A stretch of DNA of 64,000 nucleotides from [Clostridium] celerecrescens 18A (GTDB lineage Bacteria; Bacillota; Clostridia; Lachnospirales; Lachnospiraceae). The translations under genes and the position numbers were made by a program. The stretch's first letter is position 1, and the number at the start of each line of letters is the position of its first letter. Below the pieces are notes generated by a model that was not told the DNA's origin, searched no databases, and saw nothing but the letters and a program-made list of their open reading frames with translations. Shown here piece after piece: positions 1 to 64,000 of the stretch. Where the stretch lies: the NCBI RefSeq assembly GCF_002797975.1, contig NZ_PGET01000001.1:4452001-4516000 (forward strand). The letters run 5' to 3'.

Positions 1-393
1 TACATCCTGCAGATATTTAATAAACAGATTTTTACCTTTGCGGTATTTGGAGTTCTGGTGATTTTACTGTCCTTTTTGCTGGAGATCTTCGGTAAAATAC
101 CGGATAAATTTGCTTTAATCATAATGGAGCTGTCACTTCTTCTTTGCTGCGCATGTTCCGCCTATGCCTTGTTTAATCTTCAGGCCATAGAAAGCTATTA
201 TGCCGGCCTGGATTTCCAGTATTTGCGGTTAGAAAGTGCAAGTGATTATAAGCCTCATTTTGCCACGTTCCGAATTGGATTGGGAATCTACATTTCCTAT
301 ATTCTCTGCTGTGCTTTTTATATCGTTGCCATTGGCAGAAGCCATTTTAAATTCCAGAAGAATCAGAAAAAGAGGAGCACAAGGAATGGATAA
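1..393 (+). CDS. Membrane protein, 5' end outside the window
   Basis: The reading frame is open from the first base, so the gene starts upstream of the window; about 130 residues are visible. Three hydrophobic stretches of roughly 20 residues can be seen, followed by a very basic tail rich in Lys, Arg and Gln, which suggests an integral membrane protein with a cytoplasmic C-terminus. The stop overlaps the start of the next gene by 8 bp, so the two are translationally coupled. I do not recognise the family. Its position next to a sugar-type ABC ATPase and lyase genes suggests a role in that locus, but this is inference. Confidence 0.6.
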   Translation, partial: YILQIFNKQIFTFAVFGVLVILLSFLLEIFGKIPDKFALIIMELSLLLCCACSAYALFNLQAIESYYAGLDFQYLRLESASDYKPHFATFRIGLGIYISYILCCAFYIVAIGRSHFKFQKNQKKRSTRNG

Positions 394-835
394 TCGGTTG
401 CTTGAAAAAGAAAAAAAGGCATACGTGTCATTATATAAAAAGGATGTGCTGCCATATTCACTGATACTATGTGCCATATTGGCTGAACTCACTTATGATA
501 TCATGGTTTTGGATGTGATGCCTGTAAGTTACCTGATGGGAGTTACGGTAATGATTAATATTGTGATATTGTTTGTACTTTTTACCTGTGCCGTTAAGGT
601 CAATATCTATCATAAAAATTGGGCTGCCATTGCTGTTTTTCTTGGTATCTACATGCTGGTAAGAATGTCTGTGCTGGTTCCCCTTGTGTTAAAGCCCTAT
701 GCCAGGCACATGGAGATCATGGCTGCAAATCTTTTGGGAGGACTCATGCTTCTTACGGCCGGCTTCATCAGTTTGAAGCATACCAACAGAAGACAGAGGC
801 TTCAGGAACAGTTAAAGCAGACAGATGCCAGCTAG
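386..835 (+). CDS. Small four-helix membrane protein of unknown function
   Basis: The 149-residue product begins at an ATG that overlaps the stop of the preceding gene, with an AGAGGAG ribosome binding site about 10 bases upstream. Four hydrophobic segments span roughly residues 22-43, 47-70, 78-98 and 113-133; the ends are charged and the C-terminus is rich in Gln, Arg and Lys. The frame stays open further upstream (to 236), but the ribosome binding site and coupling favour the start given. It lies in the same operon as the MalK-like ATPase 15 bp downstream. It has no EAA loop typical of ABC permeases, so it is not an ordinary permease subunit. Function unknown. Confidence 0.65.
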   Translation: MDNRLLEKEKKAYVSLYKKDVLPYSLILCAILAELTYDIMVLDVMPVSYLMGVTVMINIVILFVLFTCAVKVNIYHKNWAAIAVFLGIYMLVRMSVLVPLVLKPYARHMEIMAANLLGGLMLLTAGFISLKHTNRRQRLQEQLKQTDAS

Positions 836-850
836 GATGAGGTGAAAAAT

Positions 851-1954
851 ATGGGAAAACTCCTGTTTAAAAATATAAGTAAAGCATATGCAAATGGATT
901 TTGTGCGGTCAATAACTTCAATTTAGAGATTCAGGATGGAGAATTTATTGTTCTTGTGGGACCGTCAGGCTGTGGAAAGTCAACCATCCTGCGCATGATT
1001 GCCGGGCTGGAAAAGATATCTGACGGAGATCTGATTCTGGATGATAAGGTAATCAATAAATGTCCGCCGGTAGAACGGGATATTGCTGTGGTATTCCAGG
1101 ATTATGCGCTATATGGCAATATGACGGTTTATGACAACGTTGGGATGAGCATGCGTGTCAGACATGAAAAAGACACGGTTATTTATGATAAGGTGCAGGA
1201 AGCTTCCGGTATATTAGGAATCGGAAGCCTGTTAAAACGTTTGCCGGGACAATTATCCGGGGGACAGAAACAGAGAGTGGCTCTGGCCAGATCCGTAGTA
1301 AGAAAGCCAAAGGTATTTCTTATGGATGAGCCGTTGTCGAACCTGGATGCAAAGCTGAGAACCAGTACAAGGGCTGAAATTGTAAAGCTCCAGAGGGAAT
1401 TAAAGGTTACGACTGTTTATGTTACTCATGATCAGACAGAGGCCATGACAATGGCAGACCGTATGGTGGTATTAAAGGACGGAATAATCCAGCAGGCAGG
1501 AACCCCAAATGAAATTTATTATGAACCCTGCAATTTATTTGTAGCAGGTTTTATTGGAGCGCCTCAGATGAATTTTATAGAAGGAAGGGTGGAGGGCAGC
1601 CGGTTTGTGTTTGGCTCTCATACACTTTTCCTGCCCCAGAAAATCGCGGATCCCTTAAAACAATATTCTGACAGGGAACTCATATTGGGAATCAGGCCGG
1701 AGCAGTTTTCCATTTCCAATGGGAAAGATATGAATGTAATTGCAGGAGAACTGGAAAACAAAGAGTTTTTAGGTAATTGTTATATTTTATATGTGAGGTT
1801 CGGAGAATCGGTCTTGGCATGCCAGATCGAAAGCATGGAGGACAGCTTTGACGGGCAGGTCAATATCCACTTTGGAATGGAACATATCTATTTTTTTGAT
1901 AAGGAGACAACAGAATTGCTGATGCATGCAAAGGCGGGGGAGAATGATGAGTAA
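851..1954 (+). CDS. ABC transporter ATP-binding protein, MalK/MsmK/UgpC type
   Basis: This 367-residue protein is a carbohydrate-type ABC ATPase. It shows Walker A GPSGCGKST at residues 37-45, a Q-loop (VVFQDYALYGNM), the signature LSGGQKQRVALAR, Walker B VFLMDEPLSNLDAKLR and the H-loop YVTHDQTEAM, followed by a C-terminal TOBE-like region of about 130 residues as in MalK. It would energise oligosaccharide uptake at the inner face of the membrane. A GTG nine bases upstream is possible, but GATGAGGTGA is spaced correctly for the ATG chosen. No permease or solute-binding protein is visible here, so they either lie upstream of the window or the ATPase serves several transporters, as MsmX does. 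Confidence 0.9.
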   Translation: MGKLLFKNISKAYANGFCAVNNFNLEIQDGEFIVLVGPSGCGKSTILRMIAGLEKISDGDLILDDKVINKCPPVERDIAVVFQDYALYGNMTVYDNVGMSMRVRHEKDTVIYDKVQEASGILGIGSLLKRLPGQLSGGQKQRVALARSVVRKPKVFLMDEPLSNLDAKLRTSTRAEIVKLQRELKVTTVYVTHDQTEAMTMADRMVVLKDGIIQQAGTPNEIYYEPCNLFVAGFIGAPQMNFIEGRVEGSRFVFGSHTLFLPQKIADPLKQYSDRELILGIRPEQFSISNGKDMNVIAGELENKEFLGNCYILYVRFGESVLACQIESMEDSFDGQVNIHFGMEHIYFFDKETTELLMHAKAGENDE

Positions 1955-2348
1955 ACAGTTAACCGGAATAGCGAAAGCGATGATTATAATTTCATCTGTG
2001 GTGCATCTGATCTTTACCAATATTCATGTAAAGGCTCTTCTGCTCCTGGAACATGAGATGTGCGGTTTTGTGATGTTCCTGTTTGTTCTGATGGGACTGG
2101 TGGCTTTATTTGAGACGACCCGGATAAAGAAAAAAGAAGCAGCAGAACGGATTTTCACCGCATTGATTTGTTTTGTAACAGCAGGATTAGGATCATATCT
2201 GGTCATGATTTATCGGGATGCGATTTCAGTGCAGCGTTCTCTTGATGTGGGTGTGGTATATCGTGCGGTAGTTTTCAGTATGGCAATCATTTTGGCTTAT
2301 GTTATTTCCGGCCTCCTGCTGATTGCTGATTTAATTAAGAACAGGTGA
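1947..2348 (+). CDS. Small four-helix membrane protein of unknown function
   Basis: The 133-residue product starts at an ATG overlapping the ATPase stop by 8 bp, the same coupling seen between the first two genes. An AGGCGGGGGAG ribosome binding site precedes it. Four hydrophobic segments lie near residues 6-27, 36-57, 70-90 and 104-127. The stop is 7 bp from the next start, so the whole run 1-6785 reads as one operon. It resembles the 386-835 product in size and topology, though I see no clear sequence identity. Family not recognised. Confidence 0.65.
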   Translation: MSKQLTGIAKAMIIISSVVHLIFTNIHVKALLLLEHEMCGFVMFLFVLMGLVALFETTRIKKKEAAERIFTALICFVTAGLGSYLVMIYRDAISVQRSLDVGVVYRAVVFSMAIILAYVISGLLLIADLIKNR

Positions 2349-2355
2349 TGGGATC

Positions 2356-2865
2356 ATGACAGGCAGAGAAAGAAAATATGGAAAAAAGAAGATTTCAGAC
2401 AATGTGAAAGCAGGAGTTTTCAGGTGGTGGATCGCAGGTATGTGCTACTTTTTTATTGGATTCGGCACCCAGTCCGGAATTTTTGCCGATCCACTGGATA
2501 TGATTTTTTTCCTTGGGCTGGGATTGGGGCTTGCAACCTTGTTACTTTATAATCCGGTTGCTTACCGGATGTTTGATATAGTAAGAAAAGGGAAAATTTA
2601 CAATCAAAACTATTTTGAACGGAGCGGGTGGCAAAATGCAGTTTTAAAGCTGGTTGAAATCCTAAAAAATATGATTCTTGTGTTTTTGATTTATATGACG
2701 TACCAAAGCGTAAATCTGCTGCTGGAGAGACTGCTTCACCTTCCGGAAGGAACGGTCACCATCCCGGGAGAACCCATTGGCTTTGCTGTGATTTACACCA
2801 TCTATTATTACCTGCTGACCGGATTGATGGATAGCGTGGCCGAAATGAAGAAGGAGGAGAAGTAG
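2356..2865 (+). CDS. Membrane protein of unknown function
   Basis: The product has 169 residues. A basic N-terminus of about 20 residues is followed by hydrophobic segments near residues 23-43, 46-66, 97-117 and 136-158. Between helices 2 and 3 there is a charged loop with a short amphipathic stretch. It ends with an acidic and basic tail five bases before the first heparinase-like gene, so it is co-transcribed with it. I do not recognise the family. It is the fourth small membrane protein around the ABC ATPase and may be part of an unusual uptake system for uronate-containing oligosaccharides. Confidence 0.65.
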   Translation: MTGRERKYGKKKISDNVKAGVFRWWIAGMCYFFIGFGTQSGIFADPLDMIFFLGLGLGLATLLLYNPVAYRMFDIVRKGKIYNQNYFERSGWQNAVLKLVEILKNMILVFLIYMTYQSVNLLLERLLHLPEGTVTIPGEPIGFAVIYTIYYYLLTGLMDSVAEMKKEEK

Positions 2866-2869
2866 AGGC

Positions 2870-4846
2870 ATGAGCAATCTTGTATTTATTGGTGATATAG
2901 GGCCTTACAAAGAACAGATCAGAGGCGTGAGAAAAAAGCAGTATCAAAGGCTGCTTCAGCAGGCCGACCGGTATGAGTCGTATCAACTGCCTGCACACCA
3001 TCCTAAAGAGAGCACCACATATATGGGGGTTGCAATTATGAACCTTGCTCTTGCCTATTGCCTGAGCGGGGAGGAGAAGTATCTTTTCCAGGCTAAGCGG
3101 TTCATTGGGGCGGTTTTGTCCTATGAGCAATGGGGGAATGCCCATTTGGTGAATGTGGATTTATCAGCTTCTTGGATATTATTTGGGTTATCCCTGGGAT
3201 ACGACTGGCTCAAACCATTTTTAGGGCAAGAAGAAAAAGAGAAAATTCTGGCTAAGATCAGACATCACGCAGATATTATGTACCAGTATAAATTGGACAC
3301 ATACGGCCAAGGCTGGTCAACCAGCTATTATCAGAACCACAACTGGATCAATATGACAGGTCTGGCAGCGGCAGGTTATACGCTTTCAGAGACTTATGAC
3401 AAGGCCAGCCAATATACAGAGGAAGCAAAAAAGAATTTTGGCAGAGTGTTTTCTCTCCTTGCAGATGACGGTTCCAATTATGAAGGTGTTCCCTACTGGA
3501 GATACGGAGGAATGTGGCTGTTTGTATATGCCCATCTGCTTAAAATACAGGAGGGTATGGATTACTTTCAGACAAGCAATTATCTGAAGAATACTTTTTA
3601 TTACCGCATATATCAATCCTGCGGCGATTTTGAACAGCAGATGAATTTTGGAGACAGTCATGACCGACACAGCGGACATGCCCCCTGTGTCTATTATAAG
3701 GTGGCTGCCGAGTATGGGGATGGCTTTGCTCAGACTTTTGCTAATCTTGTTCTTAATGAATTCCTCATGGCTGAAGCGGAAAAGAGTAAAATCAAACCGG
3801 GCATCTTACCGGAGGCCGTATTTGAATTTCTATGGTATGATCCGCAAGTGTCAGAGAAGCCCCTTTCTCTTCTTCCAAAAGTCCGGTACTTTGAAGACTT
3901 GGGTTTGCTGTCAATGAGAGAAGACTGGAGCAGAAGAAGCAAGGTTCTGACAATAAAATGCGGCTGTCCCGGAGGCAGAAAACAGTGGATGAATGGCTGG
4001 GACTTATACCGCAGGGAAGGCTTGGATTGTCTTTCCCTTTCCCACCATCATTCAGATAATCTTTCTTATATTTTTGTAAGGGGAAGTGAATATCTGACCT
4101 GTGAAGACGGATATAACCGTAATCTTATGCCGGATAACCACAATGTAATTCTGGTAGACAATCAATATACGGATGCGGAAAATGTAAATGACATTTATAT
4201 GAGCAGTGCCTGGAAAAGGCTGGAAAAAGATCCCTTTTATCCCATTGAAGAAAAATACCGGGGAGAAGTGGTTTACTTAGAGCTTGATGATTCCTTGGCT
4301 ATTTACAAAGGCGAAACCTCCGGAATATATCCGGAAGCCCTTGGCATGAAAGAAGTAAGCCGGCTGTTATTTACCGATCAGTTATTCTTTTTCCTGTTCG
4401 TTAACGTGTGTGTGTCTGACAGGGATCATATTTACCGTATTATTTCAAATACGGATATGCCGGCACAAAAGCAGAACGATCATACCTACTATTATCCAAT
4501 GGAGACCGGAGGTATTACATATACTGTTTTTTCAGATCAGGAAATCTGTTCGGATCAGTACACCCAGGAAGTTGTCAGTGTTATGACAACCCAGGAGCCG
4601 GATAAGCTTTGCAGAACTTTCATCAATACTTTGTCATTTCAATCAGCAGCTCCCACAAGAAAACAAACGTTGATCGAATGCTTTACCTTTGATGGAATGA
4701 ATACGGAGATTATCTTTAATGGTGAGAACCTTCATGTCAGACATGGAGACAAAGACTATCAGTTGATTTTTGGAGATGAAATGACTGTAAATATCATAGA
4801 GGTCATCAGCAATAGCGGAGAAAGAAAAAGTTACCGGGTTCCGTAA
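2870..4846 (+). CDS. Heparinase II/III family polysaccharide lyase, cytoplasmic
   Basis: The 658-residue protein has the two-part architecture of the family. The N-terminal alpha/alpha toroid (about residues 20-330) carries the conserved YQNHNWINMTG motif, and the C-terminal beta-sandwich begins near residue 340 and carries LSHHHSDNLSY, with the His-Ser-Asp region usual in Hepar_II_III domains. Such enzymes cleave uronate-containing glycans by beta-elimination, leaving an unsaturated uronate. No signal peptide is present, so it should act in the cytoplasm on imported fragments. It lies between the membrane-protein cluster and a second family member 25 bp downstream. The glycan (heparan, chondroitin, hyaluronan, alginate) cannot be told from the sequence alone. 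Confidence 0.82.
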   Translation: MSNLVFIGDIGPYKEQIRGVRKKQYQRLLQQADRYESYQLPAHHPKESTTYMGVAIMNLALAYCLSGEEKYLFQAKRFIGAVLSYEQWGNAHLVNVDLSASWILFGLSLGYDWLKPFLGQEEKEKILAKIRHHADIMYQYKLDTYGQGWSTSYYQNHNWINMTGLAAAGYTLSETYDKASQYTEEAKKNFGRVFSLLADDGSNYEGVPYWRYGGMWLFVYAHLLKIQEGMDYFQTSNYLKNTFYYRIYQSCGDFEQQMNFGDSHDRHSGHAPCVYYKVAAEYGDGFAQTFANLVLNEFLMAEAEKSKIKPGILPEAVFEFLWYDPQVSEKPLSLLPKVRYFEDLGLLSMREDWSRRSKVLTIKCGCPGGRKQWMNGWDLYRREGLDCLSLSHHHSDNLSYIFVRGSEYLTCEDGYNRNLMPDNHNVILVDNQYTDAENVNDIYMSSAWKRLEKDPFYPIEEKYRGEVVYLELDDSLAIYKGETSGIYPEALGMKEVSRLLFTDQLFFFLFVNVCVSDRDHIYRIISNTDMPAQKQNDHTYYYPMETGGITYTVFSDQEICSDQYTQEVVSVMTTQEPDKLCRTFINTLSFQSAAPTRKQTLIECFTFDGMNTEIIFNGENLHVRHGDKDYQLIFGDEMTVNIIEVISNSGERKSYRVP

Positions 4847-4871
4847 AACAGGGAAAAAGTGAGGTATGGGA

Positions 4872-6785
4872 ATGAAGTATGTAAATGACCGATTTTATGA
4901 ACGGATGAATGGAGAGGACAGGAACCGGGAGCTGATAAAGGAAATGAAAAGAGAGGTAGATGAGTTTCTTCCTTATTTTTCTGACTCTCCTGACCGGTTA
5001 AGCCGTTGGGGGCACTACTATTTTTGTGACGAAGACGGAGGACGGCTGATTTTTGATATAAACTCCCCTGACAGGCATCGGTGCGAAGTGTGCAAAAAGG
5101 TGTATAAAAGTGAAATTTTAGATGGCGTTTGGGTTTATTTCTACCGGAATAAAGCGGTGATCATGGCGCTGGTATCTGCATTTGTTTATAAAGCCACAAA
5201 GGAAAAAAAGTATTTTGATTATTCTGTGTCAGTAATGGAATATTACGCCCGTCATTATAAGGAGTTTCTGATGCATAACAAAGAAAATCTGACCGCAGAT
5301 TCCTATGACGCAATGCCCTGGGGATGCGGAAGAATGATGCCCCAGGGGCTGAATGAATCCATTGTTGCTATACGTTTTGTCCAGGCCATCGAGATATTAA
5401 GAGATGAATTAAGTCCTGATTTTCTTGATCTGGTGTATCACAATATGTTCCGGGAAATGTATTTTCTGCTGGCACCCCAGGCCACCAGAATTCATAATAT
5501 CAGCTGTTGGAATCTATCCGCTATCGGTGTCATGGGGCTGGCTTTCCAGGATCAGGAGATGATTGATTTTGCATTCAACAGTGAGTTCAATGTAAGAAAA
5601 CAGCTTGAAACAGGAGTGACGAAAGACTTTTTCTGGTATGAAGGATCCATTCATTATAACTTCTTTTTGCTGGAAGGCATTACGTATCTGTTTCTGTTCA
5701 GTAAGGTTTATGGTTATGATTTTGGAAAAACCGGGATTGAAATTTTGCAGAATATGTTTGTACAGGCATATAATTATGCATTTGACAATCAATTTCTGCC
5801 CAATCCTAACGATGGCTGGCCCAATCTGAATTTACGCACATTCAGTTATATCTACCATACGGCTGCCAGGGCTATGGGAGAGGACAGCCCGATCGGCAAT
5901 CTCGTGAAGAACATTGAAGTGTCCGATTCTGTTCGTACGCCCCTGCCTTTATCAGAGCCATATTATTGCAAAAACAGTGTTTGTCTGGAAGAACTTTTGT
6001 TTAATATTGACTTTGATTATGAGAAATTTACTCCGATTAAGCAGCATTCAAACAACTTTCCTGAATCCAATTTTGCAATATTGAGAAATGACAAATGGAA
6101 CGGGTTTATGAAATATGGATTAAATGGAAAGTCACACGCCCATCCGGACATCATGAATGTGGAACTGATGTATGGGAATCACAGAATATCCAGGGACTTG
6201 TCAAATGCAGGGTACCGGGCCCGCCTGTGCAATGAATGGCACAGGAAAACCCTGTCTCATAATACGGTCTGCTGGAATGGAACGGACATAACCTCTGTGA
6301 GTCCAGGAGAATGCCTGTATTTTGATAAAAATAAAGTGACTGCAGCGGCAAGAAATGTCTATGATGGTATTCACTATACCAGGACGATACAGATCTTAGG
6401 TAATACCTTTACGGATAATTTCCGGGTGGAAAGAGGTATGAGTGGGATATTTGACTACGTGTTCCATTTGGAATCTGCTCTTAGCTTGGAATATGATCTG
6501 GATCTGGAAGATGGGAACCTGGGATTTGAAAAAAATGGCTATCAGCATATCCTTGAAACCAAACGGGTAAATACAAAAGAAAATCATGTCGTGTTGCGGG
6601 CCGGGGCAGAAGATGTAATGTGGAATATATGGATCGACCTGACAGGGAATCACCAGTTATACCTCTTAAAAACATTGGATAATCCGGTGAATCAAAGGAG
6701 AAATACAATTTTACTTAGGAATACAGGAACATCTCCCCATTATCATTTAAAAATAATGGCGGAGGAAAACAATAAAAAAAGCTGA
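4872..6785 (+). CDS. Heparinase II/III family protein with CxxC element
   Basis: The product has about 637 residues. Near residues 50-85 it has FCDEDGG and RCEVCKKVY, a small element typical of one heparinase II/III subgroup. It then has toroid motifs (CWNLSAIGVMGLA, WYEGSIHYNFF) and a C-terminal beta-sandwich with GKSHAHPDIMN and KTLSHNTVCWNG, which carry the expected His residues. It has no signal peptide, so it is probably cytoplasmic. A start two codons upstream is possible, but the GTGAGG ribosome binding site fits the ATG at 4872 better. The gene follows the first lyase by 25 bp. The two lyases are dissimilar and may cut different linkages in sequence. Confidence 0.8.
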   Translation: MKYVNDRFYERMNGEDRNRELIKEMKREVDEFLPYFSDSPDRLSRWGHYYFCDEDGGRLIFDINSPDRHRCEVCKKVYKSEILDGVWVYFYRNKAVIMALVSAFVYKATKEKKYFDYSVSVMEYYARHYKEFLMHNKENLTADSYDAMPWGCGRMMPQGLNESIVAIRFVQAIEILRDELSPDFLDLVYHNMFREMYFLLAPQATRIHNISCWNLSAIGVMGLAFQDQEMIDFAFNSEFNVRKQLETGVTKDFFWYEGSIHYNFFLLEGITYLFLFSKVYGYDFGKTGIEILQNMFVQAYNYAFDNQFLPNPNDGWPNLNLRTFSYIYHTAARAMGEDSPIGNLVKNIEVSDSVRTPLPLSEPYYCKNSVCLEELLFNIDFDYEKFTPIKQHSNNFPESNFAILRNDKWNGFMKYGLNGKSHAHPDIMNVELMYGNHRISRDLSNAGYRARLCNEWHRKTLSHNTVCWNGTDITSVSPGECLYFDKNKVTAAARNVYDGIHYTRTIQILGNTFTDNFRVERGMSGIFDYVFHLESALSLEYDLDLEDGNLGFEKNGYQHILETKRVNTKENHVVLRAGAEDVMWNIWIDLTGNHQLYLLKTLDNPVNQRRNTILLRNTGTSPHYHLKIMAEENNKKS

Positions 6786-6801
6786 GAAAAGGAGATCAAA
6801 A

Positions 6802-7536
6802 ATGAGAGCAATAATCACAGGAGGAACAAGTGGAATTGGCTTAAGCGCTGCCATAGAGCTGGGGAAGGCTGGTTATGACATTATAGTTACAGGAATTAGT
6901 CGAGAGGATGGGAAATCGGCACTGGAAACTCTGAAAAGCCAGGGGATAAACAGTGAGTTTATTTATGCAGATTCTATGAATGAGGAAGACGTCAATCGCT
7001 GCTTTGAAAAAATATCCCAGACTTATGATTCCCTTGATGTGTTAGTGAACAATGTAGGAGGTCTTGGCGGAAGGCAGCGTTTTGAAGAGATGGAGACTTC
7101 CTTTATGAGAAAAGTAATGGCACTTAACTTTGACAGCGCATTTTTTGCAAGCCGTGCAGCCATTCCTTTGCTGAAAAAGGGCAATCATCCATCCATCATT
7201 AACTATAGTACTATTGCAGTTACCTCCGGCGGAGGCCCGGGCGCGGGAATCTATGCTGCAAGTAAGGCAGCAATTGAAGGACTGACACGGGCACTGGCAA
7301 AAGACCTTGCGGATTATGGAATCCGTGTAAATGCCGTTTCCCCTGGCACCATTGATACGGCATTCCATTCTGCAACAAAACGTGAGATCCTGGAGTCATG
7401 GAAGGATGGGATTCTTATGAAACGGCTTGGAGAACCATCGGAGGTAGCGACAGTAATCGGATTCCTTGTTTCTGAGAAGGCCTCCTTTATTACAGGAGAG
7501 ATTATACAGATCAATGGCGGCCAGGTGTTTATCTGA
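6802..7536 (+). CDS. SDR-family NAD(P)-dependent oxidoreductase
   Basis: This 244-residue protein is a classical short-chain dehydrogenase. It has the glycine-rich cofactor motif GGTSGIG at residues 7-13, NNVGG near 83, the catalytic YAASK (Tyr-x-x-x-Lys) near 154 with an upstream Ser (NYSTIAV), and a C-terminal GEIIQINGG of the FabG/KduD type. In this context the best guess is a KduD-like reductase acting on the keto-sugar formed after lyase cleavage, but the SDR family is broad and substrate cannot be read from motifs. It is the third enzyme gene of the operon, 16 bp after the second lyase and 23 bp before the cupin gene. Confidence 0.85.
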   Translation: MRAIITGGTSGIGLSAAIELGKAGYDIIVTGISREDGKSALETLKSQGINSEFIYADSMNEEDVNRCFEKISQTYDSLDVLVNNVGGLGGRQRFEEMETSFMRKVMALNFDSAFFASRAAIPLLKKGNHPSIINYSTIAVTSGGGPGAGIYAASKAAIEGLTRALAKDLADYGIRVNAVSPGTIDTAFHSATKREILESWKDGILMKRLGEPSEVATVIGFLVSEKASFITGEIIQINGGQVFI

Positions 7537-7559
7537 TGATATAGAGAGGGAGTGGCATA

Positions 7560-7889
7560 ATGGTTTTAAAATATGAAGATATAATTCCCGGGAATCCGGA
7601 GCCGGGAATCACCAGGCGTATTCTTGCAAGAGGCGGAAGCCTGATGGGGGTAGAGGCCTCCTTTATAAAGGGAGCAGTGGGAAGTGTACATAAGCATCCT
7701 CATGAGCAGGTCAGCTATATAGTATCCGGTTCCTTCCAGTATGAAGCAGATGGTGTAAAGTATATTCTGAAGGCCGGCGACAGCTATTATGTAGAACCGG
7801 ATTCACTGCATGGCGCAACTGCATTGGAAGATTCTGTGATCCTGGATATTTTTACACCCCAGCGGGAGGACTTTATTGGGGAGGTATAA
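7560..7889 (+). CDS. kdgF: KdgF-like cupin, unsaturated uronate linearisation
   Basis: The 109-residue single-domain cupin has the metal-binding pattern HKHPHEQVSY (His, His, Gln) near residues 42-51 and a second conserved His in PDSLHGATA near 81. This pattern and the length match KdgF, which opens the 4,5-unsaturated uronate released by polysaccharide lyases to the linear keto form. It is the last gene of the lyase operon and is followed by a strong hairpin. The symbol rests on family resemblance plus context; another small cupin function is not excluded. Confidence 0.7.
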   Translation: MVLKYEDIIPGNPEPGITRRILARGGSLMGVEASFIKGAVGSVHKHPHEQVSYIVSGSFQYEADGVKYILKAGDSYYVEPDSLHGATALEDSVILDIFTPQREDFIGEV

Positions 7890-7923
7890 GAAGGAAAGGA
7901 TTTAGTTATAAAATTTTATACAT

Positions 7924-7964
7924 AATGACAGGCTGCCAAAATGATAAATTGGCAGCCTGTCATT
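7924..7964. terminator. Strong hairpin ending the lyase operon
   Basis: Two perfectly complementary 16-base arms (7924-7939 and 7949-7964) flank a 9-base loop. There is no long U run after the stem, but the stem is very stable and lies 34 bases after the kdgF-like stop. Confidence 0.75.
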
Positions 7965-8009
7965 ATTGTATTCCAACCATTATTTTCAATTAAATTAGTA
8001 AACTTGAAA

Positions 8010-8024
8010 AATTATGTCATAATT
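8010..8024. promoter_or_regulatory. Perfect palindrome, candidate operator upstream of the AAC(3)-like gene
   Basis: AATTATG-T-CATAATT is a perfect palindrome with 7-base arms and a single central base, 56 bases before the acetyltransferase start. An operator for a dimeric regulator is plausible. No regulator gene is next to it. Confidence 0.35.
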
Positions 8025-8079
8025 CTTGTGATTGTAGACAGGATGATAATAATCTATTTGGATAAAGAAAGGCGTTATT

Positions 8080-8868
8080 ATGTATACAAAACAAGATCTA
8101 AAGCAGAATTTGAAAGTGATGGGTATTATGCCCAATGACACTTTACTCCTGCACTCATCCATGAAGGCAATCGGAGAGGTTGAAGGCGGGGCAGATACCG
8201 TACTTGATGCTTTTATGGAATATATGTCTGACGGTCTGCTTATACTGCCCACTCATACATGGGCTGCCATGTCAGAATACCACAATGTATATGATCCGCG
8301 AATAGAGCCGGCTTGCGTAGGAATTTTACCCAATCTTTTTATGAGACGGAAAGGAGTACTTCGATCCTTGCATCCAACCCATAGTGTAGCCGTGTACGGA
8401 AAGGATAGTAAGGCATTTATTGAGGGAGAAGAAAACCGAACAACGCCCTGTCCTCCAGGTGGCTGCTATGATCGTTTAAAAGATAGAAATGGTAAAATCC
8501 TGCTTCTTGGGGTTGGTCACGAGCGAAATACTTTTATACATTGCGTGGAAGAACATTTAGATGTACCGGAGCGCCTGACCAAGGTACCCACTTATTTTAA
8601 GATAGTCATACCAGGCAATCAGATGAAGCCCTCCTTTATGCGCTGTCATGACAATCCTGTTACGGATCATATTTCTGATAATTACTCAAAACTGGAGCAG
8701 GCTTTCTACGACAGAAATGCAGCAGTTAAGACCTGTTTTGGCGATGCCGCCTGCATTCTGTGCGATGCTAATGCAGTATATGAAGTGACAAAAGATGTGT
8801 TGTCCCACCAGATTAATTGTATCATAGAATTAGAAACAATTCCTAAGGAGTGGTGGCTGAACGTATAA
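8080..8868 (+). CDS. AAC(3)-family N-acetyltransferase
   Basis: The 262-residue protein has the hallmarks of the antibiotic-NAT (AAC(3)) fold: LLLHSSMKAIGEVEGGADTV near the N-terminus, ILPTHTW, SLHPTHSVAVYG and the acetyl-CoA/active-site stretch GVGHERNTFIHCVEE near residues 147-161. Family members transfer acetyl from acetyl-CoA to an amino group of an amino sugar. It is a separate transcription unit between a terminator and a third lyase gene. Many chromosomal homologues have no proven role in drug resistance. Here an amino-sugar substrate from glycosaminoglycan breakdown is an attractive inference. An AAAGG ribosome binding site lies before the ATG. Confidence 0.8.
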   Translation: MYTKQDLKQNLKVMGIMPNDTLLLHSSMKAIGEVEGGADTVLDAFMEYMSDGLLILPTHTWAAMSEYHNVYDPRIEPACVGILPNLFMRRKGVLRSLHPTHSVAVYGKDSKAFIEGEENRTTPCPPGGCYDRLKDRNGKILLLGVGHERNTFIHCVEEHLDVPERLTKVPTYFKIVIPGNQMKPSFMRCHDNPVTDHISDNYSKLEQAFYDRNAAVKTCFGDAACILCDANAVYEVTKDVLSHQINCIIELETIPKEWWLNV

Positions 8869-8928
8869 GATACCACCCAATTCTATCGTTTTATAAATCT
8901 AAAAAAAGAACATGAATCTGAAAATCGT

Positions 8929-8974
8929 TTATTCCATTTATCGGATTATTCCATTATAATTATAGTAACTATAA
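8929..8974 (+). promoter_or_regulatory. Candidate regulated promoter of the third lyase gene
   Basis: TATAAT at 8955-8960 is a good -10 box, but no -35 box fits (TTCCAT at the right distance). Two direct copies of TTATTCCATT, 8929-8938 and 8946-8955, 17 bases apart, cover the -35 region and spacer. A perfect palindrome TTATAGT-A-ACTATAA follows at 8960-8974. The pattern suggests an activator binding the direct repeats and a repressor binding the palindrome. Confidence 0.4.
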
Positions 8975-9004
8975 AATAATCTATTACGGAAGAGGTGGAA
9001 CCAG

Positions 9005-11023
9005 ATGTCAAAGGAACAGTATTTTAAAAACCGGAATAATTATATTAGCGGCGAGGAAAAGGCATGGATCACAGATTACTGCAAAAGGAATTGGCCGGAG
9101 GAAGTGAACCATATCCTTCGCATTGCTGATGATGCAATGGAGCATACGTTTTTGTTTGATTTGCGGTGGGATATGGAGCGAACCTATGAGCCGGTTCATT
9201 TTGACCAGGAAGTAGTTTGGGACTACATGCCGGGAGATGACCCGGAATTTATCTTTCAGTTCAACCGCCACCAGTTCTTTATATGTTTGGGACAGGCATA
9301 TGCCATGACTGGTGATGAAAAGTATGCGAAAACTTTTGCAGAGCTGTTAGGTTCCTGGATAAAAAACAATCCTCTTACAGAAGAGACCAAGCAAACCACA
9401 TGGAGGAGCATTGAAGCCGGTATAAGGGCTGAAACCTGGGTAAAGGCCATGGGCTATTTTAAGGACAGCCCCTCTGTAGATGACAAGCTTGTGAAAGCAT
9501 ATATGGACTGTCTCACCGTTCATGCAGAATACCTTATGACTACCTACAAACATTTCCAGATCAAGAGCAACTGGGGAGTTATTGAAAACCGGGGCCTTAT
9601 GGAGATCGCACTGGCCCTTCCTATCAGCGACCGGACAAGAGAATATCTGGATGCAGCACTTATACGCCTTAGTGAAGAGATAGAGGTGCAGATCGCCGAT
9701 GACGGAGTACACTGGGAGCAATCCCCTATGTATCATAATGAGGTGTTTCACTGTTATCTGGAAGTGATGCGGTTGGCTAAGCGCTACGGAATTAAGCTTT
9801 CGAGGAAAAGGACCGAGAAAGTACGGCAGATGGCCTATGCAAATGTTGCATGGAAAAAGCCTAACCATTGCCAGCCCATGCAGGGAGACAGTGATGAAAC
9901 CGATATCAGGGACTTACTGACTCAAAGTGCCTGGCTGTTTTCAGATCCGATGCTGAAATACTGTGCTTATGACAAAATGGACTATGACGGAGCATGGGAC
10001 TTTTTAAAAGAGGGAATCGAGGGCTACGGAAAGCTGATTGCAAAGGAACCTGATTTTTTAGATAAGGTTATGGAAAGCACCGGAAATCTTTATGTCCGCT
10101 CCGGCTGGGATGAAAATGCAGATTATTTCCACTTCCGCTGTGGATTCCTGGGAGGAGGCCACGGCCATTCCGACAAGCTGCATGTGGATCTTGTGATCAA
10201 CGGAGAGGATATCCTTATGGACACTGGGCGTTACCATTATGTGCCTGGCGAAGCAAGAACCTGGTTTAAAAGCGCTCTGGGCCACAACGTTCCCCTGATT
10301 GACGGCCGTGATTATTTAAAATGCCGGGATGCCTGGGGAGTGGATCAGATGTCTGCAGCATATTTTGGCGGTTATAAGAAAAAGGATGGGTATCGTTATA
10401 TCCAGGGAAGCCACGGCGGATATTTGAATGGAGAAGAGGGTAATGTGTGGATCACCAGAAAAGTGCTGGCGATTGATACGGATCTTTATCTGATCGCAGA
10501 CGAGTTTTTCTCCAGGGAAAAGCACACATACCAGCAGCTCTATCATTTTAACAATCAGGGGAAGGTTACCCGGTCCGGTTGCACTGTGCGTTATTCCGGC
10601 ATCGGGACAGACGGGGAATTGACAGTTCTTACGCAGGGGTGTGGGATGAAACTGTCAGATGGCCGGATATCCAGAAATTATAACCAGATGGAAACAGGAA
10701 AGCAGCTTTTGGCCGGTAAAGAAGCAGATGGTTTTTCTTCTATTATTACTGTTGTATCAGGAGGGGAAAAGAAGAACTACAAATCCCCGGAACTTTCCCT
10801 TCTTCCTGTATTTGGTGCGGATCCATCAGTTCCCTTAGATCCTTCTGATGCGGAGGCGGTATCTATTGGCTGGAAAGGTAAGAACTATGTGGTTATTTTG
10901 GCACACCGTGATATCGGAGATTCCACTGACCTGCTTTCGGCGGGAGGCGTGAAGGGACTAGGAACGGTGATTGTTTTTGATACGGAAAAGCTGAAAGTGG
11001 GAGGCACGGTACTTCACTGGTAG
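9005..11023 (+). CDS. Heparinase II/III family lyase, heparinase III-like, cytoplasmic
   Basis: The 672-residue protein matches the alginate/heparinase lyase layout. An N-terminal Hepar_II_III_N-type alpha-toroid carries SNWGVIENRG near residue 197 and DDGVHWEQSPMYHNEVFH near 236, with Asn and Tyr candidates for catalysis. The C-terminal beta-sandwich has GGHGHSDKLHVDL near 380 and the Tyr/His-rich TGRYHYVPGEARTW. It most resembles heparinase III (PL12)-type enzymes. There is no signal peptide. An AGAGGTGG ribosome binding site precedes the ATG. It is transcribed alone, ending at a terminator. Confidence 0.85.
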   Translation: MSKEQYFKNRNNYISGEEKAWITDYCKRNWPEEVNHILRIADDAMEHTFLFDLRWDMERTYEPVHFDQEVVWDYMPGDDPEFIFQFNRHQFFICLGQAYAMTGDEKYAKTFAELLGSWIKNNPLTEETKQTTWRSIEAGIRAETWVKAMGYFKDSPSVDDKLVKAYMDCLTVHAEYLMTTYKHFQIKSNWGVIENRGLMEIALALPISDRTREYLDAALIRLSEEIEVQIADDGVHWEQSPMYHNEVFHCYLEVMRLAKRYGIKLSRKRTEKVRQMAYANVAWKKPNHCQPMQGDSDETDIRDLLTQSAWLFSDPMLKYCAYDKMDYDGAWDFLKEGIEGYGKLIAKEPDFLDKVMESTGNLYVRSGWDENADYFHFRCGFLGGGHGHSDKLHVDLVINGEDILMDTGRYHYVPGEARTWFKSALGHNVPLIDGRDYLKCRDAWGVDQMSAAYFGGYKKKDGYRYIQGSHGGYLNGEEGNVWITRKVLAIDTDLYLIADEFFSREKHTYQQLYHFNNQGKVTRSGCTVRYSGIGTDGELTVLTQGCGMKLSDGRISRNYNQMETGKQLLAGKEADGFSSIITVVSGGEKKNYKSPELSLLPVFGADPSVPLDPSDAEAVSIGWKGKNYVVILAHRDIGDSTDLLSAGGVKGLGTVIVFDTEKLKVGGTVLHW

Positions 11024-11048
11024 AGAACACAAAAGGAATATATGAGAG

Positions 11049-11086
11049 AAAGCAGCGTTTATCCGAATAGGAAAAACGCTGCTTTT
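11049..11086. terminator. Bidirectional terminator between convergent genes
   Basis: AAGCAGCGTTT and AAACGCTGCTT pair across a 12-base loop, followed on the plus strand by a T run. It lies between the plus-strand lyase and the minus-strand hydrolase and could serve both. Confidence 0.85.
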
Positions 11087-11124
11087 TTGCAATGTTCATA
11101 GCTGAAAATGATGGTATACTTATC

Positions 11125-11934
11125 TTAAATGGTAATCCGCGCCTCAATCCAGTGAAGGACATCATTGATGACTTCGTCCCTGCAGTATTCATTAAAGATC
11201 TCGTGGAACAATCCTCCGTAGATCTTCATCTGCTTATCTTTTGATGGGGCGGCTGCGAAGTATTGATAAGTATCCTGAACGCTTACCAATCCATCTTTTT
11301 CCCCATGAAGCATGAGGATGGGATACTCAAACCTTCCTACTGCTTCTTCAAACCAGGCAATTCCCTGGCATAGGGCGTAGCATAAGCCGGTGGTAAAAGT
11401 TTTTGAGTTATAGGGATCCTTGCCATACCAGTCAACGACCTCAGCTACGGAGCATACGCCTGCTCCCAGTTCATTAGGTAGCTTCGTGTGGGGATCCAGG
11501 CCTCCTGGAACACTGCTTATCAGCCTCATATTATCCTTTGTCAATGCGCCGCTTGTGATGATGCCCCGTAGCTTCTTGTCCGGATATTTTGCGCCGTATA
11601 AGGAAACAGTGAAGCCTCCCATGCTGTGACCGATTAAAAAAACCGGGATATCCGGATGCTCCATGATTGCCATGTCCACCACAACATTTGTGTCATCAAG
11701 CAATTCATTAAAGTCTTCATAGTGGGTCCGTTCCCCCTCAGAACGTCCGTGACCCCTGTGATCGAAACGGTAGGTTGCGATCCCGGCTTTGTGAAGCAGC
11801 TCAGCAACGTAATCATATCTTCCCTGATGTTCACATAACCCGTGGACGATGACGGCTGCTCCCCGGGCTGCCTCTGGAACTTCCCTATTTAAAAACAGTC
11901 TGGTCCCGTCAAATGAAGAAATCATTTCTCCCAT
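11125..11934 (-). CDS. Alpha/beta hydrolase, monoacylglycerol lipase-like
   Basis: The 269-residue protein has the serine hydrolase fold of the lysophospholipase/monoacylglycerol lipase group. It shows HGLCEHQGRYDYVA (oxyanion region), DHRGHGRSEG, the nucleophile elbow GHSMGG near residue 104, a late Asp (LHGEKDGLV) and His (GLFHEIFNE). It lacks a signal peptide and is probably cytoplasmic. The chosen ATG has AAAGGAGG eight bases upstream; the frame extends 11 codons further but without such a site. It is monocistronic and divergent from the ATPase operon. Confidence 0.88.
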   Translation of the reverse strand: MGEMISSFDGTRLFLNREVPEAARGAAVIVHGLCEHQGRYDYVAELLHKAGIATYRFDHRGHGRSEGERTHYEDFNELLDDTNVVVDMAIMEHPDIPVFLIGHSMGGFTVSLYGAKYPDKKLRGIITSGALTKDNMRLISSVPGGLDPHTKLPNELGAGVCSVAEVVDWYGKDPYNSKTFTTGLCYALCQGIAWFEEAVGRFEYPILMLHGEKDGLVSVQDTYQYFAAAPSKDKQMKIYGGLFHEIFNEYCRDEVINDVLHWIEARITI

Positions 11935-12487
11935 TGAAATACCTCCTTTGATACATTGGTTTTGCATTTCCCTTATTATACCAAAACTATATCTATTTTA
12001 ATAGGAAGAAAGCCATAAAAAGCAGGAAAAAAATTTTACAGGATATTTGTAGGATTTGATAGCCATATAAGAAGGAAGGGTTGGGAGCATATCCTTTTTC
12101 CCTATCTATTCTTATCTAATTATATTAGTGTTAGGTACTAATGACGGTTAAATAAAAAAAAGCAAAAAAAACATGGTCAAATTTTACAAATTATTAGAAA
12201 AAAATTCTACATAAAACCTAGAAAAATACGCTAAAAATAAAAAACTTTAGGATTTGGACATAATTTAAGTTAAAAAATTAATAATAATTTTAGAATTTTA
12301 AGCGAAAAATTGTCTCAAATGTTCAAACAATTAACTGCATTAATAAGATGTTAGGAAATTTGCAAAAAGTTGACAATTTCCGCAGATGAAAGTATGATAC
12401 ACGATAGACCTCTGCTATATTGTATATTTAGGAGTACAATCAGTAAATCTGGTAATATATAAAGGGGAAGACAGTTTAAGAAAGGAA
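11935..12487. other. AT-rich intergenic region between divergent genes
   Basis: About 550 bases without a credible gene. The stretch 12120-12360 is extremely A+T rich with several A tracts, as in UP elements or curved DNA upstream of a strong promoter. The hydrolase ribosome binding site lies at its left end, and the ATPase operon promoter lies near its right end. Confidence 0.7.
12370..12398 (+). promoter_or_regulatory. Promoter of the ATP synthase operon
   Basis: TTGACA (12370-12375) and TATGAT (12393-12398) are separated by exactly 17 bases, a near-consensus housekeeping promoter. A-tract DNA precedes it, and the first gene starts about 85 bases after the expected transcription start. Confidence 0.85.
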
Positions 12488-13183
12488 GTGAGCATTACGG
12501 AGGATTTGGCAGAGAAGTTATTAGAGGAACTGAACTGCGAAACGGTTTTTACCATTCCGATATTCGGAGGCATTCCCATTGCTGAATCAGTAGTGGTGAC
12601 ATGGATTATCATGGCAGCACTGACACTCCTTTCCATCATTCTGGTGAGAAATCTTAAGGTTGAGAATCCTGGAAAGAAGCAGCTGGCGCTAGAAATGGCA
12701 ATCGGTGGAATTTACAATTTCTTTGAAGATCTAGTGGGGGAAGAAGGGAAGAGATACATTCCTTATCTCATATCAGTGGGAATTTATCTCGGAGTGGCTA
12801 ATTTGATTGGTTTGGCAGGTTTCAAGCCGCCTACCAAGGATTTAAACACCACTGCAGCGCTTGCTGTCATGAGCATACTTCTGATAGAATATTCAGGCCT
12901 TCACAAAAAAGGGGTAAAAGGTTTTATAAAAGGCTTTGCAGAGCCATCACCGATTATAGCCCCTATTAACATCCTGGAATTATTTATTAAACCGCTTTCT
13001 TTGTGTATGCGGCTTTTTGGTAATATCCTGGCGTCATTTGTAGTTATGGAATTGCTTAAGCAGTTTGCAGCACTCCTTGTACCAATTCCGTTCAGTTTTT
13101 ATTTTGATATTTTTGACGGATTGATTCAGGCGTATGTATTTGTATTTTTGACTGCCCTTTTCATTAAGGAATCGGTGGAATAA
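12488..13183 (+). CDS. atpB: ATP synthase F0 subunit a
   Basis: The 231-residue membrane protein is the stator channel subunit. It has several transmembrane helices and the conserved MRLFGNILASF segment with the essential Arg that faces the c-ring, followed by a C-terminal helix with the conserved Gln (GLIQAYVFVFLT). GTG is taken as the start with GGAA just upstream; a TTG a few codons downstream has GGAGG too close. It is the first gene of the atpBEFHAGDC operon, and no atpI is seen upstream. It is slightly shorter than typical subunit a. Confidence 0.93.
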   Translation: MSITEDLAEKLLEELNCETVFTIPIFGGIPIAESVVVTWIIMAALTLLSIILVRNLKVENPGKKQLALEMAIGGIYNFFEDLVGEEGKRYIPYLISVGIYLGVANLIGLAGFKPPTKDLNTTAALAVMSILLIEYSGLHKKGVKGFIKGFAEPSPIIAPINILELFIKPLSLCMRLFGNILASFVVMELLKQFAALLVPIPFSFYFDIFDGLIQAYVFVFLTALFIKESVE

Positions 13184-13212
13184 ACAATAGTAAATTAAAA
13201 GGAGAGATTATT

Positions 13213-13431
13213 ATGTTAATAGCAATTGGAGCAGGAATCGCAGTATTCACAGGTATTGGAGCAGGAATCGGAATTGGAATAGCAACCTCAAAAGCAGTGG
13301 ATTCCATTGCAAGACAGCCTGAGGCAGAAAGCAAGATCAGCAAAGCCCTTCTGTTAGGTTGTGCGCTTGCTGAGGCAACTGCCATCTATGGTTTCGTTAT
13401 AGCCCTTCTCATCATTTTATTCCTTAAATAA
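13213..13431 (+). CDS. atpE: ATP synthase F0 subunit c
   Basis: The 72-residue hairpin proteolipid has a glycine-rich first helix (GIGAGIGIGIA), the polar loop with ARQPEAE, and a second helix carrying the ion-binding Glu in LAEATAIYG. In sodium-type c subunits the ligands are a Gln in helix 1 and Glu-Ser-Thr-x-x-Tyr in helix 2. Here the Gln position is Ile and the Ser is Ala, while Thr and Tyr remain, so proton coupling seems more likely. It has a clear GGAGAG ribosome binding site 30 bases after atpB. Confidence 0.95.
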   Translation: MLIAIGAGIAVFTGIGAGIGIGIATSKAVDSIARQPEAESKISKALLLGCALAEATAIYGFVIALLIILFLK

Positions 13432-13485
13432 TTAACTAGGTCAGGATTAAGATGGAAAAATTAAAAAGAAAGGCAGGCGGTACAG

Positions 13486-13986
13486 ATGCTTAGACTGGAT
13501 ATGAACTTTGTGTGGACTATCGTGAATCTCATCGTCCTGTATCTTTTGCTTAGGCATTTCCTCATAGGGCCGGTTTTGGATGTGATGAATAAACGGCGGG
13601 GAATGATTGAGCAGAGCATTTCAGATGCCAGGAATAAGGAAGTTTTAGCAGCGGATCTTAAAAAGCAGTATGAAGAAAAGCTGGCTGCCTCCTCGGATGA
13701 GGGTTCAAAGCTTATTGAAGAAGCAAAAAACCAGGCAAAGGCTCAGTACGACCGGATCTTAAAGGATGCGGAGGAAGATGCAGGCCGTTTGATGGCCGGG
13801 GCCAGGAAACAAGCTGAGGCTGATCAGGAAAAGGCATTGCGTGAGGCCAAGGCGCAGATTGCGGGCATAGTAATCGCAGCAGCGGCCAAGGTGGTTAATC
13901 AGGAGGTAAGCGCCAGGGCAAATCAGGCGCTTTACGATTCATTTATAGCAGAAGCAGGTGATTTTCATGATGCAGGCAGCAATTAA
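13486..13986 (+). CDS. atpF: ATP synthase F0 subunit b
   Basis: The 166-residue peripheral-stalk subunit has one N-terminal membrane helix (about residues 6-26), then a long, highly charged coiled coil rich in Ala, Lys, Glu and Gln with RILKDAEEDAGRL in the dimerisation part. The last part overlaps the start of atpH by 20 bases, so the two are translationally coupled. Confidence 0.92.
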   Translation: MLRLDMNFVWTIVNLIVLYLLLRHFLIGPVLDVMNKRRGMIEQSISDARNKEVLAADLKKQYEEKLAASSDEGSKLIEEAKNQAKAQYDRILKDAEEDAGRLMAGARKQAEADQEKALREAKAQIAGIVIAAAAKVVNQEVSARANQALYDSFIAEAGDFHDAGSN

Positions 13987-14470
13987 TTACGGGCAGGTGC
14001 TTTATGAGCTCTCTGTTCCTGAAACAGCCATTGAGGAAACGGCTCTGGCACTAAAGACTGTGCCGGAGCTTAAGCGTGCCCTTAACAGCCCTGTGGTAGC
14101 AAGGAGCAGCAAGCACCGGATTATTGACCGCGTATTTCCTGCTGAGATCAGAACCTTTTTAAAGGTTTTGGTGGATCGCCGGGATGTAGATCTTGCAGAT
14201 GATATTTTTCATGCATGGCGTGCCTGTGTTTGCAGACAGGAAGGAATCCTGGAGGCTTCCCTTTTCTACGTGACGGAACCGGAGGAAGAACAGCTTCGCG
14301 AGATCAAAGCAATGCTGTGTAAAAAATATGATAAACATGATGTAAGGCTTCGCCTGATTCAGGATGCAGGTTTGATCGGTGGATTCATCATCCGCGTAGG
14401 AGATGTAGAAACTGACTGGAGCTTAAGGGGACGCCTTAGAGAATTGGAACAAAAAATAATGCGGAGGTGA
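13967..14470 (+). CDS. atpH: ATP synthase F1 subunit delta
   Basis: The protein has about 167 residues and is the OSCP/delta subunit that joins the b stalk to the top of F1. It has the usual NYGQVLYEL start and the C-terminal [19 protein letters not shown], a form of the conserved delta signature (GG-I-x-x-G-D-x-x-x-D-x-S). AGCAGGTGA precedes ATG 13967/13970; a GTG at 13958 is possible. It overlaps atpF at its start, and its stop lies six bases before the GTG of atpA. Confidence 0.9.
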
Positions 14471-14475
14471 AAAAC

Positions 14476-15984
14476 GTGGCTTCCATCAATTCAGATGAAA
14501 TAATTTCTATATTGAGAAGTGAAATTGAAGATTATGACGCTCATGCCAGGGACCAGGAAGTTGGAACTGTTATAAGCGTTGGCGACGGTATCGCAACGGT
14601 TTATGGAATTGACCGTGCGATGTACGGCGAAATCGTTATTTTTGATAGTGGAATCAAGGGAATGGTACAGGACATCAGAAAAGAAGACATCGGATGTATC
14701 CTGTTCGGTTCCGACCGGGACGTCAGGGAAGGTTCCAAGGTAACAAGAACGAAAAAGCGTGCCGGAATCCCGGTAGGCGAGAAGTTTGTGGGAAGAGTTG
14801 TCAATGCCCTTGGTGCTCCCATTGACGGAAAGGGAGAGATCATCTCTGACGATTACCGTCCTATTGAACATGAAGCACCTGGCATTATAGACCGTAAGAG
14901 CGTGTCTGTTCCAATGGAAACCGGTATTCTTGCCATTGACTCCATGTTCCCCATTGGACGGGGACAAAGAGAGCTGATCATTGGCGACCGTCAGACCGGT
15001 AAGACTTCCATCGCCATTGATGCTATCTTAAACCAGAAGGGAAAGGGCGTGATCTGCGTTTATGTAGCGGTGGGGCAGAAGGCATCTACCGTTGCAAAGC
15101 TGGTGAATACCCTGTCACATTACGGCGCTATGGATTACACCATTGTGGTATCTTCTTCGGCCAGTGAACCCGCACCTTTACAGTATATCGCACCTTATTC
15201 CGGTACTGCTCTTGCAGAGTATTTCATGTACCAGGGGAAAGATGTGCTGATCGTTTATGATGATCTGTCAAAGCATGCGGTAGCATACCGTTCCTTATCC
15301 CTGCTATTAGAGCGTTCTCCCGGACGTGAAGCTTATCCAGGCGACGTATTTTATCTTCACTCCAGGCTTTTGGAGCGTTCCAGCCGGTTAAGTGAGGAAG
15401 CAGGAGGCGGTTCCATTACCGCACTGCCTATCATTGAAACCCAGGCCGGTGATGTATCGGCTTATATTCCTACCAATGTTATTTCTATTACAGATGGTCA
15501 GATATTCTTAGAAAGCGACCTCTTCTTCTCCGGTATGAGACCGGCAGTAAACGTAGGTCTTTCCGTATCCCGAGTTGGCGGAGCGGCTCAGACCAAGGCG
15601 ATGAAAAAGGCTGCGGGAAGCATTCGTATCGACCTGGCACAGTGCCGGGAGATGGAAGTGTTCACCCAGTTCAGCTCAGATCTAGATCCGGCTACTAAGG
15701 AGCAGATCCAATATGGTAAGGGACTTACGGAGCTGTTAAAACAGCCTTTATGCCATCCTTTGAGCCTTCATGCCCAGGTGATCAGTCTGATTGTAGCCAA
15801 TAACCGTCTGCTTTTAGATGTGGAAACTACAAAGATAAAAGAGTTTCAGAGAGAATTGCTGGCATTCTTTGATGAGCGCTATCCGGAAATCGGAAAGGAA
15901 ATTGAAGAAAGCAGAGCGCTGTCTGACGAGCTGAAGCAGAAGATTGTTGATGTGACAGCCGAATTTAAACAGAAACGGGTGTAG
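14476..15984 (+). CDS. atpA: ATP synthase F1 subunit alpha
   Basis: The product has about 502 residues. It has the Walker [10 protein letters not shown] near residue 170, the non-catalytic-site P-loop of alpha, the DDLSKHA Walker B region and the alpha signature [17 protein letters not shown] with the arginine finger. GGAGG lies eight bases before GTG 14476, which fixes the start better than the GTG nine bases upstream. It forms the hexamer with beta. The stop is three bases before atpG. Confidence 0.96.
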
Positions 15985-15987
15985 GAT

Positions 15988-16884
15988 ATGGCAAATGCGA
16001 GAGAGATACAAAGCAGGATGAACAGCATCAAAAGTACCATGAAGATAACCAATGCGATGTATACCATTTCCTCGTCAAAGCTGAAAAGAGCAAGGAAAGC
16101 CCTGACTGATACGGAGCCTTACTTTTATGCACTGCAAAGGACCATTGCCAGAATCATAAGGCACACGCCCGAAATTGACGACCCGTATCTGGATACCAGG
16201 CCGCATATTAAGAAAGAAGACCGTAAGATCGGATACATTGTGGTAACGGCTGACAAGGGGCTGGCCGGTTCTTATAATCATAACATTTTTAAACTGGCTC
16301 AGGAGCAGATTGACAAGGGCGGAAATCCCATGCTGTTCGTAGTTGGTGATCTGGGACAGCAGTATTTTATGAAAAAGGGAATACCGGTGGAACAGGATTT
16401 CCGGTATACCGTTCAAAAGCCAAATATGAGCCGGGCCAGAATCATTGAGGAAAAGATCGTGGATTACTTCCTGACAGGAAAGCTTGATGAGGTATATATG
16501 ATCTACACCAGAATGGTGAATGCCATGAAAATGGAGGCTGAGATCGAACAGCTTCTTCCCATTCCTAAGCACCGGTTAAGCCAGAGCGTACCAATTAATG
16601 TACATTTGGAAGAGATCACCATGAAACCATCTCCACAGGCTGTGATCGATGCCATCGTGCCCAATTACATTGCAGGCTTTATCTATGGAGGTTTGGTGGA
16701 GTCTTATTCCAGCGAGCAGAATTCCAGAATGATGGCCATGCAGGCTGCAACAAAGAGTGCTCAGGAGATGCTTGACGAGCTGGCGATAACCTATAACAGA
16801 GTCCGCCAGGCGGCCATCACCCAGGAGATCACCGAGGTAATAAGCGGTGCAAAGGCTCAAAAGAAAAAAAGGAAGAAAGCATAG
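15988..16884 (+). CDS. atpG: ATP synthase F1 subunit gamma
   Basis: The 298-residue central shaft subunit has the N-terminal coiled coil (IQSRMNSIKSTMKITNAM), the Rossmann-like middle (VVTADKGLAGSYNHNIF) and the C-terminal coil with QAAITQEITEVISGA, all diagnostic of gamma. A very basic tail (AQKKKRKKA) ends the protein. It lies directly between alpha and beta, as in most bacterial operons. Confidence 0.95.
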   Translation: MANAREIQSRMNSIKSTMKITNAMYTISSSKLKRARKALTDTEPYFYALQRTIARIIRHTPEIDDPYLDTRPHIKKEDRKIGYIVVTADKGLAGSYNHNIFKLAQEQIDKGGNPMLFVVGDLGQQYFMKKGIPVEQDFRYTVQKPNMSRARIIEEKIVDYFLTGKLDEVYMIYTRMVNAMKMEAEIEQLLPIPKHRLSQSVPINVHLEEITMKPSPQAVIDAIVPNYIAGFIYGGLVESYSSEQNSRMMAMQAATKSAQEMLDELAITYNRVRQAAITQEITEVISGAKAQKKKRKKA

Positions 16885-16941
16885 TATCATCGGATGTTCC
16901 GGTTAACTTTAGAGAGGAGGAGTCCTCACGACTGTGAGTAA

Positions 16942-18342
<1,401 letters not shown>

Positions 18343-18358
18343 CTTGGAGGTGCTGCCT

Positions 18359-18775
18359 GTGAGTAAAAATACATTTTTCCTTCAGGTTCTTGCCAGTGAT
18401 AAGGTGTTTTATAAAGGTTCGTGCCAGGAGCTTGTGATTCCTCTTTCAGATGGAGAAAAGGCGATCCTTCCTCATCATGAGGATATGGTCATAGCAGTAT
18501 CCATAGGAGAAATGCGTTTGTTGGATGAAAACGGCCAGTGGATCCATGCGGTTGTTGGAAATGGTTTCATCCAGATTATAAACAATCGTGTGACACTTCT
18601 TGTGGACACAGCCGAGCATCCGGAAGATATTGATGAACGCCGAGCAGAAGAAGCAATGGAGAGAGCGGCCGAGCAGTTAAGGCAGAGTAAGAGCCTTCAG
18701 GAGCATTCTCATTTTGAGGCTTCTATGGCCAGGTCGCTGGCCAGGCTGCGTACAAAACACAAATTTGAGCTTTGA
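18359..18775 (+). CDS. atpC: ATP synthase F1 subunit epsilon
   Basis: The 138-residue protein has the N-terminal beta-sandwich (FFLQVLASDKVFYKG, GEKAILPHHEDMV) and a C-terminal two-helix part with RAEEAMERAAEQL that can inhibit hydrolysis. GGAGG lies eight bases before GTG 18359; a TTG five codons upstream has no site. It is the last gene of the operon and is followed by a strong terminator. Confidence 0.92.
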   Translation: MSKNTFFLQVLASDKVFYKGSCQELVIPLSDGEKAILPHHEDMVIAVSIGEMRLLDENGQWIHAVVGNGFIQIINNRVTLLVDTAEHPEDIDERRAEEAMERAAEQLRQSKSLQEHSHFEASMARSLARLRTKHKFEL

Positions 18776-18796
18776 CAGGGAATGATGATAAAAAAA

Positions 18797-18843
18797 GAAG
18801 GATACCCAGGAGGTAGAAATCTGCCTCCCGGGTATCCTTTTTA
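18797..18843. terminator. Bidirectional terminator after the ATP synthase operon
   Basis: Arms of about 16 bases (AAGGATACCCAGGAGG pairing with CCTCCCGGGTATCCTT, one mismatch) are followed by TTTTTA on the plus strand. The opposite strand also has a T-rich tail after the stem. It serves atpC and the convergent ZIP gene. Confidence 0.92.
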
Positions 18844-18844
18844 C

Positions 18845-19651
18845 TTATCCTAAAGCCACATCTAAAATCATCATGATCAGAAATCCTACCATAACGCCAA
18901 GGGTTCCAACATTGGAATGTTCACCCAAATGCGCCTCGGGAATCAGTTCTTCCACCACCACGTACATCATGGCGCCGGCCGCAAAGGACAGAAGCCAGGG
19001 CATGAGAGGCTGGATACTGCCTGCCACGAGAACGGTAAGGATTCCGAATACAGGCTCTACGATGCCGGACATGCTTCCCCGTAAAAATGCCTTTCCCGTG
19101 GAAAGACCCTCCTGCCTTAAAGGCAGAGAGATGGCAGCTCCCTCCGGGAAGTTCTGGATGCCGATGCCGATAGCAAGTGCCATGGCAGCAGTATAAAGAG
19201 CCGGATCACTCCCATGCTGTGCAGCCAGGGCAAAAGCCAGTCCAACGGCCATACCCTCTGGAATGTTATGAAGCGTCACAGCCATAACAAGCAGGGTGGT
19301 CCGTTTCCAGGTAGAAGAGATTCCTTCCGCCTCGTTCGTTTTATCATTGTTCAAATCTGGATGAAGGTGAGGAAGAAGGGTGTCTAACAATATGAGAAAT
19401 AGTACTCCCAAGACAAATCCTCCTGCAGCGGGTATCCAGCCCGCAGTTCCGCTTGCCTCGGCCTCCTCGATGGCTGGAATGAGAAGCGACCACACGGAGG
19501 CCGCAATCATGACACCGGCAGCAAAGCCCAGGAAGATCCTCTGGACAGACTGGTTTACATCCTTTCGGAAGAAGAATACAACCGAAGCCCCCAGGGTGGT
19601 CATGAGAAATGTAAAGCCGGTACCGCCGGCAGCCCATAGAACAGGCGTCAT
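18845..19651 (-). CDS. ZIP family metal transporter
   Basis: The 268-residue membrane protein has about eight hydrophobic segments. It contains the ZIP signatures HNIPEGMAVGLAFA (TM4, metal ligands His, Asn, Glu) and FPEGAAISLPL (TM5), and a His-containing cytoplasmic loop (LPHLHPDLNND). It imports divalent metals, probably zinc or iron, into the cytoplasm. It is monocistronic, and its start faces the tandem-repeat region. Confidence 0.92.
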   Translation of the reverse strand: MTPVLWAAGGTGFTFLMTTLGASVVFFFRKDVNQSVQRIFLGFAAGVMIAASVWSLLIPAIEEAEASGTAGWIPAAGGFVLGVLFLILLDTLLPHLHPDLNNDKTNEAEGISSTWKRTTLLVMAVTLHNIPEGMAVGLAFALAAQHGSDPALYTAAMALAIGIGIQNFPEGAAISLPLRQEGLSTGKAFLRGSMSGIVEPVFGILTVLVAGSIQPLMPWLLSFAAGAMMYVVVEELIPEAHLGEHSNVGTLGVMVGFLIMMILDVALG

Positions 19652-19806
19652 AATAAGCCCTCCTTTATCTCTTTAAAGTCAGGGGTTCTGACTGTGTTTT
19701 CACTTCTTTAACTATACCATAACCTCAGTTTTGACGCAATGAGATAAATTCCCTTTCCATTTCCGACAGTTTTATGCTAAAATAGACCTAATTTTACATA
19801 GTAAAT

Positions 19807-19910
19807 ACCCTTCGGGTATCCCTTTATGCCTAAAGAGCATAGGCAACAAATAGGAAACACCCTTCGGGTATCCCTTTATGCCTAAAGAGCATAGGCAACA
19901 AATAGGAAAG
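19807..19910. repeat. Two tandem copies of a 52-bp hairpin-forming repeat
   Basis: Two directly adjacent copies with period 52 (19807-19858 and 19859-19910) are identical over 51 bases. Each contains two small inverted repeats: ATACCC/GGGTAT-like arms around TTC (CCCTTCGGG core), and GCCTA/TAGGC around AAGAGCA. The second copy runs into the ribosome binding site AGGAAAGGA of the lipoprotein gene, so the repeat forms its leader or operator. Confidence 0.9.
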
Positions 19911-19921
19911 GAATTTGATTT

Positions 19922-21451
19922 ATGAACATAAAAATAAGATGGAAAAGGCGTTCTGCCTACTCTGTATTTTTGGCAGCAGCAGCTGTTTCTTTATTAGCAG
20001 GCTGCAATAAAACAGAAGCAGTCAAAGGACCTGGAAAGGATGCAACGCCATCCATTGCCATAGTAACGGAACAAAAAAATGAACTGCAGCCTATTGATGC
20101 ACTTACTCCAGGGGGAGATTTAATGCCAAGACTTCTTATGGTGCCGGAACAAAAAGAAAATCCTATCCCGGAGTATTTGCGGAACGGAGTAGAGCATCCG
20201 GTGGTGGCCAGCCTTCAGGAGCGTTTGATGAATTTAGGCTTTATGGACAACGATGAGCCCACCCAGTATTTTGGTAATGTGACTGAGGCTGCAATTAAGA
20301 CGTTCCAGCGACAAAATGGCCTGGCTCAGGATGGAATCGTAGGGCCGGAGACGTTAAATTCCATTATGTCACCATCTGCCAAATATTATGCTGTGTCAAA
20401 GGGTGTGGAGGGTGACGACATATCACGGATCCAGAGCCGCCTTTATGAGCTGGGGTATCTTGCCAGTGCGGGTCAGGTATCCGGCAGCTTTGGGGATGAA
20501 ACAGAGGCCGCGGTCGAGAAGCTACAGGAGGTAAACGGCTTAAACATCGATGGAAAAGTAGGACGTCAGACCATAAACCTGCTTTACAGTGAAGAGATTA
20601 AGCCCAACTTTCTGTCTTATGGAGAAAAAAGCTATTTGGTTTTATCCAGTCAGCAGCGCCTTAAGGAGTTGGGGTATTTAACAACCACTCCGGATGGGGC
20701 ATACGGAAATGATACGGTGATAGCGGTGAAACAGTTCCAGTCCCGGAATGACCTGGTTGTGGATGGATATTTAGGGCCGTCCACCCGGATCACCTTAATG
20801 AGCGCTGGGGCGCAGCCTAATGGCCTGACCCTGGGTGAACAGGGGGAATCGGTTACCAGGATCCAGCAGCTGTTAAATAAATACGGGTATCTGGCTTCCG
20901 CTAATGTGACAGGATATTACGGTGAAGTGACGGAAAAGGCGGTTAAGGCATTCCAGAACAACAATGGACTGAAAGCGGATGGTTCTGTAGGACAGCTTAC
21001 CATGAGTAAGCTTACGGGAAGCGGTATAAAATCCGCAGGCTCTTCCGGTTCCGCAGGTGGTTCCTCAGGAGGAACCGTTAAGGGAGGCTCCGGCGTAAGC
21101 GGACTGCTTTCTATTGCAAGATCAAAGCTTGGACGCCCCTATGTATGGGGGGCCAAGGGTTCGGAATCCTTTGACTGCTCTGGATTTGTCTACTGGTCTC
21201 TCAACCAGGCTGGCGTCAGACAGAGCTATCTGACCTCTTCCGGTTGGAGAAACGTAGGTAAATATACAAAGATCACCAGCTTTGGAAACCTGCAGGCAGG
21301 CGATATTGTGGTGGTAAGCGGCCACGTGGGAATCGTAGCCGGAGGCGGAAAAGTTATCGATGCTTCTTCCAGTAACGGACGGGTAGTGGAGCGTTCCTTA
21401 AGCTCCTGGTGGAAACGCAACTTTATCTGTGGCTGGCGTATATTTGGATAG
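19922..21451 (+). CDS. Lipoprotein with four peptidoglycan-binding repeats and NlpC/P60 domain
   Basis: The 509-residue protein begins with a basic N-terminus, a hydrophobic stretch and the lipobox LLAGC, so it should be lipid-anchored outside the cell. Four PG_binding_1 repeats follow (about residues 90-155, 163-228, 236-298 and 305-368), each ending in a DG-x-V/L-G-x-x-T motif. A Ser/Gly linker leads to an NlpC/P60 domain from residue 390, with the catalytic Cys in FDCSGFVYW and His in SGHVGIVAG; the third position reads VIDASSS. It is a cell-wall endopeptidase, probably for remodelling. Confidence 0.92.
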   Translation: MNIKIRWKRRSAYSVFLAAAAVSLLAGCNKTEAVKGPGKDATPSIAIVTEQKNELQPIDALTPGGDLMPRLLMVPEQKENPIPEYLRNGVEHPVVASLQERLMNLGFMDNDEPTQYFGNVTEAAIKTFQRQNGLAQDGIVGPETLNSIMSPSAKYYAVSKGVEGDDISRIQSRLYELGYLASAGQVSGSFGDETEAAVEKLQEVNGLNIDGKVGRQTINLLYSEEIKPNFLSYGEKSYLVLSSQQRLKELGYLTTTPDGAYGNDTVIAVKQFQSRNDLVVDGYLGPSTRITLMSAGAQPNGLTLGEQGESVTRIQQLLNKYGYLASANVTGYYGEVTEKAVKAFQNNNGLKADGSVGQLTMSKLTGSGIKSAGSSGSAGGSSGGTVKGGSGVSGLLSIARSKLGRPYVWGAKGSESFDCSGFVYWSLNQAGVRQSYLTSSGWRNVGKYTKITSFGNLQAGDIVVVSGHVGIVAGGGKVIDASSSNGRVVERSLSSWWKRNFICGWRIFG

Positions 21452-21466
21452 GAATGGTTCAGAATA

Positions 21467-22828
21467 ATGAGTATGAAAACGCAGAAAAAAGCAATTAATA
21501 TGGTTACAGATTCACCGGGAAGGGCCCTTTTGCTCTTTGCCCTTCCCTTGATTCTTGGAAATTTATTTCAGCAGTTTTATAATATTATAGACTCTGTCGT
21601 GGTCGGACGGTTTGTGGGGGAGGAGGCCCTGGCATCAGTAGGTGCTTCCTATTCCATCACAAATGTGTTTATCGCCATTGCGGTAGGAGGCGGAATCGGA
21701 AGCTCGGTGGTGGTGTCCCAGTTTTTAGGGGCAAAGCAGACTGGAAATATGAAAACCGCCATATCCACCACTCTTATAAACTTTTTATCCATAGGAGTGA
21801 TACTGGGCGGTCTCGGGCTTCTTTTCAATCACCGGATTTTAAGCTTCATGAACACCCCGGAGAATGTATTTTATGATGCCTCGGTGTATCTTGGGATTTA
21901 TTTTATCGGGCTGCCCTTCTTATTCATGTATAACGTACAGGCTTCTGTATTTCAGGCCCTGGGAGATTCTAAGACTCCCTTATATCTGCTGGTATTTTCT
22001 TCTCTATTAAACGTTATACTGGATCTTTTGCTTGTGACCCAGTTTTATATGGGGGTAGCCGGTGTGGCGATAGCCACCTTGATCGCTCAGGGATTTTCAG
22101 CGGTCCTTTCCTTTCTCGTTTTGATAAAACGGTTAAAGGGGTATGAGACAACAGAACCATTTCGGCTTTATGACTGGAATATGATGCTTCATATGATGCG
22201 GGTTGCCATTCCCTCCACCCTTCAGCAGTCCATCGTCCATATCGGAATGCTCCTCGTGCAGTCTGTGGTCAATGGTTTTGGCTCTGCGGTCATGGCGGGC
22301 TTTGCGGCGGGAACCAGGATCGAATCGATCTGTATTGTTCCCATGCTTGCTCTTGGAAATGCCATGTCTACCTATACGGCTCAGAACATAGGTGCTGGAA
22401 AGACAGACCGGGTAAAAACAGGCTACCGTTACTGCTTTCTCATGGCAGGGGTTTTTGCGGTTTTTATCTGTGTCATTATGGAGACCTGGGGAGACTTGTT
22501 TATTCGAAGCTTTTTAAACGAAGGCAGTGCAGAAACAGCGTTTCAGACAGGCATGGATTATGTCCGGTTCATTTCCTTTTTCTATATCTTCATTGGCTGT
22601 AAGTCGATCACAGACGGACTTTTGCGTGGCGCAGGAGATGTGGTGATATTTACTGTTGCCAATCTGGTAAATCTGGCGATCCGGGTGTCGATAGCGGCAA
22701 TGTTCGCTCCCGTTATTGGCGTCCAGGCCGTTTGGTTTGCGGTTCCAATGGGCTGGACGGCCAATTATATTATATCATTCTTCCGTTATCTGTCGGGAAA
22801 GTGGGAGAAGATACGGCTCATTTCTTGA
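21467..22828 (+). CDS. MATE family efflux transporter
   Basis: The 453-residue protein has about 12 transmembrane segments in two halves. It starts with the typical SPGRALLLFALPLILGNLFQ and contains DSVVVGRFVGEEALASVG; the second half has FAAGTRIESICIVP and MSTYTAQNIGAG. This is the NorM/DinF-like group that exports cationic compounds using Na+ or H+. It is 15 bases after the lipoprotein stop and may be co-transcribed with it. Its 3' end overlaps the convergent histidine kinase gene by 11 bases. Confidence 0.93.
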   Translation: MSMKTQKKAINMVTDSPGRALLLFALPLILGNLFQQFYNIIDSVVVGRFVGEEALASVGASYSITNVFIAIAVGGGIGSSVVVSQFLGAKQTGNMKTAISTTLINFLSIGVILGGLGLLFNHRILSFMNTPENVFYDASVYLGIYFIGLPFLFMYNVQASVFQALGDSKTPLYLLVFSSLLNVILDLLLVTQFYMGVAGVAIATLIAQGFSAVLSFLVLIKRLKGYETTEPFRLYDWNMMLHMMRVAIPSTLQQSIVHIGMLLVQSVVNGFGSAVMAGFAAGTRIESICIVPMLALGNAMSTYTAQNIGAGKTDRVKTGYRYCFLMAGVFAVFICVIMETWGDLFIRSFLNEGSAETAFQTGMDYVRFISFFYIFIGCKSITDGLLRGAGDVVIFTVANLVNLAIRVSIAAMFAPVIGVQAVWFAVPMGWTANYIISFFRYLSGKWEKIRLIS

Positions 22829-25082
22829 CGGGGAAGGCTACGCCTGCTTTAAATAGATCTCCGTCAATGTAAAGCCTTAATTCCCCGCCCTGAAGCTCGG
22901 CCAGGCTTTTTGCGATAGAGATTCCCAGCCCGCTTCCTTCCGTGGTCCGGGCAACATCTCCCCGGACAAAGCGTTCAGTCAGTTCATCCGCACGGATGTT
23001 TAACGGGTTTTGAGATATATTCTTCATGGTGAAAACTGCCATATTCTCTTCCAGAGTAACGTCTACGTATACCCGGCTGTGTTCCATGGCATACTTAAAC
23101 GCATTGTTATAAAGGTTCTCAAGCACTCTCCACAAATACCTGCCGTCCGCCTCGATCAGGATGGAATCGGCCGGCAGGGTGGAAACCAGTTCCAGATTCC
23201 GGAGAGCAAATTTTTCTTCAAATTCTCCGTTAGTCTGGTGAATAAGTTCTACAAAATCAATGCTGGTGATGTCAAGCTTTAAATTTCCTGAGCTCGCCTT
23301 TGAGGCCTCTACCAGATCTTCTGTCAAAGTCTTTAATCGCTGGGATTTCTGTTCCAGGACTTCTAAATAGCCCTGAATCTTCGGGTCTTGAATCTTTTCC
23401 CTTTTTATTAGGTCCACATAATTTATGATGGATGTCAGGGGCGTCTTAATGTCATGAGATACATTGGTGATTAAGTCTGCTTTTAAGCGTTCACTTCGTA
23501 CCTTTTCCTGGAGTGCCGTTTCAAGTCCTGTGCTGATGTGATTGATGTGCTCAGCCAGTTCCCGCTCTTTTCCGTTAAATTTCAAGGTATTGATCTTATA
23601 AGTGGTATCTCCTCTGGATATATTTAAGAGGGCCTCATTAATTTGATCGGTCTCCCATGCATTTTTGTACATCTGATGGAATATCCAAAAATCAAGGCAG
23701 AAAAACAGCAGAGCAACTGCCCCCATAAGAATCCGGGATTCTAGGCTGTTATAGGTAAATAAAAGGAAGGCAAAAGCCATTGTCATGGCAACGTTAAAGA
23801 CCAGGAATAAGGTATAAGAAAGCATAATCCGCGTAGTAAAGCGCCGGTTTTTAAAGTACAGGGACAAATTTTTAAATCCCCCGTGCATAAGACTTCCGGT
23901 CCAGAGATTTCCTGCCTTATAACGTTTTAACAAACTTAATGCAGCTGACAGTCCGGCTGCATAATAAATGAGGACCCGAAGGGCCAGCTCTCCGTAATCC
24001 CAATGATCAACGGCAAAGAAAAGGTGAATAATTTTATTTGCAAGCCGGTTTGCAAGAAACAGGGCAAGGATGGCAGCCACAGAATACAGAAGGAGACAGC
24101 TCTCTGCAGGGAGCCGGTCAATCCGTTCTAAGGGACCGCTCTGTTTCCTGTCTGACTGCCCAATCATGCTTACCAGGGCATACAGGGTCGCGATACAACC
24201 CAGGATTCCCAGGCACAGGCTGATCATTCCGGTGATGAATAACAAACGCATCTGGTCATAGGAAGCAGCGGCTTTGGCGTAAGCATCGCTATAAGGATAG
24301 GTAGTATCCACAGCTATTGTCATATGATAATTGCCGTTGTTATAGGGATTCATCTTTTCCAGCTGGGAAGAAATATTTTGGGGGACAGTGGTTAAGTTGG
24401 AATCCACATAAAGCGCTTCTCCTGTTACGTAAAGGTATCTTCCCATTGACTTAAAATCATTGATGGATTTACCGGTAACGTTGCTGTATAGCTTATAATC
24501 TTCAGGTGTGTTCTGATAGAGGACTTCAAACTTTAAGTTGCTTGGATTTTGAATAAAACGGTAAAAAAATGAATAGTAGTTGCCCAGGTGGGTAAGCACC
24601 TCATAGGCCAGCTGGTCCATGGTAAGAAATGCTTCTCCGGGCTCCGTGATTTTAAAATCCGGTTCATAGGCCCGGTAATCTACCCGTACATACGAGTCTG
24701 AGCTATCTGCAGCCGGCTGCCCTCCGCTCACCTTAAATTGCTCATTCAGATAATAGCCCAGGGATTTGGCCCTCCGTATCATCTCGTCCACCGTATATTC
24801 CGTTGTGGTCCCCGGACCTTCTATGACCCGGACAATGGGCTTTGAATAGTCAAGCTTTCCGTTGGTTTCAAATACTTCCTTATATTTTACATAATTAAAA
24901 ATATCATCAATATCAGATTTAAGCTGACGGGTGAATTCAGGCGTGTCCTCATAAGTCTCATGGTTGATCCAGTGGATTCCCTCCCCGTAATGGGAATTGC
25001 TGTACATGATGGAGACGCCTACGACAACGAGAAGGGAGAAGAGCAAATGCATGAGGACTGCAAAATCTTTTCTTTTTTTCAT
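22818..25082 (-). CDS. Membrane sensor histidine kinase
   Basis: The 754-residue protein is unusually long. An N-terminal membrane helix (about residues 10-28) is followed by an extracellular region of about 240 residues, then several hydrophobic segments between roughly residues 280 and 480. The kinase core follows, with the H-box NVSHDIKTPLTS near residue 540, the N-box NNAFKYA near 650 and the G-box EGSGLGISIAKS near 710. No obvious HAMP motif is visible, only a coiled linker. It lies 8 bases after its response regulator and should autophosphorylate in response to an unknown external signal. Confidence 0.92.
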   Translation of the reverse strand: MKKRKDFAVLMHLLFSLLVVVGVSIMYSNSHYGEGIHWINHETYEDTPEFTRQLKSDIDDIFNYVKYKEVFETNGKLDYSKPIVRVIEGPGTTTEYTVDEMIRRAKSLGYYLNEQFKVSGGQPAADSSDSYVRVDYRAYEPDFKITEPGEAFLTMDQLAYEVLTHLGNYYSFFYRFIQNPSNLKFEVLYQNTPEDYKLYSNVTGKSINDFKSMGRYLYVTGEALYVDSNLTTVPQNISSQLEKMNPYNNGNYHMTIAVDTTYPYSDAYAKAAASYDQMRLLFITGMISLCLGILGCIATLYALVSMIGQSDRKQSGPLERIDRLPAESCLLLYSVAAILALFLANRLANKIIHLFFAVDHWDYGELALRVLIYYAAGLSAALSLLKRYKAGNLWTGSLMHGGFKNLSLYFKNRRFTTRIMLSYTLFLVFNVAMTMAFAFLLFTYNSLESRILMGAVALLFFCLDFWIFHQMYKNAWETDQINEALLNISRGDTTYKINTLKFNGKERELAEHINHISTGLETALQEKVRSERLKADLITNVSHDIKTPLTSIINYVDLIKREKIQDPKIQGYLEVLEQKSQRLKTLTEDLVEASKASSGNLKLDITSIDFVELIHQTNGEFEEKFALRNLELVSTLPADSILIEADGRYLWRVLENLYNNAFKYAMEHSRVYVDVTLEENMAVFTMKNISQNPLNIRADELTERFVRGDVARTTEGSGLGISIAKSLAELQGGELRLYIDGDLFKAGVAFPVKK

Positions 25083-25090
25083 AAACGCTC

Positions 25091-25786
25091 CTATTGTTTC
25101 TCTATCTTATAGCCTACGCCCCATACCACTTTTAAGTAGCGAGGTTCTCTTGGGTTGATTTCGATCTTTTCCCGGATGTGCCGGATGTGTACAGCCACGG
25201 TATTATCTGCGCCGATTGCTTCTTCATTCCAGATCTGCTCATAGATTTCGTCAATGGAAAATACTTTTCCCGCATTCTTTACTAAAAGCAGCAGGATGTT
25301 GTACTCAATGGGAGTCAGCTTGATCAGTTCTCCCTCTACGGCAACCTCCTTGTTATCGTCGTTAATGGCCAGGCCTCCGCATTTATACACTTGTCCGGCT
25401 GGCTGTTGGTTCATGTTACCAAGCTGGGTATAACGGCGCAGCTGCGATTTTACCCTGGCTACCAGCTCCAGCGGATTAAAGGGCTTGGTAATATAATCAT
25501 CTGCTCCGATGTTTAATCCCAGGATTTTATCGGTATCCTCGGATTTGGCAGAGAGGATGATGATGGGGATGCTGCTTGTCTCACGGACCTTTAACGTGGT
25601 CCGGATTCCGTCAAGACCCGGCATCATTACATCCAGTATCATTAAATCCACTTCGTGTTCTTCCAGAAGCTTTAGGGCATCATAGCCATCATAGGCTTTA
25701 ATCACATGAAACCCTTCTCCTGTTAAATATATATCAATAGCTTCCACAATTTGTTTGTCATCATCACATACTAAAATATTCTGCAT
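25091..25786 (-). CDS. OmpR/PhoB-family response regulator
   Basis: The 231-residue protein has a receiver domain with the acidic pair in VCDDDKQ, the phospho-acceptor Asp in LMILDVMMPG near residue 51, Thr/Ser in ILSAKS and Lys in ITKPFNP. It then has a winged-helix DNA-binding domain ending in HIRHIREKIE and VVWGVGYKIEK. AAGGAGG is placed seven bases before the ATG at 25786. It forms an operon with the histidine kinase. The prophage integrase lies 84 bases upstream of its start. Confidence 0.94.
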   Translation of the reverse strand: MQNILVCDDDKQIVEAIDIYLTGEGFHVIKAYDGYDALKLLEEHEVDLMILDVMMPGLDGIRTTLKVRETSSIPIIILSAKSEDTDKILGLNIGADDYITKPFNPLELVARVKSQLRRYTQLGNMNQQPAGQVYKCGGLAINDDNKEVAVEGELIKLTPIEYNILLLLVKNAGKVFSIDEIYEQIWNEEAIGADNTVAVHIRHIREKIEINPREPRYLKVVWGVGYKIEKQ

Positions 25787-25807
25787 ACGAAAACCTCCTT
25801 TTTCAAT

Positions 25808-25836
25808 ATTATACAACGAAGGCAGTAAAAAAGCAC
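25808..25836 (-). promoter_or_regulatory. Candidate promoter of the two-component operon
   Basis: On the minus strand TATAAT (25808-25813) lies about 20 bases before the response-regulator ribosome binding site. At 17 bases upstream there is only GTGCTT, a poor -35 box. The bases beyond about 25840 may already belong to the prophage. Confidence 0.4.
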
Positions 25837-25869
25837 ATTACATTTTTATGAATCTCGGAATCCCTTTAT

Positions 25870-27006
25870 TTATGCGTGTTTGAAGGCTACTATCTTTTCA
25901 TTTGACTGCATCTTGACTGCATTATAATATGACTCAAGTTTATCCACTTTTACATCCGTGTATCCAAAATGAGTGTAAGTGTCCAGGGTGGTTTTTATAT
26001 CATCGTGTCCTAAGAGATATTGGGCCTGCTTAATATCTACGCCAGCTTTGTAAAGATCGCTTGCGTAGGTATGCCGGAAGATGTGCGCGGTAATATCACT
26101 TGGCAACGGTGTTTTTGATACGGCTTGCAGTTTCTGAAGGATTTTATTCCATCGTCCATTAAAGGAGCCTAGGCCTATATAGCTGCCAGTTTTTGATTTG
26201 AATAGAATTCCGGATTGCCCAGTTGTGTACTCAAGTAAGACTGGAAGTAGGAGGCTCGGTATAGGGATATACCGTTTTCCAGCGGTTGTCTTAGTGTACT
26301 CCTGTAAACAGCAACTAGTTTTTTTACTGGTAACCAATGTTTTTGATACCTCAATACGTCTCTTTTTAAAATCAATGTCGGACACATTTAATGCTAGTGC
26401 CTCACATTTTCTCATGCCAGTGTATAGAAGGAGGTTGATAAAGCAGCGTTCAAAGTCATTTAATTCCGCATTATCAATAAGCTGCCGTTCTGATGATGTT
26501 AAGGCTCGCTTCTTTGTCCTCCTTGCATTTTTAATGTCCTTCATGCCTGCTGTGATGTCTACTGCTAGTATTTCCTTATATACTGCATATCGTACTATTG
26601 CCCGGATTCTGCCTAAGCACGTATTATAACGTATGGGTTTACCGGATTTGATCATCGAACTTCGAAAGCTCTCAATGTGGCTCTGTTTTAAGTCTTTTAC
26701 TTTGATATCTCCGATAAAAGAATTAATGGTTCTTAGCTCGCTGCGAGTAACGGTTATGGATTGATCTGTAACACTCCCTATCTTTTCATTCGTAAGCCAT
26801 AACTCCGAAAGCTCTCGGAAGGTCATATTTATTTCCTGCAGAATAATCCCCTTATCTTTTAAACTCATGAAATCCCTATAATTTTTGTCCAGTTCTTTTT
26901 GCGTTTTTCCGTAAATGGTTTTACGGATCGGCTTACCGTTCCTTAGTCCTATTGTCACCTGTTTGGAGTATCGTCCATCCTTTCTTTTCTTCTTTTTCTC
27001 AGCCAT
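25870..27006 (-). CDS. int: Tyrosine-type site-specific integrase
   Basis: The 378-residue recombinase has an N-terminal arm-binding domain rich in Lys (KKKKRKDGRYSKQ), a SAM-like core-binding domain (about residues 60-160) and a catalytic domain. The catalytic domain has the active-site Arg in YTGMRKCEALAL, the H-x-x-R in HIFRHTYASDL, the late His in LLGHDDIKTT and the nucleophile in YTHFG. AAAGGAAA precedes the ATG at 27006. It integrates and, with an excisionase, excises the prophage. It is the first prophage gene at the left end and is transcribed towards the att junction. Confidence 0.93.
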   Translation of the reverse strand: MAEKKKKRKDGRYSKQVTIGLRNGKPIRKTIYGKTQKELDKNYRDFMSLKDKGIILQEINMTFRELSELWLTNEKIGSVTDQSITVTRSELRTINSFIGDIKVKDLKQSHIESFRSSMIKSGKPIRYNTCLGRIRAIVRYAVYKEILAVDITAGMKDIKNARRTKKRALTSSERQLIDNAELNDFERCFINLLLYTGMRKCEALALNVSDIDFKKRRIEVSKTLVTSKKTSCCLQEYTKTTAGKRYIPIPSLLLPVLLEYTTGQSGILFKSKTGSYIGLGSFNGRWNKILQKLQAVSKTPLPSDITAHIFRHTYASDLYKAGVDIKQAQYLLGHDDIKTTLDTYTHFGYTDVKVDKLESYYNAVKMQSNEKIVAFKHA

Positions 27007-27025
27007 AATATCATTTCCTTTCGTG

Positions 27026-27043
27026 AGTTGTGATGTCACAACT
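27026..27043. promoter_or_regulatory. Palindrome upstream of the integrase
   Basis: AGTTGTGA-TG-TCACAACT has 8-base perfect arms and sits 20 bases before the integrase start on the minus strand, overlapping its leader. It is a likely operator for a phage regulator. A related palindrome, GTTGTGATATCGCAAC, occurs at 47785-47800. Confidence 0.45.
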
Positions 27044-27069
27044 TATTTTTGGGTACAAAAATACGCCCC

Positions 27070-27098
27070 TTGCCAGGACGTTTCGAAAATGATATAAT
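27070..27098 (+). promoter_or_regulatory. Promoter of a small plus-strand RNA
   Basis: TTGCCA (27070-27075) and TATAAT (27093-27098) are spaced by 17 bases. No open reading frame follows, but a terminator lies 60 bases further on. Confidence 0.65.
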
Positions 27099-27104
27099 TC
27101 TACT

Positions 27105-27190
27105 GATGAGATAGAGTATATCTTTCCGGAAGTCCGGTAAGAGAAAATCTATGTAAAGCCGTTCCGATAGCAGTCGGAGCGGTTTTTTTT
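27105..27190 (+). ncRNA. Candidate phage small RNA of about 85 nt
   Basis: A good promoter (27070-27098) and an intrinsic terminator (CCGTTCCGA and TCGGAGCGG, 27159-27182, then eight T) delimit a short plus-strand transcript that is antisense to neither neighbouring gene. An internal hairpin lies at 27121-27142 (CCGG/CCGG flanked by TCTT/AAGA). No start codon with a ribosome binding site is present. It lies between the integrase leader and the lysogeny lipoprotein. I do not recognise a known family. Confidence 0.5.
27158..27190 (+). terminator. Intrinsic terminator of the small RNA
   Basis: A nine-base-pair stem with one G-T pair and a six-base loop is followed by TTTTTTTT on the plus strand only, so it ends plus-strand transcription. 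Confidence 0.75.
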
Positions 27191-27194
27191 CGCA

Positions 27195-27797
27195 TTAGGG
27201 CGTTGGGTATATAACGTTCCCTGTATTATCAACTATCTTAAAATCATATTTACGCCGATCTATAGGAACGAGGCTTAATGCTTGGTATACATCTGAAAGA
27301 ACTCCCACATTTATAGCTGCTTCAACAAATTTCATTCCGCCTTCAGCTGAATTTGAATAGAGCGTAATGCTTTTAAGATCTTTAGTGTACTCATAATGAG
27401 TAAAAATTCCCTCGTATTTTTCATTGCTTATGAGTTTTTCTAGGTTTTCATCTATTCCGGTCTTTTTTAAGGCATCAACTGTAGATTTTCTTTCTGATTC
27501 CAGCATCATAACTGAATAATGTTTGTCATCATAAACAGAGGCGTTGAAATCGGAATCTTTCTCATTTAGTTTAATAACAAAATCATCAATTGTTTGATTA
27601 TAAGACAACATTGCCAGATAGACAATTTCTGTCATTTTGGCGGACTGTGTAGCCTTTACCTCTTTTTCCTCTAGCATATCTGAAGAAGCTGAGGTGGGAG
27701 CTGCTGTTTTCGTTTTTTTAGCTGATACATTGTTCCCGCAAGCAGTGGTAGCAAGCGCTGTGGAAAATACTAGAAGCAAAAATATTTTTTTCATCAT
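27195..27797 (-). CDS. Prophage lipoprotein, candidate superinfection exclusion factor
   Basis: The 200-residue protein starts MMKK followed by a hydrophobic stretch and a lipobox-like TTACGN, so it should be a lipid-anchored surface protein. A Lys/Thr/Ala/Ser-rich linker precedes a mixed alpha/beta domain with no family I recognise. GGGGTCGAG lies before the ATG. It sits in the lysogeny module between the integrase and the ImmA-like gene. In several Gram-positive phages this position holds a lipoprotein that blocks DNA entry of related phages (Ltp of phage TP-J34 is the known case). That role is inferred from position only. Confidence 0.7.
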   Translation of the reverse strand: MMKKIFLLLVFSTALATTACGNNVSAKKTKTAAPTSASSDMLEEKEVKATQSAKMTEIVYLAMLSYNQTIDDFVIKLNEKDSDFNASVYDDKHYSVMMLESERKSTVDALKKTGIDENLEKLISNEKYEGIFTHYEYTKDLKSITLYSNSAEGGMKFVEAAINVGVLSDVYQALSLVPIDRRKYDFKIVDNTGNVIYPTP

Positions 27798-27868
27798 ACT
27801 CGACCCCTTTTTCATTGTAATCATAAAAAGCCATAGGCTATTTTAATCTTATTTTGCTAAACTCAACT

Positions 27869-28336
27869 TTAATTAGTCATTTTGCATATATTGAATGGTT
27901 CAAAAAAAATTATGTATTCTTCCTTTTGCATGCCGAGGCCATATTTGGAATGATAACAATCTATTGCATCTTGGAGAAAAGACTCAGTTACGCAAAGATG
28001 TTCGGCAATCTCATATCGATTACAGCAACCAGCTTCCTTAGCAGAAATTATTTTTTCTATTGTCACCATTTTATTATAGGCCCAAAGCCTTGCAAAATTT
28101 TCCTGTTTCTGATTGGCGGTGCTTTCCATATTTAAAATTATACCAGAAGATGTATGATGGTGCCCTAATTCTTCAGCAAGTATACATGCTTTTTCTACAC
28201 ACGTTTCAATGCGATTACTAATTGCTATAGACCCATCACAGTATAAGCCTTTAATATTTTCACTCTTAAAAGGAACATAGTCGATGTGTAAACCAACGTC
28301 TGCCGCTTCCTGTTCTTCTTTTTCTAAGTCATTCAT
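27869..28336 (-). CDS. ImmA/IrrE family metallopeptidase-like protein
   Basis: The 155-residue protein carries LAEELGHHHTSSG near residue 60, the zinc-peptidase helix of the ImmA/IrrE family, in the phage variant where the first metal-binding His of HExxH reads Glu. These proteins cleave or inactivate the adjacent XRE repressor to trigger induction, as in ICEBs1. It lies immediately downstream of the repressor gene (23 bases), in the same transcript, which supports that role. Confidence 0.82.
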   Translation of the reverse strand: MNDLEKEEQEAADVGLHIDYVPFKSENIKGLYCDGSIAISNRIETCVEKACILAEELGHHHTSSGIILNMESTANQKQENFARLWAYNKMVTIEKIISAKEAGCCNRYEIAEHLCVTESFLQDAIDCYHSKYGLGMQKEEYIIFFEPFNICKMTN

Positions 28337-28359
28337 TACTCTGTTGCCCCCACATAATT

Positions 28360-28668
28360 CTATTTATTTCGTCTGCTTTTCACAAACTCAACGTAATTCA
28401 TAATTTCTTCCATTTCCTCTTCTGACAGATCACCCCCGTCAAAATGAGCAGCTAAAGTTTCAGGAGCGCGATTATACTCTTGTCCTGTTGTTAGAAAATC
28501 CATTGATACATCGAAACGTTCTGCAATCTTCTGTAACTTATCTACTGACGGCGCAGACTTGTCCCATTTTGAAATGGTACCACTGCCGAAACCAAGCTCA
28601 CTTTCAAGGTTTGGAATACTAATCCCATTAATCTTGCAAAGTTCACGAATACGTTCTTTTAGTGACAT
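28360..28668 (-). CDS. XRE-family phage repressor (CI-like)
   Basis: The 102-residue protein has an N-terminal helix-turn-helix (about residues 6-60, ESELGFGSGTISKWDKSAPS as recognition region) and a short acidic C-terminal tail with LSEEEMEEIMNYVEFVKSRR. It is probably the lysogenic repressor that binds the GAAAATNTTC-type sites in the adjacent region. Its recognition-helix segment resembles that of the divergently placed Cro-like protein (ISKWDKSAPSVDKLQ versus ICKWNENIPSVDKIQ), as expected if both read the same operators. Confidence 0.85.
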   Translation of the reverse strand: MSLKERIRELCKINGISIPNLESELGFGSGTISKWDKSAPSVDKLQKIAERFDVSMDFLTTGQEYNRAPETLAAHFDGGDLSEEEMEEIMNYVEFVKSRRNK

Positions 28669-28711
28669 TTTATGCCTCCTTAAATTACATGAAAATTTTC
28701 CGGAAAAACCA

Positions 28712-28740
28712 TTGACAAACTGAAAATATTCATGTAATAT
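28712..28740 (+). promoter_or_regulatory. Rightward (lytic) promoter
   Basis: TTGACA (28712-28717), 17-base spacer, TAATAT (28735-28740). The operator TGAAAATATTCA lies within the spacer, so repressor binding would block polymerase. The first gene downstream is the Cro-like gene, 160 bases away. Confidence 0.8.
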
Positions 28741-28840
28741 AAAGACATGACATGAAAATATTCAATTAAATGCCCTTTCCACTCAATGAATGCCAATTAA
28801 GAAGTTATGTAGCATGAAAAAAATCAGTTTATCTATAAAG

Positions 28841-28869
28841 ATGATAGAATATTTTCGCCTATATGTCAA
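28841..28869 (-). promoter_or_regulatory. Leftward promoter of the repressor
   Basis: On the minus strand TTGACA (28864-28869), 17-base spacer, TATCAT (28841-28846). The operator GAATATTTTC lies in its spacer. It points towards the rightward promoter, so the two transcripts overlap for about 100 bases. Confidence 0.75.
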
Positions 28870-28908
28870 TAGTTTTAGATGAAAATTTTCAATTAAGGAG
28901 GTGTTTTT

Positions 28909-29106
28909 GTGTTTTTCGACAAGATAAGAGCTCTCGCAGAGGAAAAAGGAATTTCAATTTACAAATTAGAAAAGGATGCAGAACTTTCAAAAGGTAGCAT
29001 TTGTAAGTGGAATGAGAACATTCCGTCTGTAGATAAGATTCAAAGGGTTGCAAAATTATTGGGTGTAACCGTAGACAGCTTACTAGAAGACTCCCAGGAT
29101 ACATAA
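28909..29106 (+). CDS. XRE-family Cro-like regulator
   Basis: The 65-residue protein is a minimal helix-turn-helix domain (FFDKIRALAEEKGISIYKLEKD..., recognition region KGSICKWNENIPS). It starts at GTG with AAGGAGG eight bases upstream. It is the first rightward gene and resembles the repressor's DNA-binding part, so it is likely the Cro-type switch protein. Confidence 0.82.
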   Translation: MFFDKIRALAEEKGISIYKLEKDAELSKGSICKWNENIPSVDKIQRVAKLLGVTVDSLLEDSQDT

Positions 29107-29135
29107 CAGTACATTGAAAAGGAGGAGGTGAGAGA

Positions 29136-29288
29136 ATGTCAGAAGCTGAAAAGAAGTGGAATGCCATGGAAAAAAGAATTGCTGACCTTGAAAGGAAAGT
29201 TCAAAGTCAGCAAGAAGCATTTAATTATTACCTGGATTATGAAAAGCAGAGCCAGGTTGAGCTTAAAGAGATTCTAAAAAATTTGTAA
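29136..29288 (+). CDS. Small coiled-coil protein
   Basis: The 50-residue product begins at an ATG with GGAGGAGGTGAG upstream. It is almost entirely helical, with a heptad-like pattern (MEKRIADLERKVQSQQEAF). No function recognised; it is the second gene of the early rightward transcript. Confidence 0.65.
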   Translation: MSEAEKKWNAMEKRIADLERKVQSQQEAFNYYLDYEKQSQVELKEILKNL

Positions 29289-29477
29289 ATCAGTTTTGGA
29301 CTCGTTGATGACATCGATACAAACATGATGCAGTAAATTACCAAAGTCGGTGGGTTTAATCGTATTTTTACGAGTAGTTACAATAAACCCGTCATCAAGG
29401 TTTTCTTGATAAAACTTAAAAATTAATTGGTAATTAGGGGTGGCCTTGATTTCTTCATATATGCTCTCTATATGCAT
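29274..29477 (-). CDS. Possible small protein on the opposite strand
   Basis: A 67-residue frame on the minus strand (starting MHIESIYEEIKATPNYQL) fills the gap between two plus-strand early genes, with balanced amino-acid composition. Its ribosome binding site is weak, and its end overlaps the preceding gene by 15 bases in convergent orientation. No family recognised. The plus strand of this 250-base gap has no frame of note. Confidence 0.3.
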   Translation of the reverse strand: MHIESIYEEIKATPNYQLIFKFYQENLDDGFIVTTRKNTIKPTDFGNLLHHVCIDVINESKTDLQIF

Positions 29478-29538
29478 CTTAAAAGCCCAGATCGGAGTAG
29501 GCGGTATCCTTGTAAGGATTATGAGAGGAGGGAGAACA

Positions 29539-29724
29539 ATGTCGGACAAACAATTTCTAACAATCAAGGACTGCGTGGAACGTCATGGCATAAGCCATAA
29601 CACGATAGAGTCCCTGTTCAAACGTAAAGGATCTCCTGCCATCCGTGTTGGCCGCAGATGGCAGGTTGATGTAAACAAGTGGGATCAGTATCTGCTTAAA
29701 TTAGCAGAAGAAAGTAAGGGGTGA
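29539..29724 (+). CDS. Helix-turn-helix / excisionase-type DNA-binding protein
   Basis: The 61-residue product starts at an ATG with GAGGAGGGAG upstream. It reads as an excisionase-family winged helix: FLTIKDCVERHGISHNTIE, then RKGSPAIRVGRRWQVDVNKWDQYLLK, the usual pattern of MerR-like helix-turn-helix_17 proteins. It could direct excision with the integrase or act as an early regulator. Confidence 0.72.
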   Translation: MSDKQFLTIKDCVERHGISHNTIESLFKRKGSPAIRVGRRWQVDVNKWDQYLLKLAEESKG

Positions 29725-29729
29725 AGGCA

Positions 29730-29882
29730 ATGCAAAAGTACTTTGATAACTTAGATGATTACACTGACCACAGCAGACACCCCGTAATGGACAAGGTTAT
29801 ATGCTATATGAAGATGGCACTTATTTTTCTGGCAAGCTTGGCCTTGCTGTTTGCGGTATGCGGCTCGTTGGAAGTGATGTGA
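29730..29882 (+). CDS. Small single-helix membrane protein
   Basis: The 50-residue product has a charged N-terminal half and one transmembrane helix near residues 28-47 (ALIFLASLALLFAVCG). The start lies five bases after the previous stop with GGGGTGAAGG as ribosome binding site. Unknown function in the early operon. Confidence 0.55.
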   Translation: MQKYFDNLDDYTDHSRHPVMDKVICYMKMALIFLASLALLFAVCGSLEVM

Positions 29883-29895
29883 GAGGGGGCAAGCC

Positions 29896-30135
29896 ATGGT
29901 GAATCAAGAACAGGACAACCAACTTTTGCAGGCAGTAAAAGAGCTCATTGAAAAGTGTATTCCAATGAGTGACATAGACTATGAGGCCTTTATAGCGGAC
30001 TGGATTAGTAAGTTCGATGGACAGATCGACCCGTTTATGTCGAAGTTTTATGATGAGATGGTCAAGATAATCGATATATGCCGGAAGGATAAAAAAGAGA
30101 CCCCAGCTGCGGGAACAGCCAGGGAATCCAAGTAA
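29896..30135 (+). CDS. Phage hypothetical protein
   Basis: The 79-residue acidic, mostly helical protein has a Lys/Glu/Ala-rich tail. GAGAGGGGG lies upstream of the ATG. It belongs to the run of closely spaced small early genes. No family recognised. Confidence 0.6.
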   Translation: MVNQEQDNQLLQAVKELIEKCIPMSDIDYEAFIADWISKFDGQIDPFMSKFYDEMVKIIDICRKDKKETPAAGTARESK

Positions 30136-30187
30136 CTGGTAATTAATTTACACCCTTATTATACATAGGGCTCAGGAGGAAATCAAG

Positions 30188-30370
30188 ATGGAAGATGGAA
30201 CTATTATGGTTAATGTATCTTTAGCCAGATATGAGAATGGAATACGTGCGATGGCGCGAATAGAAGCCTTAAAAGCCTTTGCTATCAAAAGCGATTACAA
30301 TATTTCACGGGAGGACATTGCTAGCATTTTGGGATTTGAGCTTCCCGTAGAGGTAGAAAAAGATGAGTAA
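30188..30370 (+). CDS. Phage hypothetical protein
   Basis: The 60-residue product has CAGGAGG before its ATG. It is a short mixed alpha/beta protein with a helical C-terminus (NISREDIASILGF). Its stop overlaps the next start by 8 bases. No function recognised. Confidence 0.6.
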   Translation: MEDGTIMVNVSLARYENGIRAMARIEALKAFAIKSDYNISREDIASILGFELPVEVEKDE

Positions 30371-30515
30371 GAAATATCGTAAGCTCTGGATTCTTCTCAG
30401 GGAGAAACTGACTGATTATGAAAACAACGAGAAGGATCTGGAGGATAAGGAAGTCTATCATTTTGTACTGACTGAGATGAACAAAATGGAAGCTGCGGAA
30501 TTTTTGGAGGATTAA
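30363..30515 (+). CDS. Small acidic phage protein
   Basis: The 50-residue product overlaps the previous stop by 8 bases (ATGAGTAA), implying translational coupling. It is charged and helical (ENNEKDLEDKEVYHF) with no recognised domain. Confidence 0.55.
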   Translation: MSKKYRKLWILLREKLTDYENNEKDLEDKEVYHFVLTEMNKMEAAEFLED

Positions 30516-30516
30516 G

Positions 30517-30723
30517 ATGTTTAAGACAGAAAAGGATTTTATAGGCTATCAAGGAATTTGCTCACAAAAGGGAATCAATATAGAAAAGGATCGGGCTTTT
30601 GATTATGTTACGGAACAAATTAATACAGATCCATCTCTAAAAGAAGAATTCCAGAAAGCAATGGTAGACTGGTTCTTTTCGGGAGATTTCATAAAAGTGT
30701 ATAGAGAAGAGGAGGAAATGTAA
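30517..30723 (+). CDS. Phage hypothetical protein
   Basis: The 68-residue product starts one base after the previous stop, with TTGGAGGA upstream, and its stop overlaps the start of the ATPase gene. It is helical with an acidic tail. It lies at the head of the recombination module and may work with it; no family recognised. Confidence 0.6.
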   Translation: MFKTEKDFIGYQGICSQKGINIEKDRAFDYVTEQINTDPSLKEEFQKAMVDWFFSGDFIKVYREEEEM

Positions 30724-31364
30724 TGTCAAAAGTAATCTGTATTGCCGGCGAGTCTGGTTCTGGGAAGACAACTTCCATGAGGAATTTAGATCCCAAATCT
30801 ACATATTACATAGATGCGGACAAGAAAGGATTGTCCTGGAAAGGCTGGAGAGGTCAGTATAACGAGGAGAATAAGAACTACTTAAAATGTGATGATGCTA
30901 ATGTGGTTCGGATGTATATTAAAAAGCTGGCACAGGATTGTCCTCGAATAAAGACCATTGTAATTGATACGATCAATGGCCTTATGGTGGCAGATGAAAT
31001 GCGCCGGAGTAAGGAAAAAGGATTTGACAAGTGGGTAGATCTGGCTGCATGTGTCTGGGATCTGGTCTGCGAATGCTATGACTACCGAGATGATCTTATT
31101 ATTATTTTTTCGGCCCATACACAAACGGACCATGACGAAAATGGATATATGTTCACCAGGATTAAGACTTCCGGGAAGAAGCTGGACAAGATTGTTCTTG
31201 AAAGTAAGTTTACTACAGTGCTTCTTTCCAAATGTGTTGATGGGAAATATCTGTTTGAAACTCAGGCCAAGAACAGCACGGCAAAAACTCCCTTAGGAGC
31301 ATTTGAAACCTTTGAAATAGAAAATGACATTGTACAAGTTATTCAAGCATTGGAGGAATATTAA
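30723..31364 (+). CDS. Phage AAA ATPase (AAA_24 / Sak4-like recombination ATPase)
   Basis: The 213-residue protein opens with a P-loop, IAGESGSGKTTSMRNLDP at residues 6-23, then a Walker B-like TIVIDTING and a RecA-like core with FSAHTQTD. It matches the AAA_24-type phage nucleotide-binding proteins related to Sak4 annealing/recombination ATPases. The next gene, one base downstream, encodes its usual SSB-like partner, which supports a role in phage replication and recombination. Confidence 0.78.
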   Translation: MSKVICIAGESGSGKTTSMRNLDPKSTYYIDADKKGLSWKGWRGQYNEENKNYLKCDDANVVRMYIKKLAQDCPRIKTIVIDTINGLMVADEMRRSKEKGFDKWVDLAACVWDLVCECYDYRDDLIIIFSAHTQTDHDENGYMFTRIKTSGKKLDKIVLESKFTTVLLSKCVDGKYLFETQAKNSTAKTPLGAFETFEIENDIVQVIQALEEY

Positions 31365-31970
31365 ATGAGACAATTAAATGGTTTTGCACAGGCACAGGCT
31401 TATTCGGAAACGGACCGTCTCCCGATTGGTGGATATTTATTGAAAATTTTAGATGTGAAGTATCAGACAAATGACTGGGGGGATATTATTCTGCTTTCAT
31501 TTGATGTGGTAGAAGGGGATCAGAAGGATTTCTTCTCTAACAATTACAAGGCTCAAACTGGTGAGGATAAAAAGTGGAAAGGAAATTACCGGTTGCGGGT
31601 TCCTAAAGATGATGGAAGCGATCAAGATGAATGGGCGATGCGCCGGTTCAAGACGGTGATTAAAAACTTTGAGGAATCCAATTCAGGCTATCACTGGAAT
31701 TGGGACGAGCAGACATTAAAGGGTAAGCAGATTGGAGCTTTATTCAATAACAAAGAGTATGAGTTTGAAGGTCGCCGAGGTTTCTTCACCAACTGCCATA
31801 GCCTTGTGATGGCAGAGAAAATCCGTTCTGGAAAGTTTGAAGTACCAGACGATACTTTGTTAAAGAAGGGGAATGGACAAGTTCAGTCAGGACAATATAC
31901 AAATTCTATCGGAGATGGCTTTATGAACATTCCAGACGGTGTAGAAGATGAAGGGCTACCCTTTAACTAA
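31365..31970 (+). CDS. SSB-like phage protein (DUF669-like)
   Basis: The 201-residue protein is beta-rich in its first 150 residues (LPIGGYLLKILDVKYQ, GDIILLSFDVVEGD) and ends in a Gly/Asn/Gln-rich disordered tail that finishes with the acidic EDEGLPFN. That layout is typical of phage single-strand binding proteins with an acidic C-terminal tip. It is directly coupled to the ATPase gene. The DUF669 assignment is by pattern and context. Confidence 0.65.
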   Translation: MRQLNGFAQAQAYSETDRLPIGGYLLKILDVKYQTNDWGDIILLSFDVVEGDQKDFFSNNYKAQTGEDKKWKGNYRLRVPKDDGSDQDEWAMRRFKTVIKNFEESNSGYHWNWDEQTLKGKQIGALFNNKEYEFEGRRGFFTNCHSLVMAEKIRSGKFEVPDDTLLKKGNGQVQSGQYTNSIGDGFMNIPDGVEDEGLPFN

Positions 31971-31979
31971 GGTGATTAC

Positions 31980-32501
31980 ATGGCGTATACAAACTTTGAA
32001 ATTGACCGCTGCGTTGAATCTTTGGTTTTACTGGTGGATACAAGAGAACAACCAACGAAGCGCCTTAAAGACCGCCTGGAGGCTACGGGGCTGCCTTATG
32101 AACGCCAGAAGCTTGATGTGGGGGATTATTCATGCAAATGTACACTTCCTGGTGGGGAGTCTTTCGATCTCTCTGCCAGAGTGGTTATTGAGCGGAAAAT
32201 GAACCTGGATGAACTCTGTATGTGTTTTGGGAAGGAACGGCCCCGGTTTGAACGGGAATTTGAGCGGGCGGCAGAAGCCGGGACAAAAGTTTATCTGCTG
32301 GTAGAGGGAGACAACTGGGAAAAGGCTTATAACGGGAAATATCGCAGTCTCCTAAAGCCGCAGGCGTTGGTTGCCAGTATTGATGCTTTTCGGGCAAGGT
32401 ATGGAATGCAGCTGGATTTTTGCAAGCCTGAGACAACTGGAAAGCTGATCAGGGATATCCTGCATCGAGAGCTTAAGGAATATTTGCAGAGGTGTGATTA
32501 A
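31980..32501 (+). CDS. ERCC4-domain nuclease
   Basis: The 173-residue protein consists of one ERCC4/XPF nuclease domain. It has LLVDTREQPTKRLKDRL, then KLDVGDYSCKC, the catalytic V/I-ERK in VVIERKMNLDEL, and a helical end. Family members cut branched or flapped DNA. It lies in the replication/recombination module between the SSB-like and zinc-finger primase genes. Confidence 0.85.
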   Translation: MAYTNFEIDRCVESLVLLVDTREQPTKRLKDRLEATGLPYERQKLDVGDYSCKCTLPGGESFDLSARVVIERKMNLDELCMCFGKERPRFEREFERAAEAGTKVYLLVEGDNWEKAYNGKYRSLLKPQALVASIDAFRARYGMQLDFCKPETTGKLIRDILHRELKEYLQRCD

Positions 32502-32505
32502 ATTG

Positions 32506-32994
32506 ATGGTAGAAGAGATTAAGTCTACATACAGCATGAGGGATATTGTTTCCCAGTACGGCTTTCAATTGAATAGGAGGGGGTTCATTTCCTGCCCCTT
32601 CCATGAGGGGGACCGACAGGCTTCTCTTAAGGTTTACGACCGGGATTTTCACTGTCATGCCTGCGGAGCTAACGGGGATATATTTACTTTTGTTCAAATG
32701 ATGGACAGTATTGGATTTAAAGAGGCGTTTCAAGTCCTTGGAGGAACCTATGAAAAACCGACTTTTGCCTCTAGGTTAACCGTTTATAAGTCCCAGAAGC
32801 GCCGGGACATGTTGAGGAAAGAGCAGGAGAGGCACGATAAAAAGAAATGGCTTAACTGTATGCTCATAGGTGTTTTCCGGGCATATATGGACCGTTCAGA
32901 GCCTTTGAGCGATGTCTGGTGTGATAGTTACAATGCCTTGCAATATCAGCTTTATGTGCAGGCAGAATTAAATGATAAAGAAGCGAGGTGGTAG
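32506..32994 (+). CDS. CHC2 zinc-finger primase-like protein
   Basis: The product has about 162 residues. The N-terminal 70 carry a CHC2 zinc ribbon (CPFHEGD near residue 27, CHACGANGDIFTF near 49) as in DnaG primases. The rest is helical and basic, and no TOPRIM catalytic domain is present. AGGTGA precedes ATG 32506. It likely recognises priming sites for the DUF927 protein downstream. Confidence 0.82.
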   Translation: MVEEIKSTYSMRDIVSQYGFQLNRRGFISCPFHEGDRQASLKVYDRDFHCHACGANGDIFTFVQMMDSIGFKEAFQVLGGTYEKPTFASRLTVYKSQKRRDMLRKEQERHDKKKWLNCMLIGVFRAYMDRSEPLSDVWCDSYNALQYQLYVQAELNDKEARW

Positions 32995-32995
32995 C

Positions 32996-34882
32996 ATGGT
33001 GCCGTTGAATGAGCTCACGGCAGAAACAATATTATCCAGTGCAATTTTGGCAGAAGTTTTTGACCAGGAAGACGAGCTGTACCGATCGGAGCTCCTTGCT
33101 TCCCTCGGTGTAAGAGCTGCGGAGCTAAAAGTAAAAACAGAATTCAGGGATATGGTGGCCGCATTTAAACGGGTTGAAAAGGAAATGAAGCGCCAGGAAC
33201 GGGAAAAGAGCAGGATGCCCAGCTACCTTGATAATTGGACAAATTTTTCAGGCCCCTATGACAATATGCAGTGCAAGGAATGGCTTGCCACAGAAAACGG
33301 GATCTGCCTTAGAAACCCGTCTACGGGATATACAGATATACTGGCCTGCTATCATCCGATTCTTCCGATCGAGCGTTTGAAGAACCTGGAAACAGGAGAA
33401 GAGCAGATCAAACTGGCCTATAAACGGAATGGCCGGTGGGAGGAGATCATCGTTCCCAAGACTATGGTCACATCTGCAAATAAGATTGTGTCCCTGTCAG
33501 GCCGTGGGATTGCCGTTACCAGCGAGAATGCAAAGTATTTGGTGAGATATCTTGCTGATGTGGAAAATGCCAATGAGGAGCATATAGCTGTTCAGTATTC
33601 AACGTCAAAGCTGGGCTGGATCCGTGGAGGATTCCTACCTTACGATACAGAAATTGTTTTTGATGGAGACGCACGCTTCCGGCAGATTTATGAAAGCATT
33701 GGACAGGATGGAAGCCGGACGAAGTGGTTTGACCATGTGTCAGCCCTGCGTAAGGCAGGAAGAATAGAGGTCAAGTTCATGCTGGCTGCAGCGTTTTCCA
33801 GCGTACTTGTTCAGCCACTTGGAGGGCTTCCATATTTTGTTGATCTCTGGGGAGAAACGGAAGGCGGTAAAACCGTATCCCTGATGTTGGCAGCATCGGT
33901 CTGGGCTGATCCGGACGAGAGTGATTACATAAAGGATTATAAGGGCACAGAGGTCGGCTTAGAGGCCATCTGCGATCTGTTAAATAACCTTCCCTTGATT
34001 CTGGACGATTCCAGCAAAAAGAACCGGAAAATTGAAGATAACTTTGAGGGACTGGTGTATGATTTGTGTTCTGGAAAGGGAAAAACCCGTTCTAACAAGG
34101 ACCTGGGACTGAATCGAGAAAACCACTGGAAGAACTGTATCCTAACTAACGGAGAGCGGCCTTTAAGCTCTTATGTGACCCAGGGCGGAGCAATTAACCG
34201 TATTCTTGAAATAGAGTGCGGGGAACGTGTTTTTGAAAGCCCTGGCAATACTGCAGAACTGGTTAAGCGGAATTACGGACATGCCGGCCGAGAATTTGTT
34301 GAGGTCATAAAAGAACTTGGTATTGAGAAGATCAGGGAAATTCAGCAAGAATTTGCAAAGCGGCTGGCCGATGATGAGAAGATGCAGAAGCAGAGCCTTT
34401 CCCTCTCCATTGTCCTTACGGCGGATAAGATCGCCACGGATTACCTGTTCAAAGACGGAGAGTATATCAGTTTGGAGGAAGCTAAAGAGGTCCTGGTGGA
34501 CCGTAATGAACTTTCAGACAATGAACGCTGCTATCAATTTATCATGGACAAGGTAGCTATGAATCCGGCTCGGTTTAATGAGGACAACGAGAATATGGAG
34601 AAGTGGGGCGTAATCGAAAATGGATATGCGATTATTCATACCACTGCATTTACCGCGTTGTGCAGAGATGGCGGTTTCTCAAAAGCTTCATTCCTTTCTT
34701 GGGCGAGCCGCAAAGACTTTTTGCAAACAGATGGAATAAAGAGCAGAAAAGTGCTGGACAAAGTAAAAAGTTTCAATGGTAATAAGGTCCGGTGCGTCTT
34801 TCTCAAGCTCAACAATGATGTGGATAAGGACGGCTTTGTCCAAATTCATGGTAATGTTCAGGAAGAGCTCCCGTTTAAGTAG
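32996..34882 (+). CDS. DUF927 family phage helicase/primase-like protein
   Basis: The 628-residue protein has a DUF927 core. It has SKLGWIRGGFLPYDTEIVFDG near residue 205, a P-loop-like DLWGETEGGKTVSLMLAASVWADPD near 280 and a Walker B-like LPLILDDSSKKN near 335. Such proteins are superfamily 3-type helicases coupled to phage or plasmid primases. GCGAGGTGG lies before ATG 32996, two bases after the zinc-finger gene. It is the largest replication protein here and is followed directly by the candidate origin. Confidence 0.82.
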   Translation: MVPLNELTAETILSSAILAEVFDQEDELYRSELLASLGVRAAELKVKTEFRDMVAAFKRVEKEMKRQEREKSRMPSYLDNWTNFSGPYDNMQCKEWLATENGICLRNPSTGYTDILACYHPILPIERLKNLETGEEQIKLAYKRNGRWEEIIVPKTMVTSANKIVSLSGRGIAVTSENAKYLVRYLADVENANEEHIAVQYSTSKLGWIRGGFLPYDTEIVFDGDARFRQIYESIGQDGSRTKWFDHVSALRKAGRIEVKFMLAAAFSSVLVQPLGGLPYFVDLWGETEGGKTVSLMLAASVWADPDESDYIKDYKGTEVGLEAICDLLNNLPLILDDSSKKNRKIEDNFEGLVYDLCSGKGKTRSNKDLGLNRENHWKNCILTNGERPLSSYVTQGGAINRILEIECGERVFESPGNTAELVKRNYGHAGREFVEVIKELGIEKIREIQQEFAKRLADDEKMQKQSLSLSIVLTADKIATDYLFKDGEYISLEEAKEVLVDRNELSDNERCYQFIMDKVAMNPARFNEDNENMEKWGVIENGYAIIHTTAFTALCRDGGFSKASFLSWASRKDFLQTDGIKSRKVLDKVKSFNGNKVRCVFLKLNNDVDKDGFVQIHGNVQEELPFK

Positions 34883-35167
34883 TAAAGTAACATATCGTGT
34901 GTCACCGCAAAAAGCTAGTATTTATCAGGGTTTGAGGGCTTTTTTACGGCATGGTAACACAGTAACAAACAAATAACACTACCTATATATGAGATATAAA
35001 ATAAAAATATGTGTGATGAATTTAACAATGTTTTTAATAAAAAGTCTCGCGCGTATGGAACTATAAAAATCTGTGTTACTGTGTTACTTAACCCATAAAA
35101 CCTTTATTTTATGCGGATTTGAGTGGTAACAAGCAAAAGGTTACTGCTATGTTACGGAGGTTACTCT
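34883..35167. other. Candidate phage replication origin with GTAAC repeats
   Basis: This 285-base AT-rich gap carries nine copies of GTAAC or its complement GTTAC, at 34890, 34954, 34962, 35075, 35083, 35126, 35140, 35151 and 35160. They include a perfect 14-base inverted repeat, GTAACACAGTAACA (34954-34967) and TGTTACTGTGTTAC (35074-35087). Between these arms the DNA is A+T rich. The location right after the helicase gene suits an origin; operator sites are the alternative. Confidence 0.5.
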
Positions 35168-35536
35168 ATGATAGAAGAAACAAATATGAATGAATACCGG
35201 TCCCTGCTGGATCGTCTTAAGAGGAATAGAGAAAATGTACCCCTGGAGCTTCTTACAACGAAGTACCAGAAATCATACAATCAGCTAAAGGAAAAACTTA
35301 GGTCCATGACAAAAGAAATCCTTCAAGACATAGTGCTTAGTAATTTGCAGATTGAGCGGAATCATGCAAATGAGAAATACATGGAGATCAATACGGCAAT
35401 CAGGGAATCCGGAATATTGGTAAAGGTGAGCCATGCAGTTTTCCTCCAACAGAATGCGGATCAGGTACTTGAATATGCTAATCAGCTGCGGGAGGTTGTT
35501 CACCGAATTGTGAAAGAGTGTGAAGAAGCCATTTAG
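35168..35536 (+). CDS. Phage hypothetical coiled-coil protein
   Basis: The 122-residue product starts at an ATG with ACGGAGG upstream; that site overlaps the last GTTAC repeats. It is predominantly helical and charged. No domain recognised. Confidence 0.65.
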   Translation: MIEETNMNEYRSLLDRLKRNRENVPLELLTTKYQKSYNQLKEKLRSMTKEILQDIVLSNLQIERNHANEKYMEINTAIRESGILVKVSHAVFLQQNADQVLEYANQLREVVHRIVKECEEAI

Positions 35537-35681
35537 ATGATTATAAGCTCAGATGATAGTAATGTCGTAGACGACAATATGAGCGAAATTTGAGCTATCA
35601 GCGTGCGCCAGAGAGCGTGAGAAAGGAATATAACAATGGAAAAGTTTTACATAGTTACACCTAGAGATCCATAAAGAGTAC

Positions 35682-36116
35682 TTGGATTACAAGACCATGT
35701 CAGAAAATGTAAATGATGCGTTTGTGGAGTTTGCAAAGGAGCAGGGTTTTGAAACTCATGAGTATTATCAGTTGGTACAGTACTTACATATTTGTCCGAC
35801 AGATGGTGACACGGATAAGTTTGGAAAATATTTTAAGAAAGACGCCCCGGGCCTGTTTAAGAAAAATTCTCAGCTCGCGAAAGCCTGGGTTAATAAATGC
35901 CAGGCATTAGGGCTGAAATCGCCGTACAAACCCAATTTGGGATTTGAATTCAGAGTTTTCGGACGGACAAGCAGCAGATTGTTTATGATAAACGATGTTT
36001 TGTATGCAAGCCTTAGCGCAGATTGTGATTTTAAAAACCTTGCTGGACTTAATGAGATAAAGGCAAGTGAATTTTTTAAAGTCATTGAGGAGTATGAGGA
36101 GTCTTTAAAAAAGTAA
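35682..36116 (+). CDS. Phage hypothetical protein, possibly frameshifted at its 5' end
   Basis: The 144-residue frame has no good start signal: TTG 35682 and ATG 35697 lack convincing ribosome binding sites. In contrast, GAAAGGA followed by ATG at 35636 begins a 12-codon frame (MEKFYIVTPRDP) that stops at 35674. The downstream frame reads IHKEYLDYKTM just there. Joining them with a +1 shift near 35663-35672 would give a single protein of about 158 residues. Either the gene is broken by one base or recoding occurs. The protein is otherwise of unknown function. Confidence 0.6.
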   Translation: MDYKTMSENVNDAFVEFAKEQGFETHEYYQLVQYLHICPTDGDTDKFGKYFKKDAPGLFKKNSQLAKAWVNKCQALGLKSPYKPNLGFEFRVFGRTSSRLFMINDVLYASLSADCDFKNLAGLNEIKASEFFKVIEEYEESLKK

Positions 36117-36189
36117 AACCCATATTTAACTGAATAAGAAAGGAGGCGGAGCTATCCGGATAAAAGCTGCAGCGGCTCCTTTCAAAAAA

Positions 36190-37446
36190 ATGGAAATTAA
36201 AGGATTGACCACGGAAGAGTGGAAGGCAGAAAAGAAGAAAAAGAAGGCACAGTTTACAGCAATGCAGAATCTGCCCTATGAGGTCAAGATAAAACGGGCA
36301 GAGCAGAGGGCCTATGAATTTATATCAGAGTTAGACGAGAGAAGACTGAACGCCCATGTGAGCGTTGGTGGTCTTGACAGTTTAGTTTTGTATCTATGGC
36401 TTAAGAGCATTGGAATTGATGTACCTGCCGTGTCAGTATCATCTTTGGAGGATCGGAGCATTCAACGGGTACATAAAGCCTTGGGAATCATAAGCATAGC
36501 ACCTGGAAAGAGTAAGGTTGCTGTTTTGAATGAAGTGGGTTTTCCGGTCATCTCAAAAAAGATAGCTGGACGCATTGATACACTGCAGCACCCTACGGTG
36601 AAGAATAAAACGGTCCGCCATGCAATTATTACCGGGGAATGTGGAGCTCAAGGGCATTATGCGAAGAACAGCCGAATGAAGCTGCCACAGAAATGGCTTA
36701 ACAAGTTTGGTGGATATGAAAATGAGAATGAAGGTGTAAATTACCAGATGCCGGACTTCCTTGTGTCAAACAAGTGTTGCTTGTTCATGAAGGAACAACC
36801 TTGCGACAAATGGGCCAAAGAGCATAACAGCCGTCCTTTCCTCGGACTTATGGCAAGCGAGGGAGGCCAGAGAGAAGAGGCTCTTATAGATCATGGGTGC
36901 AACTACTTTGGTAAGACAGTAATCCGCAGTGCGCCGTTTGCTCCCTTCATGCGGAATGACATTCTTACGTTAGCACTTGAAATGGATAAGTGGTACAAAG
37001 AACACCTTGAAATATTTGCAGCAGCATTCCATGAACAGCCATACGGTAAAAATAAAGACGGAAGTCTCAAAGAATACGAGCCACTGGATACCATCATTCC
37101 AGAGATATACGGAACGATAGATCGGGACGATAATGGAATGCTTTATACAACGGATGCACAGCGTACCGGATGCAGCATGTGTGGATTCGGAATCCACATG
37201 GAGAAGCGTCCACATAGATTTGATAAGCTGCGAGATCGAAATGAAAAAGAATGGGAATTCTGGATGTACAAATGCTGTGTTGACAAAGATACCGGAGAAA
37301 GATTTGGTTGGGGTAAGGTATTGGATTACATAGGCGTAGAATGGGAAAACAAATGGAACGAAGTTCCGAAGGATAAGGAGCAGATACCAGGGCAAATGAA
37401 CATTGCTGATTATCCGGGATTAGTGCCTGAATCAATGATCAGCTAA
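36190..37446 (+). CDS. Phage phosphoadenosine-phosphosulfate reductase-like protein
   Basis: The 418-residue protein has the PP-loop of the adenine-nucleotide alpha-hydrolase superfamily as HVSVGGLDSLVLYLWL near residue 58; the usual SGGxDS Ser is Val. Cysteine pairs follow (NKCCLFMKEQPCDKWAKEH near 195 and GCSMCGFGIHMEKR near 327), which could hold a metal. Phage members of this family are common, but their reaction is unknown; links to thio-modification of nucleic acid are only suggested. AAGGAGG lies 43 bases upstream of the ATG with an in-frame open stretch, so a non-standard start near 36154 is possible. Confidence 0.78.
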   Translation: MEIKGLTTEEWKAEKKKKKAQFTAMQNLPYEVKIKRAEQRAYEFISELDERRLNAHVSVGGLDSLVLYLWLKSIGIDVPAVSVSSLEDRSIQRVHKALGIISIAPGKSKVAVLNEVGFPVISKKIAGRIDTLQHPTVKNKTVRHAIITGECGAQGHYAKNSRMKLPQKWLNKFGGYENENEGVNYQMPDFLVSNKCCLFMKEQPCDKWAKEHNSRPFLGLMASEGGQREEALIDHGCNYFGKTVIRSAPFAPFMRNDILTLALEMDKWYKEHLEIFAAAFHEQPYGKNKDGSLKEYEPLDTIIPEIYGTIDRDDNGMLYTTDAQRTGCSMCGFGIHMEKRPHRFDKLRDRNEKEWEFWMYKCCVDKDTGERFGWGKVLDYIGVEWENKWNEVPKDKEQIPGQMNIADYPGLVPESMIS

Positions 37447-37481
37447 ACGAAGATTTTCAGGATTATTGTTCTTTGACAATT

Positions 37482-37499
37482 GAATATTGATAGTTGGTA
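37482..37499 (+). repeat. Left arm of an 18-bp perfect inverted repeat
   Basis: GAATATTGATAGTTGGTA is exactly complementary to 37808-37825, which is the 5' arm of the terminator hairpin after the small membrane gene. The repeats bracket that gene. Confidence 0.7.
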
Positions 37500-37549
37500 G
37501 CAAATGCGGTATGATAAATCATATAATTCATACAAAGGGGGAAAGCGGA

Positions 37550-37783
37550 ATGCTACAGATTGGAGCTTTGCTGATGTTGATTTCAGGACTGTGGGATATA
37601 TTTGGTGCTTCAAAGAGGATTGACAAGAGCAAGCTTGGGGTGGGAGAGACCGTGGAAATTGCCGCAGAGAAAATCAAGAGTAGGGGAAGGCGTTTTATTT
37701 TGCTGGCAATAATAGCATCTATAGTTAGCTTATTCATGCCGCAGATTGTAATGTTAATTCTTTATTTCGTCAATTTGTTCTAG
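37550..37783 (+). CDS. Small two-helix membrane protein, probable phage accessory gene
   Basis: The 77-residue product has two transmembrane helices (about residues 2-20 and 50-74) separated by a charged loop. GGGGGAAAGCGG precedes the ATG. It has its own terminator, and an upstream region separates it from the PAPS-reductase-like gene, as expected for a gene expressed independently of the phage cycle. Function unknown. Confidence 0.6.
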   Translation: MLQIGALLMLISGLWDIFGASKRIDKSKLGVGETVEIAAEKIKSRGRRFILLAIIASIVSLFMPQIVMLILYFVNLF

Positions 37784-37807
37784 AATTTTTTTATAGATAA
37801 AATAGAT

Positions 37808-37840
37808 TACCAACTATCAATATTCGATAGTTGGTTTTTT
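37808..37840 (+). terminator. Intrinsic terminator, one arm shared with an upstream repeat
   Basis: CCAACTATC and GATAGTTGG (37810-37818 and 37825-37833) pair around a six-base loop, followed by TTTTTT. Its 5' arm is also complementary to 37482-37499. Confidence 0.85.
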
Positions 37841-37863
37841 ATTGTCCAAAAGGAGGAGATTGA

Positions 37864-38070
37864 TTGAGAAAATCACCAAAAGAGCGCCGGAATCAGTATG
37901 TGCAAGCGCAGAGGATTACTATGGTAGAGGCAGCTATTGCAGTTAAAGCCCCGCCTGTCATGACCTTCTCTGCAACGATGCCGGCATTTACATATACAAG
38001 CTTATGTTCAGATCGGGGGCTACGGGAACCGCCGGCGAAAAGAAAGAAGGTAGAGTGTGAAACTAGATAA
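37864..38070 (+). CDS. Phage hypothetical protein
   Basis: The 68-residue basic product begins at TTG with AAGGAGGAG eight bases upstream. It has a Lys/Arg-rich N-terminus and tail. It overlaps the following gene by 14 bases. No domain recognised. Confidence 0.5.
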   Translation: MRKSPKERRNQYVQAQRITMVEAAIAVKAPPVMTFSATMPAFTYTSLCSDRGLREPPAKRKKVECETR

Positions 38071-38254
38071 TAATAAAAAGATCGTTGTTCAGGTTTATCC
38101 CAGTAGGAAGTTCGGAATAGTGATCGGCAGCAACGATGGCCTGATCGGGATCCTGCAGGACAACGGTGAGTACATAGATGTGCCTCAGGAGAGGTTGAGG
38201 ATTATTTCAGAGGAGGTGGAGAAGGATGGAAAATACAAGGGCAATATCAAATAA
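38057..38254 (+). CDS. Phage hypothetical protein
   Basis: The 65-residue product starts at GTG inside the end of the previous gene (AGAAAGAAGGTAGA upstream). It is beta-rich (KIVVQVYPSRKFGIVIG) with a charged tail, and overlaps the start of the next small gene. Unknown function. Confidence 0.55.
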   Translation: MKLDNNKKIVVQVYPSRKFGIVIGSNDGLIGILQDNGEYIDVPQERLRIISEEVEKDGKYKGNIK

Positions 38255-38384
38255 CAAGAAATGTCTGTGTTGTGAAAAATTATATCCTTCTGACACAGAT
38301 CAGAAAAGGTGTACTTGTGAGCGGGCAGGGTGGTTGTTCGCAGTTGGGACTTGGCACCAGCCGAAGATCAAGGGCAAGCATTGA
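38226..38384 (+). CDS. Small zinc-ribbon-like phage protein
   Basis: The 52-residue product has CLCCEKLY and a downstream RCTCERAG, giving two cysteine pairs that could bind zinc. GTGGAGAAGG lies just before the ATG. It overlaps the end of the preceding gene and runs up to the late-regulator gene. No function recognised. Confidence 0.55.
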   Translation: MENTRAISNNKKCLCCEKLYPSDTDQKRCTCERAGWLFAVGTWHQPKIKGKH

Positions 38385-38394
38385 CAGCAGGGAG

Positions 38395-38886
38395 GTGACG
38401 AAGATAGATAAAGAAATTTTGATTGAATATTCCGATGCACTGGCTCGGATGAAGCTTCTACGGGAGCAACTGCAGAAAAAGCAGGAACACCTAGACAGGC
38501 TTAGGGAGCGGGGGTATGTGGTAGCGGATACAGTGACCATGGGGAAGAGAGGAAAGAAGCCCCTGGGAACAGCAGTGATCATCGGGTACCCGTTTCCTGA
38601 ATCCCAGAGAGCTTCCAGGGCCTATGAAAGGTGTTACGCCATCTTGATGGATGAGGAGGAGGAGCTTCTGGAGTTGATCGGAGAGGTGGAGGAGTACATA
38701 GCTGGGATCGATAAGGTGGAGATCAGAAACATTATGACCTTGTACTATGTGGAGAATATGAATTGGGTGCAGGTGGCCCATAGAATGAATGACTTGTACA
38801 AGGATCAGATCTTTAAGGGAAAGATGAGATGTTACACGGATGATAGCTGTCGTTGCAAACATGATAGGTTTCTGGAAAAAGATTGA
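38395..38886 (+). CDS. RinA/DUF1492-like late transcription regulator
   Basis: The 163-residue protein has a long N-terminal coiled coil (about residues 5-45) and a C-terminal helix-turn-helix resembling sigma-70 region 4 (RNIMTLYYVENMNWVQVAHRMN). This matches phage RinA-like activators that switch on packaging and structural genes. The start is uncertain: GGGAGG directly abuts GTG 38395, and an ATA nine bases later has better spacing. It lies upstream of the accessory island and terminase genes. Confidence 0.65.
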   Translation: MTKIDKEILIEYSDALARMKLLREQLQKKQEHLDRLRERGYVVADTVTMGKRGKKPLGTAVIIGYPFPESQRASRAYERCYAILMDEEEELLELIGEVEEYIAGIDKVEIRNIMTLYYVENMNWVQVAHRMNDLYKDQIFKGKMRCYTDDSCRCKHDRFLEKD

Positions 38887-38962
38887 AAACGACGGCTACG
38901 ACGGTTTTTTAGTGATATTATTTAAACTAGGAAACCTGAAAAAACAGAGGAGGAAAATAATT

Positions 38963-39382
38963 ATGGAAAATAGATTTTGTTTACAGATGGTGAGTTGTGG
39001 TGAGGGTTGCTGTGGTAACGGTGGTTCAGAAAACGTATATTCTACAGAAGAGACCGTATGTGGTAAATGGATTGACGGTAAGCCGATTTACCGGAAGGTG
39101 ATTTCCGGGACACTTGCTGCAAACAGTGGAAACTCAATTGCATTTGCAAATGTGCCTGAACTTAATATAGATCGGGTAATCAATTTGTACGGAAACATGG
39201 TTGAGAAACAAAATGTGCAAATTACATTACAGACATCCTATAATCGTACAAATGGATTGTTTGCTGCAATAAATATGGTTTACAATAATACTACTAAAAA
39301 CATTGATTATCATTTTTTAAACAATGAAGGTACTTACTCTGGTTGTACAGCCTACGTGGTCATCGAATACACAAAACAGTAA
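38963..39382 (+). CDS. Stand-alone Cys-rich tail-fibre-tip-like protein
   Basis: The 139-residue product begins with a cysteine-rich leader (SCGEGCCGNGG near residues 11-21). It continues with TVCGKWIDGKPIYRKVI near 33-48 and ends with TAYVVIEYTKQ, both typical of phage tail-fibre C-terminal tips. There is no signal peptide. GAGGAGGAAAA precedes the ATG. Such tips are normally at the end of long fibres; here it is a separate short gene upstream of the terminase. It may be an alternative receptor-binding tip, or have another role. Confidence 0.65.
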   Translation: MENRFCLQMVSCGEGCCGNGGSENVYSTEETVCGKWIDGKPIYRKVISGTLAANSGNSIAFANVPELNIDRVINLYGNMVEKQNVQITLQTSYNRTNGLFAAINMVYNNTTKNIDYHFLNNEGTYSGCTAYVVIEYTKQ

Positions 39383-39494
39383 TGCCCCCTATGGCTGCCT
39401 GCTGTAAGCATGATGGCTACAATCTTCTGGAATTAGCATTTATATGTATTTTTGAAAAAAAGGCTATTAAAAAAACATAAGCGAGGTAAATTAT

Positions 39495-40085
39495 ATGTGC
39501 GAAGATAAAAAGAGTTGTATTACAATTAACTGTGGGTGTTGTAGTAATAGCAATGGTAATGGTAATAGCAATGGTAATGGCAATGGCAATGATAGCACAC
39601 CAGTTGGAACCGTAATTTCGTATATGGGAACAAGTGCTCCCGAGCATTACTTCATATGCGACGGAACTATTTATAATATTGCTGATTACAAAGATTTTTC
39701 ACAATTCATTAGAGATCAATTTGGTTCTTATGATTTTTTTGGAGGTGACGGAACTACAACCTTTGCCATACCCGATTTAAGAAACGAATTTTTAAGAGGT
39801 TATCATGGAGATAAAACAGAAAAACTTTCAGGTGATATAGGTATACATCAGAAAGCAACAAATCATTTAGGCCTAATGGCATACGGAGGCTCCACCCGAT
39901 TACTTCAAAGTAGGTCAGTTGATTCGAATACTACAGAAACACAGACCGAAGTAGATAGTTATCGTTTAGGAGTCAACTGGAGAAACTATGGTCAAAGTGC
40001 TATAGGAAATGATGTTGGAGGTGTAGGTACATATACGTCTCGCCCAACCAACACAGCAGTTCTTTATTGTATTAAATACGAATAA
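39495..40085 (+). CDS. Stand-alone tail collar-domain protein with Cys-rich leader and NG repeat
   Basis: The 196-residue product begins with CITINCGCCS, then a hexanucleotide-encoded Asn-Gly/Ser run (about residues 18-33). It continues into a phage tail collar domain: PVGTVISYMG, FICDGTIYNI and FAIPDLRNEFLRGYHGD. The end, RPTNTAVLYCIKYE, is the usual end of such fibres. AGCGAGG lies before the ATG. It is the second tail-fibre-like gene placed between the late regulator and terminase. Confidence 0.72.
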   Translation: MCEDKKSCITINCGCCSNSNGNGNSNGNGNGNDSTPVGTVISYMGTSAPEHYFICDGTIYNIADYKDFSQFIRDQFGSYDFFGGDGTTTFAIPDLRNEFLRGYHGDKTEKLSGDIGIHQKATNHLGLMAYGGSTRLLQSRSVDSNTTETQTEVDSYRLGVNWRNYGQSAIGNDVGGVGTYTSRPTNTAVLYCIKYE

Positions 40086-40342
40086 AGCATTACTGATAGT
40101 GTACCAAGCAAGACATTACAGTAATGGCTTAGCTTTGACGGCTGCCAGGTGTAACAGCTTGGCAGCTGATTGATACAGTTCTTTGTTTCCTGGTTTCTGT
40201 ATCTGTATAAAAGCTAAACAAAAACTAGAGCAATACTTATTCTCCTTTTTGAAAACGCTTGTCGAAATTTGGCCGATGGGTGTTTTCTTTTGGTAAAATA
40301 TGGTGTATAATAAAAGAAAATGATATAGGGGGAATAAGAGTC
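40086..40342 (+). promoter_or_regulatory. Regulatory region of the DUF3825 gene
   Basis: A hairpin GCTGCCA/TGGCAGC (40141-40166) may separate it from the fibre gene. A second imperfect hairpin (GAAAACGC to GTGTTTTC, 40251-40290) precedes a good -10 TATAAT just before the ribosome binding site AGGGGGA. The segment GGTGTTTTCTTTTGG near 40280 recurs as GGTGTTTCCTTTTGG near 41402, each followed by a TATAAT or TATGAT box. Confidence 0.5.
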
Positions 40343-41158
40343 ATGGAGAAGGAATATTCGCCAGAGGGTTATCTATATAAAGATGCATATATGGGAAATA
40401 TGGAGTCTTATCAGAAAAAGATTAATTACTTAGCAAACACTGTGCAGCCAGAAGAGTGGGGGTATTCTGAAGCTGAGGGAAATTATAAAGAGAATTTCAT
40501 TTTAAAAAATTATATTTTATATACATACGATCAAGTAAAAGAAGAAGGAAAGATAGAGATTTCCTCTGATGGCAATAACATGTGCTTCAACACAGGTCTG
40601 CAAACTCTGAATGGAAACGATATTTTTGCTTTTTTTGCAACTTGCACAAGTAAGGTTGCTAAGCCTGATCAGAAGTGGTATTTTATAGGTTTTTGCCAAG
40701 GTGTAGAAAGTAGGATGAAATGTTTTTCAAAGCTCCCTGATGTAGCGGATTATTTTACCAATCCCTCTGATTTTATTTTTGATCGTAAATTGGAATTAAT
40801 ATTGGACTATGATCATATAATAGATGATAATTACGAAAGATTTGTAGATATAGGCTATACCGATAAACATTTGATAAAAGCATTACTTATGAATGCGACA
40901 GCAACAATAAAAGAAAAGTTAAAAAGAAATTACAAATTGGCCATTCCTCAATATTTTACTGATAAGGGTACTGGTGAATCTAAAATTCAATTATTACTAC
41001 CTTTATTTTTAAAAGGAAACAATAATATTGCTGATTTAGCGCTGGTGGTGGATAAAACAAATCACAATTATATTGGAAAGACGGTTTTGACGATTGGATG
41101 GGCATATGTAAACTCAAGACGCATTGTTAAGCCAGATGCTGATTGGCTTAAAATTTAG
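40343..41158 (+). CDS. DUF3825-domain protein, phage accessory gene
   Basis: The 271-residue product is soluble. Its middle has CFNTGLQTLNGNDIFAFF near residues 76-93. The C-terminal part reads KRNYKLAIPQYFTD, IQLLLPLFLKG, DLALVVDKT and TIGWAYVNSRRIVKPDADWL, a pattern I recognise as the DUF3825 domain. The biochemical role of the domain is not settled. The gene is more A+T rich than the structural genes and has its own promoter region and terminators, so it reads as a lysogenic conversion or defence gene. AGGGGGA lies before the ATG. Confidence 0.7.
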   Translation: MEKEYSPEGYLYKDAYMGNMESYQKKINYLANTVQPEEWGYSEAEGNYKENFILKNYILYTYDQVKEEGKIEISSDGNNMCFNTGLQTLNGNDIFAFFATCTSKVAKPDQKWYFIGFCQGVESRMKCFSKLPDVADYFTNPSDFIFDRKLELILDYDHIIDDNYERFVDIGYTDKHLIKALLMNATATIKEKLKRNYKLAIPQYFTDKGTGESKIQLLLPLFLKGNNNIADLALVVDKTNHNYIGKTVLTIGWAYVNSRRIVKPDADWLKI

Positions 41159-41291
41159 GCTTGCAAATTACTACAATATGTAGTATATTTGATACAGACG
41201 TTTAATTAGATTATAAAAAGTAGAGATTTTATTAGTGTTCTATCATAGTTTTATAAGTATAATAGTTTTATTGTAGACTCTTATAAGATTT

Positions 41292-41352
41292 AAAAGAGGC
41301 GCCCGTGCGGTGCCTCTTTTTTCATGAGGCGGTCAACACCGTCTCTTTTTTT
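41292..41352 (+). terminator. Two tandem intrinsic terminators
   Basis: The first is AGAGGCGCC/GGTGCCTCT followed by TTTTTT (41292-41322). The second is GAGGCGGT/ACCGTCTC followed by TTTTTTT (41326-41352). They stop transcription after the DUF3825 gene. The second is nearly identical to the terminator at 41537. Confidence 0.85.
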
Positions 41353-41460
41353 GATAACAATACATCACTGAGAAAGCACCTGTATTGGTTATGCCTTGAT
41401 AGGTGTTTCCTTTTGGGAAATTTGGGCGTATGATAGAAGAAAAGCAAAGGATAGAAACGT

Positions 41461-41538
41461 ATGTATGTATTAGGTTTTCTTTGTTACTTTGCACCTATAG
41501 CGGTAATTATCATTATTTTAGCGATAATCAATAGTTAA
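41461..41538 (+). CDS. 25-residue hydrophobic peptide
   Basis: ATG at 41461 with AAAGGA upstream opens a 25-codon frame whose product is almost wholly one membrane helix (YFAPIAVIIIILAII). It has an upstream element like that of the DUF3825 gene, with a -10 TATGAT near 41430, and its own terminator straight after the stop. This is the size and shape of type I toxin peptides or small regulatory membrane peptides; I see no clear antisense RNA promoter. Unknown function. Confidence 0.5.
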   Translation: MYVLGFLCYFAPIAVIIIILAIINS

Positions 41539-41564
41539 GAGGCGGTCAATCCCGTCTCTTTTTT
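41537..41564 (+). terminator. Intrinsic terminator after the 25-residue peptide
   Basis: AGAGGCGG and CCGTCTCT pair around TCAATC, followed by TTTTTT. It is a near copy of the hairpin at 41326. Confidence 0.85.
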
Positions 41565-41625
41565 AATATCCAAAACAAACGAATGAGAAAAAGCAACAAA
41601 ATAAAAACTTTCTTGTGGATAGTTA

Positions 41626-41654
41626 TTGACATACGGTGCACCGTATGATATGAT
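41626..41654 (+). promoter_or_regulatory. Strong promoter containing a perfect palindromic operator
   Basis: TTGACA (41626-41631), 17-base spacer, TATGAT (41649-41654). The spacer is filled by ATACGGTGCACCGTAT (41631-41646), a perfect 16-base palindrome, so a dimeric repressor of TetR type or similar would block the promoter completely. Confidence 0.85.
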
Positions 41655-41679
41655 ATATACATAAGGAGGTGAGATACAG

Positions 41680-41799
41680 ATGAGAGGCAGAAGCCGAAAG
41701 AAAAAGCCCGATAGCAAACTCAAGACTTGGCTGGTCGGAGTGCTAACGGACTTAATAGTAGGAATAATCCTTCTATTCATTTCAAAGCTACTCAAGTAG
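41680..41799 (+). CDS. 39-residue membrane peptide under a palindromic operator
   Basis: ATG 41680 has AAGGAGGTGAG upstream. The product has a very basic N-terminus (RGRSRKKK), then one transmembrane helix (about residues 18-36), ending in SKLLK. A strong regulated promoter lies immediately upstream and a terminator immediately downstream, so this is a self-contained unit. It could be a type I toxin-like or holin-like peptide or a small membrane regulator. Confidence 0.65.
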   Translation: MRGRSRKKKPDSKLKTWLVGVLTDLIVGIILLFISKLLK

Positions 41800-41800
41800 C

Positions 41801-41826
41801 GGAGAGGGGCGAAAGCCCTTCTCTAT
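41801..41826 (+). terminator. Hairpin after the 39-residue peptide gene
   Basis: GAGAGGGGC and GCCCTTCTC (one G-T pair) pair around a GAAA tetraloop, followed by a weak T-rich tail. Confidence 0.65.
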
Positions 41827-41862
41827 AACTTATTATAACACACTCATCTGTATAAAATCAAT

Positions 41863-41976
41863 ATGTCGGATAATTTGAGATTTTTAGGTATCTTCTTCAT
41901 CGCCTTGGCATGTGCGAGACTAGCAATAGGCTTGTATTGTATGTGGAGGGATAGCCGTGGAAGAAAAGAAGATTAG
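41863..41976 (+). CDS. Possible 37-residue membrane peptide
   Basis: A short frame (MSDNLRFLGIFFIALACARLA...) with one hydrophobic helix and a basic tail overlaps the start of the next gene by 20 bases. No ribosome binding site is visible before its ATG, so it may be leader sequence only. Confidence 0.3.
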   Translation: MSDNLRFLGIFFIALACARLAIGLYCMWRDSRGRKED

Positions 41977-42142
41977 GTCACAGGACAAATGGAACGCAAA
42001 AGCTGGTCTGATCAGTAAATCCTATAAACTGAAACGGGAATTGACAGAACAGTTCGCAGAGGCCTGTGAGAAGGCAGGAGTTAGCCAGGCAGGACAGATT
42101 ACCAAAATGATGAAAGAGTTTATTGCTGAACAGAATAAGTAG
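41957..42142 (+). CDS. Small ribbon-helix-helix-like phage protein
   Basis: The 61-residue product starts at GTG with GTGGAGGG upstream. The sequence SKSYKLKRELTEQFAEACEKAGVSQAGQITKMMKEFI has the strand-helix-helix pattern of Arc/CopG-type DNA-binding proteins. It is followed by a terminator and then the terminase genes. Confidence 0.6.
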   Translation: MEEKKIRSQDKWNAKAGLISKSYKLKRELTEQFAEACEKAGVSQAGQITKMMKEFIAEQNK

Positions 42143-42149
42143 TACAGAG

Positions 42150-42177
42150 AAGCATTCGGGAAACCGGGTGCTTTTTC
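42150..42177 (+). terminator. Intrinsic terminator before the packaging genes
   Basis: AGCATTCGG and CCGGGTGCT pair around a GAAA-type loop, followed by TTTTTCT. Confidence 0.8.
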
Positions 42178-42227
42178 TATTGCATGAAAATGTTTTGATA
42201 TCTAAAACGACGAAAGGAGTGAGACTG

Positions 42228-42761
42228 ATGGCATTGACAGCCAAACAGAAAATATTTGCAGATGAATACCTGATTGATCTTAATGCCACCAGGGCTTACA
42301 AGGTGGCGTATCCCAGGGTCAAGAAGGATGAAACGGCTAGAGCAAACAGCAGCCGAATGCTAACAAATGCTAACGTTGCCGTTTATGTTGAAAAGCGCAT
42401 GAAAGACCGGGAGAAGCGTACTGAGATCACACAGGACATGGTTTTAAAGGAGTTAGCAAAGATCGGTTTTGCAGATGTCACTGACTTTGTGACGATTGAA
42501 AGCAAAGGGAGCTATAAAGCAGTACAGGTAAAGTCCACAGGTGAAATGCCCGAGGATAAGCTGGGGGCCATTGCCGGCATTAAAGAAGGGGCTAATGGGA
42601 TAGAGATCAAGCTGAATGATAAGGGCAAGGCCCTAGAACTGATCGGCAGGCACTTGGGTATGTTTAAGGATAAGCTCGAAGTATCTGGAGAGGTTAAGAC
42701 TACAAATCCTTATGCGGGCCTAACCACGGACGAATTAAAGAAGCTGATACGCGATGGATAG
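42228..42761 (+). CDS. Terminase small subunit
   Basis: The 177-residue protein begins ALTAKQKIFADEYLIDLNATRAYKVAYP, the N-terminal helix-turn-helix of the Terminase_2 family. It continues with RMLTNANVAVYVEKRMKDRE and a C-terminal oligomerisation part. It recognises the phage packaging site. AAAGGAGTGAG precedes the ATG, and the stop overlaps the large-subunit start by 8 bases. Confidence 0.92.
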   Translation: MALTAKQKIFADEYLIDLNATRAYKVAYPRVKKDETARANSSRMLTNANVAVYVEKRMKDREKRTEITQDMVLKELAKIGFADVTDFVTIESKGSYKAVQVKSTGEMPEDKLGAIAGIKEGANGIEIKLNDKGKALELIGRHLGMFKDKLEVSGEVKTTNPYAGLTTDELKKLIRDG

Positions 42762-44151
42762 AGAGACAGTAATAAGAGGTGCAAAGATAGAACTTGCTAG
42801 GCGTGAGTTCTTTTTTTATTGCAATCTGAAAGCACCGGATTTCTACAAAGAGGATCGTAAGTACTTAGTAGAGCTTTGTAATGACTTCCAGGACTTTATA
42901 CAGTCTGACGATGAAGTGATGATTGTAAATGAGCCACCAAGGCACGGTAAAAGCCGAACGGCGGGTCTATTGGTGGAATGGGTACTTGGAAATGACCAGT
43001 CACAGAAGATTATGACCGGATCATACAATGAAACACTTTCCACAATGTTCTCCAAAAACGTCCGTAATGATATCCAGGAAGTAAAAGCTGATCAGAGTAA
43101 GATTGTCTTTTCAGACGTATTTCCAGGAGTGTGCATCAAGCAGGGCGATGGAGCTATGAACCTTTGGAGTCTTGAAGGAGGATACAATAACTATCTGGCC
43201 ACTTCACCCACTGGAACGGCCACAGGCTTTGGAGCGTCCCTTCTGATCATAGATGACCTAATCAAAAATGCAGAGGAAGCGAACAATGAGTTAACAAAAG
43301 AAAAACATTGGTCATGGTTCACTGATACCATGCTGTCCCGTCTAGAAGAGGGCGGTAAGATTATCATCATCATGACCAGATGGGCCAGCGACGATTTGGC
43401 AGGCCGGGCATTGGAGCATTTTAAGGAGGCAGGCGCTAAGGTTCGGCACATCTGCATGAAGGCCTTGTTGAATCCTGAAACACACGAGATGCTTTGCCCC
43501 GAGGTATTATCTTATAAATCCTATCAAGCCAAAATAAAGGCAATGGGAGCGGACATTGCCTCTGCAAACTATCAGCAGGAGCCAATTGACCTGAAAGGAA
43601 AACTGTATACCAGCTTTAAAACCTATAGTGGAGAGTTACCGGAGTTTAAAGAGATCCGGAATTACACCGATACGGCTGATACCGGCGAAGATTATCTTTG
43701 CAGTATTGATTATGGAGTTACCTTTGCAAACGAAGCTTATGTCCTAGATGTTCTTTATACCAAAGAGCCTATGGAAGTAACGGAGCCGGCAACTGCAAAA
43801 ATGCTTTATGAAGATGGAGTGGATGTTTCCAAGATAGAGTCAAATAACGGCGGCCGCAGTTTTGCCCGTAATGTGGAACGAATCCTTCAGGAGAAATTTG
43901 ATAGTAATCATACAACGATCAAATGGTTCCATCAAAGTAAGAATAAGCAGGCCAGGATATACTCGAATTCCTCATGGGTTATGCAGCACATTTATTACCC
44001 AAAGGATTGGAAAAACCGCTGGCCGGAATATTACAATGCTATGAACCGGTACCAGAGAGAAGGCCAGAATAAGCATGATGATGCCCCTGATGCCACAACG
44101 GGCATTGCAGAAAACTGTGGTAAGAAATCAGGAATATCTATCTTTAAATAA
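42754..44151 (+). CDS. Terminase large subunit
   Basis: The 465-residue packaging motor has a Walker A-like EPPRHGKSRT near residue 67, Walker B LLIIDDLIKNAEEANNE near 164 and a C-terminal RNase H-like nuclease with the acidic CSIDYGVTFAN near 325 and DAPDATTG near the end. It is coupled to the small subunit and precedes the portal gene. Confidence 0.93.
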   Translation: MDRETVIRGAKIELARREFFFYCNLKAPDFYKEDRKYLVELCNDFQDFIQSDDEVMIVNEPPRHGKSRTAGLLVEWVLGNDQSQKIMTGSYNETLSTMFSKNVRNDIQEVKADQSKIVFSDVFPGVCIKQGDGAMNLWSLEGGYNNYLATSPTGTATGFGASLLIIDDLIKNAEEANNELTKEKHWSWFTDTMLSRLEEGGKIIIIMTRWASDDLAGRALEHFKEAGAKVRHICMKALLNPETHEMLCPEVLSYKSYQAKIKAMGADIASANYQQEPIDLKGKLYTSFKTYSGELPEFKEIRNYTDTADTGEDYLCSIDYGVTFANEAYVLDVLYTKEPMEVTEPATAKMLYEDGVDVSKIESNNGGRSFARNVERILQEKFDSNHTTIKWFHQSKNKQARIYSNSSWVMQHIYYPKDWKNRWPEYYNAMNRYQREGQNKHDDAPDATTGIAENCGKKSGISIFK

Positions 44152-44165
44152 GGCAGGTGAGAAAA

Positions 44166-45596
44166 ATGAATGATGAAAAGCCCAATATTGATGTAGTGAA
44201 AGAACTAATTAAGAACCGGGCCAGCTGGCACCGGCAGCATGTGAAGCGCTGTCAGGAGGCAGATCGGTATTACAGGAACGAAAACGATATATTGAAGCGT
44301 GGAGTGAGGGGACAAGATTCCGGGCCACTCCGAAGTGCTGATAATCGAATTCCTCGTAACTTTCACGGCCTCCTGGTGAATCAAAAGGCGGCCTATATGT
44401 TTGCTGCACCTCCGTTGTTTGATATTGGTAAAGAGGAAGTGAACAAGCGGATTGCAGACGTATTGGGAGATTATTATCCAAAGATATGTAAGGATCTATG
44501 TGTTAACGCCTCTAATCACGAATGTGCCTGGATCCACTACTGGAAAGATGAAGGTGGAAACTTCTGCTATGGTGTTGTGGATTCGGAACAGATCATTCCC
44601 ATTTACTGTAGTGATTTGGATCGGGCGTTGATTGCCGTGTTAAGGACTTACAAAGATATTGATTTTGCATCAGGCAAGGAAATCACTATCTGGGAATACT
44701 GGGATAATGAAAGATGCTACAGCTATTACCGTACAAGCAGCGCCATTTCCACTGCCGGGCTTTCGGAATATAATGTTTTCCCGGGTCTTTCAGAAGATGA
44801 AGCTACTGAAAAGGGAAATATCTTTAATCATGGTTGGGGAGAGGTTCCCTTTGTTTCTTTTTACAACAACAACATATCCACCAATGACCTGGTGAACATC
44901 AAACCGCTGGTAGATGCCTATGACAAGGTATTCACCGGCTTTTTAAATGACCTGGAGGACATCCAAGAAGTTATTTTTATTCTTACCAATTACGGCGGCG
45001 AGGATAAAAAGGAGTTCATTGACGATCTTAAAAAGTATAAGATGATCAAGCTTGATGATGATGGGGACGATGGAAGTAAAACAGGTGTGGAGACTCTGAC
45101 GATCAGTATCCCGATTGAAGCTAGGGAGAAGTTTCTGGAAATGACCAGGAAGGCGATTTTTGAGCAGGGACAGGGCGTGGATCCGGACCCGCAGAAGTTC
45201 GGTAATGCATCGGGGGAAGCACTGAAGTACTTATACTCTCTCTTGGAGCTGAAAGCCGGTCTTATGGAGACTGAGTTCAAACTGGGATTTGGACGGCTAG
45301 TTCGGGCTATCTGTAAGTACCTTGTTGCTGAATGTGGTCAGATCATACAGACCTGGACCCGGTCCGCAATAAGGAGTGATTCTGAGCTTGCTGATATATG
45401 TGAGAAGAGCGTAGGCGTGGTATCCAATAAGACAATCCTTAAAAACCATCCGTTTGTAGAAAATGCTGATGAGGAAGAGAAGCAGCTGGAGAAAGAAAAA
45501 ATGAAGGCCGCAGAGGAAACTGACGAATACCGAAGGGCATTTCAGAAGCAGGCAGAGGGAGACCAAGGCGGTGAAATAGATGGCGAAGAAGAATAG
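44166..45596 (+). CDS. Phage portal protein, SPP1 gp6-like
   Basis: The 476-residue protein has the features of SPP1-type portals: RYYRNENDILKR and DNRIPRNFHGLLVNQKAAYMFA near the N-terminus, YDKVFTGFLNDLEDIQEVIF in the middle, SGEALKYLYSLLELKAG and an acidic, Gln/Lys-rich tail. GGCAGGTGAG suits ATG 44166 rather than the upstream GTG. It overlaps the head morphogenesis gene by 17 bases. Confidence 0.9.
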   Translation: MNDEKPNIDVVKELIKNRASWHRQHVKRCQEADRYYRNENDILKRGVRGQDSGPLRSADNRIPRNFHGLLVNQKAAYMFAAPPLFDIGKEEVNKRIADVLGDYYPKICKDLCVNASNHECAWIHYWKDEGGNFCYGVVDSEQIIPIYCSDLDRALIAVLRTYKDIDFASGKEITIWEYWDNERCYSYYRTSSAISTAGLSEYNVFPGLSEDEATEKGNIFNHGWGEVPFVSFYNNNISTNDLVNIKPLVDAYDKVFTGFLNDLEDIQEVIFILTNYGGEDKKEFIDDLKKYKMIKLDDDGDDGSKTGVETLTISIPIEAREKFLEMTRKAIFEQGQGVDPDPQKFGNASGEALKYLYSLLELKAGLMETEFKLGFGRLVRAICKYLVAECGQIIQTWTRSAIRSDSELADICEKSVGVVSNKTILKNHPFVENADEEEKQLEKEKMKAAEETDEYRRAFQKQAEGDQGGEIDGEEE

Positions 45597-47190
45597 TTCT
45601 TACTGGAAAGAACGAATGGCAGCACTGGAAGATGAGCAGTACAGCCTAAGTGTGGCATACTACCGGGATCTGGAAAAGCAGTTTGATGAAGCCTCTAAGC
45701 TATTACAGATGGATATTGAACGCTGGTATAATCGACTGGCGGACAATAACGGAGTAAGCTATGCCAAAGCCAAGAAAATGCTTAAGGCCAGTGAACTGGA
45801 TGAATTTAAATGGACCGTTCAGCAATACATAAAAGCCGGGAAAGAGAATGCTGTTGATCAGCGCTGGTTAAAAGAATTAGAAAATGCTTCTGCCAGATAC
45901 CATATTTCTAGGCTTGAGGCTATGAAATTGCAGATCAGGCAGCACGCTGAACTTCTATCTACAACTTATGAGGGTGGCACGATTGGGTTTCTCCATAATG
46001 CATATACAGAAAATTATTACCATACCGCCTTTGAAATAGCCAAGGGAACAGGAGTGGGGAGTAATCTGACACGCTTGGACCCTAAGATAATAGACACGGT
46101 CATTCGTAAGCCATGGGCGCAGGACGGATCCAGCTTCTCAGATCGTATATGGACTAACAAAGAGAAGCTGGTTACTAAGTTGCATACAGAGCTTTCTCAG
46201 AGCATAATCCGGGGATCTGATCCGAAGAAGGCGATTCGGAACCTAACACAGGTGATGGATGTAAGTCGAAGTCAGGCGGGACGCTTAATCATGACGGAAT
46301 CCGCTGCCATAGCTTCCACGGCCCAGAAGGATTGCTTTAAAGAGCTAGGAGTAGAGCAGTATGAGATCTTGGCCACGCTGGACACCCATACCTCAGATAT
46401 ATGCCGGGATATGGATGAAAAAGTCTTTGATATGAAGGATTATGAAGTAGGAGTTACAGCGCCTCCTTTTCACCCTCATTGCAGGACAACAACAGTTCCC
46501 CATTTCGATGATGAGTTTTCAACCGTTGAGATGAGAGCTGCCAGAGATCCAGTTACAGGTAAGTCTATGGAAGTACCGGCCAGCATGACTTATAAGCAAT
46601 GGCATGAAGAGTTTGTGGAGAATGATCCTCAGGCGGCCTTACTGGAGAAGATGCAGAAGAATGAGGTGGCAGATAGAAATCAGTTTAAGGATTATAAGGC
46701 GGTTTTCGGAAAAGATATCCCTCAATCATTTGCAGAATTTCAGAATATGAAGTATACTAGAATTGAGGAATGGGAAAGGGTAAAATCAGAAAAACAAAGT
46801 CGTATCAATCAGATGGACTTCTCCCAGATGGGCGGATTAAAAGCAAGGCTTGGAAATAAAGAGGTTCGCTTATGGTATAAGTTACAGGATGAGAAAATAC
46901 CAGATATGGTTAATAAAACGCAGCCTTTAAAAGAACAGGCTGCACAAGCATTTAGTCTTAGAAATGAACATAGAACTCAGGCAAGGGAACTCATGAAAGA
47001 TAAAAAAGCCCGTGAGGAGTTGGATAAAGCCCATAAGAATCCTTCGTTTGAACAGATAATGGAGCATAAAAAGAAAAAGTATGGCCTGACAGATGAAGAA
47101 GCCTACCAGGATATCATTCGTAGTAGCGCTACAACAAATAAAAAGTATGACCGTATTGCAGGAGTAGAAGGGGAGGAGGAAAAGAGATGA
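45580..47190 (+). CDS. Minor head protein, SPP1 gp7 / Mu gpF-like
   Basis: The 536-residue protein has a helical N-terminal half. The Phage_Mu_F domain is near residues 200-310, ending in the hallmark TLDTHTSDICRDMD and APPFHPHCRTT. The last 200 residues are an added charged helical region. It is injected or built into the procapsid at the portal. It overlaps the next gene by 4 bases. Confidence 0.9.
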   Translation: MAKKNSSYWKERMAALEDEQYSLSVAYYRDLEKQFDEASKLLQMDIERWYNRLADNNGVSYAKAKKMLKASELDEFKWTVQQYIKAGKENAVDQRWLKELENASARYHISRLEAMKLQIRQHAELLSTTYEGGTIGFLHNAYTENYYHTAFEIAKGTGVGSNLTRLDPKIIDTVIRKPWAQDGSSFSDRIWTNKEKLVTKLHTELSQSIIRGSDPKKAIRNLTQVMDVSRSQAGRLIMTESAAIASTAQKDCFKELGVEQYEILATLDTHTSDICRDMDEKVFDMKDYEVGVTAPPFHPHCRTTTVPHFDDEFSTVEMRAARDPVTGKSMEVPASMTYKQWHEEFVENDPQAALLEKMQKNEVADRNQFKDYKAVFGKDIPQSFAEFQNMKYTRIEEWERVKSEKQSRINQMDFSQMGGLKARLGNKEVRLWYKLQDEKIPDMVNKTQPLKEQAAQAFSLRNEHRTQARELMKDKKAREELDKAHKNPSFEQIMEHKKKKYGLTDEEAYQDIIRSSATTNKKYDRIAGVEGEEEKR

Positions 47191-47477
47191 GGACTTACCA
47201 GATGAATGGAAAGCCGGAAATTTTGGAATTTACAAACTATGAGAGAATGGATGAAGAAAAGCTCTTTTCTAACGTATACGAAAGATTGAAGGAGAATTCG
47301 GATATTAGCATAGGCGAAAAGCAGACCGGACCTTCTGAAGACTTCTATGAATGCACCTTTTCAGGATCGCCTTTCATACTGTTTTTTGATATTGATTATG
47401 GTCCAAGTGTATATGCGGAAAGCCCAGAAGTTATGCAAGAATTGATACATTATTTTGAGTTACCAACAAATATCTAG
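47187..47477 (+). CDS. Phage hypothetical protein
   Basis: The 96-residue acidic protein is coupled to the minor head gene by a 4-base overlap. It has alternating strands and helices (SEDFYECTFSGSPFILFFDID) with no recognised domain. Its A+T-rich codon use resembles other accessory genes here. Confidence 0.6.
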   Translation: MRTYQMNGKPEILEFTNYERMDEEKLFSNVYERLKENSDISIGEKQTGPSEDFYECTFSGSPFILFFDIDYGPSVYAESPEVMQELIHYFELPTNI

Positions 47478-47497
47478 AAGGTGAAAAACAAATAAGT

Positions 47498-47740
47498 GTG
47501 ACATATTATCACATCAAGGATTTAAATCTATTGGGAAAAGAAGAAGATTACGTTCCGTATTTGTATAAGCCGGGCGAAGGTTGGATTGCGGATAATGATA
47601 ATGTCTTGATGGATCGGTTTATGGGATATGATGATTCAGAGCCAGCCGATTCGCCATACAAGATTGGGAACACAAGCATTATGGATCTTGTGGAAGAAAT
47701 AAGGGAAAAGGAAGTGGAGAAGTTCATAGAAAATTTGTAG
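47498..47740 (+). CDS. Phage hypothetical protein
   Basis: The 80-residue acidic protein starts at GTG with a distant GAAGGTGA. It is followed at once by a terminator. This gene and its neighbour sit between minor head and scaffold genes and are not obviously structural. Confidence 0.55.
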   Translation: MTYYHIKDLNLLGKEEDYVPYLYKPGEGWIADNDNVLMDRFMGYDDSEPADSPYKIGNTSIMDLVEEIREKEVEKFIENL

Positions 47741-47776
47741 ATACCACCAGTTAGAAATGACCGGTGGTATTTTTAT
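47741..47776 (+). terminator. Intrinsic terminator within the late region
   Basis: ATACCACC (47741-47748) pairs with GGTGGTAT (47763-47770), followed by TTTTAT. It would limit read-through from the head genes unless late transcription is antiterminated. Confidence 0.8.
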
Positions 47777-47783
47777 ATTCAAA

Positions 47784-47801
47784 AGTTGTGATATCGCAAC
47801 A
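47784..47801. promoter_or_regulatory. Imperfect palindrome resembling the integrase operator
   Basis: GTTGTGATATCGCAAC (47785-47800) matches the integrase-upstream palindrome GTTGTGATGTCACAAC at 14 of 16 positions. It lies just before the ribosome binding site of the frameshifted gene. Confidence 0.3.
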
Positions 47802-47815
47802 GGAAGGAGAACGGA

Positions 47816-48087
47816 ATGAAATATCGAAAGAAACCTGTGGTAATTGAGGCTTTTAAGTGGACAGGAGGACCCGATCAGGAAGAGGATCCGGTATGGATTG
47901 TGGAAGCCATCAAAAAAGGAGAGGTATTGTTTAGGAATATCGGAGGCCCTGATGTCCAGTGCTGCATTAACACATTGGAAGGGACAATTCCGCTTCTGTT
48001 GGTGACTACATCATCAAGGGCGTAAAAGGAGAGCTTTATCCTTGCAAGCCTGATATCTTCGAAGCTACTTATGAACCAGTAGAATAA
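47816..48087 (+). pseudogene. Frameshifted small phage protein
   Basis: The intact frame (MKYRKKPVVIEAFKWTGG...) stops at 48025 after an unrelated tail. One base appears missing near 47985-47990. Shifting there continues into [31 protein letters not shown], which ends at 48087 and is the expected C-terminus of this common family of about 90 residues. The function of the family is unknown. A sequencing error or recoding would also explain it. Confidence 0.75.
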
Positions 48088-48156
48088 TAGGAGGTGATTC
48101 GATTATCCCCCTCAGGGTGGCGGGGTGAAGCTACCTATTGAATGATACAGTTATCA

Positions 48157-48186
48157 AACGCGCAGGACTTCCTGGGCGTTATTTTA
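48157..48186 (+). terminator. Intrinsic terminator before the scaffold gene
   Basis: AACGCGCAGG and CCTGGGCGTT pair with one mismatch around a short loop, followed by ATTTTATT. Confidence 0.7.
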
Positions 48187-48207
48187 TTGCAAGGAAAGGA
48201 TGAGATC

Positions 48208-48825
48208 ATGAAAAAAGAAGAATTCATTGCACTTGGAATCAGTGAGGAGCAGGCAACAAAGGCGGCAGAAGCTTCTAAAAAGGAGCTGGAGTCCTATGTT
48301 CCGAAGGCGGATTATGATGCCGCTAATCAAGCAAAAGGACAACTAGAAAATGACATCAAGGACCGGGATAAACAGCTGGAGACCTTGAAAAAGAACAGTG
48401 GGGACAATGCAGGGCTACAAAAGCAGATTGAAACCCTACAGGCAGAAAACAAGGCAGCTAAGGAAAAAAACGAAGCAGACATGAAAGAACTGAAGCTTTC
48501 CACAGCTATTAAGGTAGCTCTCGCCGGTTCTGCCCATGATGTTGATATTGTCACCGGACTTGTGGATAAGACAAAACTGATACTGGCTGACGATGGCAAG
48601 GTATCCGGCCTGGAGGAGCAGATCAAGACCATAAAGGAATCCAAAACATTTTTGTTTAAAGAATCCGATCCGGGCAAAGGAGGTACTGGAAAAGAATCAG
48701 GTGCAGGAGGCTACAAACCCAGAGCTGGCAGTACTAACGAAAATGGTTTCGGGAAGGGAATTGCAGAGACCTTAAATAAGACTGCTGAGGCTGCAGAAAA
48801 TCCTTATGCCAAGGCATGGGGCTAA
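48208..48825 (+). CDS. Phage scaffolding protein, GP20-like
   Basis: The 205-residue protein is mostly a charged coiled coil (about residues 15-115, LENDIKDRDKQLETLKK). It then has IKVALAGSAHDVDIVTGLVD and a Gly/Ser/Lys-rich tail ending in ENPYAKAWG. The pattern and position just upstream of the capsid genes fit the minor structural GP20/scaffold family. AAAGGATGAG precedes the ATG. Confidence 0.85.
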   Translation: MKKEEFIALGISEEQATKAAEASKKELESYVPKADYDAANQAKGQLENDIKDRDKQLETLKKNSGDNAGLQKQIETLQAENKAAKEKNEADMKELKLSTAIKVALAGSAHDVDIVTGLVDKTKLILADDGKVSGLEEQIKTIKESKTFLFKESDPGKGGTGKESGAGGYKPRAGSTNENGFGKGIAETLNKTAEAAENPYAKAWG

Positions 48826-48850
48826 TAAAAAATGAAAGTGAGGAAATAAA

Positions 48851-49261
48851 ATGTTTTTATCAAAGAAAACCTTTGGGAATACCCCAGAATTTTTGAAAAG
48901 TGAAAGGTACCAAAACGTCAGCTGCACGGTAAGCGATGTCGGTGTTACAGCTGATGAGCATGGAAAGAAGTTAGTATCAGCGGGTACACTTCTGGACAAA
49001 GACGGAAAAGCGGTAAAGATTACAAGGAGCGGTTCCGCAGGGGCTTATATCTATACGCTGGCATCTGTCCCTGCTGGTATCCTGTTTGAGACCACTGAGG
49101 TTACACACGGCCCGCAGCCGGGTGCGCTAATGATTGATGGGTCTGTCAACACTGAGCGTCTACAGGGAGATTATGCCGTGGAAGCTGTGCCACAACTGAT
49201 AACAAAAATGCAATTTATCAAGTTTTTTGTTGATGGCGAATTACAGATTAAGGAGGGCTAA
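48851..49261 (+). CDS. Probable head decoration/fibre protein
   Basis: The 136-residue beta-rich protein lies between scaffold and major capsid genes, where decoration proteins usually are. It has a hydrophobic-polar alternating pattern (HGKKLVSAGTLLDKDGKAV) and ends three bases before the capsid gene. Family assignment is from position and composition. Confidence 0.65.
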   Translation: MFLSKKTFGNTPEFLKSERYQNVSCTVSDVGVTADEHGKKLVSAGTLLDKDGKAVKITRSGSAGAYIYTLASVPAGILFETTEVTHGPQPGALMIDGSVNTERLQGDYAVEAVPQLITKMQFIKFFVDGELQIKEG

Positions 49262-49264
49262 GAC

Positions 49265-50284
49265 ATGCCAAGAGTAGAAGAATTATTAACACCCAGGGAT
49301 CTGATTGATTACACAAAGGAACGTACCCAGGAAGCCTATATGGGGGAATATTTATTCCCGGAAGACAAAAAGGAGGCGCTGGAAATTGACATGGTAAAGG
49401 GCGCTAGCAACTTACCTGTATCCGCAAAGGTCCATGCTTTTGATACTGAGGCCGAGATCGGATCCAGAGAAGGCATCGAGGTATTCACTCAGGATCTGGC
49501 TCTGATCAAAAAGAAAATCAAGATTCCAGAGAAAACAATCATCGCTTTGGAAAGTCCTAGAAATGACCGGGAAGAGGAGGATATGATTAAGAATATTTTC
49601 CGTGATGTAGATAATCTGGTTGCTTCTGTCCGTACTCGTGTAGAGTGTATGAGAATGGAGGCCCTTTCCACTGGTAAGATCGTAATTAATGAAAATGGGG
49701 TCAAAGCCTCCATTGATTACGGAATGCCGGCAGAGCATAAGTCAAGTAAGACTTGGCTTTCCGGAAGTCCCACGATCCTGGAAGACATGGAAGAGATGGT
49801 GGAAACCATAGTGGATGATACCGGATTCACTCCTGTTAGAGCGTTGACTTCCAAGAAGAACCTAAGCGCCATCTTGCGTGATGAAAGGATCCGGGCAGCT
49901 GTGTTTGGTGTAAACAGTTCCAAGCTTTTGACCGTGGCAGAGCTTAACGCATTTCTTGCCCAGCAAAAGCTTCCTCAGATTGCTATTTACGATAAAAAGT
50001 ACCGTATTCAGGATACAAAAGGAAAATACAGTGCAAAACGTTTCCTTCCTGAAAATGCTTTTGTCATGATGCCCGAGGGTAAGATGGGAGATACCTTCTA
50101 CGGAGTGACTGCAGAGGAGTTAGAACTTAGAAGAAATTCTGATGTTGAAATTTCCGAGGTTGGGAAGATTATTGTCTGCCAGTACAATACCATTGATCCG
50201 GTGGCCAAGTGGATCAAGGCCGTGGCTACGGCGCTGCCTTCCTTCCCTTATGCCGATCAGGTATTTGTTGCTACCATTTCATAA
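49265..50284 (+). CDS. Major capsid protein, lambda gpE family
   Basis: The 339-residue protein matches the phage capsid E family. It has VEELLTPRDLIDYTKERTQ near the start, REGIEVFTQDLALIKKKIKI, the long helix region with VASVRTRVECMRMEALSTGK and a beta-rich C-terminus with RFLPENAFVMMPEG. It forms the HK97-fold shell. GGAGGGCTAAGAC precedes the ATG. Confidence 0.88.
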   Translation: MPRVEELLTPRDLIDYTKERTQEAYMGEYLFPEDKKEALEIDMVKGASNLPVSAKVHAFDTEAEIGSREGIEVFTQDLALIKKKIKIPEKTIIALESPRNDREEEDMIKNIFRDVDNLVASVRTRVECMRMEALSTGKIVINENGVKASIDYGMPAEHKSSKTWLSGSPTILEDMEEMVETIVDDTGFTPVRALTSKKNLSAILRDERIRAAVFGVNSSKLLTVAELNAFLAQQKLPQIAIYDKKYRIQDTKGKYSAKRFLPENAFVMMPEGKMGDTFYGVTAEELELRRNSDVEISEVGKIIVCQYNTIDPVAKWIKAVATALPSFPYADQVFVATIS

Positions 50285-50294
50285 GGAGGATTCT

Positions 50295-50630
50295 ATGGAA
50301 CTGGGAAGATTAAAAGAATTACTGGGGATATCGAAGGAAGATGTCTCCCAGGATCCCCAGCTTACATTTATCATGGAGGACGTGGAAGAAACGGTAAGGA
50401 ACTACTGCCATATCAAAAACGTACCAGTAGGGCTTGTAAATACCTGCTACCGCATGGCGATAGATTTATACAGGCATGAAGGGCTGGGAGAAGGAGAGGC
50501 GCCGATTACAGTCAGTTCTATATCGGAAGGGGATACCAAAACCAGCTTTTCCAGTGCGACCGGTACCTTACAGGGAAGTATCTTAAAAAGCTACAAGGCG
50601 CAGCTGAATCGATATCGAAAGACCGGGTGA
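50295..50630 (+). CDS. Head-tail connector protein, gp6-like
   Basis: The 111-residue product starts at an ATG with AAGGAGG upstream. It has the helical layout of HK97 gp6/SPP1 gp15-type connectors (LTFIMEDVEETVRNYC, VNTCYRMAIDLYRHEG). It joins the portal to the neck. Confidence 0.8.
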   Translation: MELGRLKELLGISKEDVSQDPQLTFIMEDVEETVRNYCHIKNVPVGLVNTCYRMAIDLYRHEGLGEGEAPITVSSISEGDTKTSFSSATGTLQGSILKSYKAQLNRYRKTG

Positions 50631-50635
50631 TAAAA

Positions 50636-51022
50636 ATGATTGCTGATGCAATGAAACAAGCCAGGAAGATACACCGAAAGGCTATTGAATCTACTTATGA
50701 CGGGACCTGTAATATCTATGAAAAGCAGCCATATAAGGATCCGGACACAAAAGTGACCAGCCAGAAGATGATGAAGGTGGTGGAAGATCGGTCCTGCCAC
50801 CTCTCTTTTTCAAATATCTCACCCGCGGATGAGACGGAGAGCATTTCTAGGCTCCGACAGGTGATCAAGCTATTTCTGGCACCAGAGATTGTGGTGAAGC
50901 CTGGAAGCAAAATAGAAGTTACTCAGGTTGGTCGTACCGAATTCTATTCTGGAAGTGGCAAGCCGGCTGTTTATTGCAGCCATCAGGAGATTGTACTGGA
51001 GCTGTGGAAGGAGAAAGCATAA
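50636..51022 (+). CDS. Phage neck / head closure protein
   Basis: The product has about 128 residues. It is a mixed beta protein whose C-terminus reads PAVYCSHQEIVLELWKE. Its place between the connector and the HK97 gp10-like gene marks it as the head-closure component. A GTG at 50627 overlapping the previous stop is an alternative start. Its stop overlaps the next ATG (TAATG). Confidence 0.65.
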   Translation: MIADAMKQARKIHRKAIESTYDGTCNIYEKQPYKDPDTKVTSQKMMKVVEDRSCHLSFSNISPADETESISRLRQVIKLFLAPEIVVKPGSKIEVTQVGRTEFYSGSGKPAVYCSHQEIVLELWKEKA

Positions 51023-51558
51023 TGTCTGGAGGAAAGTTTGATTTTAAAGAGATTAGACAGCTTCAAAATCAGATTGAGCAGCTAGATAAGGATAGGGATA
51101 AATTCTGTGAGGACTGCGCTAAGTATTTGGCGGCACGTTTGCTGGCGAAAGTTAAGAAGAGAACTCCTGTAGGCCAATATGATAAGCCTGTAACATTTAC
51201 TACTCCAGCGGGAAAAAAGGTTCATTTCACAACGAAAAGCGGTAAAGAGGTTGATTTTGTTACGAAAAACCCTAAAACTGTTACATTCACGCCGAAAACT
51301 GGCAAGCAGGGCGGTGTACTGCGTGCCGGATGGACAGTTGGTGAAGTGGTGAAAACCGATGAAGGCTATTCTATTGAAATTGTCAATCCTACGGAATATG
51401 CCTCCTACGTGGAGTACGGGCATAGAACTGCCAATCATAAAGGCTGGGTTCCGGGACAGTTCATGTTGACTATATCAGAACGGGAGCTGGAAGAACAGGC
51501 TCCCAAGATGATCGAGAAAAAGATATCCGATTTCTTAAAGGGGGCGTTTCATGTATAA
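51022..51558 (+). CDS. HK97 gp10-like tail completion protein with internal repeat
   Basis: The 178-residue protein follows the HK97 gp10 pattern: LLAKVKKRTPVGQYD, then GVLRAGWTVGEVV, and NPTEYASYVEYGHRT near residue 130. Between TPVGQYD and the Gly-Gly-x-Leu-Arg motif it carries an insertion of four 10-residue repeats of the form V-x-F-x-T-x-x-x-K (about residues 57-96). It is translationally coupled at both ends. Confidence 0.85.
   Translation: MSGGKFDFKEIRQLQNQIEQLDKDRDKFCEDCAKYLAARLLAKVKKRTPVGQYDKPVTFTTPAGKKVHFTTKSGKEVDFVTKNPKTVTFTPKTGKQGGVLRAGWTVGEVVKTDEGYSIEIVNPTEYASYVEYGHRTANHKGWVPGQFMLTISERELEEQAPKMIEKKISDFLKGAFHV
51190..51309 (+). repeat. Four in-frame 30-bp repeats within the gp10-like gene
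   Basis: Four consecutive 30-base units encode VTFTTPAGKK, VHFTTKSGKE, VDFVTKNPKT and VTFTPKTGKQ. The units are diverged in DNA but regular in protein. Confidence 0.85.
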
Positions 51559-51964
51559 CGACATCATGGACGCGGTAACCAGAAAGCTTGATACACTCTT
51601 TCCGGAAATCACCGTCTATACCAGTGGGGTGGAACAGGGATTAATTGAACCCTGTTTTTTTGTTGGCTTTTTGGAACCATCGGAAAAGCCACTTCTTGGC
51701 CATCGGTATTTCCGCAGCACAGGAATGTATGTCCAATATATGCCAGGAGAGATGGAGCAGCCTGTCAGGGAGTTGAACCGGGTGCTTGATATATTGATGG
51801 AATCCATGGAATATCTTTCTCTGGCTGACGGCTCTCTGACGCGGGGAACAAGACGAAGCGGAGTATCAAGAGATGGAGTGCTGTCCTTCTTTGTAAATTA
51901 CGACCGGTTCGGGCTACGGTCTGGAAAAATGGAAGAGTCTATGGAGGATTTCACAGTAAAATGA
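51551..51964 (+). CDS. Phage tail terminator-family protein (DUF6838-like)
   Basis: The 137-residue protein overlaps the gp10-like gene by 8 bases. It has the compact alpha/beta pattern of tail terminators (YNDIMDAVTRKLDTLFP, FFVGFLEPSEKPLLGHRY, LSFFVNYDRFG). It would cap the tail tube at the neck. The DUF6838 assignment rests on pattern and position. Confidence 0.72.
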   Translation: MYNDIMDAVTRKLDTLFPEITVYTSGVEQGLIEPCFFVGFLEPSEKPLLGHRYFRSTGMYVQYMPGEMEQPVRELNRVLDILMESMEYLSLADGSLTRGTRRSGVSRDGVLSFFVNYDRFGLRSGKMEESMEDFTVK

Positions 51965-51977
51965 AAGGAGTAAGGTT

Positions 51978-52175
51978 ATGGCAGGAAAAACGAATAAAAA
52001 GGCAGAGCCGAAAGTGACTGTTCGCTATACCAAAGAACAGTTAGCTAATTCGAAGCGGTACCGTGGAAAGAAGGATTTGATCAACGCCCTTTTAGAACCA
52101 GGAAAGGCCTACACGATGCCAGAAGCAGAGGCGCTGTTTGAAAAGTTCATGAAAGGAAAGGTGAGTGTATGTTAG
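51978..52175 (+). CDS. Small phage protein upstream of the sheath gene
   Basis: The 65-residue basic protein (TVRYTKEQLANSKRYRGKKD) overlaps the sheath gene by 7 bases. Similar short genes are common at this position in PBSX-like tails. It has a short helix-loop-helix feel but no named domain. Confidence 0.65.
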   Translation: MAGKTNKKAEPKVTVRYTKEQLANSKRYRGKKDLINALLEPGKAYTMPEAEALFEKFMKGKVSVC

Positions 52176-53467
52176 GCGGAGGAAATTTTACAGCACAAAA
52201 TAAGGTTCTCCCAGGTGCCTATATCAATTTTGTCAATGCTGCTTCTGCTGGGGCTGCTATGGGAGAGCGAGGAGTAGCAGCTATTCCCATGGTGCTTGAC
52301 TGGGGACCGGAAAAGACAGTATTTGAGGTAACGGCAGAGGACTTTCAAGGAAAGAGCCGGGAGATCTTCGGATATTCTTATGATGATGCAGCCATGATTC
52401 CGGTCAGGGAGCTGTTTAAAAATCTGACTAAGGGAATCTTTTACCGGCTGAACGCCGGCGCAAAGGCGGCAAATGATTACGGAACCGCTGTTTACGGGGG
52501 TGTCAGGGGGAATAGTCTAAAAACTGTGATAGCCAAGAACATTGATGATGAAACAAAGTTTGATGTAAAAACTTTCTTTGCTGGAAAAGAAGTTGACGCT
52601 CAGACAGTAGCAGGTGCAAGTAGCTTAAAGGATAATACCTACATAACCTTTAAGAAAACTGCGACACTTGCGGAAACGGTTGGAATACCATTTACCGGAG
52701 GTACCAGCGGAGAAGCGGTAACCGGTGAGGAATATGCCGTTTTTCTTGCCAAAATGGAGAATTATTCTTTCCAGGTCCTCTGCTGTCCATCGGTTGATGA
52801 GAATGTAAAGGCGCTCTTTGCGGCATTCACAAAGCGGATGAGAGACGAGAATGGGGTCAAGTTTCAGACCGTTTTATACCGGTACACAAAAGCCGATTAT
52901 GAGGGAGTCATTTCCGTGGAGAACGAAGCGGAGGAGCTGGAGTCGGGATTGGTTTACTGGACTACCGGGGCAGAGGCCTCTTGTGCTATCAATAAGACCA
53001 CGGAAAATAAGACTTATGACGGAGAATATTCTATCAAGGCTGATTACACTCAGATTCAGCTCAAAGAGGGTATTCAGGCAGGAAGGTTTTTATTCCATAA
53101 GGTCGGGAGTGAAATCCGGGTGCTGATGGATATCAATACCCTTGTGACCTACACAGAAGAGAAAGGTGAGGATTTTTCCAGTAACCAGACAATCCGGGTT
53201 CTGGATCAGATCGGAAACGACATAGCCTCCCTGTTCAATACCCGTTATCTTGGAAAGATTCCTAATGACGCCGCAGGACGGATAAGCCTCTGGAACGACA
53301 TTGTTACTTATGGAAAACAGCTTACAACGCTCCGGGCCATTGAAGCAGTGAAGGCGGAGGCAATCACGGTTGATAAGGGTTCTAGTAAGCGGTCTGTCGT
53401 GGTGAGTTTCCCGGTAGAACCGATTAACTGTATGAGCCAGCTGTATATGACCGTAGTGGTTTCGTAG
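52169..53467 (+). CDS. Phage tail sheath protein
   Basis: The 432-residue protein is a contractile sheath subunit. It has GAYINFVNAASAGAAMGERGV near residue 16, PMVLDWGPEKTVFEVT, a middle variable domain and the conserved C-terminal domain VVVSFPVEPINCMSQLYMTVVVS. It shows that the phage is a myovirus. Confidence 0.93.
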   Translation: MLGGGNFTAQNKVLPGAYINFVNAASAGAAMGERGVAAIPMVLDWGPEKTVFEVTAEDFQGKSREIFGYSYDDAAMIPVRELFKNLTKGIFYRLNAGAKAANDYGTAVYGGVRGNSLKTVIAKNIDDETKFDVKTFFAGKEVDAQTVAGASSLKDNTYITFKKTATLAETVGIPFTGGTSGEAVTGEEYAVFLAKMENYSFQVLCCPSVDENVKALFAAFTKRMRDENGVKFQTVLYRYTKADYEGVISVENEAEELESGLVYWTTGAEASCAINKTTENKTYDGEYSIKADYTQIQLKEGIQAGRFLFHKVGSEIRVLMDINTLVTYTEEKGEDFSSNQTIRVLDQIGNDIASLFNTRYLGKIPNDAAGRISLWNDIVTYGKQLTTLRAIEAVKAEAITVDKGSSKRSVVVSFPVEPINCMSQLYMTVVVS

Positions 53468-53483
53468 GAAGGAGTGAAGGATT

Positions 53484-53957
53484 ATGAACCAGAATACTAT
53501 GAATGCCTGGGACGCCATCAGCGCCGCTCAGGCAGAATGTTATGTCACAATCGGTAATAACCGGTACAATTTTATGCAGGCTCTTAACCTGGAGGCAAAG
53601 ATCGAAAAGACAAAAACAGAAGTCCCTATTTTAGGACGAACCATGAAGGGAAATAAAACTGTTGGCTCTAAGGGAAGTGGCTCTGCAACATTTCATTACA
53701 ATACCAGCATATTCAGGGAACTTTTATATCAGTTCCAGGAAACCGGCAAGGATAAATATTTTGATATCCAGATAACCAATGAAGACCCAACTTCTAGCGT
53801 GGGACGTCAGACTGTCATTTTAAAAGACTGTAATCTTGATGGTGGGACCATTGCTAAGTTCGATGCAGATGCGGATTATCTAGAAGATGAATTTGATTTC
53901 ACTTTTGAAAGCTGGGAAATGCCGGAGAAGTTCAGCAACCTTGTAGGAATGCAGTAG
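53484..53957 (+). CDS. Phage tail tube protein, XkdM-like
   Basis: The 157-residue protein has the tube-protein pattern MNAWDAISAAQAECYVTIG, ILGRTMKGNKTVGSKGSGSAT and QITNEDPTSSVGRQTVIL. The C-terminus includes a strand-rich EDEFDFTFESWEMPEKF. It is the inner tube of the contractile tail and is placed as in PBSX (sheath, tube). Confidence 0.92.
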   Translation: MNQNTMNAWDAISAAQAECYVTIGNNRYNFMQALNLEAKIEKTKTEVPILGRTMKGNKTVGSKGSGSATFHYNTSIFRELLYQFQETGKDKYFDIQITNEDPTSSVGRQTVILKDCNLDGGTIAKFDADADYLEDEFDFTFESWEMPEKFSNLVGMQ

Positions 53958-53979
53958 GGGAAAGAGAGGATAAGAAAAT

Positions 53980-54408
53980 ATGGGAGATTTAAGTTGTTTT
54001 TTAAGCCAGAACGCTATAACCGTAGAAAATGTGAAGGTTGTGGTGTCAAAGAGATTTATGAATAAAGATAGGAAACCGGTGGAATGGGAGGTCAAGTGCA
54101 TCACTCCGGAGAAGGATGAGATGATTAAAAAGGAATGCACAAAGCGGAAGCCGATCCCCGGAAAAAAAGGAGCCTACATGCCGGAAACAGACTATGATCA
54201 GTATGTGGGGAGGCTTGCAGTAGCTTGCACGGTATTTCCTGATCTAAATAACAAGGAGCTTCAGGATTCCTATCAGGTAATGGGAGCAGAGGCTCTGCTT
54301 AAAAAAATGCTTACGCCGGGAGAATATCGGGAGTACTTGTCTAAGGTCCAGGAGGTAAACGGTTTTGATATCGAACTGGAAGACCTGGTAGATGAAGCAA
54401 AAAACTAA
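53980..54408 (+). CDS. Phage tail assembly chaperone, XkdN-like (G product)
   Basis: The 142-residue protein lies between tube and tape measure. It has SKRFMNKDRKPVEWEVKCI, a central helical part and an acidic end, FDIELEDLVDEAKN. It chaperones the tape measure and tail tube. Its last codons carry the slippery heptamer A AAA AAC directly before the stop, which would allow a -1 shift into the next frame. Confidence 0.88.
   Translation: MGDLSCFLSQNAITVENVKVVVSKRFMNKDRKPVEWEVKCITPEKDEMIKKECTKRKPIPGKKGAYMPETDYDQYVGRLAVACTVFPDLNNKELQDSYQVMGAEALLKKMLTPGEYREYLSKVQEVNGFDIELEDLVDEAKN
54399..54405 (+). other. Programmed -1 frameshift slippery site
   Basis: A AAA AAC in the correct register (A 54399, AAA 54400-54402, AAC 54403-54405) immediately precedes the TAA stop. 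The -1 frame is open without a stop through to 54584 and includes the downstream small gene in phase. Confidence 0.8.
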
Positions 54409-54422
54409 TTGAAGGGGGCGAT

Positions 54423-54584
54423 ATGGAAGCAAATATCGCTTACTATTGCCTCCACAAACTTCATAAGTGGCCTCATGAGTTCCTGGAGCTTCCCCGTTAT
54501 GAAAAGGCCGTTGTCATAGCTGCGGTGCAGATGAAACTAAAAAACGATAAAAAAGAGGCTGCCAAGGCCAGGAGGAAAAGGTAG
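54423..54584 (+). CDS. T domain of the tail assembly chaperone, made by -1 frameshift (GT product)
   Basis: The frame encodes 53 residues from its ATG (MEANIAYYCLHKLHKWPHEF...), ending in a very basic AARKAR-like tail (EAAKARRKR). It is exactly in the -1 frame of the upstream chaperone and is joined through LIEGGD from the slippery site. A ribosome binding site (GAAGGGGGC) also exists, so a free form may be made. This matches the G/GT pairs of tailed phages. Confidence 0.82.
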   Translation: MEANIAYYCLHKLHKWPHEFLELPRYEKAVVIAAVQMKLKNDKKEAAKARRKR

Positions 54585-54601
54585 AACTTGGAAGGGTAAT
54601 A

Positions 54602-54610
54602 TGATATAAT
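54602..54610 (+). promoter_or_regulatory. Extended -10 promoter of a moron gene
   Basis: TGATATAAT combines an extended -10 TG with a consensus TATAAT 31 bases before the gene start. No clear -35 box is seen, which suits an extended -10 promoter. Confidence 0.6.
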
Positions 54611-54640
54611 CATGACATTACATATTAGGGGGAAATAATC

Positions 54641-55315
54641 ATGGTTAAAAAGGTTATTTATTTTACTTTTGGCATTCCTATTACATTAATTGCACTTTTA
54701 GGGATGTCTGGTAGCCAAGGGGATAAGAATTATGCACCCCCATTAACTATATTTCTGGTGCTTTTAGCGCTAGGTGTGTTACTGATCTATCTGGGTATAA
54801 AAACTAAAACAGGAAAAAAGAAAAAGCAGGAACTAGAGAGCAGTATAAAAAATAGTCAACAGAGCGGTAAAAAGCAATATCAGATGAACCATATAAAGGC
54901 GGAACATGTATCTGGACTCCCACTGGCAGTAAATGCGGACTGTCTTATAGGTTTTGAACAGGATAGATTTTCTTTTGTAGGAGGCGGAAATGAATTCAGT
55001 TTAAGCTTTGATAAAATCACAAGCTTTGATGTAAAAACGGACGTAGAGATACAAAATCAAACCGTTTCAAGCGTAGGTGGTGCTGTAGGTGGTGCATTGT
55101 TATTTGGCCCTCTAGGTGCAATTGTAGGCGGAAGAGCAAAGACAAAGAAAACAAGAACGCTCAGTTACTATATAATATTTACTTACACGAAAGAAGATCG
55201 GGTGGAGTATATAAGCTTTGAAATTGCTTCTGCCGTATTAAATAAAGCAAGAGACTTTAAAAAGATATTTGATTCAAAATACCGTAAGGAAAGTTCTGTT
55301 AAAATCGAACTTTAA
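54641..55315 (+). CDS. Two-helix membrane protein with PH-like domain, moron gene
   Basis: The 224-residue protein has two membrane helices (about residues 3-22 and 35-57) and a basic linker. A beta-rich C-terminal domain carries ADCLIGFEQDRFSFVGGG and a glycine-zipper-like VGGAVGGALLFGPLGAIVGG, which resembles bacterial PH-like membrane proteins. It sits between the tail chaperone and tape measure with its own promoter and terminator. Its A+T-rich codons differ from those of its neighbours. It may change the lysogen's envelope, for example superinfection exclusion; this is inference. Confidence 0.65.
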   Translation: MVKKVIYFTFGIPITLIALLGMSGSQGDKNYAPPLTIFLVLLALGVLLIYLGIKTKTGKKKKQELESSIKNSQQSGKKQYQMNHIKAEHVSGLPLAVNADCLIGFEQDRFSFVGGGNEFSLSFDKITSFDVKTDVEIQNQTVSSVGGAVGGALLFGPLGAIVGGRAKTKKTRTLSYYIIFTYTKEDRVEYISFEIASAVLNKARDFKKIFDSKYRKESSVKIEL

Positions 55316-55320
55316 AGATT

Positions 55321-55350
55321 AAAGCATCCGGAGAAATCCAGGTGCTTTTT
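55321..55350 (+). terminator. Terminator of the moron gene
   Basis: AAGCATCCGGA pairs with TCCAGGTGCTT (one mismatch, one G-T) around GAAA, followed by TTT. Confidence 0.8.
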
Positions 55351-55377
55351 AAATGTCCTATTTTGGAAAGGAAAGAG

Positions 55378-57765
55378 ATGGCAGGATTACAAACTTCTAT
55401 TCAGTTACAGGACCGGATGTCAGCAGTATTAAATAACATCACTTCATCCATGTCCATAATGCTCTCAACATTTGAACAGGCGCAGGCTGCGACCGATGCG
55501 GGGCTTAATGCTGCTTCCATGGATGCTGCAAAGCAGGGAATCGCAGAAGCATCCGCTGAAATGGCCAGGTATCGGGAAGAGGTGGAAAGAGTCGCAGCCA
55601 CTCCATCTCCTGCCCCTCAGGAACCGGCCTGGAAAAGCACGGCGGCATCGGCTGTTTTTATGAACTCTGGTGCTGATCGTTTTCAGGCGGAGTACCAAGC
55701 CGCCGATCAGATGGCAAGGCAGCTATATGAAAGCCAGAAGGCCATATCCGCACAGGCCAGGAGCATGAGAGTGACGCCGCCCGGAATGTTAAATGACGTG
55801 GTGGCCACCGAAAACCGGATGCAGGCATTGTCACAGCGAATCCAGCAGCTTAACAGCATACCGGTAAATTTAAGGACGGATCAAACAAACAATGAACTGG
55901 AATCCCTTCGAGGAAAGCTTAGCCAGGCGGTATCCGTTCAGGAAGCACTGAACCAGGCTATGGGGCGGATGGATATCAGTGCAGCCAATGCAGCCTATCA
56001 GCAGCTTAATTCCGTGATGGATTCTGCGGAGCGGAATATCCGGGATAATTTAAACGTACAAAACCAGTTTAATAATTCTATCAGAGATGGAACCAGCGCA
56101 GCTTCTGGGTTATGGTCGAAGTTAAAAGGAGTAGCTGCTGGTGCAGGAATTGCTTTCAGTGCGCAGAAGGTTATAACTTTGTCCGACAGCGTAACTCAGA
56201 CGACGGCAAGACTGAATCTGATGAATGATGGCCTTCAGAGTACGGAACAGCTAAACCAGATGATATTTGCCTCCGCGCAGAGAGCTAGAGCGCCATATAT
56301 GGACACGGCCAGCGCCATTGCTAAAATGGGGCTGAACGCAGGAAATGCTTTTAGCAGCAATAAAGATTTGATTGCGTTTATGGAGCAGGTAAATAAGCAG
56401 TTTGTAATCGGCGGAGCAACCGCACAGGAGCAATCCAATGCCATGGTACAGTTATCTCAGGCAATGGCCGCCGGCGCTCTGAGAGGCGAGGAGTTAAATT
56501 CGATCCTTGATGCCGCTCCAGGAATTGCCAGGACCATAGAAAAGAATATGGGCTGGGCAGAAGGTTCCATTAAAAAGTATGCTGAAAAAGGCGCGGTCTC
56601 AGCGCAGGTTGTAAAGGCATCGCTTCTTAATATGGCAGATGAAACGAATGCAAAGTTCAATTCTATGCCGATGACATTTAGCCAAGTAATGACGAGCATT
56701 CAAACCACGCTGCTGCAAACATTTTACCCTGTGATACAGGCGATAGGGCAAGGCGCTACTTTTATTAACAATAACTGGTCTTCTATTGCGCCCATCTTTT
56801 ATGGTCTTGCCACGGGTATACTTGTAGCAGCGGCAGCGTGGGGAGTGTACAAAGCTGTCACTTGGTTATCGGTAGCTGCAAACCAAGCGTTACTAGCCAG
56901 TATGCTTTCAAATCCTTTTTTATGGATTGCTATTGTAATTGGTATTATCGTGGCGGCCATTTACAAATGGGTACAATCCGTAGGTGGTATCAGAGTTGCG
57001 TGGTTGATCTGTGTCAATGCTGTGTTAACCCAGGCGGATAAGTTAAAATTAGGTTTTATGATGGCATGGATGAATATCCAAAATGGTATTGACAATATGC
57101 TTTATGGCTTTGAAGCGTTTAAGGTAGGAGTTCAAAACGCTATTGGTAATATGAAAATAAAGGTGCTTAATACATTACAATCATTGGTAAATGGTGCTAT
57201 TGATCGAATTAATAAATTAATAAATGTTGCCAATAGTGTAGGAGGCCTATCGATTCAATTAATTGATCATGTGGAATTTGCGGCCGATGCTGCAATAGAA
57301 GAGCAGATAAAGCAGAGGCAAAGAGCTGCAGACTTGGCGGCTCAAAAGGATGCAAATGCGGCGGCAAAAGCTGGCCGGAAGAATGATTATGATAGAGCGG
57401 TAAGGGCGGCCGATGATGCAAGGATGCAAAGACAAGCAGGAATTGAGGGGGCTAAGGCCGATGCTGCTAGACGTGCGGCAGAAGATGACGGTGCTGCCGG
57501 GGCAATTGCCGGAAACACGGAAAAGACCGCAGGAAACACGGCACGCATGGCGGATACCATGGACGCTTTAGACGAAGAAATCAAATATATGCGCGATGCG
57601 GCAGAGCAGGAGGTCATCAACCGGTTTACTCTGGCAGAACTTAAGATTGACATGACCAATAACAATACCCTAAAAACAGAGACTGACTTTGATCGGATGA
57701 ATGGTATGTTAAACGACCTAACGGATGAGATTCTGTCGACAGCAGCAGAGGGAGGACATTTATAA
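55378..57765 (+). CDS. Phage tail tape measure protein
   Basis: The 795-residue protein has a long helical N-terminal part, the tape-measure core with GGATAQEQSNAMVQLSQAMAAG near residue 345 and GEELNSILDAAPGIARTI, then hydrophobic segments near residues 480-560 and a charged coiled C-terminus. GGAAAGG precedes the ATG at 55378; the frame is open slightly further upstream into the moron terminator. It sets tail length and is shorter than many tape measures. Its stop overlaps the next start. Confidence 0.9.
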   Translation: MAGLQTSIQLQDRMSAVLNNITSSMSIMLSTFEQAQAATDAGLNAASMDAAKQGIAEASAEMARYREEVERVAATPSPAPQEPAWKSTAASAVFMNSGADRFQAEYQAADQMARQLYESQKAISAQARSMRVTPPGMLNDVVATENRMQALSQRIQQLNSIPVNLRTDQTNNELESLRGKLSQAVSVQEALNQAMGRMDISAANAAYQQLNSVMDSAERNIRDNLNVQNQFNNSIRDGTSAASGLWSKLKGVAAGAGIAFSAQKVITLSDSVTQTTARLNLMNDGLQSTEQLNQMIFASAQRARAPYMDTASAIAKMGLNAGNAFSSNKDLIAFMEQVNKQFVIGGATAQEQSNAMVQLSQAMAAGALRGEELNSILDAAPGIARTIEKNMGWAEGSIKKYAEKGAVSAQVVKASLLNMADETNAKFNSMPMTFSQVMTSIQTTLLQTFYPVIQAIGQGATFINNNWSSIAPIFYGLATGILVAAAAWGVYKAVTWLSVAANQALLASMLSNPFLWIAIVIGIIVAAIYKWVQSVGGIRVAWLICVNAVLTQADKLKLGFMMAWMNIQNGIDNMLYGFEAFKVGVQNAIGNMKIKVLNTLQSLVNGAIDRINKLINVANSVGGLSIQLIDHVEFAADAAIEEQIKQRQRAADLAAQKDANAAAKAGRKNDYDRAVRAADDARMQRQAGIEGAKADAARRAAEDDGAAGAIAGNTEKTAGNTARMADTMDALDEEIKYMRDAAEQEVINRFTLAELKIDMTNNNTLKTETDFDRMNGMLNDLTDEILSTAAEGGHL

Positions 57766-58433
57766 TGGCTTATGAAGTTTATATTGATGATATGCTCCTC
57801 CCTCTGCCTCCGGAGAAGATACCTATTAAATATTCTGGCCAAAACAAAACGGCCACGTTGATCAATGGGGAAGAGATCAATATGATTCGACCCCCGGGAC
57901 TTGCAGAGATTAGCCTTGATGTGGTAATTCCTCAGATGGACTATCCTTTTGCGGTATGGGATGGAAGTTTTGAAAATGCGGAAGATTTTCTGGAGAGGCT
58001 AAAAGAACTTAAAGAAGATGGGACTACCTTTGAATTTATTGTTATCCGGGATGGGCCGGGGAATAACAGCTTTTTTGATACCAATATGGATGTAACTTTG
58101 GAAAATTACAAGGTATCTGATGATGCAAAGGAAGGATTAGACCTCATAGTTTCCCTTTCCTTGAAAGAGTATAAAAGCTATGGAACTAAAATCATGAACT
58201 TTGTGATCGTAGAAGAGCAGACGGTTCCAGTGGCTCCGGAACCAGAACTGGTGCGCCAGGGAACACCACCTGCAGCAAAGACCTATACCGTTACGAAAGG
58301 TGACTGCCTCTGGGCAATCGCAAAGAAACAGTTGGGAAACGGAAGCCGTTGGCAGGAGATATTTAATCTCAATAAAGACAAAATCAGTAATCCCAATGTG
58401 ATTTATCCCGGTCAGGTACTTACTATGCCGTAG
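57765..58433 (+). CDS. LysM-domain tail protein, XkdP-like
   Basis: The 222-residue protein has an N-terminal baseplate-associated part (about residues 1-145) and a C-terminal LysM domain (YTVTKGDCLWAIAKKQLGN, NVIYPGQVLTMP, residues 174-222), which binds peptidoglycan. It is placed directly after the tape measure as in PBSX. Confidence 0.88.
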   Translation: MAYEVYIDDMLLPLPPEKIPIKYSGQNKTATLINGEEINMIRPPGLAEISLDVVIPQMDYPFAVWDGSFENAEDFLERLKELKEDGTTFEFIVIRDGPGNNSFFDTNMDVTLENYKVSDDAKEGLDLIVSLSLKEYKSYGTKIMNFVIVEEQTVPVAPEPELVRQGTPPAAKTYTVTKGDCLWAIAKKQLGNGSRWQEIFNLNKDKISNPNVIYPGQVLTMP

Positions 58434-58448
58434 AGGAGGCGTGACGAT

Positions 58449-59405
58449 TTGGAAGTACATTTATATATACAGAACGGCCAGACAGTTTTTGAGCCGGTAG
58501 TCCAAGGGAGCACCACCTGGGAGATGCAGCGTAAGGGTCAGCCGGGGAAATGCTCTTTCACAATCATTCCGGACGATAGACTAAAGATTGAGGAAGGAAA
58601 TGCAATACGTTTTGATGTTGCTGGAAAGACAGTCTTCTTTGGATTTATCTTTGAAAGGAGCTGGAACAGTGACGGACAAATGAAAGTTACAGCTTATGAC
58701 CAGCTCCGGTATTTAAAGAATACAGATAGCTATAATTATTCCAATCTGTCTACCGGGGAAGTGATTCTTATGATTGCCCGGGATTATAAATTACAGACTG
58801 GCACGCTAATTGAAACCGGTCATAAGTTGTCCAGGAACAGGCAGGATAAAACCCTGTTTGATATTATTTTGGACTCTCTGGATTTGACCTTGATCCATAC
58901 CGGAAAGATGTTTGTGCTATATGACGATGCCGGGAAGCTGGTACTAAACGACGTGGAGAATATGAAGCTGAACATTATGATTGATGGCAGTACAGCCCAG
59001 GACTATGATTATAAAATCAGTATTGACAGTGATACCTATAACCAGATCAAGGTCTATTATGACAACAACGAAACAAAGAAACGGGATATCTACATGGTAA
59101 AAGATACCGGAACAATCAACAAATGGGGGATCCTTCAAAAGGATGAATCCATTGAGAAAGGCGTAAACGGTCAGGCCGTGGCTGAGAGATATTTAAGCCT
59201 TTACAATCGTCCTTCCAGAAGCTTAAGCATCAAAGGGACCTTTGGAGATATAAGAGTAAGAGCTGGCTGCCTGATTCCGGTATTTTTAGATATAAAAGAA
59301 ATGGAGCTGAAAAACTATTTGCTGGTAGAATCTGTTACCCATAAGATTGATGAGGGGATTCACACCATGGATTTAACACTGAGAGGAGTTGGGATTAATG
59401 GCTGA
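58449..59405 (+). CDS. Baseplate hub protein, XkdQ/YqbQ-like
   Basis: The 318-residue protein has the pattern of the PBSX hub (gp44/late control D fold): MQRKGQPGKCSFTIIPDDRLK, VFFGFIFERSWNSDGQ and VTAYDQLRYLKNTDSY. TTG is the start, with GAGGAGGC upstream. It connects tube to baseplate spike. Confidence 0.85.
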   Translation: MEVHLYIQNGQTVFEPVVQGSTTWEMQRKGQPGKCSFTIIPDDRLKIEEGNAIRFDVAGKTVFFGFIFERSWNSDGQMKVTAYDQLRYLKNTDSYNYSNLSTGEVILMIARDYKLQTGTLIETGHKLSRNRQDKTLFDIILDSLDLTLIHTGKMFVLYDDAGKLVLNDVENMKLNIMIDGSTAQDYDYKISIDSDTYNQIKVYYDNNETKKRDIYMVKDTGTINKWGILQKDESIEKGVNGQAVAERYLSLYNRPSRSLSIKGTFGDIRVRAGCLIPVFLDIKEMELKNYLLVESVTHKIDEGIHTMDLTLRGVGING

Positions 59406-59712
59406 TGTAGCTTGGGTAGAGAATATGAAAAGGATCGTCCTAAAAGCCATGGAGGAGGGTGATCCCTGCGATATTATTCCCGGGACCGTGATTAAGGTTT
59501 CTCCCTTATCCGTACAGATCAATCAGAAAACCACCATTTCCGGCGATCAGATTCTCGTGCCAGAGCATTTAACAGATCATGCGGAACTGATGTCCATACC
59601 GGGAATAGGAGAAGTTTCAGTCACGGTGAAAGGTGGCTTACAGTCTGGCCAAAGAGTTCTTATGTTACAAAAGCGAGGCGGGCAGCAGTATGCAGTTATC
59701 GACCGGTGGTAG
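59398..59712 (+). CDS. DUF2577-family baseplate protein
   Basis: The product has about 104 residues. It overlaps the hub gene by 8 bases and has the DUF2577 pattern (DPCDIIPGTVIKVSPLSVQI, GGQQYAVIDRW end). It is a small beta-rich baseplate or spike component in XkdR-type clusters. GAGAGGAG precedes the ATG at 59398. Confidence 0.82.
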   Translation: MADVAWVENMKRIVLKAMEEGDPCDIIPGTVIKVSPLSVQINQKTTISGDQILVPEHLTDHAELMSIPGIGEVSVTVKGGLQSGQRVLMLQKRGGQQYAVIDRW

Positions 59713-59727
59713 AAAGGAGTGCGCGAC

Positions 59728-60129
59728 ATGCTCCCTGAATCAGGAAGTATTTTAAAACAGGATTTTGAAATCGTCCAGCAACCGTCTAAAACTTTTAAGG
59801 TTGACATAGAGAATCAACGGGTTATTGGAATGGTAGATGATTTGGAAGCAATTCGACAGGCCGTATACTGTATGCTTCATACTGAGCGGTTTGAATGGTT
59901 GATCTACAGTTGGAATTATGGGACGGAGCTGGATCGGTTATTTGGTCAGTCCATGGGTCTTGTGAAGTCTAAATTAAAAAAGCGGATTAAAGAGGCATTG
60001 ATGCAGGATGACAGGATCCTAAGCGTTGATGCTTTTTCTTTTGAAGTATCTGGCCGGAAACTCCTTGTAAAGTTCACCATTCATACTTCCATAGGAGATA
60101 TCAATGCTGAGAAAGAGGTGAGTGTTTAG
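59728..60129 (+). CDS. DUF2634-family baseplate wedge protein, XkdS-like
   Basis: The 133-residue protein has DIENQRVIGMVDDLEAIRQAVYCMLHTERFEWLIYSWNYGTEL-type sequence (residues about 26-68), characteristic of DUF2634/gp25-like baseplate wedge proteins. AAAGGAG precedes ATG 59728. The stop is two bases before the baseplate J gene. Confidence 0.85.
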   Translation: MLPESGSILKQDFEIVQQPSKTFKVDIENQRVIGMVDDLEAIRQAVYCMLHTERFEWLIYSWNYGTELDRLFGQSMGLVKSKLKKRIKEALMQDDRILSVDAFSFEVSGRKLLVKFTIHTSIGDINAEKEVSV

Positions 60130-60131
60130 GT

Positions 60132-61154
60132 ATGTATGAGGATGTAACTTATGAAGTTATTTTAAAGAGGCTTCTTAACCGGGTCCCAGCCGAACTTGAT
60201 AGAAGGGAAGGTTCCATTATCTATACGGCCATTGCCCCAGCTGCGGCGGAGCTTACCATCATGTATATTGAATTGGATACGGTATTGAAGGAAGCTTATG
60301 CGGATACTGCGGACCGTGAATATCTGATCCGTCTGGGGAAAGAGAGGAGGATCACTCCGAAAGCGGCCACTTATGCAGAATTGAAAGGCGAGTTTAATAT
60401 GGATATCCCTATCGGCAGTCGATTTTCTCTGGATATGCTCAACTATACAGTAGTGGAAAGAATAGGAGAAGGTATATACAGATTACGGTGTGAAGTTGCG
60501 GGTACGGCCCCAAATAGTAAGTTGGGTTCTCTTGTGCCTGTTGACTATATTAGTGGATTGACTAGGGCAGAGTTAACTAAACTGATGTTGCCCGGGGAGG
60601 ATGAGGAAACGGATAAGAGTTTGAGAGAACGGATCCTTACAAAGCTCCAAAAGCCATCTACCGGAGGAAATCGGTATGATTATTACAACTGGGCCATGGA
60701 ATGTGAAGGAGTAGGAGCCGCAAAGGTATTTCCCCTCTCAAATGGCCCCGGAACCGTAAAGGTAGTAATTGCGGATTCTAACCGGGCTGCAGCTGGCACC
60801 GATCTGGTAAATCTGGTCACGGCTCACATTGAAGGGGTTCGCCCGATAGGAGCCAATGTGTCAGTGGTGTCGGCACGAGAAAAAGAAATTAATGTATCAG
60901 CAGGAATCAAACTGAAAAATGGACTTAATCTTGGTACAGTTCAGAATCTATTTGAAGAAGCTCTTACAGAGTATCTGCAGGAGAATGCCTTTGACGTTTC
61001 TTACATCAGTCTGGCAAAGATTGGGAATCTTCTACTTAATACGGCAGGTGTAGAGGATTTTTCGAATCTTCTGATCAACGGGGTAGCCAGAAATCAGGAG
61101 CTGCAGGATGAGGAAATCGCCGTACCTGGCACTATTACCTTGGAGGTGATATAG
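60132..61154 (+). CDS. Baseplate J family protein, XkdT-like
   Basis: The 340-residue protein has the Baseplate_J pattern. It has NRVPAELDRREGSIIYTAIAP and DREYLIRLGKERRITPKAAT near the N-terminus, GNRYDYYNWAMECEGVGAAKV in the middle and a C-terminus with FDVSYISLAKIGNLLL. It is a wedge subunit of the contractile tail baseplate. Confidence 0.92.
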   Translation: MYEDVTYEVILKRLLNRVPAELDRREGSIIYTAIAPAAAELTIMYIELDTVLKEAYADTADREYLIRLGKERRITPKAATYAELKGEFNMDIPIGSRFSLDMLNYTVVERIGEGIYRLRCEVAGTAPNSKLGSLVPVDYISGLTRAELTKLMLPGEDEETDKSLRERILTKLQKPSTGGNRYDYYNWAMECEGVGAAKVFPLSNGPGTVKVVIADSNRAAAGTDLVNLVTAHIEGVRPIGANVSVVSAREKEINVSAGIKLKNGLNLGTVQNLFEEALTEYLQENAFDVSYISLAKIGNLLLNTAGVEDFSNLLINGVARNQELQDEEIAVPGTITLEVI

Positions 61155-63008
61155 GTGGAGATCAGTAGATTTTATGAGAAGCTGAATAAAATTGATGGAA
61201 ATATTTATGTGGTTGAGGAAAAAGTGGAGCTGACAGGAGGAGTGTATGATGCCCCGCTGCAGCATGATAACATTAATACCTCTACCCTTTCTGTGTACAC
61301 TGGGCCCAAATTGACCGGGGAGAGGATCCAGACCTATGTACTTTCTACGCCAAGCCTCACTCCATGGAATCGAACTATACGGGTCTATGCCGATGTATCT
61401 ACAGTCTATATCAGTTATGAAGCCGAGGGGGATACCGTGGAGGCTGAGGATGTAAACCGGCTCCAGGAGGAAATGATCCGGACACAGGAAGCAATCAATG
61501 GAGAAATAAGCCGGGCCGGGGAGGCGGAACAGAATATTGCTGCAGATCTGGTGGAAGAGGTTGCCAGGGCGAAATCCGCAGAGCAGACCCTTTCCGAAAA
61601 CTTGACCGCAGAAATTACCCGGGCAAAAACTGCCGAAAAGGCCAATGCTGATAATCTTGCCACGGAGACAACAAGATCCAAGGCTGCCGAAAACATTCTT
61701 ACGGAGAGCGTGACAACAGAAAAGACTAGGGCTCTGGCTGCTGAGGAATCCATAAAGGGTACCATTCAGAGCAACAAGCCCAACTGGGATGACAAATATA
61801 CCAGGAATGAGGTGGACAATAAATTTGCTGCTCTGGAGAATGCCATTGACTGGAAAGAGACAGTCAATACCTATGCAGATCTTGCAGTAACCTATCCAAA
61901 TCCGCAGGACGGGTGGACAGTCAATGTTAAGGATACAGATTATACTTACCGTTACAACGGCACAGAATGGGTGGTTATATCGGCCAATGCAATCCCGAAA
62001 GCAACCCAGAGCGTGGATGGACTTCTCTCAAAAGAGGATAAAACGCTCTATGATGATGCTAACAATAAAAAGCATACTCACGCAAACAAAACGACCATTG
62101 ATAAGGTCACGGAAACGCTACTGACCCGCTGGAATGAGTCCTATGACAAAAGGCATGAACATGGGAACAAGGGTGTACTGGATACGATTACCCAGACACT
62201 AATGGATAACTGGAACGCAGCATTTGCACATATTTCTGATGCGGTGAGGCATGTCACAGATACTGAGCGAACCAATTGGAATGATGCCAACAGCAAGAAG
62301 CATACCCATTCTAACAAATCTGTTCTTGACGGGATAACTTCTACATTGGTTGCAAATTGGAACGCGGCTTTTACTCATATTTCTGACGCTGTTAAGCACA
62401 TAACAGCCGAAGAGCGTACAGCCTGGAATCGGGTCTCTGACAAGGTGGATACGGAACCTGGAAAGGGGCTTTCTACAAATGACTATACGAGCCCTGAAAA
62501 GAATAAGCTGGACGGTATCGCCCCTGGCGCTGAGGTGAACGTACAAGCAGATTGGAATGTAACGGATACGACCTTAGACGCCTTTATTAAAAATAAGCCA
62601 ACATCCCTGCCAGCTTCCGATGTATCGGCTTGGGCGAAAGCATCTACTAAACCAGGTTATGCTTGGAGTGAGATCTCCGGAAAGCCGACCAGTTTCGCCC
62701 CTGCAGCACATACCCATACCAAGTCACAGATATCCGACATGTCTACTAAGGTGTCAGAGTTTGAAAATGATGCGGGATATGTAACGGCTGCTGAGGTGGG
62801 GCCGGGCTATACACATCCGAACAGCGGCGTGTCGGCGGGAACTTATAAATCAGTGACGGTAAATGCTCAGGGCCATGTGACAGCAGGGACCAATCCCACC
62901 ACACTGGCCGGATACGGGATCACGGACGCAGCTGCCAAAAATCACAACCATGACAGCGCATACTTGAAAAAGACCGGTCTGACTTGGGACGACCTGAAAG
63001 GGGTGTAA
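61155..63008 (+). CDS. Phage tail fibre protein with coiled-coil and HxH repeats
   Basis: The 617-residue protein starts at GTG with GGAGGTG upstream. The N-terminal part (about 1-95) is a baseplate-attachment domain. Next come heptad-like repeats of ARAKxAE (about 100-200), then a PxxGWTVNVKDTD part near 250. Three repeats containing HTHxNK or HEHGNK and TERTNWN motifs follow (about 305-440), then HTHTKSQISDMS and NHNHDSAYL motifs near the end. His-x-His pairs in fibres often bind iron or zinc. The last residues resemble a fibre end rather than a separate receptor domain. Confidence 0.82.
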   Translation: MEISRFYEKLNKIDGNIYVVEEKVELTGGVYDAPLQHDNINTSTLSVYTGPKLTGERIQTYVLSTPSLTPWNRTIRVYADVSTVYISYEAEGDTVEAEDVNRLQEEMIRTQEAINGEISRAGEAEQNIAADLVEEVARAKSAEQTLSENLTAEITRAKTAEKANADNLATETTRSKAAENILTESVTTEKTRALAAEESIKGTIQSNKPNWDDKYTRNEVDNKFAALENAIDWKETVNTYADLAVTYPNPQDGWTVNVKDTDYTYRYNGTEWVVISANAIPKATQSVDGLLSKEDKTLYDDANNKKHTHANKTTIDKVTETLLTRWNESYDKRHEHGNKGVLDTITQTLMDNWNAAFAHISDAVRHVTDTERTNWNDANSKKHTHSNKSVLDGITSTLVANWNAAFTHISDAVKHITAEERTAWNRVSDKVDTEPGKGLSTNDYTSPEKNKLDGIAPGAEVNVQADWNVTDTTLDAFIKNKPTSLPASDVSAWAKASTKPGYAWSEISGKPTSFAPAAHTHTKSQISDMSTKVSEFENDAGYVTAAEVGPGYTHPNSGVSAGTYKSVTVNAQGHVTAGTNPTTLAGYGITDAAAKNHNHDSAYLKKTGLTWDDLKGV

Positions 63009-63011
63009 GCC

Positions 63012-63626
63012 ATGTATGGAAAAAATCAATATGGCCTGATTCAGTACGCCCAGGAGAAAAACGCCGATGAGGGACAAAAAGACTATTATGTGGACCTTGC
63101 GCGATATGCACCTCCCTTCCTGGCGGAGGTCCAGGAGTTGAAAGCCATTTATGAAACGGAAGGATACGCAATGGGACTTTTGGAGCATGAGCTTTCTGAT
63201 CTGCTGGATCAGTGCTTCATCTCAACAGCGACCTGGGGGCTGACACGGTGGGAGCAGGTTTATGGGCTGGTGACTAATATGGCCCTTTCCTATGAGCAGC
63301 GACGAGAAATCCTCATGGCAAAGCTCCGAGGGCAGGGCACTACAACCCCTCAGATGATACGGGAGACAGCGGAGATGTTTTCGGGCGGAGAGATCGAAGT
63401 CATCGAGGATAATCCCAACTATCACTTTATCGTGCGGTTTATCGGAATCAAGGGTATTCCTCGTAATATGAATGCTTTCATTGCTATGTTAGAGGATATC
63501 AAGCCCGCCCATTTTTCCTATTCTTTTGAATATCGGTATACCATATGGAATGAGTTAACAAATCAAAGCTGGAACAGCGTGGCGGGCATCACCTGGGACG
63601 GCATACGAACTTTGAAGGAGGCATGA
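63012..63626 (+). CDS. DUF2313 / YmfQ-like tail protein
   Basis: The 204-residue protein has the YmfQ pattern: LARYAPPFLAEVQELKAIYETEG, SDLLDQCFISTATWGLTRWEQVYG and REILMAKLRGQGTTT near the middle, with FIGIKGIPRNMNAF near residue 135. It bridges baseplate wedge and fibre. It lies after a fibre gene rather than before it. Confidence 0.88.
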   Translation: MYGKNQYGLIQYAQEKNADEGQKDYYVDLARYAPPFLAEVQELKAIYETEGYAMGLLEHELSDLLDQCFISTATWGLTRWEQVYGLVTNMALSYEQRREILMAKLRGQGTTTPQMIRETAEMFSGGEIEVIEDNPNYHFIVRFIGIKGIPRNMNAFIAMLEDIKPAHFSYSFEYRYTIWNELTNQSWNSVAGITWDGIRTLKEA

Positions 63627-63633
63627 TCGAAAT

Positions 63634-64000
63634 ATGAAGTATACAAAGAATCTAAATATGAAGATCCCGGAGGGTGTGGATCCGATTGATATATCAGATA
63701 TTACAGGGAATTTTGAGACCCTGGATGATGAAATGTCTAAAAAGGCAAATTCCACAGGAGGAGATATTTCCAGTACTACAATTAAAACCTTGGATCCGGT
63801 AGTTGAGAAGTTTCCTGTCCCGGTCGCGGGAGAATCCGCAAAAGTTTTTTTAGGAAAAGTTAAAAAGTTTATAGAGGACTCCAACGCTGGACGGAAAGTA
63901 CAGGAGGTCACTCTCACCGCCGCAGGCTGGAGCAGCTCAGCCCCCTACACCCAGACGGTCAATGTGGCTGGCATAACCGAGAATGATAGACCTACATTGA
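63634..64000 (+). CDS. Second tail fibre protein, 3' end outside the window
   Basis: ATG 63634 with AAGGAGGC upstream opens a frame still open at the window edge (122 codons seen). The start, NMKIPEGVDPIDISDITGNFETLDDEM, is the typical N-terminal linker of Firmicute phage tail fibres. Confidence 0.85.
   Translation, partial: MKYTKNLNMKIPEGVDPIDISDITGNFETLDDEMSKKANSTGGDISSTTIKTLDPVVEKFPVPVAGESAKVFLGKVKKFIEDSNAGRKVQEVTLTAAGWSSSAPYTQTVNVAGITENDRPTL

Follow-up and report, generated by a model that had tools for sequence, protein, structure and literature searches.

The window, by which we mean the whole 64-kb stretch of DNA analysed here, includes the lysogeny module of a prophage whose gene set is myovirus-like. 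There are 19 open reading frames of at least 170 amino acids between 37.8 and 64 kb, and scanning 10 of them returned terminase, portal, minor and major head, tail sheath, tape measure, and baseplate matches, which is why we call the element myovirus-like. The lysogeny module includes a cI-like gene on the reverse strand (28360 to 28668) encoding an XRE helix-turn-helix repressor of 102 amino acids with the C-terminal motif T71-L72-A73-A74|H75-F-D-G. Its domain matches are limited to helix-turn-helix families, with HTH_3 and Phage_CI_repr barely over their cut-offs and HTH_19 under its own, and it matches PHROG transcriptional regulator families. Adjoining cI on the same strand, as in ImmR/ImmA modules, is the gene for an M78/ImmA-like metalloprotease with an EELGHHH motif (27869 to 28336), identified by its Peptidase_M78 and phrog_87 metallo-protease matches and by our motif survey. 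Further leftward come an open reading frame of 209 amino acids (27195 to 27824, reverse strand) and a tyrosine-type integrase (25870 to 27039, reverse strand; Phage_integrase, phrog_1) that ends the leftward lysogeny module. The product of the 209-amino-acid frame looks lipoprotein-like by eye and had no Pfam or PHROG match at an E value of 0.001; its position suggests a superinfection exclusion gene or a novel lysogeny gene. On the forward strand, a cro-like gene with a GTG start (28909 to 29106) encodes a 65-amino-acid XRE helix-turn-helix protein matching HTH_26 (Cro/C1-type) and HTH_3, the latter being above cut-off in both the CI-like and the Cro-like proteins, and rightward of it lie early genes that include those for a Sak4-like protein and a primase/helicase. 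Among phage records, near DNA relatives came down to a single phage, present as two records, matching over 5% of the query. Relatives of the CI protein were found in 12 named genomes, 3 of them titled Lachnospiraceae and the others Anaerocolumna, Mediterraneibacter, Candidatus Blautia, Dysosmobacter, Carnobacterium, and the like.

The intergenic gap between cI and cro is 240 bp long, and in a promoter scan the strongest promoter on each strand points at the other. The cro-ward, lytic promoter (28712 to 28740, forward strand) consists of a -35 hexamer TTGACA (28712 to 28717) and a -10 hexamer TAATAT (28735 to 28740) separated by a 17-base spacer, with a predicted start at about 28747. The cI-ward, lysogenic promoter (28841 to 28869, reverse strand) has TTGACA at 28869 to 28864 and TATCAT at 28846 to 28841, again with a spacer of 17, and a predicted start at about 28834. 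The two match 10 of 12 and 11 of 12 consensus bases and score 10.0 and 12.2, respectively, on a single fixed sigma-A-like matrix built on textbook hexamer frequencies. In 1,000 dinucleotide shuffles of the gap, the observed best score was reached in 3.4% for the cro-ward and 0.2% for the cI-ward direction, and not one shuffle contained a facing pair with both scores at or above 10. The next separate candidates were weaker (5.8 versus 10.0 cro-ward, and 7.7 versus 12.2 cI-ward); re-spacings of the same cro-ward -35 hexamer, scoring 8.5 and 6.2, do not count as further sites. We regard the predicted facing orientation as close to certain, the start points of both transcripts being inferred from the promoter matches. 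The sequence-only reading had placed two facing promoters at exactly these coordinates, and the consensus matches, the shuffles, and the relatives described below all bear it out. It had further proposed a transcript overlap of about 100 bases, of which the overlap stands and the length shrinks to a predicted 88 bp (28747 to 28834, transcribed on both strands) on the assumption that each start lies 7 bases past its -10 hexamer. Facing lytic and lysogenic promoters with overlapping transcripts, as predicted here from the DNA, are the arrangement of the P2/186 type, and the back-to-back promoters with operators between them that mark the lambda type are not what the window contains.

The predicted leaders, of about 162 and 166 nucleotides, are complementary over 88 nucleotides at their 5' ends, and they could in principle act as antisense RNA, so that leader pairing, not polymerase traffic, would tune cI and cro. 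The overlap, however, reaches neither the cro ribosome-binding site (28895 to 28901) nor that of cI (28674 to 28681), and we consider an antisense switch of this kind very unlikely. We also considered that the locus might be an ordinary back-to-back switch, with true starts that are weaker and nearer each gene and with the facing matches as decoys. Back-to-back alternative promoters were scanned for in the gap, and none of quality was found: a weak leftward match at 28765 to 28736 (TTGAAT-18-TATATT, score 7.7) would suit such a switch, but no separate cro-ward site rises above 5.8.

The relatives weigh further on this point. Loci related through CI or Cro were drawn from viral contigs, from named and other genomes, and from annotated phages and plasmids, and one and the same matrix was used to pick out the highest-scoring sigma-A-like promoter per strand at every divergent CI/Cro pair. 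The first set of 130 records, made up of the window and 129 loci, had a divergent helix-turn-helix pair in 72 records and none in 58, and 39 gaps were left after those more than 80% identical had been merged; some genuine switches, for example, those of TPW22 and PSA, ended up in the class without a pair when the profile failed to detect the partner. The best promoters faced each other in 37 of these 39 non-redundant gaps. Their scores averaged 12.3 (cro-ward) and 11.6 (cI-ward), compared with 7.0 and 7.2 for shuffled gaps, 29% of which faced by chance. With facing pairs this frequent, and with mean scores above 11, a back-to-back switch hidden behind decoys becomes highly improbable.

A wider set that included more distant repressors (216 records, 107 with pairs and 109 without, reduced to 63 by merging) gave 43 facing and 20 back-to-back layouts, a proportion that is not a census, since sampling was by similarity to the window CI. 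The queries used to find relatives were the window CI, its Cro, and alignments of facing-type CI proteins, a choice that favored the facing clade, and the 80 stretches added for the wider set were chosen from longer match listings. One of the two promoters scored below 9 in 3 of the 43 facing calls, compared with 8 of the 20 back-to-back calls. Across the 43 facing loci the overlap, measured as the distance between starts, had a median of 66 bp (quartiles, 62 to 85 bp), two calls falling as low as 15 and 16 bp, and the -35 hexamer was an exact TTGACA in 38 cro-ward and 26 cI-ward promoters. The CI/Cro gap was longer in facing loci than in back-to-back loci (median, 232 versus 152 bp).

All six control phages were oriented correctly by the scan, with lambda, TP901-1, r1t, and phi11 called back-to-back and 186 and P2 called facing, with overlaps of 64 and 37 bp, respectively. 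Lambda, r1t, and phi11, among these controls, have back-to-back layouts. The -10 signals picked by the scan were the annotated ones in 186, P2, and TPW22, and the cI-ward control scores of lambda (6.3), 186 (6.8), and P2 (5.8) were no higher than the shuffle level. Thirteen named phage and plasmid stretches were then chosen from 309, 187, and 30 matching records, and 12 were scanned, L070 being left out because it ends too close to its Cro gene. Ten of the 12 were facing: TPW22, PSA, B025, Eltigre, bIL312, GBSInt2.2 (with a CI/Cro gap of 698 bp), phiMH1, Javan207, and plasmid prophages of Enterococcus faecalis and Staphylococcus aureus, the last with a weak cI-ward score of 7.9. Phage EW and a Clostridioides difficile plasmid prophage were not facing. 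Listeria phage A118 is back-to-back by both annotation and scan. That the predicted facing promoters are real, and well conserved in diverged relatives, is strongly supported by these comparisons.

Promoter layout proved to follow repressor ancestry. In a tree of 73 CI N termini, all 50 facing rows fell into one clade of 52 rows (support, 100/96), only 2 rows of that clade were back-to-back, and all 21 rows outside it were back-to-back. The layout label needs 3 changes on this tree, against a mean of 20 when labels are shuffled. The two back-to-back rows inside the clade are the C. difficile plasmid prophage and L163, which sits on a long branch and whose placement is unsure. Ten rows, labeled from the scan of named phages and plasmids, had been added to the tree (TP901-1, phi11, TPW22, PSA, Eltigre, bIL312, GBSInt2.2, phiMH1, and the S. 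aureus and C. difficile plasmid prophages), and B025 was omitted because it nearly duplicates PSA. With 90 columns the alignment is short, bootstrap support is unsettled, 12 rows are on long branches, and the tree is unrooted; for these reasons we claim an association of layout with the clade and not a dated origin. The general expectation from which the window had been judged, that lambda-type Gram-positive switches are usually back-to-back, holds for TP901-1, but it does not extend to a large Bacillota repressor clade in which 50 of 52 rows are facing, nor to TPW22, which is annotated as facing. The companion statement that the promoters of 186 and P2 converge agrees with both the phage records and our scan.

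Two phages of Gram-positive hosts are instructive here. In the rap region of TPW22 (AF066865), the -35 and -10 signals that the depositor annotated for rap and orf6 face each other as in the window, the overlap is 103 bp in our scan, and the repressor lies inside the facing clade, whereas the operator sequences differ from those of the window. TP901-1 resembles the window in that its CI gene is followed by a metalloprotease gene and faces away from a small partner gene. However, its promoters are back to back (PMC7250872, and our scan), and its MOR protein is described as not binding DNA alone (PMC11149083). The TP901-1 arrangement of back-to-back promoters around a central operator is not found in the window.

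Five predicted operators, O1 to O5, were called in the gap from the word GAAAATWTTC. O1 (GAAAATTTTC, 28691 to 28700, no strand assigned) lies upstream of the cro-ward -35 hexamer, O2 (GAAAATATTC, 28722 to 28731, forward strand) inside the cro-ward promoter spacer, and O3 (GAAAATATTC, 28754 to 28763, forward strand) just 3' of the predicted cro-ward start. O4 (GAAAATATTC, 28847 to 28856, reverse strand) is inside the cI-ward promoter spacer, and O5 (GAAAATTTTC, 28881 to 28890, no strand assigned) is upstream of the cI-ward -35 hexamer and adjoins the cro ribosome-binding site, AAGGAGG. One operator in each 17-base spacer and three more around them is what had been read from the letters, and the five sites are indeed at those places. 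The strict word has 8 strand hits in the 64-kb window against 0.89 expected, 7 of them, belonging to the five sites, inside the 200-bp switch stretch; genome-wide there are 85 strand hits in 5.27 Mb. A looser word, TGAAAATWTTCA, with up to 2 mismatches was not enriched over the window (35 found versus 29.2 expected), so that it is the strict word, together with its clustering, that carries the operator claim. A further GAAAATATTC at 49591 to 49600 was rejected as an operator; it falls inside the predicted major head gene (49265 to 50284) and fits the chance rate. Elsewhere in the genome, two GAAAATTTTC sites 27 bp apart (G000:C1:3244758-3244794) could be operators of another regulator.

Operator spacing in the window is 31 bp from O1 to O2, 32 bp from O2 to O3, and 34 bp from O4 to O5. 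The corresponding medians in relatives are 31 bp (quartiles, 29 to 32), 33 bp (31 to 37), and 31 bp (25 to 33), although the search for sites in relatives was confined to fixed zones, and this restricts the spread. All three spacings are near three helical turns, and the O3-O4 distance is variable. The operator word itself varies between phages, and sites within a locus tend to match: for every one of 7 site pairs compared over 37 facing loci, the within-locus similarity was equaled in 0 of 2,000 permutations. The effect concerns the average; individual loci are above their own cross-locus median in 26 to 33 of the 37 cases and reach the 95th percentile in only 4 to 8. The proteins vary in step as well. 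Across 43 loci, CI and Cro from one locus share on average 53% identity in the recognition helix, against 29% when permuted, and 38% against 31% in the rest of the domain, with 0 of 5,000 permutations as good in either case. Since the recognition helices co-vary, both proteins probably read the same operator word, and CI and Cro thus probably share operators in the window.

Several smaller features of the gaps caught our attention. The five bases before the cI-ward -10 hexamer (28847 to 28851 in the window) read TATTC in 18 and TAATC in 6 of the 43 facing loci and are kept even where the remaining operator word differs; at the cro-ward promoter, the commonest five-base word in that position occurs in only 4 of 43. 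By eye, a TACCAgACA-like stretch lies just 3' of the cI-ward -10 hexamer, near the predicted cI start, in L009, L016, L038, L043, and L044, and it is not clearly present in the window. A small inverted repeat, TCGTTCCCCAACGA, lies between the predicted starts and is common to L065, L066, and L067 (PSA, B025, and Eltigre).

As in P2 and 186, the lytic and lysogenic promoters face each other and predicted operators (O1 to O3) surround and enter the cro-ward promoter; in the window their word is common with O4 and O5. P2 offers two further likenesses, a repressor site (called O1 in NC_001895) between the -35 and -10 hexamers of Pe, just as O2 is placed in the window, and a repressor that is also short, encoded by a gene of 300 nucleotides. 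In the account given in PMC7498355, lambdoid phages in general have back-to-back promoters with CI and Cro acting at common operators, whereas P2-like phages have facing promoters and, as their second regulator, the excisionase Cox or Apl, with operators distinct from those of the repressor. The second regulator in the window is not an excisionase but a Cro-like XRE protein (HTH_26/HTH_3) whose recognition helix co-varies with that of CI, operator-like sites are found on the repressor's own promoter as well, and an M78 gene lies beside cI. The window switch thus combines a P2-like layout with lambdoid regulators, and we file it under neither type.

The M78 gene and the tail of CI point to a possible route to induction. 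The tail reads ETLAAHFDGGDLSEEEMEEIMNYVEF, and the residues of its AAH are A73, A74, and H75. The repressor of Listeria phage phi10403S likewise lies beside an M78-type (DUF955) protease, MpaR, in an ImmR/ImmA-like pair (PMC6872733). As reported there, MpaR cleaves the A74-H75 bond in the TIAAHID of this repressor, part of the conserved region TIAAHIDxxxxEExxxxILAYIE. The window CI has TLAAHFD at this place, and its TLAAH motif and residue numbers, A74|H75, are the same as those of the repressor that MpaR cuts. An M78 neighbor was found in 30 of 63 loci, 7 of the EExxH type and 23 of the HExxH type, and an [LI]AAH motif accompanied all 7 EExxH-type proteins but occurred in just 1 of the remaining 56 loci. 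The motif is seen with either promoter layout. HExxH is the M78 active-site motif; it is absent from the M78 protein of the window, which has EELGHHH instead. The protease may be an anti-repressor that cleaves CI, with A74|H75 as the candidate site, a prediction made from the motifs. The FDGxxL core of the repressor tail was also tried as a correlate of M78 and set aside as a loose association (17 of 21 loci with the core and 13 of 42 without it).

Listeria phage A118 carries a motif of the same kind (LLAAHID) and yet has back-to-back promoters, which argues that the protease module and the promoter layout are independent. Inside the facing clade, the CI proteins of L013, L046, L075, and L091 end in long tails of LexA-like appearance, judged by eye, and the survey of 63 loci found no M78 neighbor for any of these four. 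Taken with A118, they make the induction end look exchangeable: the promoter layout seems to go with the DNA-binding end of CI, with induction modules swapped behind it.

How might such a switch work? We think it likely that the locus is a lysis-lysogeny switch in which a CI/Cro pair acts through a common operator word on two facing sigma-A-type promoters, with indirect self-activation of CI as in 186 and with cleavage of CI by the M78 protease; binding, the operator preferences of CI versus Cro, interference, and cleavage are steps that we infer. In a lysogen, CI on O1 to O3 would shut the cro-ward promoter. Because each promoter is located next to the point where the opposite gene begins, RNA polymerase from either one must cross the opposing promoter, and shutting the cro-ward promoter would remove oncoming polymerases from the cI-ward one, an indirect activation by CI of its own gene. 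In this one respect the window switch probably works like that of 186, whose record describes convergent pR as inhibiting pL, and CI as activating pL by repressing pR. At high CI levels O4 and O5 would also be occupied, and CI would limit itself. In lytic growth, the cro-ward promoter would fire across the cI-ward promoter, and Cro on O4 and O5 would silence cI. Upon induction, the M78 protease would cut CI at A74|H75 and part its DNA-binding domain from its C-terminal helix. CI bound at O1 to O3 would stand in the path of its own message, and since lambda CI, lambda Cro, and 186 CI have been described as poor roadblocks (PMC10310618), this need not shut cI off.

The sequence-only reading had also given transcriptional interference a share in the decision, which the analogy with 186 makes plausible. 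In that phage pR interferes with pL and not the reverse (PMC7498355), whereas in the window the cro-ward promoter scores below the cI-ward one (10.0 versus 12.2), and interference could accordingly be mutual or small. It might even be that the facing layout has been kept for operator spacing or leader RNA and not for polymerase collision. Along these lines, collision between the facing promoters would be irrelevant, CI and Cro would block directly, and the layout would serve to give each promoter its own operators clear of the hexamers of the other. Each promoter does have its own predicted spacer operator and outer operator, a toggle is possible by repression alone, and a similar argument from space has been made for P2-like phages (PMC7498355). 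Nevertheless, a polymerase must still cross the other promoter where starts lie 62 to 85 bp apart (the quartiles of the 43 facing loci) or 88 bp apart, as in the window, and 186, with an overlap of 64 bp by the same scan, is recorded as showing interference. We therefore hold direct repression without collision to be rather unlikely, if a serious competitor to the 186-like scheme.

Convergent lysogeny promoters in this setting have been proposed before. For prophages phi5 and phi12 of Clostridium clostridioforme LM41, convergent promoters were predicted and 186-like interference was put forward (PMC11318856), so the basic idea of convergent promoters with interference is not new. These prophages resemble the window in having an ImmR/ImmA-like module, a second helix-turn-helix gene on the opposite strand, and convergent promoters between the two. 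They differ in being two cases called by a promoter predictor, with divergent promoters predicted in the same paper for ten CI/Cro-type prophages and phi2; the word operator is absent from its main text, and the section on these promoters contains neither conservation nor phylogeny. Among the matches listed in our literature search, judged mostly by title and the start of the abstract, the LM41 paper was the only one with convergent promoters in a Gram-positive prophage, and the portions consulted of PMC8516035 (on phi13) and PMC10432266 have no convergent lysogeny promoters. An earlier account of conservation across the clade, of operator co-variation, or of association with a clade was likewise not among the matches listed, in which the subscription literature is thinly covered.

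A broader proposal would be that a Bacillota-wide repressor clade has its own class of switch, in which CI and Cro share five operators, the promoters face each other with some 60 to 100 bp transcribed on both strands, mutual interference has been selected independently of P2 and 186, and the induction end (an M78-cleaved tail, a LexA-like domain, or others) is freely swapped; we see this as evenly poised between right and wrong. The family, which includes Listeria PSA, Lactococcus TPW22 and bIL312, and Paenibacillus Eltigre, mixes lambdoid regulators with a P2-like layout, and the boundary of the clade predicts, from the repressor sequence, which promoter layout to expect. Its approximately forty diverged copies amount to replicates with which to ask if phage decisions are truly designed around polymerase collision.
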